From positions 1 to 26,825 of the forward strand of contig JAQVDA010000003.1 of the NCBI GenBank assembly GCA_028698535.1: a DNA stretch of 26,825 nt. The letters run 5' to 3'. This DNA comes from Bacilli bacterium. GTDB taxonomy: Bacteria; Bacillota_I; Bacilli_A; RF39; UBA660. Made by a program: the position numbers and the translations under genes. This document shows, piece by piece, positions 1 to 26,825 of the stretch. Position 1 is the stretch's first letter. Each line of letters starts with the position of its first letter. Under the pieces are notes generated by a model that searched no databases, was not told the DNA's origin, and saw nothing but the letters and a program-made list of their open reading frames with translations.

Positions 1-26
1 AATATTGATAAAATACATTTTTTTAC

Positions 27-56
27 TTGCTTTTAATATAATATATTTGGTATAAT
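27..56 (+). promoter_or_regulatory. Promoter of the ribosomal protein superoperon
   Basis: A -35 like box TTGCTT (27-32) and a perfect -10 box TATAAT (51-56) are separated by 18 bases. This fits a sigma-A promoter driving the leader and rpsJ. A second TATAAT at 37-42 lacks a convincing -35 box at the right distance. Inferred from sequence only. Confidence 0.65.
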
Positions 57-61
57 TACGT

Positions 62-178
62 TTATATGATTGCTTTGATGTGCAAGGTTGCTGATACACC
101 CGGCAGGGTTGCCGCTAAGTATTTGGGAATTTGCGCGGAGCAAGTCTATGCTAGATATAGGCGAAGGGAGGACTTTAG
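62..178 (+). promoter_or_regulatory. Structured 5' leader of rpsJ (S10 operon leader)
   Basis: About 115 untranslated bases separate the promoter from rpsJ and are clearly richer in G+C than the flanking DNA. Short complementary pairs are visible: TTGC 70-73 with GCAA 82-85, ACCC 98-101 with GGGT 106-109 (or CGGC 101-104 with GCCG 111-114), TTGC 131-134 with GCAA 140-143, and CTAT 146-149 with ATAG 157-160. GGTTGC is repeated at 86-91 and 107-112. S10 operons are known to be autoregulated through leader RNA in some bacteria, so a cis-regulatory RNA bound by a ribosomal protein is plausible. The fold and the ligand are inference. Confidence 0.45.
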
Positions 179-487
179 ATGTTAAAAGAGAAGGTGCGTA
201 TCAGGTTAAAGGCTTATGATCATAGGGTTTTAGATAAAGCCACCGCAAAAATTATTGAAACAGTTAAACGTTCAGGCGGTAAAGTTAGTGGACCAGTACC
301 CTTACCAACCGAAATTCAAAAGTACACTGTTTTAAGAGCGGTTCATAAATATAAGGATGCTCGCGAACAGTTTGAAATGCGTACGCATAAACGTCTAATT
401 GATATTAAAGAACCAAGTAAGGAGACCATTGATGCGTTAACTCATCTTGATCTACCTAGCGGGGTTGATATTGAAATTAAATTATAA
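179..487 (+). CDS. rpsJ: Small ribosomal subunit protein uS10
   Basis: S10 (102 residues, the usual length) is a protein of the 30S head and, as NusE, also takes part in transcription antitermination. The family pattern is present throughout: a basic N-terminus with [13 protein letters not shown], the GPVPLPT loop near residue 40, and the C-terminal block RTHKRLIDI followed by the [12 protein letters not shown] end. The start at 179 is preceded by GGGAGG at 165-170. It is the first gene of the superoperon, directly after a structured leader. Identification is secure. Confidence 0.97.
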
Positions 488-507
488 GTAATATAGGAGG
501 AAAAACA

Positions 508-1377
508 ATGAAAGGAATCTTAGGTAAGAAGATGGGTATGACTCAGGTATTTACTACTGACGGGGTGTTAATCCCAGTCACCGTAATAGCAGTTGAACCT
601 AATGTTGTGACGCAAATTAAAACTAAAGACCATGAGGGATATGATGCGGTGCAATTAGGGTTTTCAACTAAAAGGGAAAAGTTAAGTAATAAACCAGAAC
701 TGGGTCATGTTCAAAAGGCGAAGACAACACCTAAGCGCTTCTTAAGAGAAATTAGGGGTGTTGATGTTAGTAACTATCAACTAGGTGATGAGATAAAAGT
801 AGATATTTTTGAATCTGGGGAAGTAGTGGATGTGACAGGAACCTCAAAAGGAAAAGGCTTTCAGGGTGTGATTAAGCGTCATGGTTATGCGCGTGGCCCA
901 ATGGGTCATGGTTCTCATCACCATAGGAAACCAGGCTCTTTAGGATCAATCCGGGAAAAAAGAGTAATGCCAGGTAAGAAAATGTCTGGTCATATGGGAG
1001 TAGAAACCGTTACTATTCAAAATTTAGAAATAGTTAAAGTTGATTTAGATAATAATCTGTTGTTGGTAAAAGGCAATGTTCCTGGACCAAAGAAGTCGTT
1101 AGTTATTATTAAATCGGCGGTTAAAAAAGGTGATATTAATAAGAAAAAGGAACGAGACTTAGTTTCTTATATGGAAGAAGAGACCCCAGAACAACCAAAT
1201 GTAGTCGCGAGTGAGGAAACCATTAAAACTAAGCTGGAAGAAGAAAAAGAATCTGTTGATCAACCAAAAGATAAGGTTGTAGAAGCTGCTACAGTTGATC
1301 AACCAAAAGCAGAAGATAAAGAACAGCCGCAAGAAGAGGAACAAGCACCGGTATCAACTGAAGAAAAGCCGGAGTAA
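508..1377 (+). CDS. rplC: Large ribosomal subunit protein uL3 with acidic C-terminal extension
   Basis: L3 is an early-assembly protein of the 50S subunit that reaches toward the peptidyl transferase centre. Residues 1 to about 210 match the family, including MTQVF near the N-terminus and the basic loop around residues 114-165 ([28 protein letters not shown]). The protein is 289 residues long, whereas bacterial L3 is usually about 210. Residues 212-289 form a low-complexity Glu/Lys/Pro/Gln tail with VDQPK occurring twice, from an exact 16-base direct repeat at 1255-1270 and 1294-1309. An AGGAGG Shine-Dalgarno sequence precedes the start. Confidence 0.96.
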
Positions 1378-1423
1378 TTTAGTTAGTCCATACTGATTGT
1401 TCTTAGCGGGAGGAGGAGTTTAG

Positions 1424-2047
1424 ATGCCAAAAGTTAAACTTTTGAACATAAAAGGTGAAGAGATAAAAGATATTATGCTTAATGATGATTGTTGGTTAAT
1501 AGAGCCGAATGATTCTGTTTTACATAACGCGATTATTTTAGCCCAAGCATCATTAAGGCAAGGAACCCAAAGTGCTAAAACCAGAGCGGAGGTAAGAGGC
1601 GGGGGTAGAAAACCGTGGCGTCAAAAAGGAACAGGAAGAGCTCGTCATGGCAGTATTCGTTCCCCAATATGGGTTGGTGGCGGAGTCGCTTTCGCGCCTA
1701 AACCACGTGATTATAGTAAAAAAATGAATCGCAAAGAAAGACGCTTGGCGTTAAAGAGCGCTTTGAGTTATAAGGTAAGAAATAATAACATAGTGGTTCT
1801 AGATGAATTAAAATTAACCGCACCGAAAACAAAAGAGATGTTAACGGTTCTAAATAATTTAAAAGTTAGTAACAAGGTTTTACTGGTAACTGACGAGTTA
1901 GATGAAAAAGTATTTTTAGCCGCCGGTAATCTTGATACTATTAGAGTCATTACGGCGGAAGAAATTAATATATTAGATGTTGTTAACGCTAATTATTTAG
2001 TCGTAACCGAAAAGGCTATTAAAATAATAGAGGAGGTGCTTTCATAA
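1424..2047 (+). CDS. rplD: Large ribosomal subunit protein uL4
   Basis: L4 (207 residues, normal) is a primary rRNA-binding protein whose extended loop lines the peptide exit tunnel. In some bacteria it represses its own S10 operon. The loop is clear at about residues 45-95: [34 protein letters not shown] and [13 protein letters not shown]. The AGGAGGAG Shine-Dalgarno sequence is at 1410-1417. Its stop codon shares one base with the rplW start, which suggests translational coupling. Confidence 0.97.
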
Positions 2048-2328
2048 TGGAAAATAAATATTATGATATTATTAAGGCGCCGATTGTAACGGAAAAGAAT
2101 ACAAAAATAGCCCAAGAAGGTAAATATGGTTTTAAAGTTGACTTTAAAGCTAATAAGACTCAGATAAAACAAGCCGTTGAAGCCTTATTTAAGGTTAAAG
2201 TGGCGGGGGTTAATATAGTTAATCCAAAACCAAAAAAGAAAAGAGTCGGCCGTTATAGTGGTACCACCAAACGTTATAAAAAAGCGGTGGTTACTTTGGC
2301 GGAAGGCAGTACTATTGATTTAAGTTAG
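2047..2328 (+). CDS. rplW: Large ribosomal subunit protein uL23
   Basis: L23 (93 residues) binds domain III of 23S rRNA at the exit of the peptide tunnel and is the docking site for trigger factor and SRP. The family pattern is visible as [12 protein letters not shown] near residues 9-20, a middle [20 protein letters not shown], and the basic [17 protein letters not shown] segment. The start overlaps the rplD stop (TAATG), and the Shine-Dalgarno AGGAGGTG lies inside the end of rplD. Confidence 0.97.
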
Positions 2329-2340
2329 GGAGGGATATCA

Positions 2341-3165
2341 ATGCCGGTTAAAAAATATAAACCAACGACTAATGCAAGGCGGGGAATGAGCGCTTTAAGA
2401 TTTACGGAAATAACAGAATCAAGTCCCTTGAAAAGTTTGTTAGTACCCGTAAAGAAAAAGGGTGGTCGTGGTAATCAAGGTAAAATAACCGTCCGTCATC
2501 AAGGCGGTGGTGTAAAACGTCTTTATCGCTTGATTGATTTTAAGAGAGATAAATTAGATATTGTTGGTCGGGTAAGTAGTATTGAATATGACCCAAATCG
2601 GTCAGCTAATATTGCGTTAATAAATTATGAAGATGGTGAAAAAAGATACATTCTAGCGCCCAAAGGTTTAAAAGTAGGGATGAAGATAATAAGTGGTGAG
2701 AAAACGGATGTTAAAGTGGGGAATTGTATGCCTCTTATTAATATCCCGGTTGGAACAACGGTTCATAATATTGAATTAAAACCAAACCGTGGTGGGCAAT
2801 TAGTACGCTCAGCGGGGGCTGGAGCTCAAATCGTTGGGGTGGAAGGTAAGTATGTGTTAGTAAAATTAGATAGTGGTGAAACAAGAAAAATATTAGGTAC
2901 TTGTCGAGCAACGATTGGAGTAGTTGGTAATGAAGGCCATGAGTTAGTAATAATTGGTAAGGCCGGGCGCAAAAGATTAAAAGGTATTAGACCAACCGTT
3001 CGCGGTTCGGCTATGAACCCAGTTGATCACCCACATGGTGGTGGGGAAGGCAAGGCACCGATTGGCCGTAAGGGCCCTGTTACCCCATGGGGTAAATTAG
3101 CGTTAGGATTGAAAACGCGAAAAAGAAAAAAATCCGATAAATTAATTATTCGTCGTAAGAAATAG
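2341..3165 (+). CDS. rplB: Large ribosomal subunit protein uL2
   Basis: L2 (274 residues, standard) is one of the most conserved 50S proteins and is needed for subunit joining and peptidyl transferase function. The signature [19 protein letters not shown], containing the histidine implicated in activity, lies near residues 220-240 and is followed by [11 protein letters not shown]. The N-terminal half has [17 protein letters not shown] and the RLIDFKRDK block. An AGGGAGG-like ribosome site lies just upstream. Confidence 0.98.
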
Positions 3166-3178
3166 GAGGATAGATAAA

Positions 3179-3460
3179 ATGGCTAGAAGTTTAAAAAAAG
3201 GTCCTTATGTTTGTGAAAAACTATTAAAAAAGGTTAGGGAATTAAATAAAAGTGGCAAAAAAGAAGTTATTAAAACGTGGTCACGACGTTCAACTATTTT
3301 TCCCGATTTTGTTGGTCATACTTTTGCGGTTCATAATGGCAAAGAGTTTATTCCGGTATATGTTATTGAAGATATGGTGGGCCATAAGTTAGGGGAATTT
3401 TCACCAACCCGAAAATTTAGTGGTCATTCACAAGGCAAGACATTCGGTAAGAAGAATTAG
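3179..3460 (+). CDS. rpsS: Small ribosomal subunit protein uS19
   Basis: S19 (93 residues) forms a complex with S13 in the 30S head and contacts the A-site tRNA region. Conserved pieces include [11 protein letters not shown] at the N-terminus, [21 protein letters not shown] in the middle, and the C-terminal [13 protein letters not shown] and [11 protein letters not shown]. The spacing to rplB is 13 bases with an AGGAGG ribosome site. It matches the expected superoperon position between L2 and L22. Confidence 0.97.
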
Positions 3461-3482
3461 AGGTTAAAAGAGGAGGCTTAAT

Positions 3483-3815
3483 ATGGAGACAAGAGCAATT
3501 GCTAAGAGGGTCAGAATTTCCCCAATTAAAGCACGGTTAGTTATTGATCTTATTCGTGGCAAGGAAGTAGATGAGGCCCTAGCCATTTTAAAAAATACTA
3601 ATAAAAAAGCGGCGCCATTAATCCAAAAGGTTTTAGAATCAGCCATTGCTAATGCGACCAATAATGCTGGTTTAAAGAGAGAAGAATTAATAGTTAAAGA
3701 AGCTTTTATTAATGAAGGCAGAACATTAAAGCGTATTAAAGCAAGAGCGCGAGGTAGTGTTGGTCACAAGGACCATCGCACTAGTCAAATTAATATCGTA
3801 GTGGCGGCTAAATAA
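3483..3815 (+). CDS. rplV: Large ribosomal subunit protein uL22
   Basis: L22 (110 residues, normal) contacts all domains of 23S rRNA, and its beta-hairpin lines the narrow part of the exit tunnel. The N-terminal KRVRISPIKARLVIDLIRG segment and the C-terminal hairpin region (AFINEGRTLKRIKARARG, then HRTSQINIVV) are both clear. The AGAGGAGG ribosome site is at 3469-3476. No macrolide-resistance-type deletion or insertion is evident by eye in the hairpin. Confidence 0.97.
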   Translation: METRAIAKRVRISPIKARLVIDLIRGKEVDEALAILKNTNKKAAPLIQKVLESAIANATNNAGLKREELIVKEAFINEGRTLKRIKARARGSVGHKDHRTSQINIVVAAK

Positions 3816-3835
3816 CAGGTAAAGGAGGTTAAACC

Positions 3836-4522
3836 ATGGGACAAAAGGTTAGTCCAACTGGACTTAGAATAGGAATAAATAAAGATTGGCAATCAAAATG
3901 GTATGCCCCGTCCAAAGATTATAAGAAATATTTAATTAATGATCTAAAAATTAGAAAGTATTTAAAAAAGTACTTTAAAGAGGCGGGTATTAGTAAGGTT
4001 GAAATTGAGCGTAACTCTAAAAGAACGGAAGTTATTATTCACACCGCGCGACCAGGGATGGTTATTGGTCGTGGGGGCGAAGAAATAGAAAAAATAAAGA
4101 AAGCGTTAACGTCTAAGATTAAAGAGAATGTGCAAATTTCAATTGTTGATATTAAAAAACCCGATTTAGTAGCCAAATTGGTAGCGGATAATATTGCGCG
4201 CCAAATTCAAAACCGAGCATCTTTTAGAGTCGTTCAAAAACAAGCCATCAGGAGAACCATGAAGGCCGGAGCCAAAGGTATTAAAACGCTTGTTTCTGGG
4301 CGTTTAAATGGTATTGATATCGCGCGTAGCGAAGGTTATACGGAAGGAACCATTCCGTTACATACCTTAAGAGCTGATATTGATTATGGCACTAGTGAAG
4401 CCGATACAACTTTTGGGAAAATAGGGGTTAAAGTGTGGATATATAAAGGAGAAATCCTTCCTGAGAAAAGGGTAAAGGAGGGTAATAAAGATGTTGATGC
4501 CAAAAAAGACCAAACATCGTAA
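3836..4522 (+). CDS. rpsC: Small ribosomal subunit protein uS3
   Basis: S3 (228 residues) sits at the mRNA entry site of the 30S subunit and contributes to helicase activity. The type II KH domain carries the [14 protein letters not shown] motif at residues 74-87. The C-terminal domain has the [19 protein letters not shown] and [12 protein letters not shown] blocks and [20 protein letters not shown]. The tail (about residues 212-228) is hydrophilic and variable. The gene overlaps the first 32 bases of rplP, and the rplP Shine-Dalgarno lies inside rpsC. Confidence 0.97.
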
Positions 4523-4922
4523 AATGCATCGTTTAAAGTATGAAGGTAAAACCAGAGGCAATAAAGAGTTACAATTTGGTGACTATGGTTTAATGGCTAA
4601 AGAAGGCGCCTGGATATCAGCGCGTCAGATAGAAGCGGCTCGTATTGCGATGACTCGTTATATGCGTCGCGGTGGGAAAGTGTGGATTAATATTTTCCCG
4701 CACCTACCATTAACAAAGAAACCACTGGAAACCCGTATGGGTAAAGGAAAAGGCTCAGTTGAAAAGTGGGTGGCCGTCGTTAAGGAAGGTAAAATTATGT
4801 TTGAGGTTGGTGGTGTCTCAGAAGATATCGCTAGAGAAGCCTTAAGATTAGCCAGCCATAAGTTACCGGTAAAGTGTAAGTTTGTGATGAGAGAAAATGG
4901 CGGTGATATAAATGAAGACTAA
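4491..4922 (+). CDS. rplP: Large ribosomal subunit protein uL16
   Basis: L16 (143 residues) organises the A-site tRNA-binding region of the 50S subunit. The start at 4491 gives [11 protein letters not shown], matching the usual MLxPK beginning, and lies about 9 bases after the ribosome site AAGGAGGG (4474-4481). The alternative ATG at 4497 is too far away. Conserved blocks include [22 protein letters not shown] and [19 protein letters not shown]. It overlaps rpsC by 32 bases and rpmC by 11. Confidence 0.97.
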
Positions 4923-5118
4923 GGAGATTCGTGATTTAACTACCGAAGAAATAGAAAAGAAGATTAATGAAGTTAAACAAGAAATATTCAATTTACGTTT
5001 TCAACAAGCAACCGGTAATTTAGAAAAACCTAATCGGTTAAAAGAGTTGCGGAAACAAGTAGCCCGTATGAAAACTATTATTCGTGAACGCGAATTAAAA
5101 GTAAAAGAGGAGGTTTAG
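4912..5118 (+). CDS. rpmC: Large ribosomal subunit protein uL29
   Basis: L29 (68 residues) is a small two-helix protein at the tunnel exit next to L23. The helical hairpin pattern is clear: [20 protein letters not shown], then [19 protein letters not shown], then [14 protein letters not shown]. The start overlaps the end of rplP by 11 bases, so translation is probably coupled; GGCGGTGAT upstream is a modest ribosome site. Confidence 0.96.
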
Positions 5119-5122
5119 TATT

Positions 5123-5380
5123 ATGTCTCTAAAAAGAAAAGAATATATTGGAAAAGTAATAAGCGATAAAAGCGATAAAACAATAACTGTATTAATTGAG
5201 ACCTATGAAGAACACCCCTTTTATAAAAAAAGAGTTAGAAGGTCTAAAAAATATGTAGCGCATGATGAAAAGAATGAAGCTAAGATTGGTGATAAGGTTA
5301 TGATTGTCGAGGTGCGACCATTATCAAAAACTAAGCGTTATCGTTTAGTGGAAATATTAGAAAAAGCGGTCATTTTATAA
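5123..5380 (+). CDS. rpsQ: Small ribosomal subunit protein uS17
   Basis: S17 (85 residues) is a primary 16S rRNA-binding OB-fold protein of the 30S body. Recognisable blocks are [17 protein letters not shown] at the N-terminus, [19 protein letters not shown] in the middle, and [20 protein letters not shown]. It starts 4 bases after the rpmC stop; the AGAGGAGG ribosome site (5106-5113) lies within the end of rpmC. Confidence 0.97.
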
Positions 5381-5409
5381 AAAGTACTCGTAGATGAGGA
5401 GGATAATTT

Positions 5410-5778
5410 ATGATTCAACAGGAAAGTCGTTTGAAAGTAGCTGATAACTCTGGCGCTCGCGAATTGTTAGTCATTAGAGTGTTGGGCGGCAGTACTGTTA
5501 AAACAGGTAATATTGGTGATATTGTTGTGGGAACAGTCAAAAAGGCCATGCCTAATAGTCCCCTTAAAAAAGGGAAAGTAGTAAAAGCGGTTGTCGTTAG
5601 AAGTAAATTTGGATTAAGGCGCTTAGACGGTTCTTATGTTAAATTTGATGATAATGCTGGTGTAATTATTAAGGATGATAAGACCCCACTTGGGACAAGA
5701 ATTTTTGGCCCTGTCGCGCGGGAACTTCGTGATAAAGGTTTTAATAAAATAATATCATTGGCGAAGGAAGTATTATAA
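5410..5778 (+). CDS. rplN: Large ribosomal subunit protein uL14
   Basis: L14 (122 residues, exactly the usual length) forms part of an intersubunit bridge together with L19 and binds the silencing factor RsfS. The N-terminus [19 protein letters not shown] and the central [20 protein letters not shown] and [20 protein letters not shown] segments are highly conserved. It is preceded by GAGGAGG and sits between S17 and L24 as expected. Confidence 0.98.
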
Positions 5779-5797
5779 CCTGAAAAGGAGGAAAAAC

Positions 5798-6109
5798 ATG
5801 AAATTTAAAGTTGGTGATCGCGTTTTAGTTATTGCCGGTAAAGAAAAAGGCAAAGAGGGACGCATTAGTAAAATTTTAAGAAAAACAAACCAAGTGATAC
5901 TTGATGGTTTGAATATGGTAAAAAAACATACTAAACCAAGTGCTCAAGATGAAAAAGGCGGCATTATTGAAGTGGAAGCCCCAATTAATGCTAGTAATGT
6001 GATGATAATAGATCCAAAAACAAAAAAGAGAACACGTATTAGTTATGAGATAGATAACAAAGGTCAAAAGATAAGGCTCACAACTAAGTCTCGGGAAAAA
6101 CTTAATTAA
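5798..6109 (+). CDS. rplX: Large ribosomal subunit protein uL24
   Basis: L24 (103 residues) initiates assembly of the 50S subunit and lies near the tunnel exit. The KOW motif is at the N-terminus (KVGDRVLVIAGKEKGKEGRI, about residues 4-23). The middle has GLNMVKKHTKPSAQDEKGGI followed by EAPINASNVMIIDPKTKKRT. The ribosome site AAAGGAGG is at 5783-5790. Confidence 0.97.
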   Translation: MKFKVGDRVLVIAGKEKGKEGRISKILRKTNQVILDGLNMVKKHTKPSAQDEKGGIIEVEAPINASNVMIIDPKTKKRTRISYEIDNKGQKIRLTTKSREKLN

Positions 6110-6127
6110 GATGAAGGAGGGTTATAT

Positions 6128-6670
6128 ATGGACCACCTAAAAGAAAAATATAGAAAAGAAGTAGTACCCAATTTAATGAAAAAATATAATTATTGTTCAG
6201 TAATGGAAGTTCCTAAATTAGAAAAAATAGTTATTAATATGGGTGTGGGTGATGCTGTTCAAAACAGCAAGTATTTAGAGTCAGCCGTTGAAGAATTGCG
6301 ATTAATAACCGGGTTAAAACCAATTATTACCAAAGCCAAAAAAGCGATTGCGGGTTTTAAATTAAGAGCTGGTAATAAAATTGGTTGTAAAGTAACGCTC
6401 AGAGGAGATAAAATGTATATCTTTTTAGAAAAACTAATCCATATGGCGTTGCCACGGTCACGGGATTTTCGTGGTGTATCTCCAAAGGCATTTGATGGAA
6501 GAGGTAATTATGCCTTAGGAATCAAAGAACAATTAATTTTTGCGGATCTTGATTATGATAATATTATGAAAGTCAGAGGGATGGATGTTATCTTTGTGAC
6601 CACGGCTAAATCTAATGAGGAAGCTTATGATTTGTTAAGCGGCCTAGGAATGCCGTTTAAAAGAAATTAA
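6128..6670 (+). CDS. rplE: Large ribosomal subunit protein uL5
   Basis: L5 (180 residues, normal) binds 5S rRNA and P-site tRNA in the central protuberance. Key family blocks are [19 protein letters not shown] (about 28-46), [19 protein letters not shown] (about 69-87), [18 protein letters not shown] and the C-terminal [16 protein letters not shown] and [20 protein letters not shown]. The AAGGAGGG ribosome site is at 6114-6121. Confidence 0.98.
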
Positions 6671-6683
6671 GGAGGGACATAAT

Positions 6684-6869
6684 ATGGCCAAAAAAAGTTT
6701 AATTACCAAAGCCAAACGAAAACAAAAATATCGTGTGCGTGAATATACCCGTTGCGAAAGATGCGGGAGAGCACGCGCGGTATTAAGAAAATTTGGAATA
6801 TGTCGAATATGTTTTAGAGAGTTAGCCCATAAGGGGCAAATACCTGGGGTTAAAAAGTCAAGTTGGTAA
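6684..6869 (+). CDS. rpsN: Small ribosomal subunit protein uS14, zinc-binding type
   Basis: This is the short, zinc-binding (type Z) form of S14, 61 residues long. It carries two CxxC knuckles: Cys24/Cys27 (CERCGR) and Cys40/Cys43 (CRICF), followed by the conserved C-terminal [10 protein letters not shown]14 helps assemble the 30S head next to S3 and S10. The type Z form at this operon position is typical of Bacillota and Mollicutes. Confidence 0.98.
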
Positions 6870-6887
6870 TGGGGAAGGAGGATATTT

Positions 6888-7289
6888 ATGGTGGTAGTTA
6901 CAGATCCAATTGCCGATATGTTAACAAGGATTAGAAATGCTAATCAAATGCGCTATCGTCAAGTTGAGATACCTAATTCAAAAATGAAGGAAGGTATTGC
7001 TAAGATATTAAAACAAGAAGGCTTTATTAAGGAATATAAAGTATCTAGTAAAACCAAGGAAAAGGTTATTATAATAACTTTAAAATACGGACCGAAGAAG
7101 GAAAGAGTCATTTTAGGTTTAAAACGAATATCAAAACCAGGTTTAAGGGTATACGCTAATGTTGATGAAATACCAAGGGTTTTGAATGGCTTAGGAGTTG
7201 CTATTATATCCACTTCAAAGGGACTATTGACCGATAAAGAAGCTCGTAGGGAAAGAGTTGGTGGCGAGGTATTAGCCTATATTTGGTAG
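6888..7289 (+). CDS. rpsH: Small ribosomal subunit protein uS8
   Basis: S8 (133 residues) is a primary 16S rRNA-binding protein and, in enterobacteria, the repressor of the spc operon. The N-terminus [19 protein letters not shown] and the C-terminal RNA-binding motif [20 protein letters not shown] with the GEVLAYIW end are diagnostic. The AAGGAGGAT ribosome site precedes the start. Nothing abnormal was seen. Confidence 0.98.
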
Positions 7290-7316
7290 GATGATAATAT
7301 TTAAGGAGGTGTCATA

Positions 7317-7853
7317 ATGAGTCGGATTGGTAAAAGAATATTAACTATTCCCGATGGTGTAACTGTTAATATTGAAAGTGATAATATTGCCGTTAAAGGC
7401 CCAAAAGGGGAACTTTTCTTTAATGTTCCCGAGAAAATAACAATTGAACAAGAGGAAGATAAGTTATTAGTCAAAAGAGTTAATGACACTAAGTCATTAA
7501 AACAAAAACAGGGGACCGTTAACGCTATTATTAGTAATATGTTAGAGGGAGTTACCAGTGGTTTTAAAAGAGAACTAGAAATTGTTGGGGTTGGTTATCG
7601 ATTCCAATTAAAGGGTAATAATTTAGTTATTAATGCTGGTTATTCTCATCCAGTGGAGATATCAATTCCTGATGGTTTGAGTATTAATCAAATTAGTAAT
7701 ACGGAGATTGTCGTGATGGGGATAGATAAAGAAAAAGTGGGCGAATTGGCAGCGAACATTAGAAAAGTTAAAAGCCCAGAGCCATATAAGGGTAAGGGCA
7801 TTAGGTATAAAGATGAGTATGTCCGTCGTAAGGAAGGTAAGAAAGCAAGTTAG
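7317..7853 (+). CDS. rplF: Large ribosomal subunit protein uL6
   Basis: L6 (178 residues, usual length) binds near the sarcin-ricin loop and the GTPase centre. The family pattern is clear: MSRIGKRILTIPDGV at the start, VKGPKGELFFNVP around residues 27-39, and near the C-terminus AANIRKVKSPEPYKGKGIRY. A TAAGGAGGTG ribosome site lies 7 bases upstream of the ATG. Confidence 0.98.
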   Translation: MSRIGKRILTIPDGVTVNIESDNIAVKGPKGELFFNVPEKITIEQEEDKLLVKRVNDTKSLKQKQGTVNAIISNMLEGVTSGFKRELEIVGVGYRFQLKGNNLVINAGYSHPVEISIPDGLSINQISNTEIVVMGIDKEKVGELAANIRKVKSPEPYKGKGIRYKDEYVRRKEGKKAS

Positions 7854-7874
7854 TAGGTAAAGGAGCGTTTGACG

Positions 7875-8237
7875 ATGATTAATAAAAAAACACGAAATGA
7901 CATGCGTAAGCAACGTCATAAGAGAATTAGAGGTAAGATTAATGGGACTTCATTAGTTCCTAGATTAGTGGTGTTTCGATCAAATAAAAATATTTTTGCC
8001 CAAATAATTAATGATGAAAATCAAGAGACATTAGTTAGTGCGTCTTCAATTGATAAGGAGTTAAAGTTAAAGAGTGGTAGTAATATTGAAGCGAGCAAAC
8101 AAGTCGGCGAATTAATTGCCAAAAGGGCCCTAAAGAAAAAGATAAAAAAGGTGGTCTTTGACCGTGGTGGTTACTTATATCATGGGCGGGTCAAAGCCCT
8201 AGCTGACGCAGCACGTGCGCAAGGATTAGAATTTTAA
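7875..8237 (+). CDS. rplR: Large ribosomal subunit protein uL18
   Basis: L18 (120 residues) binds 5S rRNA with L5. The N-terminus is basic ([18 protein letters not shown]), followed by [19 protein letters not shown] and the C-terminal [20 protein letters not shown] block ending in ARAQGLEF. The ATG at 7875 is preferred because the ribosome site AAAGGAG (7859-7865) lies 9 bases before it; the in-frame TTG at 7869 would be only 3 bases away. Confidence 0.96.
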
Positions 8238-8249
8238 AGGAGGATGGTT

Positions 8250-8759
8250 ATGGTAGAAAGAAAGAGAACCCCGCAACCAAAAGAATATGAATCAAAAGTG
8301 GTTTCCGTTAATCGCGTTACTAAGGTAACCAAAGGCGGTCGTCAACTTCGTTTTGGAGCGGTGGTAATAGTTGGTAATAAAAAAGGGCAAGTGGGTCTTG
8401 GCACCGGTAAAGCGGGAGAAGTCCCAGAAGCAATTAAAAAGGCTGAACAAGAAGCCAATAAGAACTTACTAACGGTTCCTATTATTGATGAACGTACCAT
8501 TCCTCATGAAGTAATCGGTAAAAGCGGGGCGACAAGTGTCTTAATTAAGCCCGCTAGTGCTGGTACTGGAATTGTAGCGGGCGGACCAGTAAGAGTTATT
8601 CTAGAATTAGCTGGGATTCGTGATGTTTTATCAAAAGCCTTAGGTTCAAGAACGACTATTAATATGGCCCGTGCAACTTTTGATGCCTTACAATCTTTAA
8701 AAACGAAAGAAGACATTGCCCTATTAAGGGGAAAGAAAATCGAGGAGATAGGAAGATGA
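8250..8759 (+). CDS. rpsE: Small ribosomal subunit protein uS5
   Basis: S5 (169 residues) sits near the mRNA entry channel and affects decoding fidelity. Visible blocks are the double-stranded-RNA-binding-like [40 protein letters not shown], and the C-terminal [20 protein letters not shown]. The ATG at 8250 is chosen because the ATG at 8244 directly abuts the ribosome site AAAGGAGG (8236-8243). Its TGA stop overlaps the rplO ATG in ATGA: rpmD, expected here in Bacillus-type operons, is absent. Confidence 0.96.
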
Positions 8760-9202
8760 AATTAGAGCAATTAAAGAAGAATGCGGGTGCTACCAAAACC
8801 CGAAAAAGAGTCGGGCGGGGAGTAGGTAGTGGTCTTGGTAAAACTAGTGGTCGTGGTCATAAGGGACAAAAGGCTAGAAGTGGTGGTGGCGTCAAACCTT
8901 GGTTTGAGGGCGGCCAAACACCATTATTTAGAAGGATTCCCAAGAAAAGAGGATTTAGTAATGCCCGCTTTAAAATCAGCTATGGCATTATTAATGTTGA
9001 AGAGTTAAATGTTTTCCCAGATGAAACAGTAGTCACACCAACTTTACTGAAAGAAAAGAAGTTGCTTAAAAAACAACTAGCCGGAGTTAAAATCTTAGGT
9101 TATGGTAAATTAGAAAAAAAGTTAACCGTTAAGGCGCATGCTTTTTCAACGGTGGCAAGACAAAAGATAGAGGATTTAGGTGGCAAAATAGAGGTGATAT
9201 AA
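8756..9202 (+). CDS. rplO: Large ribosomal subunit protein uL15
   Basis: L15 (148 residues) is a late-assembly 50S protein. The glycine/arginine-rich N-terminus is typical: [20 protein letters not shown] then [20 protein letters not shown], followed by [14 protein letters not shown]. The C-terminal globular part includes [20 protein letters not shown]. It overlaps rpsE by 4 bases, with no room for an intervening rpmD, and is followed after one base by secY. Confidence 0.97.
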
Positions 9203-9203
9203 A

Positions 9204-10472
9204 ATGTTTTCCATGTTGAAACAAATCACGAAAAAAAATAATAAGGACATTCGCGATAGAGTTCTATTTACTTTATTAGCGCTCTTTATTTTTAGCGTAG
9301 GGACTCACATTAGAGTACCTGGTACTAAAGATATTACCGCTAATCTAGGTTTTTTAGAGCTTATTAATGCAATGGGTGGCGGTGCTTTAAAACAATTTTC
9401 CATTTTCGCAACGGGCGTTATTCCTTATATTACCGCCTCAATTATTATACAGTTATTACAAATGGATATTGTACCCTACCTGACAGAGTTGTCAAAACAA
9501 GGGGAGGCTGGTCGTCGCAAGATCAATCAATTAACTAGATATTTTGGTATTTTCATCGCGTTTATTCAAGGTTATATCTTTTCCTTTGCGTTTATTGGCA
9601 CTGGACAAACAGCCCTAGAATACATGCGTTATGCTACTATCTTAACCGCGGGAACGGCTTTCTTGCTGTGGCTTGGTGATCAGATTACCCAAAAGGGCTT
9701 TGGTAATGGTATCTCATTAATAATTATGGCGGGTATTATTAATACCTTGCCAACTATGTTTATTGATGCTTTTAGAGAACTAATAAACCCTGGTGGTCAT
9801 CAAGGACTATTGATTGGTATTATTTTATTTACTCTTTTTGTTATTATTTATTTTGTTATTATTATTGGCGTTATTTTTGTCCAAGAAGCCGCCCGGAGAA
9901 TTCCCATTCAATATTCAAATAGAACTGTAGGAGCGTATGGGAAAGAACAAAATTATATGCCGATTAGGATTAATTCGGCGGGGGTTATTCCCGTTATCTT
10001 TGCCTCAACCATTATAGCTCTACCAGCAACCGTTAGTCAGCTCTCTAAAAACGCTAAGGTTATTTTATTTATTGAAAAGTATTTAAGTTATCAGTCAACG
10101 GTTGGGTTTTCTTTATATCTATTATTTATCTTATTTTTTACTTACTTTTATACTTTCTTACAATTAAAACCTGATGAGTTATCAAAGAATCTTCATAATC
10201 AAGGGGGTTACATTCCCGGAATTAGGCCCGGAAAGGAAACCAGTGCTTATATTAAACAAGTATTATCACGATTAACATTAGTGGGTGGGTTTTTCCTCAT
10301 GATTATTGCTGGATTACCAATTATTTTTACTTCTTTTACTAACTTACCAACAAGTATTACAATTGGTGGTACTGGACTTTTGATAGTAGTGGGTGTCGCA
10401 TTAGAAACTTATAAACAATTAGAAAGTACTTTAGTAAGTAGAACTTATAAAAGGGGGTATCGTCGTCGATGA
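9204..10472 (+). CDS. secY: Protein translocase subunit SecY
   Basis: SecY (422 residues) is the pore subunit of the Sec translocon in the cytoplasmic membrane. Ten hydrophobic segments are visible across the chain. Signature stretches include FSVGTHIRVPGTKDI near residue 30, SIFATGVIPYITASIIIQLL around 68-87, the cytoplasmic loop EAARRIPIQYSNR near 230, and the C-terminal cytoplasmic tail ending TYKRGYRRR. The start at 9204 has GAGGTGA upstream; ATG 9213 is an alternative. Its TGA stop overlaps the adk ATG. Confidence 0.97.
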   Translation: MFSMLKQITKKNNKDIRDRVLFTLLALFIFSVGTHIRVPGTKDITANLGFLELINAMGGGALKQFSIFATGVIPYITASIIIQLLQMDIVPYLTELSKQGEAGRRKINQLTRYFGIFIAFIQGYIFSFAFIGTGQTALEYMRYATILTAGTAFLLWLGDQITQKGFGNGISLIIMAGIINTLPTMFIDAFRELINPGGHQGLLIGIILFTLFVIIYFVIIIGVIFVQEAARRIPIQYSNRTVGAYGKEQNYMPIRINSAGVIPVIFASTIIALPATVSQLSKNAKVILFIEKYLSYQSTVGFSLYLLFILFFTYFYTFLQLKPDELSKNLHNQGGYIPGIRPGKETSAYIKQVLSRLTLVGGFFLMIIAGLPIIFTSFTNLPTSITIGGTGLLIVVGVALETYKQLESTLVSRTYKRGYRRR

Positions 10473-11110
10473 AAACTATCTTGTTAATTGGGCCTCCTGC
10501 TTCCGGAAAAGGAACACAAGCAAGGCTAATTAGTAATAAATATAATATTCCCCATATTTCAACGAGTGTGTTAATTAGTAATGTTGTGAATGATGAAATA
10601 AAGGAAATTATGAAACAAGGAACACTGGTTAATGATGATTTTGTTTATCAATTAGTCACGAACCGTCTTAGTCAACCAGATTGTGAACGGGGCTATGTTT
10701 TAGAAGGTTACCCGCGGACTATGACGCAAGCCCATGATTTTGAAAAGTTACTGGCTAAACTAAATCAGAAACTAAATTATGTCTTCTTTTTAGATATTAA
10801 AAAAGAAGAAGTCATTAAAAGAATGAGCGGTCGTATCGTCTGTTTACAATGCGAAGCAATCTATAACGAAAATTATCCCGCTCAAAAACCAAAAAACAAA
10901 GGTATTTGTGATAGATGTGGTAGCCAATTACAGAAAAGAAGTGATGATAATAAAACTACTTTTGAAAAACGCTATGATGTTTATATGGGTATGACGGCTC
11001 CTATAATTAACTATTACCAAGAAAAGAAACAGCTTCATGTCATTAAGTGTCAAGATCTAGTCGCGGATACTTTTCAAGAAATAGAAAAAATAATTGATTG
11101 GGCATGCTAA
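10469..11110 (+). CDS. adk: Adenylate kinase (divergent AMP-binding segment)
   Basis: Adenylate kinase interconverts ATP+AMP and 2 ADP. At 213 residues it is normal in length. The P-loop is GPPASGKGT (residues 8-16). The EGYPRT motif, SGRIVC, a zinc-type LID with two CxxC pairs (CLQC and CDRC), KRSDD and FEKRYDVY are all present. Unusually, the AMP-binding STGDxxR motif reads STSVLIS (31-37), so the conserved Asp and Arg are missing, and the following helix is about six residues shorter than in E. coli. It may be an active but divergent kinase; this is inference. It overlaps secY by 4 bases. Confidence 0.93.
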   Translation: MKTILLIGPPASGKGTQARLISNKYNIPHISTSVLISNVVNDEIKEIMKQGTLVNDDFVYQLVTNRLSQPDCERGYVLEGYPRTMTQAHDFEKLLAKLNQKLNYVFFLDIKKEEVIKRMSGRIVCLQCEAIYNENYPAQKPKNKGICDRCGSQLQKRSDDNKTTFEKRYDVYMGMTAPIINYYQEKKQLHVIKCQDLVADTFQEIEKIIDWAC

Positions 11111-11111
11111 A

Positions 11112-11855
11112 ATGATTAATATTAAAACCCAAGAAGAAATAAAACTCATGAAGCGCGCCGGTCAAATAGTTTATAAGACTCATCAGTATTTAAAAGAGTA
11201 TCTAAAACCAGGGGTGACAACTAATCAATTAAATAAATTAGCCGAAGAATACATATTGAGTCAAAAAGCTAAACCCTCTTTTAAGGGGTTGGGTGGTTAT
11301 CCGAAAACGATTTGTACTTCGATTAATGAGGAGATTGTCCATGGGGTACCAAGCGACTATAAATTAAAAGAGAATGATGTTATTTCTATAGATATTGGTG
11401 CTTGTTATCAAGGATATCATGGCGATAGTGCTTATACCTATATTATTGGGAAGGGAACTAAGGAGGCTAATTATTTAGTTAACCATACCGAAAAGGCTTT
11501 ATATGAAGGACTTAAGATAATTAGGGAAGGAATTAGATTGGGTGATATTTCCCATCAAATTGAAACCTATGCCAATAAATATAAGTTAAGTATTGTAAGA
11601 GGCTTAGTGGGGCATGGGATTGGCAAGAACTTACACGAGGTTCCTGATGTGCCTAATTATGGCCACAAGGGTATGGGACCACTGTTAAAGGCGGGGATGA
11701 CCCTTGCAATTGAACCAATGTTAACACTTGGTAGTGAACAAATTAATCTAACTAGCAAATGGGTGATAACCACTCAAGATAAAAGTTTAGCAGCGCACTT
11801 TGAACATACAGTGTTGGTAACTAAAGAAGGTTATGAAATATTAACGAAAGGATGA
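11112..11855 (+). CDS. map: Methionine aminopeptidase, type I
   Basis: This enzyme removes the initiator methionine from nascent proteins. From the ATG at 11112 it has 247 residues, the normal type I length. All five metal ligands are visible: Asp94 and Asp105 (IDIGACYQGYHGDSAY), His168 (GHGIGKNLHEVP), Glu201 (AIEPM) and Glu231 (FEHTVLV); His77 (VHGVP) is also present. The ATG 2 bases after the adk stop is preferred over an upstream TTG because it gives the typical MINIKTQEEIKLMKRAG start. No strong ribosome site is seen, so translation is probably coupled to adk. Confidence 0.96.
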   Translation: MINIKTQEEIKLMKRAGQIVYKTHQYLKEYLKPGVTTNQLNKLAEEYILSQKAKPSFKGLGGYPKTICTSINEEIVHGVPSDYKLKENDVISIDIGACYQGYHGDSAYTYIIGKGTKEANYLVNHTEKALYEGLKIIREGIRLGDISHQIETYANKYKLSIVRGLVGHGIGKNLHEVPDVPNYGHKGMGPLLKAGMTLAIEPMLTLGSEQINLTSKWVITTQDKSLAAHFEHTVLVTKEGYEILTKG

Positions 11856-11859
11856 TTAA

Positions 11860-12078
11860 ATGGGTAAGAAAGAAGAAACCATTGAGGTAGAAGGAAAGGT
11901 AATTGATTTATTACCGGGCGGAACTTTTAAAGTAGAATTAGAAAACAAACATACTATTGTCGCTCACGTTTCTGGTAAAATTCGAATGAACCATATTCGC
12001 GTTTTACTAGGTGATACAGTAGTAGTAGAACTTTCGCCTTATGATTTAACACGTGGGCGTATAACTTACCGGAAGTAA
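11860..12078 (+). CDS. infA: Translation initiation factor IF-1
   Basis: IF-1 (72 residues, standard) is a single S1/OB-fold domain that occupies the 30S A site during initiation. It shows [21 protein letters not shown] near the N-terminus, [17 protein letters not shown] in the middle, and [16 protein letters not shown] at the end. It starts 4 bases after the map stop, with GAAAGGATGA spanning the end of map serving as its ribosome site. Confidence 0.98.
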
Positions 12079-12091
12079 GAGGAGGGATATA

Positions 12092-12205
12092 ATGAAAGTA
12101 AGAGCGTCAGTAAAAAAGATATGTGACAAATGTAAGATTGTTAAACGCAAAGGAATATTATATGTTATTTGTAAAAATCCCAAACACAAACAAAAACAAG
12201 GTTAA
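12092..12205 (+). CDS. rpmJ: Large ribosomal subunit protein bL36
   Basis: This is a 37-residue gene that is easily missed because of its size. The protein begins [19 protein letters not shown] and has a zinc ribbon: Cys11, Cys14, Cys27 and His32. L36 binds 23S rRNA near helices 89-91. The cysteine-containing form is the zinc-dependent paralogue type. An AGAGGAGGGA ribosome site lies at 12078-12087, and its position between infA and rpsM is canonical. Confidence 0.98.
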
Positions 12206-12223
12206 TAAGAGGAGGTGTAATTA

Positions 12224-12589
12224 ATGGCACGTTTAAAAGGAATCGATATTCCCGATAATAAAAGAGTGGAAATTTCATTAACATATATTTTTGGTATTGG
12301 ACCAAGCTTATCAAAAAAAATCTTAACCGCGGTTAAAGTTGATCCGAATAAGAAGGTTAAGGATTTAGATAATGATGAAATATCGCGCATTAGTAATGAA
12401 CTTAATAAATATGTAGTTGAAGGTGATTTACGTCGCGATATTACCATGAATATCAAAAATAAAATGGAAATTAATAGTTACCAAGGTCTTCGTCACAAAC
12501 GAGGTCTACCAGTAAGGGGTCAAAGAACCAATCGTAATGCGAGAACTCGTAAAGGTAGGGGAAAGACTCTTGCTAATAAGAAAAAATAA
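12224..12589 (+). CDS. rpsM: Small ribosomal subunit protein uS13
   Basis: S13 (121 residues) lies at the top of the 30S head and contacts the P-site tRNA and the 50S subunit. It shows the N-terminal helix-two-turns-helix region [20 protein letters not shown] (about 14-33) and the C-terminal [20 protein letters not shown] with [25 protein letters not shown] precedes the start. Confidence 0.98.
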
Positions 12590-12609
12590 TTTAATAAAGG
12601 AGGTTAACG

Positions 12610-12993
12610 ATGGCATATAAACCAAGAAAAAGAAAAGTAAAAAAACAGGTAGTTGAAGGTGTTGCTCATATTCATTCTACTTTTAACAATACCGTTATTA
12701 CCATCACTGATAATGATGGTCAGACTATTAGTTGGGCTTCACCAGGAGCATTAGGATTTAAGGGTACTCGTAAAAGTACACCTTATGCGGCTGGAGTCGC
12801 AGCTGAGGCGGCTGGTAAAGCGGCAACTGAATTTGGGATGAAAAGGGTTAAGGTCTTAGTTAAAGGATTAGGACCTGGGCGTGAAACCGCTATTCGTTCA
12901 TTACAAACGGCGGGATTAGAAGTTACCGCAATTGATGATGTAACCCCTATTCCCCATAACGGATGTCGTCCCCCAAAAAGACCGCGTTCTTAA
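12610..12993 (+). CDS. rpsK: Small ribosomal subunit protein uS11
   Basis: S11 (127 residues) forms the platform of the 30S subunit and contacts mRNA upstream of the P-site codon. Diagnostic stretches are [60 protein letters not shown] and the C-terminal [21 protein letters not shown] lies just upstream. Confidence 0.98.
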
Positions 12994-13019
12994 TAATAAA
13001 AGAAAAGGAGTGTGTTTCA

Positions 13020-13970
13020 ATGTTAGAATTTGAAAAACCAGTTTATAAGATTACGGAGTATGTAGAAAATAATTTTTATGGTAAGTTTGAATTAGAACCA
13101 CTTGAAAGAGGGTTTGGTACTACTTTAGGTAATGCACTACGTCGCATAATGTTATCATCATTACCGGGGAGTGCCATTATTGGCGTTAATATTGCTGGTG
13201 TCCTTCATGAATTTCAAACGATTGAAGGGGTTGTGGAGGATGTTACTAATATTATTCTAAATCTAAAAGGTGTGGTGATTATTAATCATGCCAAAGAAGA
13301 AAAATTAATTCGTTTAAACACTAACAAAGAAGGGGAAGTAACCGCGGGTGATATTGATAAGGATGCCGATATTGAAATTGTTAATCCAGATCATGTTATC
13401 GCGACCATTGCCAAGGGTGGGCAACTGGATATGGAAATGGTTGTTGGTGTCGGTCGTGGATATGTTAGAGCTGATGAAAACAAAAAAGTTCTTGGCGAAA
13501 AAAAGATTGGCTTAATTCCAATGGATGCTTCATATTCACCGATTGAAAGAGTTAGTTATGAGGTTGAAAGTACGCGGGTTGGTCAAGACGAAAATTATGA
13601 TAAACTAATTTTAAATATCTGGACTAATGGAGCGATTAAACCAGAAGAAGCTTTAGCCTTAGCCGGAAGAATTTTAATTGAACACTTAGAAGTGATTACT
13701 AACTTAGATGATATTGCTGATATGACTGGTTTAATGATTGAAAAAGTAGAAGATCCAATGCAGAAAGTATTAGAAACAACTATTGAAGATATGGATTTCT
13801 CAGTACGCGCTTATAATTGTTTAAAGCGCGCTGGTATTCATAATTTAGAAGAATTAATTGGTAAAACCCCAACGGAAATGATGAAAATTCGTAATTTAGG
13901 TAAAAAATCCCTTAAAGAGGTACTAGACAAAGTAAAAGAATATGGCTTATCCCTTCGTGAAGATGATTAA
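13020..13970 (+). CDS. rpoA: RNA polymerase alpha subunit
   Basis: Alpha (316 residues, close to the usual 314) is the assembly platform of RNA polymerase. The N-terminal domain (to about residue 230) has GKFELEPLERGFGTTLGNAL and RRIMLSSLPGSAI. The C-terminal domain (about 245-312), which binds UP elements and activators, has SVRAYNCLKRAGIHNLEELI and RNLGKKSLKEVLDKV. The ATG at 13020 follows AAAAGGAG (13005-13012). An ATG further upstream at 12963 lies inside rpsK and is rejected. Confidence 0.97.
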   Translation: MLEFEKPVYKITEYVENNFYGKFELEPLERGFGTTLGNALRRIMLSSLPGSAIIGVNIAGVLHEFQTIEGVVEDVTNIILNLKGVVIINHAKEEKLIRLNTNKEGEVTAGDIDKDADIEIVNPDHVIATIAKGGQLDMEMVVGVGRGYVRADENKKVLGEKKIGLIPMDASYSPIERVSYEVESTRVGQDENYDKLILNIWTNGAIKPEEALALAGRILIEHLEVITNLDDIADMTGLMIEKVEDPMQKVLETTIEDMDFSVRAYNCLKRAGIHNLEELIGKTPTEMMKIRNLGKKSLKEVLDKVKEYGLSLREDD

Positions 13971-13984
13971 AAGGAGGCGGAAAG

Positions 13985-14329
13985 ATGAGTTATCGAAAAC
14001 TAGGAACAAGAACATCAGAACAAAGAAGAATTATATTGGCTAATTTAGTTAGGCAACTAATTCAACATGAAAAAATTGAAACAACAGAGGCTAGAGCCAA
14101 AGAAGCTCGTAAAATCATGGATAAAGTAATTACCTATGGTAAAATTGGCACGGTAGAAGCCCGTCGCGATGCCCTAGCGTTATTAATGAACGATAAAGAA
14201 GCGGTTAAGAAAGTCTTTAATGATTTAGTAAAACGATATGAGAAGCGCTCCGGTGGGTATACAAGAATATTAAAACTAAAAGAGCGTCGCGGTGATGATG
14301 CTTTGATGGTTATCCTAGAATTAGTTTAA
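13985..14329 (+). CDS. rplQ: Large ribosomal subunit protein bL17
   Basis: L17 (114 residues) lies near the tunnel exit. The N-terminal MSYRKLGTRTSEQRRIILAN, the IETTEARAKEARKIMDKVI helix, and the C-terminal GGYTRILKLKERRGDDALM are typical. AAAGGAGG precedes the start. It is the last gene of the superoperon and is followed immediately by a hairpin terminator. Confidence 0.98.
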   Translation: MSYRKLGTRTSEQRRIILANLVRQLIQHEKIETTEARAKEARKIMDKVITYGKIGTVEARRDALALLMNDKEAVKKVFNDLVKRYEKRSGGYTRILKLKERRGDDALMVILELV

Positions 14330-14335
14330 TAAAAT

Positions 14336-14370
14336 AAAAAATGAAGATAGATAATTATCTTTATTTTTTT
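14336..14370 (+). terminator. Intrinsic terminator of the superoperon
   Basis: A 14-base arm (14336-14349) pairs with 14356-14369 with one G-U pair around a 6-base loop (14350-14355). The 3' arm runs into TATTTTTTT. It begins 6 bases after the rplQ stop, so it ends the superoperon before the accessory genes. Confidence 0.85.
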
Positions 14371-14433
14371 ATGTCAAATAATAGTCTAAATTAGTAAAGT
14401 TAAGGAATAACTAACAATAAGCTTCTTTTTCTG

Positions 14434-14442
14434 TGCTATAAT
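14434..14442 (+). promoter_or_regulatory. Extended -10 promoter of the SDR gene
   Basis: TGCTATAAT (14434-14442) is a perfect extended -10 element (TGnTATAAT) lying 28 bases before the start codon. No good -35 hexamer stands 17 bases upstream, which extended -10 promoters tolerate. It shows that the gene downstream of the terminator has its own transcription start. Confidence 0.6.
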
Positions 14443-14470
14443 TTTAGTAGTTAAGTCGGGAAGTGATGAG

Positions 14471-15223
14471 ATGAAAGTATTAATAACTGGGGCTTCTAGT
14501 GGTATAGGCATGGAAATGGCTAAATATTTAGACACGCTTAATCATGATTTAATTTTAGTCGCCCGCCAGAAGGATAAATTAATCAACCTAAAGGAACAGC
14601 TAACCAGAAAAGCGAAAATAATTACAGTTGATTTAGCGGATGAAGATGCTTGTTTACAACTATACCAAGCTGTAACTGATGAAAAAATTGATATATTAAT
14701 AAATTGTGCGGGCTTTGGTGTCTATGGTGAGTTTGCCTATACTGATTTACGTAAGGAACTAGATATGATAGATATTAATATCAAGGCAACCCATATCTTA
14801 ACTAAGTTATTTTTAAAAGATATGAAAAAAAGAAATAAAGGTTATATTTTAAATGTATCATCACTAGCCGCTTTCCAAGCCGGACCATTAATGGCTAGCT
14901 ATTACGCCACAAAAGCTTATGTTCTAAGAATGACAACAGCAATATATGAGGAGTTAAGAAGAAATAAATCCCAGGTTAAAATATCAGTATTATGTCCGGG
15001 TCCAGTGGCAACCGGCTTTAATGATGTGGCTAGAATAAAATTTTCCCAAAAACCAATGATGGGTCAATTTGTCGCTAAGTATGCTATCAATCAAATGTTT
15101 AAAGATAAGTTAATTATAATTCCCGGTTTTAAATTCAAACTATGTTATTTCTTTACTAGATTTATATCTATAAAGAAACTATTAAAAATTAATTATAATA
15201 TTCAACGGAAAAAGAGATTGTAG
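14471..15223 (+). CDS. Short-chain dehydrogenase/reductase (SDR), classical type
   Basis: A 250-residue NAD(P)-dependent oxidoreductase of the classical SDR family (COG0300-like). Visible motifs: the cofactor loop TGASSGIG (6-13), NCAG (78-81), and the catalytic Ser131-Tyr144-Lys148 set in NVSSLAAF and YYATK, followed by LCPGPVATGF. The basic C-terminus ends QRKKRL. The substrate cannot be told from sequence. The gene has its own promoter and lies 122 bases before the candidate peptide gene. A role in peptide tailoring is possible, but simple adjacency in an insertion hotspot is equally likely. Confidence 0.9.
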   Translation: MKVLITGASSGIGMEMAKYLDTLNHDLILVARQKDKLINLKEQLTRKAKIITVDLADEDACLQLYQAVTDEKIDILINCAGFGVYGEFAYTDLRKELDMIDINIKATHILTKLFLKDMKKRNKGYILNVSSLAAFQAGPLMASYYATKAYVLRMTTAIYEELRRNKSQVKISVLCPGPVATGFNDVARIKFSQKPMMGQFVAKYAINQMFKDKLIIIPGFKFKLCYFFTRFISIKKLLKINYNIQRKKRL

Positions 15224-15286
15224 AAATATCCTTTTTGTATATCTGATGTTAAATAATCGTAAAAGCCTATTTTTGTTATGGGTTAT

Positions 15287-15314
15287 TTGACAAGAACACA
15301 AAGTTATATGAAAT
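15287..15314 (+). promoter_or_regulatory. Possible promoter of the RiPP-like cassette
   Basis: A perfect -35 box TTGACA (15287-15292) is followed after 16 bases by a weak -10 candidate TGAAAT (15309-15314, 4 of 6 matches). The position, about 30 bases before the precursor start, is right, but the -10 is poor, so an activator or a different start is possible. Confidence 0.4.
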
Positions 15315-15345
15315 GTACCCAATCATATATAAAAGGAGGAAAATA

Positions 15346-15453
15346 ATGAAAAAAGTGTACACACAACCCCAAATATGCGCCTTTAAAATTATACCTAATA
15401 AGCCTAGCGTAAGTGGGTGCTGGCAAATTGCTAATCAACAAGATACTTGTTGA
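15346..15453 (+). CDS. Candidate RiPP precursor peptide (35 residues)
   Basis: This short gene has a strong ribosome site (AAAAGGAGG, 15331-15339) and ends in TGA. The 35-residue product starts MKKVYTQPQI. The Tyr5-x-x-Pro8-x-Ile10 pattern resembles the leader motif bound by PqqD-like (RRE) proteins in lasso and related RiPP systems (established for those families). The C-terminal third contains SGCWQ and ends in DTC. Cysteines are at 11, 25 and 35, with one Trp at 26. A PqqD-like gene and a radical SAM/SPASM gene follow directly, so I infer that this is their substrate. The leader/core boundary and the modification are unknown. No GG-type cleavage site is visible. Confidence 0.72.
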   Translation: MKKVYTQPQICAFKIIPNKPSVSGCWQIANQQDTC

Positions 15454-15459
15454 TTAAAT

Positions 15460-15502
15460 AAAACTATAGATTTATCAGGTTGGTAAATACTATAGTTTTT
15501 TG
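15460..15502 (+). terminator. Attenuator-like hairpin between precursor and maturation genes
   Basis: AAAACTATAG (15460-15469) pairs perfectly with CTATAGTTTT (15490-15499). ATTTA (15470-15474) with TAAAT (15484-15488) extends the stem around a 9-base loop, and the 3' arm runs on into TTT. It starts 7 bases after the precursor stop. In RiPP operons a leaky terminator here typically keeps precursor mRNA in excess of enzyme mRNA; that role is inferred. Confidence 0.75.
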
Positions 15503-15524
15503 TTTATATATAAGGAGATATTGT

Positions 15525-15809
15525 ATGAAATATAATTTAAATGATGATTATGCGATGCGAACTATAAACAATAATTTAATTATTTTCCCTAAAAAAACAG
15601 GGGTAAATGATATTATCTATAAATTTTCAGATATATCTAAAGTGATGTTAGAATTGATATTAAAGTATAACGATTTAGAGAGTGTTGTCTCTCAAATTAT
15701 TAGCATGTATAATACCAATCGAACAACTGTTAAAAGAGACTTAACAAAGTTTATTGAACAATTAATAGCTGCCAATATTTTAGAAGGGAAATGTAATGAA
15801 ACAAATTGA
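15525..15809 (+). CDS. PqqD-like RiPP recognition protein
   Basis: A 94-residue protein of PqqD-type length and pattern: LNDDYAMRTINNNLIIFP (about 5-22, winged-helix strands), IIYKFSDISKVMLELI, then repeated helices with IISMYNTNRTTVKRDL and FIEQLIAANILEG. Proteins of this family (RRE domain) bind leader peptides and present them to a radical SAM maturase. The ATG at 15525 follows AAGGAG (15512-15517) at 7 bases; an upstream in-frame start would fall within the hairpin and is rejected. It overlaps the radical SAM gene by 14 bases, which suggests coupled translation. Confidence 0.82.
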   Translation: MKYNLNDDYAMRTINNNLIIFPKKTGVNDIIYKFSDISKVMLELILKYNDLESVVSQIISMYNTNRTTVKRDLTKFIEQLIAANILEGKCNETN

Positions 15810-17325
15810 TATTAATTCAGCCGATTTAATTGGATTGTTATACGAACAGAGTGAGGGGAAAATAAATAATTGCAGTATTGAGATTATTAACTATTGCCCG
15901 TTTAAATGTGATTTTTGTTATATACCCAAAGATTCTAGAAATCATCTTCCTTATAAAAAAATAAAAAAAATATTAGATGAACTATTAAAATTAGATTGCC
16001 TTTCTATACTTTTTACTGGAGGGGAAATTTTATTACATCCAGAATTTAAAAAAATATATTTATATGCTTGGAACAAAGGATTTAGAATAGGCTTAAATAC
16101 CAATGGTTATCTTTTCAACGAAGAATGGCTCGAATTTTTTGACGAGTATAAACCAAAAACTATAGAAATTAGTATATACGGTTATAATAATAAAACTTAT
16201 CACCAATTTACTCATGTTAAGGACTCCTTTCCTAAAGTAGAAAAAACTTTAAACTTATTAAAAAACTGCGATATAAAAACAACCCTAAAATCATTATTAA
16301 CTAAACAAAACTATAGTTATTTTGATAAACTAGTTAAGTACGCCAAGAGTAAAGGATTACTATTTAGGTGGGATTTTGTTGTTTTCCCAGTCATAAACAA
16401 TAGTCATCATAGTTGTAATGACTTTCGTGTTGAAGCCGATAGGGCAGTTGATATTTTATTTTCATATCATGATATCAAAAAATATTTCGCGACTAAAGTT
16501 TTTGAAATGGGAATCCCTTTATTATCTAATAATAAAGTTTTTCAATGTAGCGGGGGTAAGGATAGTATTCATATCGATGCTAAAGGAAACATAAGAATGT
16601 GTTTATGCGTTCCTAATAAAGAATTAAATATTAATAACAATACAATTACGGAGAGTTTGATCTATTTTGAAAATTTTAAAAGGATGCCTTTTTCTAAAGA
16701 GTCCAAGTGTAAGGATTGTTATAAAAAGGGAGTATGTAGATACTGTCCGGGTCGCTTTTATCTAGAAACAGGTGATTATAATTGTAATGTTGAGTGGTAT
16801 TGTGATATAGCAAATGGAATAATAAGAAAAGTTAGAAAAAAAACATTAAAAGGTTTGTATTTAGATAATTTAAAAAAACGCCAAAAACTCGTACAAGCAA
16901 TGTATAAAATCATTATTAATAATATTAAAAAAACAAATGTTGATTTTAATGAAAAAGAGGATGATTATAAAAAGTGGTTTCATAACATTACCACTAATAA
17001 AGATTTGCGTACCATTGTTTTATTAGACAGAACTAAAGTTTGTGCCTATTTGCAGTATATTATTTTGGGGGACAATTATTTTATTTGTGAAATTCAAGTT
17101 GATGATATCTACCAAGGTGATGGTATCACATTTAGAAAACTAATAGGTGAATTTATTAAAAATAGTCGTATAAGTGCTAACGCCTCAGTATTAGGTAATA
17201 TTAATCCTAACAATCTTAAATCAATAACGGTTTTTTCTAAAATGGGTTTTAAAAGGACTAATAAAAATAATTACCATATAGGGGGCAATAAACTATTAGA
17301 GTGGTTTTATGGCAAAAAATTATAA
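15796..17325 (+). CDS. Radical SAM/SPASM peptide maturase fused to a GNAT-like domain
   Basis: This 509-residue protein has three parts. Residues 30-250 are a radical SAM core: the 4Fe-4S motif CPFKCDFC (Cys34, Cys38, Cys41) and GGE at 75-77. Residues 251-336 are a SPASM-type auxiliary cluster region with nine cysteines (251, 269, 271, 305, 308, 314, 317, 330, 336). Residues about 377-509 look like a GNAT acyltransferase: motif A-like YQGDGITFRKL (439-449), then NPNNLKSITVFSKMGFKRT (470-488). The gene overlaps the PqqD-like gene. I infer that it modifies the 35-residue peptide, perhaps forming a crosslink and then an acyl group. The chemistry is unknown. The gene looks more A+T-rich than its neighbours. 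Confidence 0.88.
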   Translation: MKQIDINSADLIGLLYEQSEGKINNCSIEIINYCPFKCDFCYIPKDSRNHLPYKKIKKILDELLKLDCLSILFTGGEILLHPEFKKIYLYAWNKGFRIGLNTNGYLFNEEWLEFFDEYKPKTIEISIYGYNNKTYHQFTHVKDSFPKVEKTLNLLKNCDIKTTLKSLLTKQNYSYFDKLVKYAKSKGLLFRWDFVVFPVINNSHHSCNDFRVEADRAVDILFSYHDIKKYFATKVFEMGIPLLSNNKVFQCSGGKDSIHIDAKGNIRMCLCVPNKELNINNNTITESLIYFENFKRMPFSKESKCKDCYKKGVCRYCPGRFYLETGDYNCNVEWYCDIANGIIRKVRKKTLKGLYLDNLKKRQKLVQAMYKIIINNIKKTNVDFNEKEDDYKKWFHNITTNKDLRTIVLLDRTKVCAYLQYIILGDNYFICEIQVDDIYQGDGITFRKLIGEFIKNSRISANASVLGNINPNNLKSITVFSKMGFKRTNKNNYHIGGNKLLEWFYGKKL

Positions 17326-17367
17326 TATATCATTCTAGTTTGAATTTATTTATTTTATTAACAATAT

Positions 17368-17397
17368 AATCCTGTATTACTAATATTTGGATTTTTT
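17368..17397 (+). terminator. Weak candidate terminator after the RiPP-like cassette
   Basis: AATCC (17368-17372) pairs with GGATT (17389-17393), with an inner TATT/AATA pair (17375-17378 with 17382-17385), followed by TTTT. The stem is short and interrupted, so termination is uncertain. The rest of the 127-base gap holds only the promoter of the next gene. Confidence 0.35.
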
Positions 17398-17399
17398 AT

Positions 17400-17428
17400 T
17401 TGTCTAAAACAGAACTTTCTTGTATAAT
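17400..17428 (+). promoter_or_regulatory. Promoter of the ecf-truA operon
   Basis: TTGTCT (17400-17405) and TATAAT (17423-17428) are separated by 17 bases, an ideal sigma-A arrangement, 24 bases before the ecfA1 start. The ecf genes therefore do not depend on the cassette inserted upstream. Confidence 0.75.
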
Positions 17429-17452
17429 ATGTAGTATGCATGGGGTGGTTGT

Positions 17453-18268
17453 ATGCCAAATATAATAAAGATTAAAAACCTTAGTTTTGGTTATGATGAT
17501 AAACAAATATTTAATAAATTTAATTTAGAAATAGAAGCGGGAGATTGGGTCTCAATTATTGGTCCTAATAGTAGTGGTAAATCTACTTTAGTTAGACTTT
17601 TAGTAGGTCTAGCCTGCAGTAATAAAGCGATTACCGTTGATACTCTAATGGTTAATCAGGAAAAAATAGTGGAAGTTAGAAAAAGAATTGGGGTTATTTT
17701 TGACGATTTAACTAATCAATTTATTTCAGATACGGTACGCGATGATATTGCTTTTGGATTAGAGAACTTAAATTATGATATAGCTGAAATCCATACTAGA
17801 ATAATGCGAATCGCAAGGGAATTAAAGATTGAACACTTATTAGATGCTGATCCACAAAGACTAAGTGGTGGTGAGAAGCAAAAGGTCGCTTTAGCCGCTA
17901 TTTTGGTAATGCAGCCCAAGATTATTATTTTAGATGAAGCTTTGGCGATGCTTGATACGAAGGAACAAAGGGAAATCTTAAACATATTAAAAGTGTTGCA
18001 CGAAAAAAGAAAGTTAACGGTAATCAATATTACCCATAATTTAGAGGAAACTTTATATGGAAATAGAATTATTGTGTTAAACAAAGGTAAGACGGTGATG
18101 GAAGGAAAAACTTTGGATGTTTTAAAAGAAGAACGGATTCTAACTAAGCTAGGTCTAGAATTACCTTTTATGGTTGATTTATCTTTGAAGTTAAACTTTT
18201 ATAATTTACTTGATGATATAATATTAGATATGGATGAATTAATTACTAAATTATGGCCAAGTAAATAG
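17453..18268 (+). CDS. ecfA1: ECF transporter ATPase subunit EcfA1
   Basis: One of two ATPases of the energy-coupling factor module, which powers uptake of vitamins and metals by exchangeable S components. It has 271 residues: Walker A GPNSSGKST (37-45), signature LSGGEKQ (137-143), Walker B IIILDEALAMLD and H-loop ITHN. The Q-loop, usually VFQNPDNQF in this family, reads IFDDLTNQF, so the conserved glutamine is an aspartate (residue 84). The ribosome site GGGGTGG is modest. In Bacillus this gene follows rplQ directly. Confidence 0.95.
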   Translation: MPNIIKIKNLSFGYDDKQIFNKFNLEIEAGDWVSIIGPNSSGKSTLVRLLVGLACSNKAITVDTLMVNQEKIVEVRKRIGVIFDDLTNQFISDTVRDDIAFGLENLNYDIAEIHTRIMRIARELKIEHLLDADPQRLSGGEKQKVALAAILVMQPKIIILDEALAMLDTKEQREILNILKVLHEKRKLTVINITHNLEETLYGNRIIVLNKGKTVMEGKTLDVLKEERILTKLGLELPFMVDLSLKLNFYNLLDDIILDMDELITKLWPSK

Positions 18269-18300
18269 GGAAAAGATATAAGTTATCGGGTGGTGATAAA

Positions 18301-19149
18301 ATGGAAATTATTTTTAATGAGGTAAGCTATACATATAATATTAAAACATCTCTAGCTCAAAAGGCGATTGATACAGTTAGTTGTAAAATACCGCGCGGTA
18401 ATATTACTGGCATTATTGGTCCCACTGGTTCAGGAAAAACGACCCTAATAGAGTTAATAACAGCCTTATTAAATCCCCACGAGGGATATATTAAACTCAA
18501 TAAATTTAAAATTGAAAATAATAAACAAATTAGTAATATTAATAACTTAAGATCTAAACTAGGCTTAATGTTTCAATTTCCAGAAGAACAATTTTTTCAA
18601 CCAACCGTTAAAAAAGAATTAGAATTTGGAATGAAATATTTTAATTATAAACTGCCTGAAATTGATAAAAGAATTAATCAGGCGTTGAAGATGGTTGGAT
18701 TAGACGAAAGTTATTTAGAGAGAAATCCTTTTGAGTTAAGTCATGGTGAAAAAAGAAAAGTCGCTTTAGCGTCTATCTTAGTTTTTAATCCCAAGGTAGT
18801 TATTTTAGATGAACCGACTGTTGGGTTAGACAATCGCAATAAAAAGCGTTTAGTTAAATTAATCAGGCGTTTAAAATTAATTTATCATAAGACGATTATT
18901 ATTGTTAGCCATGATGTTGATTTATTATATGTATTAGCCGATTACATCGTGGCACTTAATAAAGGGAAATTAGTTACTAGTGGTTCTAAATATGATGTTT
19001 TTAGTCAGGAAGAGTTATTAACTAATAATAATATTGATATCCCGAAAGTAGCCAATTTCACTAATAAAGTATTAAAAAGGCAAAAGATAAAATTAGGTAA
19101 TTATTGTGAAATAAATGATTTAATAAAGGCTATTTATCGCCATGTTTAA
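18301..19149 (+). CDS. ecfA2: ECF transporter ATPase subunit EcfA2
   Basis: The second ATPase of the ECF module, 282 residues. It has Walker A GPTGSGKTT (40-48), Q-loop Gln92 in MFQFPEEQF, signature LSHGEKR (146-152), Walker B VVILDEPTVGLD and H-loop IVSHD. It pairs with EcfA1 and docks on EcfT. GGGTGGTGA precedes the start. It overlaps ecfT by 8 bases, which suggests coupled translation and fixed stoichiometry. Confidence 0.96.
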   Translation: MEIIFNEVSYTYNIKTSLAQKAIDTVSCKIPRGNITGIIGPTGSGKTTLIELITALLNPHEGYIKLNKFKIENNKQISNINNLRSKLGLMFQFPEEQFFQPTVKKELEFGMKYFNYKLPEIDKRINQALKMVGLDESYLERNPFELSHGEKRKVALASILVFNPKVVILDEPTVGLDNRNKKRLVKLIRRLKLIYHKTIIIVSHDVDLLYVLADYIVALNKGKLVTSGSKYDVFSQEELLTNNNIDIPKVANFTNKVLKRQKIKLGNYCEINDLIKAIYRHV

Positions 19150-19900
19150 TAATTTTGTTTTGGGAAAGTACTATCCTGCCGATTCTTTAATACATCGTAT
19201 GAATTCCTTCAACAAATTACTTTGTGTACTTACTTTCTTAATTGGCATAATGATTATTAATCAGTTAATCTTATATATAATGTTAATAATATTTACTTTA
19301 ATAATAATAATTATTTCCAAGGTACCCTTCGTTTTATTTTTATCAGGGTTAAAAAAGATGAGTATCTTAATGGCGGTTGTTTTTCTTTTCGAACTCTTGT
19401 TTAGTTTTAATGTTGTTAGCGCTTTTATTTTAGTAATAAGAATTATTTTAATTGTTATTTATACCTCTATTTTAACTTATACAACAACACCGAACGAAAT
19501 TACTTATGCTTTTGAACAATTGCTTAGTCCATTAAAGGCGATTAAAGTACCGGTTACTGATTTAGCCTTTCTATTATCGCTATCGTTACGCTTTGTACCA
19601 TTAACATTAGAACAGGCTAATAAAATTTTAAAATCACAAGCTAGTCGTGGCATCGATTTTAAACATAGCAATATAAAAGGAAAAATAGTTGCTTTATCAT
19701 CAATGTTAGTACCAATGATTATCTTGTCATTAAAAAGGGCGGAAAAATTAGCCGATGTGATGGAAGTAAGATTATATGGGGTTGAACCAACGAGAACTTA
19801 TTATCGTTTAAATAAATGGACTAAAGAAGATAATACTATATTTACCTTTCATCTTGGTTTTTTAATAGTATTAATAATATGTGAGGTGGTTATGTTATGA
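19142..19900 (+). CDS. ecfT: ECF transporter transmembrane subunit EcfT
   Basis: The 252-residue membrane scaffold that couples the two ATPases to the substrate-binding S component. It begins with the PADSLIHRMNSFNKL-type cytoplasmic helix, has several hydrophobic segments between about residues 25 and 120 plus one at the C-terminus, and carries the coupling-helix motifs SRGIDF and RAEKLADVMEVRLYG. No S-component gene is in the window, which is normal for group II ECF systems. It overlaps truA by 4 bases. Confidence 0.95.
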   Translation: MFNNFVLGKYYPADSLIHRMNSFNKLLCVLTFLIGIMIINQLILYIMLIIFTLIIIIISKVPFVLFLSGLKKMSILMAVVFLFELLFSFNVVSAFILVIRIILIVIYTSILTYTTTPNEITYAFEQLLSPLKAIKVPVTDLAFLLSLSLRFVPLTLEQANKILKSQASRGIDFKHSNIKGKIVALSSMLVPMIILSLKRAEKLADVMEVRLYGVEPTRTYYRLNKWTKEDNTIFTFHLGFLIVLIICEVVML

Positions 19901-20640
19901 AACGTTATTTAATGACTTTTAGTTATGATGGTACTAATTATCAGGGGTATCAAAAACAAGTTAAGCACAAAACGATTCAAGGCGAAATAGAAACAGCGTT
20001 AAAGAAGCTTAATAGTAATAAAAAGGTAACATTAGTAGCTTCCGGACGAACTGATGCTGGAGTTCATGCGTTAAACCAAAAAGCTCATTTTGATTTAGAT
20101 AAAAATCAGGCTGTTGATAAGTTGAGGCATTCTCTAAATAGTTTACTACCAAATGATATTTATATTAAAAGTATCCAATTAGTTAGTCATGATTTTCATG
20201 CGCGATACGATGCTCAGGCAAAAGAATATATATACAAAATTAATCTTGGCGAATATAATCCATTAGAACGCAATTATATTTATCAATATAATAAACCCCT
20301 AGAGATAGAGGCGATAGTAAAAGCGTTAACATATTTAGAAGGGGAACATGATTTTAAATCATTTGCGGGGGCAGATAATGAAAAGGAAAACTATGTACGA
20401 ACCATAATTAAAACCAATTTAGTTAAAGACCCTAATGATGTAAATAAAATAAGTATCTACTTTTTAGGGACTGGTTTTTTAAAACATATGATAAGAAATA
20501 TAGTCGGGACTTTAATGGAAATTGGAGTGGGAAAAAGAAAAAGTATTGATATAATTAATATTTTAAAACAAAAAGACCGCCGATCAGCTGGTGTTACCGC
20601 TAATCCGGAGGGATTATATTTAAAGGATGTTTATTATTAG
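19897..20640 (+). CDS. truA: tRNA pseudouridine(38-40) synthase TruA
   Basis: TruA isomerises uridines 38-40 in the anticodon stem-loop of tRNAs. At 247 residues it is normal. The catalytic Asp53 lies in SGRTDAGVHA (49-58), and the N-terminal YDGTNYQGYQ, the middle FHARYDAQAKEY and the C-terminal FLGTGFLKHMIRNIVGTL are typical. It lies downstream of ecfT with an ATGA overlap, as in many low-GC Gram-positives. Confidence 0.97.
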   Translation: MKRYLMTFSYDGTNYQGYQKQVKHKTIQGEIETALKKLNSNKKVTLVASGRTDAGVHALNQKAHFDLDKNQAVDKLRHSLNSLLPNDIYIKSIQLVSHDFHARYDAQAKEYIYKINLGEYNPLERNYIYQYNKPLEIEAIVKALTYLEGEHDFKSFAGADNEKENYVRTIIKTNLVKDPNDVNKISIYFLGTGFLKHMIRNIVGTLMEIGVGKRKSIDIINILKQKDRRSAGVTANPEGLYLKDVYY

Positions 20641-20667
20641 AATATTAATATATAAACGACTCAGCCA

Positions 20668-20696
20668 TTGACTTTATCATGAAAATCTAGTAAAAT
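20668..20696 (+). promoter_or_regulatory. Promoter of rplM-rpsI
   Basis: TTGACT (20668-20673) and TAAAAT (20691-20696) are separated by exactly 17 bases. It lies just after truA, so rplM-rpsI has its own transcription start, expected near 20703. Confidence 0.75.
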
Positions 20697-20702
20697 TTAA
20701 CC

Positions 20703-20772
20703 TGGTACATTTTCTTATACCCGCTAAGTAAATGCTGGGAACATTTACTTATAATAAGAAAGGAAAAAAAGT
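20703..20772 (+). promoter_or_regulatory. L13-type ribosomal protein leader RNA
   Basis: The leader folds into nested stems: TTCTTAT (20712-20718) with ATAAGAA (20754-20760), and TAAGTAAATG (20725-20734) with CATTTACTTA (20742-20751), a perfect 10 bp. CCC (20720-20722) could pair with GGG in the hairpin loop (20737-20739), a possible pseudoknot. The outer stem runs into the Shine-Dalgarno AAAGGA (20759-20764). Leaders before rplM are an established autoregulatory class in low-GC Gram-positives; membership is inferred. Confidence 0.65.
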
Positions 20773-21228
20773 ATGACAACATTTATGCAGAAAAAAGGCG
20801 ATGTTACGCGTCAATGGTATGTGGTTGATGCGACTAATCAAATATTAGGTCGTTTAGCCACCCAAGTAGCAACTATTTTGCGTGGTAAACATAAGCCCAC
20901 CTATACGCCTCATATTGATGGTGGCGATTTTGTTATTATCATTAATGCGGATAAGGTTAATTTAACCGGTAATAAATTAGACCAGAAAAAGTATTATGAC
21001 CATAGTGGTTATCCTGGTGGTTTACGAGTTAGATTGGCTAGGGAAATGAAAGAGAAATATCCGGTTAAAATGGTGGAAAGAGCAATTAAAGGGATGTTAC
21101 CAAAAGGAAGATTAGGTAGAGCCATGAGTAAAAAACTATTTGTTTATGCTGGCGATAAACATCCACATCTAGCTCAGAAACCAGAATTATTAGTGTTAGC
21201 GGAACGGAGTGAAAGTAATAATGAGTAA
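20773..21228 (+). CDS. rplM: Large ribosomal subunit protein uL13
   Basis: L13 (151 residues, slightly longer than the usual 142-148) is an early-assembly 50S protein. Conserved blocks: [20 protein letters not shown] near the N-terminus, [20 protein letters not shown], the [12 protein letters not shown] block, and the C-terminal [20 protein letters not shown]. The ATG at 20773 is best placed relative to AAAGGA; the ATG at 20785 is too distant. It overlaps rpsI by 8 bases. Confidence 0.97.
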
Positions 21229-21640
21229 AAAAAGAGTATTTACTGGTACCGGGCGTCGTAAAGAGGCTTCAGCTAGAGTAACAATGACCCCCGGTAAAGG
21301 CAAGATAATAATTAATGGTAAGGATGTTAATGAGTACTTACCATATAAGACTTTAATAATGGATTTAAGGCAACCGCTAGAGATTACTAAGATGGTAGAT
21401 AAATTTGATATTAAAGTAAATGTTACCGGTGGTGGTTTTACTGGTCAAACAGGAGCGATCCGCCTTGGAATTGTCCGTGCTTTACTAGAATACGATGCTG
21501 ATACAGATCCAAATTCTGAAGGTAGCTTTCGTCAGCTTTTAAAGGAAGGTGGCTTTATCTCCCGGGATGCCCGTATTAAAGAACGCAAGAAACCAGGCTT
21601 AAAGAAAGCCCGTCGAGCACCACAATTTTCAAAACGTTAA
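21221..21640 (+). CDS. rpsI: Small ribosomal subunit protein uS9
   Basis: S9 (139 residues) has a C-terminal tail that touches P-site tRNA. Family features: [20 protein letters not shown] near the N-terminus, [20 protein letters not shown] in the middle, and a basic C-terminus with [20 protein letters not shown] whose terminal Lys-Arg is the conserved end. The ATG at 21221 gives the usual [15 protein letters not shown]; an upstream in-frame start at 21209 lacks support. It overlaps rplM by 8 bases. Confidence 0.97.
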
Positions 21641-21648
21641 GATAATAA

Positions 21649-21680
21649 AAATAAGACCTTGTTTAACAAGGTCTTATTTA
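21649..21680. terminator. Bidirectional terminator between rpsI and the SpoIID-like gene
   Basis: AAATAAGACCTTG (21649-21661) pairs perfectly with CAAGGTCTTATTT (21667-21679) around a 5-base loop, a 13 bp stem flanked by A-runs and T-runs on both sides. It can end transcription of rplM-rpsI and, from the other strand, of the convergent gene ending at 21687. Confidence 0.92.
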
Positions 21681-21686
21681 TTTTAA

Positions 21687-23033
21687 TTATTTAGTGATTA
21701 TACTGGTATAAGGATAATAATGATTTAATATTTGGCGATAGGTATAGCCTTCTTTACCCATGCCATTAGCCCCATATTGGCTCATACCAACGCCGTGACC
21801 ATAACCTCTTGTTTTAAAGGTGATATTATTATTGGTTACGGAGATATCAAAATCAGCTGATCTTAGTCCAAATAAAGTTCTAATTTGCACACCGGAATAA
21901 CTTTTTTCACCAATTATTATTTCTTTAACACGGTCACCAGTTGTTTTTGAAACTGTTTGTACTTTAGTATCATAATTAAAGTTAAAACCCAAAATAGAAC
22001 TAGCTTCATTAAATGTTTTACTTACTTCTCGCGCATAAGTATTGGCGTTTAAATCCCAAGGACTGTTAACACTTTTTAAATATGGAAAACTTCCACCCCA
22101 GACATTAATAGGATCCTCTGTTTTCCCATTACTAGTTGAGTGGTATAAAGCATCAATATAATAACCATTAAAGGCTAGATATTGTCCTTTGGTACTCGCC
22201 ACCAGGTTTTTAATTTTATTATAGTAAGTATTAAAGTTACCGCCCCATTGAGCTTTTAATTGATTGTTATCTTTATATATTTGATGCGAATTAGTATCGG
22301 TTAAAACTTTCCCTTCGTGAATCCGTTTTAAGGCGTATGTACGCGCCGCGACACTTTGGGCTTTTAATGCTTCACCATGGAATAAAGCGGGCATCTCGGC
22401 ACTGACAACTCCAGTGACATAATCCTCTAAACTAATTTGTTCAATGGTGCCATTATAGCGGTATAAACTTACCATAGCTTCTTTTGGTTCTTCTTTTATA
22501 ATTTCCTGCTGAGGCTCTTTTGGTGTTTCTTTCGGAGCTTCTTTCGGTGTCGTAGGTGTGGTGGTTTTAGGTGGTGAGGTAGCCGGTATCTTTTGTTTTG
22601 TTTCGGTTTTAATTTCGGGGATTGCCGCTTCTTTTTTAGTTTCTTTTATCGTTTCTTCCTGTTTAGGATTGTCAACTACTATATCCGTTTCTTTCGTTTC
22701 TTTTTCTAAACTATCTTGATTAATATTATAACTCCACTGACTTTTATTATATTGAACATATTGAAAATCATCTTTAGTAATAGTGGCGGCATTAATAATA
22801 TTACTCATTAATATGGTAGTTATTACTATACCACCAATAACTAAATAAATTTTATTACTCTTTAATTTTATTTTATTTTTTTTGATAAAGGACACAATAT
22901 GATCATAAATATCTTGTTTTTTAGGCGCCTTTTTCGCATAAAGAAACTCCTTACTAAAATCAAAATCAGTATTAATATAGAGAAATAAACACGGTTTTTG
23001 ACCAACATATTTTATTTCATATCTTTCAAACAT
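21687..23033 (-). CDS. Membrane-anchored SpoIID/LytB-domain protein
   Basis: A 448-residue protein with a short cytoplasmic N-terminal part (1-60), one membrane segment (about 61-82), a Lys/Glu/Thr/Pro-rich linker (about 108-187) and an extracellular SpoIID/LytB domain (about 188-446). The domain has LEDYVTGVVSAEMP with Glu213, matching the catalytic Glu of SpoIID lytic transglycosylases, AQSVAARTYAL, and C-terminal GYGHGVGMSQYGANGMG. SpoIID cuts peptidoglycan during engulfment; in non-sporulating bacteria homologues act in wall remodelling. Start 23033 has a GGTGG site; an earlier ATG at 23078 lacks one. It lies 63 bases after the PLC-like gene on the same strand. Confidence 0.9.
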   Translation of the reverse strand: MFERYEIKYVGQKPCLFLYINTDFDFSKEFLYAKKAPKKQDIYDHIVSFIKKNKIKLKSNKIYLVIGGIVITTILMSNIINAATITKDDFQYVQYNKSQWSYNINQDSLEKETKETDIVVDNPKQEETIKETKKEAAIPEIKTETKQKIPATSPPKTTTPTTPKEAPKETPKEPQQEIIKEEPKEAMVSLYRYNGTIEQISLEDYVTGVVSAEMPALFHGEALKAQSVAARTYALKRIHEGKVLTDTNSHQIYKDNNQLKAQWGGNFNTYYNKIKNLVASTKGQYLAFNGYYIDALYHSTSNGKTEDPINVWGGSFPYLKSVNSPWDLNANTYAREVSKTFNEASSILGFNFNYDTKVQTVSKTTGDRVKEIIIGEKSYSGVQIRTLFGLRSADFDISVTNNNITFKTRGYGHGVGMSQYGANGMGKEGYTYRQILNHYYPYTSIITK

Positions 23034-23096
23034 AAAACCACCATTAGTAGTATTTAAAAAAAAGAACAAATAATACAAAAAAACTACGGTAGTGGT

Positions 23097-24068
23097 TTAA
23101 AAAGCAAAATAAATCATCTCTTGTTTTAGTTCGCAAGGTTTCCCAGTTAAGTATGAAAGATTAAGAAAGGTTCGTTTAAGTCTTTTAATATCGCGATTAT
23201 TATACAATACTTCATTAACATCATTGATAATACTTAAAGCTTTCTGAAGACTAATCATGTATAATTCCGGGAACGATAAGTCAAACACTTCATTTTTATC
23301 AGTTGGATGATTCCATTTGTTTTTCTCTAAATTTAGATAGTATCGTTTTTCGGCAAGACTTATATTATAAGATAAAAAAACAAATCTAAATGAAGGTTTA
23401 GGTATAATTTGATCCAAGCGCTGATATTGTCTTTTTTTAAGCCCATAAGGATCATAACGAAAAAGATGAAAGAAACTCTTCATTTGTTTAATCGCTTTAA
23501 GGTAAAATATATCGGCGTGTTTCCACTGATAAGTTGTATTTATTACATCATCAATGGTATCTTTTAAGGCGAGCGAAAAGTTATCAACATTAAAACAAAA
23601 CTGATGTAATTTAAATTTTTCAGGTTCAATGTTTTCTTTGATATAAATCATATAAGCATCAATATATGTTTCCATATCAAGGTGAAGGCCAATATACTTA
23701 TAGGTGTTTTTCTTCTTTTTATTAAAAAAACCAGTTTGATAGAAAACAAAAGGGTGAACAGTACTATCTAATACATAATGGGCAATAGAGCCATATAGAT
23801 AGGCGATAACTTCGGGTTGATATTCTAATTGGTGTTCTTTAATAAAGGTAACTAAATTAAGGAAAAAAGCTCTGGTTTTGGTAATATGCATCTCAAAAGA
23901 TAAGATTTTTATCTTCGCTTTAGTATAATTATAGAAATATAAGGGATCGGGTCCCTGGGCGAAGACCTTTAAATATTCAAGATGATTTTTTAATAGTTTT
24001 TTAGCGTTTTCATCAAGGTTATCATAAATATCTAACATAAAGTAAGCGTGGGTAATGGTACTCGGCAT
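23097..24068 (-). CDS. Zinc-dependent phospholipase C-like protein
   Basis: A 323-residue protein with the metal-ligand order of the zinc-dependent phospholipase C family: His7, Asp41 (GPDPLYFY), His61, His97-x3-Asp101-x3-His105 (AHYVLDSTVHPF), and His129-x3-Glu133 (LHLDMETYID). The secreted enzymes begin with a Trp ligand after signal cleavage, but here there is no signal peptide, so it resembles the intracellular family members, whose substrate is unknown. The ATG at 24068 follows AAGGAG (minus strand, 24083-24078); an upstream start at 24125 is not supported. It is probably cotranscribed with the SpoIID-like gene. Confidence 0.85.
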   Translation of the reverse strand: MPSTITHAYFMLDIYDNLDENAKKLLKNHLEYLKVFAQGPDPLYFYNYTKAKIKILSFEMHITKTRAFFLNLVTFIKEHQLEYQPEVIAYLYGSIAHYVLDSTVHPFVFYQTGFFNKKKKNTYKYIGLHLDMETYIDAYMIYIKENIEPEKFKLHQFCFNVDNFSLALKDTIDDVINTTYQWKHADIFYLKAIKQMKSFFHLFRYDPYGLKKRQYQRLDQIIPKPSFRFVFLSYNISLAEKRYYLNLEKNKWNHPTDKNEVFDLSFPELYMISLQKALSIINDVNEVLYNNRDIKRLKRTFLNLSYLTGKPCELKQEMIYFAF

Positions 24069-24081
24069 ATTAAACCACTCC

Positions 24082-24104
24082 TTCTTTAAGTATATCTTAA
24101 AGAA
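24082..24104. promoter_or_regulatory. Perfect 9-bp dyad overlapping the PLC-like gene's ribosome site
   Basis: TTCTTTAAG (24082-24090) is the exact reverse complement of CTTAAAGAA (24096-24104), with a 5-base A/T spacer. It lies 14 bases upstream of the start at 24068 and overlaps the first two bases of the Shine-Dalgarno. It could be a repressor operator or an RNA hairpin limiting translation. Low complexity makes chance possible. Confidence 0.4.
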
Positions 24105-24190
24105 AGAAAGAAAATGAAAAAACATAATAATTTAATTATTTTAATGGCGCTTTTCTTTAAAAGTATTTTAATATAAAAACTTTTATTTTA

Positions 24191-24218
24191 TTGCAATTAT
24201 CTATTTTTGTGGTATTAT
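24191..24218 (+). promoter_or_regulatory. Promoter of the acidic protein operon
   Basis: TTGCAA (24191-24196), a 16-base spacer and TATTAT (24213-24218) preceded by TG (24210-24211) make an extended -10 promoter. A small stem (ATCAG 24227-24231 with CTGAT 24238-24242) falls at the expected transcript start. The rest of the 219-base divergent gap holds only the dyad described separately. Confidence 0.6.
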
Positions 24219-24287
24219 ATACAAATATCAGTTATTCCTGATTATGGAAAAGTTATATATTAAATAACAAACATAGGAGGTTAAGTT

Positions 24288-24455
24288 ATGAATTTTGATA
24301 TTGAATTAACAGAACAAGAAAAAATGATGAACAAACTAGAAGAAGAAAATAAGATTGATTTTGAAAATGATTCTATATTTGCGGATGAAAACATTTATGA
24401 TTTAGAACCTGATGAGGATATAGATGAACAACAAGGGGGATGCGAGTATGAATAA
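24288..24455 (+). CDS. Small acidic protein of unknown function (55 residues)
   Basis: A 55-residue protein supported by a strong ribosome site (AGGAGG, 24275-24280), its own promoter and coupling to the next gene (8-base overlap). It has 21 Asp/Glu against 3 Lys. The first half is probably helical (LTEQEKMMNKLEEEN), and the C-terminus contains QQGGCEYE with the only cysteine (Cys52). I do not recognise a family. It could be a partner, chaperone or inhibitor of the 442-residue protein. The GG-Cys end recalls some peptide leaders, but only four residues follow the GG, so a precursor role is weak. Confidence 0.7.
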   Translation: MNFDIELTEQEKMMNKLEEENKIDFENDSIFADENIYDLEPDEDIDEQQGGCEYE

Positions 24456-25776
24456 GAGCAAAAGTGCTAAACGCTTAAAGGAGTTTTTTAAAGAAATAAA
24501 GGATTATGTTCAAAACAATCCAGATATTAATTTTGAAAAAATATATAATGTGCTTAGTATCTATCACTTGCCCGAGGAAGAAAGGAACGTTGATTTACAA
24601 GCTGTTAAGAATAGTGTAACCGAAACGGTATGTGCCAATTTGAGAGCAAACGCGAATGTAGGTAGTTTTAATGTTATAAGCCAGGGCGAATATTTTAATC
24701 ATATTAATGTTATATTTCGCGGTAACCTTAGATCTGGGCTAAGAGATGTTGTCAAAATCTATTTACCGGTTGTTAATTATGAATTAGGTGCGGTGGCAAT
24801 GAGGGTTTATAAATTTTTGAATATTAACGGAATTGGTTATTATTCAAAAATTGCTGGTTATGGTCGCTTAGATAATTTTATTGTCCGTGTGCATAGTGTC
24901 GAAGAGGCAAAAAAGTTAATCGATTTTTGTAATGAAAGCGCCGATATAAAAAAACATATTAGATTATCTAACCCTTTTGTACCAGAAGAAAAGGGTTTTG
25001 GGGTAGCTAGAGATACTTATGGTATTAGTTATAATGCTGTTGTAGCTCGCGAATTAAGTAATTTTATTCAAGGCTGTATAGATAATAATAAAATAAACGA
25101 TATAGATTTAAAAGGCTTTTATAAATTTTTAATTAAAAGGGAGTCTCTTTTTAACCAAGAAGATAATCTAGAGAAAGGTTCTGGTTATCATTTTTGTTTA
25201 AAGGAGCTGATTAACAATATTGATGTAATGAGGAAAAATAAAAGTCCCCTTCAACAGATGGAGAAAGAAACAACAATAATATTTGATAAGGATTACTTTT
25301 ATTCATTTACATCTCAGGTTGATTATAATGGAAGTTATTACTACGAGAGTACTGATGGTCAAATAATTACTAAAGGGCAATATGAATGGTATAAATTACA
25401 GGCGATGAAGTTTTGTTATGAATTATACGTTTATAAATATAAGCGCACACCTGATACTTCTTTTATCTTAAATAGAGCTATATTAAGTGAAGTTAAGAGA
25501 AATTTCGATCAAGTTAATGATGATAGTAGTAAGCGTGTAGAGTGTGCGATTATACCTTGTGAATTGCTTGAACAAGAACCATTGATGAATGAGCTTTATG
25601 CCTCTTTATATGTTATTATTGGGGTTGAAAGTAGAGGGTTATCACAAGAACAAGCCGAAGCAATGGGCCGTTTTGTCAAAAACAAAGTTACTTTTTACAC
25701 AGTTTTGGACGCTGTTGATCCACTTGAAGATACTGTCAGTATTAATAAACTATTAAAAGTTAAAAAGAGGTACTAG
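24448..25776 (+). CDS. Hypothetical protein with HopA1-like N-terminal half
   Basis: A soluble 442-residue protein without signal or membrane segments. I do not recognise the whole protein. Residues about 88-210 follow a pattern I recall from HopA1-type proteins, the lyase-like partners in class V lanthipeptide clusters: VVKIYLPV, GAVAMRVYKFLN, YYSKIAGYGRLDNFIVRV (Lys134, Arg140, Asp142), then NPFVPEEKGFGVARD and ISYNAVVARELSNF. This match is tentative. The C-terminal 200 residues are mainly helical and unassigned. The start at 24448 follows AAGGGGGA at 7 bases; ATG 24424 lies inside the overlapping gene. It is translationally coupled to the acidic 55-residue protein. Confidence 0.65.
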   Translation: MNKSKSAKRLKEFFKEIKDYVQNNPDINFEKIYNVLSIYHLPEEERNVDLQAVKNSVTETVCANLRANANVGSFNVISQGEYFNHINVIFRGNLRSGLRDVVKIYLPVVNYELGAVAMRVYKFLNINGIGYYSKIAGYGRLDNFIVRVHSVEEAKKLIDFCNESADIKKHIRLSNPFVPEEKGFGVARDTYGISYNAVVARELSNFIQGCIDNNKINDIDLKGFYKFLIKRESLFNQEDNLEKGSGYHFCLKELINNIDVMRKNKSPLQQMEKETTIIFDKDYFYSFTSQVDYNGSYYYESTDGQIITKGQYEWYKLQAMKFCYELYVYKYKRTPDTSFILNRAILSEVKRNFDQVNDDSSKRVECAIIPCELLEQEPLMNELYASLYVIIGVESRGLSQEQAEAMGRFVKNKVTFYTVLDAVDPLEDTVSINKLLKVKKRY

Positions 25777-25810
25777 GGTTAAGGATATTAAAATATCTAT
25801 TTATATAAAC

Positions 25811-25859
25811 AAAACAACCGACATATGCCTAATGATTTAGGATAAATATCGGTTGTTTT
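25811..25859. terminator. Bidirectional terminator with nested stem
   Basis: AAAACAACCGA (25811-25821) pairs perfectly with TCGGTTGTTTT (25849-25859). An inner stem CCTAA (25828-25832) with TTAGG (25837-25841) closes a TGAT loop. It lies between two convergent genes and is flanked by A- and T-runs, so it can serve both. Confidence 0.88.
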
Positions 25860-25874
25860 ATATTATCTTAATTA

Positions 25875-26825
25875 TTAATCTAATGTTAAGTCTCTGGCGA
25901 AGGCAACACCATTCATACTAGCCTGAATTAAACCTCTAGTGATACCAGCACCATCACCTAAGACATGTAAATTTTTAATATTGGTTTCAAAATTATTACT
26001 AACTTTAACAATATTAGAATAGAATTTTACTTCTACGCCATATAATAATGTGCCATCACTGGCGAACCCTTCAATAATATTATCTAAAGCTTCAATCGTT
26101 TCAGTAATATCAAGCATTATCCGGTATGGTAGTACTAAACTTAGATCCCCTGGTACGGCATCTTTTAGGGTTGGCTTAGTGTTGTTGCGCAGTAATCTTT
26201 CGTGGGTAGTACGGCGTCCTCTTTTAAAGTCGCCATATCTTTGGACTAGTACTTTATTCCCTGATAACATATTAGCTAGGCTTGCAATGTGTTTTCCATA
26301 TTCAATGGGGGTTTTAAAAGGTTCCGTGAAGTTTAATGATACTAATAAAGCTAAATTAGTTTTATTAGTTTTTAACTTCTCATCGTTATAACTATGCCCA
26401 TTAGCGAGTGCTAGGTTATTATCATATCGTTCTTCTGTGACTTCTCCTCTTGGATTCCAACAGAAGGTTCGCACTTTATCATCAAAGGTGTTGGTAAAAT
26501 AAATAAGTTTGCTTTCATAGGCAATATCATCAATTGTTTTGGTGATAGAACTATCACATTCAATTCTAACCCCAATATCAATAGTGCCTACTTCTTTATC
26601 AATATTATATTTATCACACATAGTATTAAGCCAATCACTGCCATCTCGGCCAACTCCTATAACAATCTTGGGAGCATAGAAATCTTTTTGGTTAGTTTTA
26701 ACGCCGATAATTTTATTATTTTCGATAATTAAATCAATAACGGGGGTTCTAAATAGCATTTCAACCCCTAACTCTTTTAGATGGCTTTCCAGTTTTGCAT
26801 ATATTTCATATGCTTTTTCGGTTCC
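25875..26825 (-). CDS. FAD-dependent oxidoreductase, COG2509-like (partial)
   Basis: The reading frame stays open to the window edge, so 316 C-terminal residues are seen and the N-terminal FAD-binding GxGxxG part is missing. The visible part starts GTEKAYEIYAKLESHLKELG, continues with a substrate/FAD domain (IVIGVGRDGSDWL, VGTIDIGVRIE, FCWNPRGEV, QRYGDFKRGRRTTHERLL), and ends in the FAD-contacting LHVLGDGAGITRGLIQASMN. This suits uncharacterised FAD-dependent dehydrogenases of the COG2509 type; the substrate is unknown. An internal ATG at 26759 is not the true start. Confidence 0.82.
   Translation of the reverse strand, partial: GTEKAYEIYAKLESHLKELGVEMLFRTPVIDLIIENNKIIGVKTNQKDFYAPKIVIGVGRDGSDWLNTMCDKYNIDKEVGTIDIGVRIECDSSITKTIDDIAYESKLIYFTNTFDDKVRTFCWNPRGEVTEERYDNNLALANGHSYNDEKLKTNKTNLALLVSLNFTEPFKTPIEYGKHIASLANMLSGNKVLVQRYGDFKRGRRTTHERLLRNNTKPTLKDAVPGDLSLVLPYRIMLDITETIEALDNIIEGFASDGTLLYGVEVKFYSNIVKVSNNFETNIKNLHVLGDGAGITRGLIQASMNGVAFARDLTLD

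Follow-up and report, generated by a model that had tools for sequence, protein, structure and literature searches.

The window, by which we mean the whole 26,825-nucleotide stretch of DNA analysed, encodes three products at 15346–17325: a peptide of 35 residues, a PqqD-like RRE that stands alone, and a radical SAM/SPASM-like protein that ends in a GNAT-like domain. We conclude that this locus is very probably a RiPP cassette whose precursor is the peptide; this degree of confidence belongs to the cassette reading and not to its chemistry. The earlier note had read the locus in the same way, and that reading is now supported by the co-occurrence of precursor and maturase, by their arrangement at five of five genomic loci, by domain fusion and by a family of 60 precursors. 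The features are as follows:

15335..15339, + strand: ribosome site GGAGG of the peptide gene, read in the sequence.
15346..15453 (stop included), + strand: precursor peptide of 35 residues, MKKVYTQPQICAFKIIPNKPSVSGCWQIANQQDTC; an open reading frame belonging to the family of 60 precursors.
15358..15369, + strand: YTQP, the YxxP leader motif and expected RRE-binding site, YxxP being described as an RRE recognition motif (available part of PMC12710340); Y..P is present in 57 of the 58 precursors counted.
15415..15450, + strand: core GCWQIANQQDTC, of the 12-residue type, placed by alignment; pN/pS 0.13 against locus L025.
15460..15499, + strand: hairpin with a T-rich 3' arm after the peptide gene, placed by fold energy; a hairpin is found at 5/5 loci.
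15512..15517, + strand: ribosome site AAGGAG of the second gene, read in the sequence.
15525..15809, + strand: stand-alone PqqD-like RRE of 94 residues; PF05402 27.1 bits, cut-off 23.4; fused to the maturase in relatives.
15796..17325, + strand: radical SAM/SPASM-like maturase with a C-terminal GNAT-like domain, 509 residues; PF04055 87 bits; ten cysteines invariant in 16/16 sequences.
16849..17322, + strand: GNAT-like domain, residues 352–509; a separate gene at L024, L026 and L027; its profile matches solved N-acetyltransferases.

The three-gene order and the ribosome sites reported before are confirmed, as are the 14 bases (15796–15809) shared by the RRE and maturase genes, the hairpin between the peptide and RRE genes, and all three radical SAM cysteines.

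Could so short an open reading frame be a chance occurrence? Its core pattern recurs in 60 precursors retrieved by protein searches, which argues otherwise. All 60 end in Cys with no residue beyond, and the C-terminal core is near-fixed at either 12 residues (GCWQVANQEDAC type) or 15 residues (GCWQQSYSANDGDGC type). Its head is conserved as Gly-Cys-Trp/Tyr-Gln and its tail is fixed as Asn-x-x-Asp-x-Cys-COOH; the aromatic residue, always at the same place in the core, is Trp in 50 and Tyr in 10. Fifty-eight cores hold 120 cysteines, about two per core, and the window peptide has three in its 35 residues. The core Cys is preceded not by a double Gly but by xG, where x is Met, Cys, Ala or Ser (58 counted); in one of these precursors Asn takes the place of that Gly. 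When 58 precursors were compared in the 1008 pairs whose cores have the same length, identity was 0.72 in the core and 0.37 in the leader, and the core pN/pS of four pairs is 0.13–0.48, the value of 0.13 being that of the window against L025. An MKKxYxxP start, which the earlier note had offered as a signature, fits the window peptide; in the longer relatives YxxP lies in mid-leader. No family in the curated libraries searched covers these precursors, and the tryglysin precursor model was matched by two of 58, with a best E of 0.33. The family is uncurated, with a nearly fixed core and a more variable leader.

Do the peptide and the enzymes occur together? Of 386 genomes searched within the same family, exactly five, G000, G006, G266, G344 and G377, give a strong precursor match (E below 1e-10, with a profile itself built partly from four of the five loci); the other 381 give none. 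The family's radical SAM protein is found in the same five, a count that is a lower bound, as at most three candidates per genome were scored in the maturase searches of both the 386-genome family and the 395-genome class. Weak precursor matches (E 1.6e-4 to 0.0076) occur in nine further genomes, and four weak-match loci (L045, L046, L047 and L050) were also read in three frames. A six-frame scan of the retrieved loci for GCW, 4–14 residues, Cys and a stop, which is blind to GCY-type cores, returned only the five cassettes. The earlier note had expected the peptide always to lie upstream of the radical SAM gene, and a core stands directly upstream at all five genomic loci. It had also named disruption of the peptide frame beside intact enzymes as evidence against itself. 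Such disruption is seen once, as an in-frame stop in the leader of the G377 cassette precursor; the core there is intact and the enzymes are open, and G377 carries a second, decayed cassette as well. Outside the five genomes the precursor–maturase link is indirect and extends to only 4 of 11 database maturases. In the class-level search, at least 10 of the 395 genomes matched the maturase profile with E<=1e-40. Beside the window's own genome these are nine others, whose matches fall within the radical SAM portion of the profile; one of the nine, G100 (L028), carries a different YxxP cassette.

The window protein itself had a single match in the genome collection, at 22% in Burkholderiales, and viral contigs gave two 29% matches over 119 residues. 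Neither a plasmid search (P0055 as query) nor a phage search (P0018 as query) gave a match. A mobile-element home for the cassette has no support from these searches; the loci nonetheless lie in differing surroundings.

How are the enzymes arranged? In the window and at L025 the RRE is separate and the radical SAM enzyme is joined to the GNAT-like domain; at L024, L026 and L027 the RRE is instead fused to the radical SAM enzyme, with GNAT as its own gene; in P0005–P0007 all three form a single chain. This domain shuffling, by fusion and fission, ties the RRE, radical SAM and GNAT components together. Like the RRE of the window, that of L025 passes PF05402 (30.1 bits), while the fused RREs of L026 (16.6), P0005 (22.3) and P0010 (17.7) all fall below the cut-off and that of L024 gives no match. 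The top NCBIfam model for the window RRE is WgkC, a weak match at 21.3 against 110 bits; the lasso RRE models, at 19.7 bits against cut-offs of 80 and 70, are not reached.

The radical SAM domain of the maturase is well above its cut-off of 29.5 bits. C34, C38 and C41 of the CxxxCxxC motif are unchanged in all 16 sequences aligned, as are seven further cysteines (C251, C269, C305, C308, C314, C317 and C336). The SPASM subfamily has a C-terminal motif of seven Cys for two auxiliary clusters; the Pfam SPASM match is sub-threshold in the window protein (14.3 against 21.5 bits). Among proteins of solved structure, the maturase profile scores best with the sactisynthase SkfB (63.7 bits), and the SkfB model matches all 16 maturase members, with a best E of 6.8e-17, as judged by E value alone. 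None of the 25 NCBIfam matches listed reaches its own cut-off. The maturase lies outside the models for AlbA (53.4 against 850 bits), StsB (42.2 against 625), WgkB (33.8 against 650), GrrM/OscB (37 against 310), PqqE (40.1 against 381.35) and the mycofactocin enzyme MftC (43.3 against 265).

How might such a cassette operate? The precursor would consist of a short leader with YxxP followed by the 12-residue core, and the hairpin may limit read-through into the enzymes, keeping precursor output above enzyme output. The RRE would bind the leader at YxxP and so bring the core within reach of the radical SAM/SPASM-like enzyme. In lasso leaders, YxxP has been characterised as a recognition motif, and for the RRE groups holding FusE, McjB, PqqD and StsC a survey predicts motifs of the form W/Y/LxxP/L/I (PMC12710340, in the part available). 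The enzyme would then make at least one cross-link among the residues of the conserved head, the fixed tail or both, and the GNAT-like domain would act on the same substrate. With Cys, Trp/Tyr, Asn and Asp conserved, the radical SAM enzyme is likely to form a cross-link, which may be a thioether. Judged from the sequences, a thioether from a conserved Cys is quite possible, falling a little short of probable; in its simplest form it would link the C-terminal Cys with the Asp or Asn close by. Since nearly all cores lack Lys, the simplest guess for the GNAT-like domain is that it acylates the Gly that becomes N-terminal once the leader is cut off; we rate this as rather unlikely, and an inactive binding module as at least as likely. 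So unusually fixed a core suggests a defined target or role, and points to a signal or cofactor rather than a fast-evolving antibiotic.

Might the short open reading frame be instead a regulatory leader peptide, controlling the hairpin and the downstream enzymes by attenuation, with no precursor involved? The hairpin (−14.7 kcal/mol, z −4.8, 0/200 shuffles as stable) does lie directly 3' of the peptide at five of five genomic loci, and Trp and Cys codons stand close to the end of the frame. However, the amino-acid sequence is kept despite synonymous change, a leader motif and C-terminal core are found in 60 peptides, and the enzymes are of the RiPP kind. Because conservation is at the protein level, we dropped the idea of an attenuator alone, which we regard as scarcely credible. 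A G+C-demanding scan found no terminator, and Rfam gave no match at E<=0.1 across 14300–17500. A precursor, then, but might its product be an ordinary exported antimicrobial, released via a general peptidase–ABC transporter? All seven genomes examined with the cassette or an orphan GNAT have a C39 peptidase–ABC transporter. The same transporter, however, is present in 37/37 same-family genomes of a 60-genome set; it is therefore not cassette-specific and was dropped as a cassette part. The xG ahead of the core Cys in place of a double Gly also speaks against the proposal, as does a core more conserved than its leader, the opposite of the pattern in many antimicrobial RiPPs. At the loci examined, no gene for an exporter, a protease or immunity is recurrent (immunity was judged by reading), and we consider an antimicrobial improbable. 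The earlier note had found no transporter or protease adjacent. This holds in that none recurs, yet such genes do occur nearby at individual loci: in G377 a pair of M16 peptidases some 850 bases upstream of the cassette, and in G344 an ABC ATPase with a permease some 1.5 kb upstream. An SDR gene lies upstream at two of the five loci (window and G344); the two are just 23% identical over 195 residues, and the gene was rejected as a cassette part.

What bond does the maturase form, and what does the GNAT-like domain do? In place of a thioether, the maturase might form a C–C (cyclophane-like) or ether cross-link at Trp/Tyr, the cysteines serving as disulfide or metal ligands. There is an aromatic ring in every core, the WgkC model heads the list for the RRE, if weakly, and in P0057 Ser replaces the first core Cys. 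Yet the C-terminal Cys is invariant in 60/60, and the maturase is far below the WgkB and GrrM/OscB cut-offs. In the usual three-residue cyclophane, the bond runs from an aromatic residue to the beta-carbon of the second residue after it. That position is Gly in the six GCWQG cores (P0059, P0061, P0064, P0070, P0071 and P0076), so such a cyclophane at Trp cannot be the rule, and it was dropped as the general chemistry. Taken together, we hold C–C or ether chemistry to be on the unlikely side. As to the GNAT-like domain, its profile matches N-acetyltransferases of solved structure, including 4ua3 and 9mto, an enzyme that acetylates the alanine of bS18, and PF00583 is matched at E<=1 by all seven aligned domains (best 6.9e-8). 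The Pfam GNAT match is sub-threshold in the window protein (16.3 against 23.6 bits). Canonically, GNATs bind the CoA pyrophosphate through a Q/RxxGxG/A loop; this motif is present in 0/13 domains, which leaves acetylation, and with it the two coupled modifications that the earlier note envisaged, as only a guess. The domain may have kept its fold as a substrate- or partner-binding module with no acyltransferase activity. The missing loop fits this, as does the fusion of the domain to the radical SAM enzyme in several relatives. Against it stand an invariant Glu on the strand ahead of the CoA-loop site and an invariant Tyr near the C-terminus (7/7), at positions where GNATs carry catalytic residues. 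Three-domain P0005, moreover, passes the Pfam GNAT cut-off (30.1 bits), and the domain is kept as a separate gene at L024, L026 and L027 and stands alone, without the rest of the cassette, in G187 and G422. A binding module is a real possibility for which we would stop short of an even chance.

The strict C-terminal Cys (60/60) suggests one further reading, in which the carboxyl end is itself a substrate. The mycofactocin enzyme oxidatively decarboxylates a Tyr. Here, the radical SAM enzyme would oxidatively decarboxylate the terminal Cys and join it to the Asn/Asp tail or the Gly-Cys-Trp head, the GNAT fold, its CoA loop altered, would use another donor, and Bacilli with small genomes would thereby possess a conserved peptide that serves as cofactor or signal, a new RiPP class in no need of a dedicated exporter. 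We regard this as a long shot. Bacilli with small genomes are not known as rich sources of modified peptides. The cassette would be a compact test case for two questions: the role of conserved RiPPs that are probably not antibiotics, and the way in which a GNAT fold and a radical SAM enzyme cooperate. Its three-gene size lends itself to simple heterologous tests, and the 60 natural precursors are a ready substrate panel.

Where does the cassette stand among known systems? As in radical SAM-modified RiPPs, a leader–core precursor lies beside an RRE and a radical SAM enzyme and is co-inherited with them, in five of five genomes, the leader being broken in G377. The earlier note had called this a new class. 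The precursor and maturase families are indeed uncurated, but RiPP classes are defined by their modifications, and the name of a new class is not justified without the bond chemistry. In the titles and abstract openings of the open-licence literature searched, neither the precursor nor a radical SAM–GNAT fusion is described. The sactipeptide systems of SkfB (sporulation killing factor) and StsB/StsC likewise set an RRE and a radical SAM enzyme on a Cys peptide, and a W/Y/LxxP/L/I recognition motif is predicted for the RRE group to which StsC belongs (available part of PMC12710340). They differ in that here a GNAT is present, the AlbA and StsB models are far off, the precursors lie outside the libraries and no recurring exporter or immunity genes are seen. 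Among the ranthipeptides (SCIFF, freyrasin, NxxcA), with their Cys–Asn and Cys–Asp bonds, NxxcA links Cys23 with Asn20, and in freyrasin the link is between Cys and Asp (PMC8326336, in the part available). The Asn, Asp and Cys fixed here at N-x-x-D-x-C resemble these at the level of sequence alone; ranthipeptides have six Cys in forty-five residues, whereas here there are about two core Cys and the core ends exactly at Cys. The tryglysin/WGK streptococcal RaS-RiPPs share a PqqD-family protein and a radical SAM/SPASM enzyme, but the window peptide lacks WGK and the WgkB and WgkC models fall far below cut-off. PQQ and mycofactocin also pair a PqqD-type RRE with a radical SAM/SPASM enzyme, their PqqE and mycofactocin models again scoring below cut-off; mycofactocin is made at the C-terminus (Val-Tyr) of its precursor. 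With lasso peptides the cassette shares the YxxP leader motif and a small discrete RRE, a radical SAM enzyme taking the place of the cyclase and B2 protease. A GNAT is part of the cassette in microviridin-type GNAT-modified RiPPs too. In microviridin it is a separate protein whose partners are ATP-grasp ligases; here it can be fused to the radical SAM enzyme, and its CoA loop is degenerate.

Is the three-gene unit of the window what the earlier note took it for, a RiPP-type cassette? The precursor family, the co-occurrence of the parts and the shuffling of the domains bear this out, and we conclude that it is a real, uncurated family of ribosomal modified peptides (RiPPs) with a small set of maturases. 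The layout that had been described, including the overlap of the two enzyme genes and a hairpin between them and the peptide gene, was found at these forward-strand coordinates; the strong ribosome sites also claimed are clear before the first two genes.

15346-15453, precursor peptide gene, with a clear ribosome site before the start
15460-15499, stable hairpin, 3' of the peptide stop
15525-15809, gene for the PqqD-like leader-binding protein (RRE), with a clear ribosome site before the start
15796-17325, maturase gene, overlapping the RRE gene by 14 bases

By Pfam, the second protein has a PqqD domain (27.1 bits, cut-off 23.4) and the third a radical SAM domain (87 bits); the SPASM and GNAT models stay under their cut-offs in the window protein. 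Among the best 25 of 48 NCBIfam rows (E ≤ 1), none reached its cut-off against the window maturase. A short-chain dehydrogenase (SDR) gene lies upstream. Judged by reading the ORFs, the cassette stands at the end of a run of ribosomal-protein genes and is followed by two ECF-type ABC ATPase genes. Elsewhere in the window, a 450-residue protein (24424-25776) has no Pfam match at E ≤ 0.1, and on the minus strand (21687-24125) a SpoIID-domain protein (81.5 bits) adjoins a protein of the zinc-dependent phospholipase C family (39.2 bits).

A search of 5.8 billion proteins with the window maturase returned 16 matches: the protein itself (P0001), clear relatives of 36-42% identity (P0002-P0012) and distant ones (P0013-P0016). 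In an alignment of 16 maturase sequences ten cysteines are invariant (16 of 16): the radical SAM motif accounts for three, the SPASM region for seven. How are the domains divided among genes? In the window and at one other locus (L025) an RRE gene is followed by a radical SAM-GNAT gene; at three loci (L024, L026, L027) an RRE-radical SAM gene adjoins a GNAT gene; in P0005-P0007 a single chain holds all three domains. Among those seen as proteins only, P0002-P0004 are radical SAM-GNAT chains, P0009-P0011 are RRE-radical SAM chains, and P0008 and P0012 are radical SAM alone. When a tree was built from the radical SAM part, most of its rows grouped by architecture, with full support on only 5 of the 13 inner branches. 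The window and the other radical SAM-GNAT chains lacking an RRE form one group (94/91) on a very short stem, P0008 and P0012 are placed beside the RRE-radical SAM rows, and the longest branch (1.23) is the window's own.

The window's genome (G000; 670 kb, 85 contigs, 80% complete) is one of a family whose genomes are small. With no more than three first-look candidates scored in each genome, the maturase alignment matched 8 of 386 same-family genomes at E ≤ 1e-40. The family's radical SAM protein is present in five (G000, G006, G266, G344 and G377), the GNAT part only in two (G187 and G422), and a different radical SAM protein in G100. The same family of genomes also holds a different YxxP cassette:

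L028 (G100:C16), 1227-2813, different YxxP cassette

This encodes a 104-residue PqqD-domain protein (35.3 bits by Pfam, cut-off 23.4), a 374-residue radical SAM protein (185 bits to the maturase alignment A1) and then a 41-residue peptide that starts MKYVKP and has two Cys.

A short peptide had been expected ahead of the radical SAM gene in relatives, and we read one directly upstream of all five genomic maturases. A profile of four such peptides yielded 15 precursors, the window's included, and a profile of those 15 gave 62 matches at E ≤ 10. The two rounds together comprise 63 proteins. Of these, 60 are complete precursors (P0017-P0076, with P0031 from the window), two are leader relics (P0077, P0078) and one is a fragment (P0079). 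Since profile searches favour query-like rows, these counts describe the set found rather than all that may exist; two pairs (P0046/P0049, P0055/P0073) are near-duplicates with other starts. At E ≤ 1, no Pfam or NCBIfam family matches more than two of 58 precursors (P0049 and P0073 left aside). The sole strong library match is SpoVS (1.8e-8) to one member, P0046; it covers the first residues, the twin P0049 starts differently, and the contig is possibly chimeric.

The core is nearly fixed. A strict pattern fits 58 of the 63 proteins, P0071 and P0076 deviating by Ser for Asn. Core length is 12 residues (15 rows) or 15 (43 rows plus P0071 and P0076) with no intermediates, and the three-residue difference sits between head and tail. 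Among the 60 complete precursors, position 1 is Gly in 59 (Asn in P0069), position 2 Cys in 59 (Ser in P0057) and position 3 Trp in 50 or Tyr in 10; the last residue is always Cys, and three residues from the end stands Asp in 59 (Glu in P0054). The Asn, where present, keeps a constant spacing to this Asp and the terminal Cys. Mean identity, taken across 1008 pairs with cores of the same length, is 0.72 for the core versus 0.37 for the leader, and core pN/pS, from nucleotide comparison of the four pairs computed, is 0.13, 0.17, 0.22 and 0.48. The leader carries a Y..P motif in 57 of 58 precursors. Another leader motif, GNLAL-like, occurs in 52 of the 58 (P0017 residues 19-24, for example; not in the window's leader) and may be recognised by a protease or by a transporter, or may give the maturase a second contact.

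Do precursor and maturase occur together? Across the 386 same-family genomes the precursor profile scores below 1e-10 only in the five with the radical SAM protein, a result that is fair for absence elsewhere and not independent for presence, as the profile holds peptides or near copies from four of the five loci. Weak matches in nine further genomes (E 1.6e-4 to 0.0076) have no GCW-type core. At E ≤ 1e-5 a class-level draw gave 1 of 395 genomes (the window's own) and a family-level draw around G344 gave 3 of 242, all already known; G377 is the one match among 12 genomes of its genus. The system is rare and patchy. Beyond the genomic loci, 4 of 11 database maturases are putatively paired with a precursor by longest contigs of equal length (P0002/P0029, P0007/P0038, P0008/P0059, P0010/P0070); no such pairing came out for the other seven.

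The expectation that the precursor frame is intact wherever the enzymes are fails at G377: there an in-frame stop interrupts the leader of the cassette precursor, with core and enzymes open. P0036, on other contigs, is a whole precursor whose core and flank are very similar. G377 also contains the remains of another cassette: a leader lacking the core, and stretches resembling RRE and GNAT on reading; the relics P0077 and P0078, on other contigs, are similar.

G377:C1:44867 to about 45160 (L054, L068), decayed second cassette: leader, RRE-like fragment, GNAT-tail-like fragment
L069, 7109-7630, lone GNAT domain of G187
L070, 4590-5072, lone GNAT domain of G422

In G187 and G422 the GNAT may have outlasted a radical SAM part, or the two may never have been joined. 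By reading, the two loci have similar neighbouring genes and share neighbours with the decayed G377 cassette; three further genomes of their genus gave no match at E ≤ 1e-30. The G377 and GNAT-only cases look like loss, and the partial and broken cases show that the cassette is dispensable.

What serves for leader removal and export? We read the ORF lists of the loci and scanned ten proteins, from these and L028, with Pfam. The five cassettes sit in differing surroundings. An SDR gene lies upstream at two (the window and G344), the two proteins being only 23% identical; in G266 a 130-residue ORF (L065 408-800) directly upstream of the precursor has no Pfam match at E ≤ 0.01. The earlier note saw no transporter or protease gene adjacent to the cassette; none recurs across the five loci, and single loci have such genes near. 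In G377 two adjacent M16-family peptidase genes (L067 4385-6932) precede the peptide, with about 850 bases between; in G344 the upstream side has genes for an ABC ATPase and a binding-protein-dependent permease, ending some 1.5 kb away. Peptidases of the M16 family take part in certain RiPP pathways, such as those of PQQ and subtilosin. In G377 the pair may remove the leader or may stand there by chance; by reading, the other four loci have no M16 peptidase gene. We rejected a C39 peptidase-ABC transporter as cassette-specific exporter: present in 7 of 7 cassette or GNAT-only genomes, it is also in 37 of 37 same-family genomes searched and so is a family trait. In the window's genome it lies at G000:C56:1562-3697 (L071), followed by a 160-residue ORF with no Pfam match at E ≤ 0.1.

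How might the cassette work? That the RRE would bind the leader YxxP is suggested by the motif itself, by the fused RREs and by a survey of 2025 (PMC12710340), in which YxxP is a characterised lasso motif and related motifs are predicted for RRE groups with lasso, PQQ and sactipeptide members. The radical SAM enzyme would then modify the core, as its family (the best solved relative is SkfB, 63.7 bits) and the core conservation suggest. A first guess at the bond is a thioether, given the fixed Cys, Asp and Asn of the core and the bonds of this kind in NxxcA (Cys to Asn) and freyrasin (Cys to Asp; PMC8326336). A three-residue cyclophane at Trp is improbable as the general chemistry, for in six cores Gly stands at the would-be partner carbon.

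With only two Lys in 58 cores, the GNAT-like domain would acylate the N-terminal Gly after cleavage, or a thiol, or nothing. Solved N-acetyltransferases match its profile, and a Glu and a Tyr where GNATs usually have catalytic residues are invariant in 7 of 7 sequences, but all 13 sequences compared have a degenerate CoA loop. The near-fixed core suggests a single target or function for the product, which may be a signal or a cofactor. On this reading the cassette operates in the manner of radical SAM RiPP systems already described.
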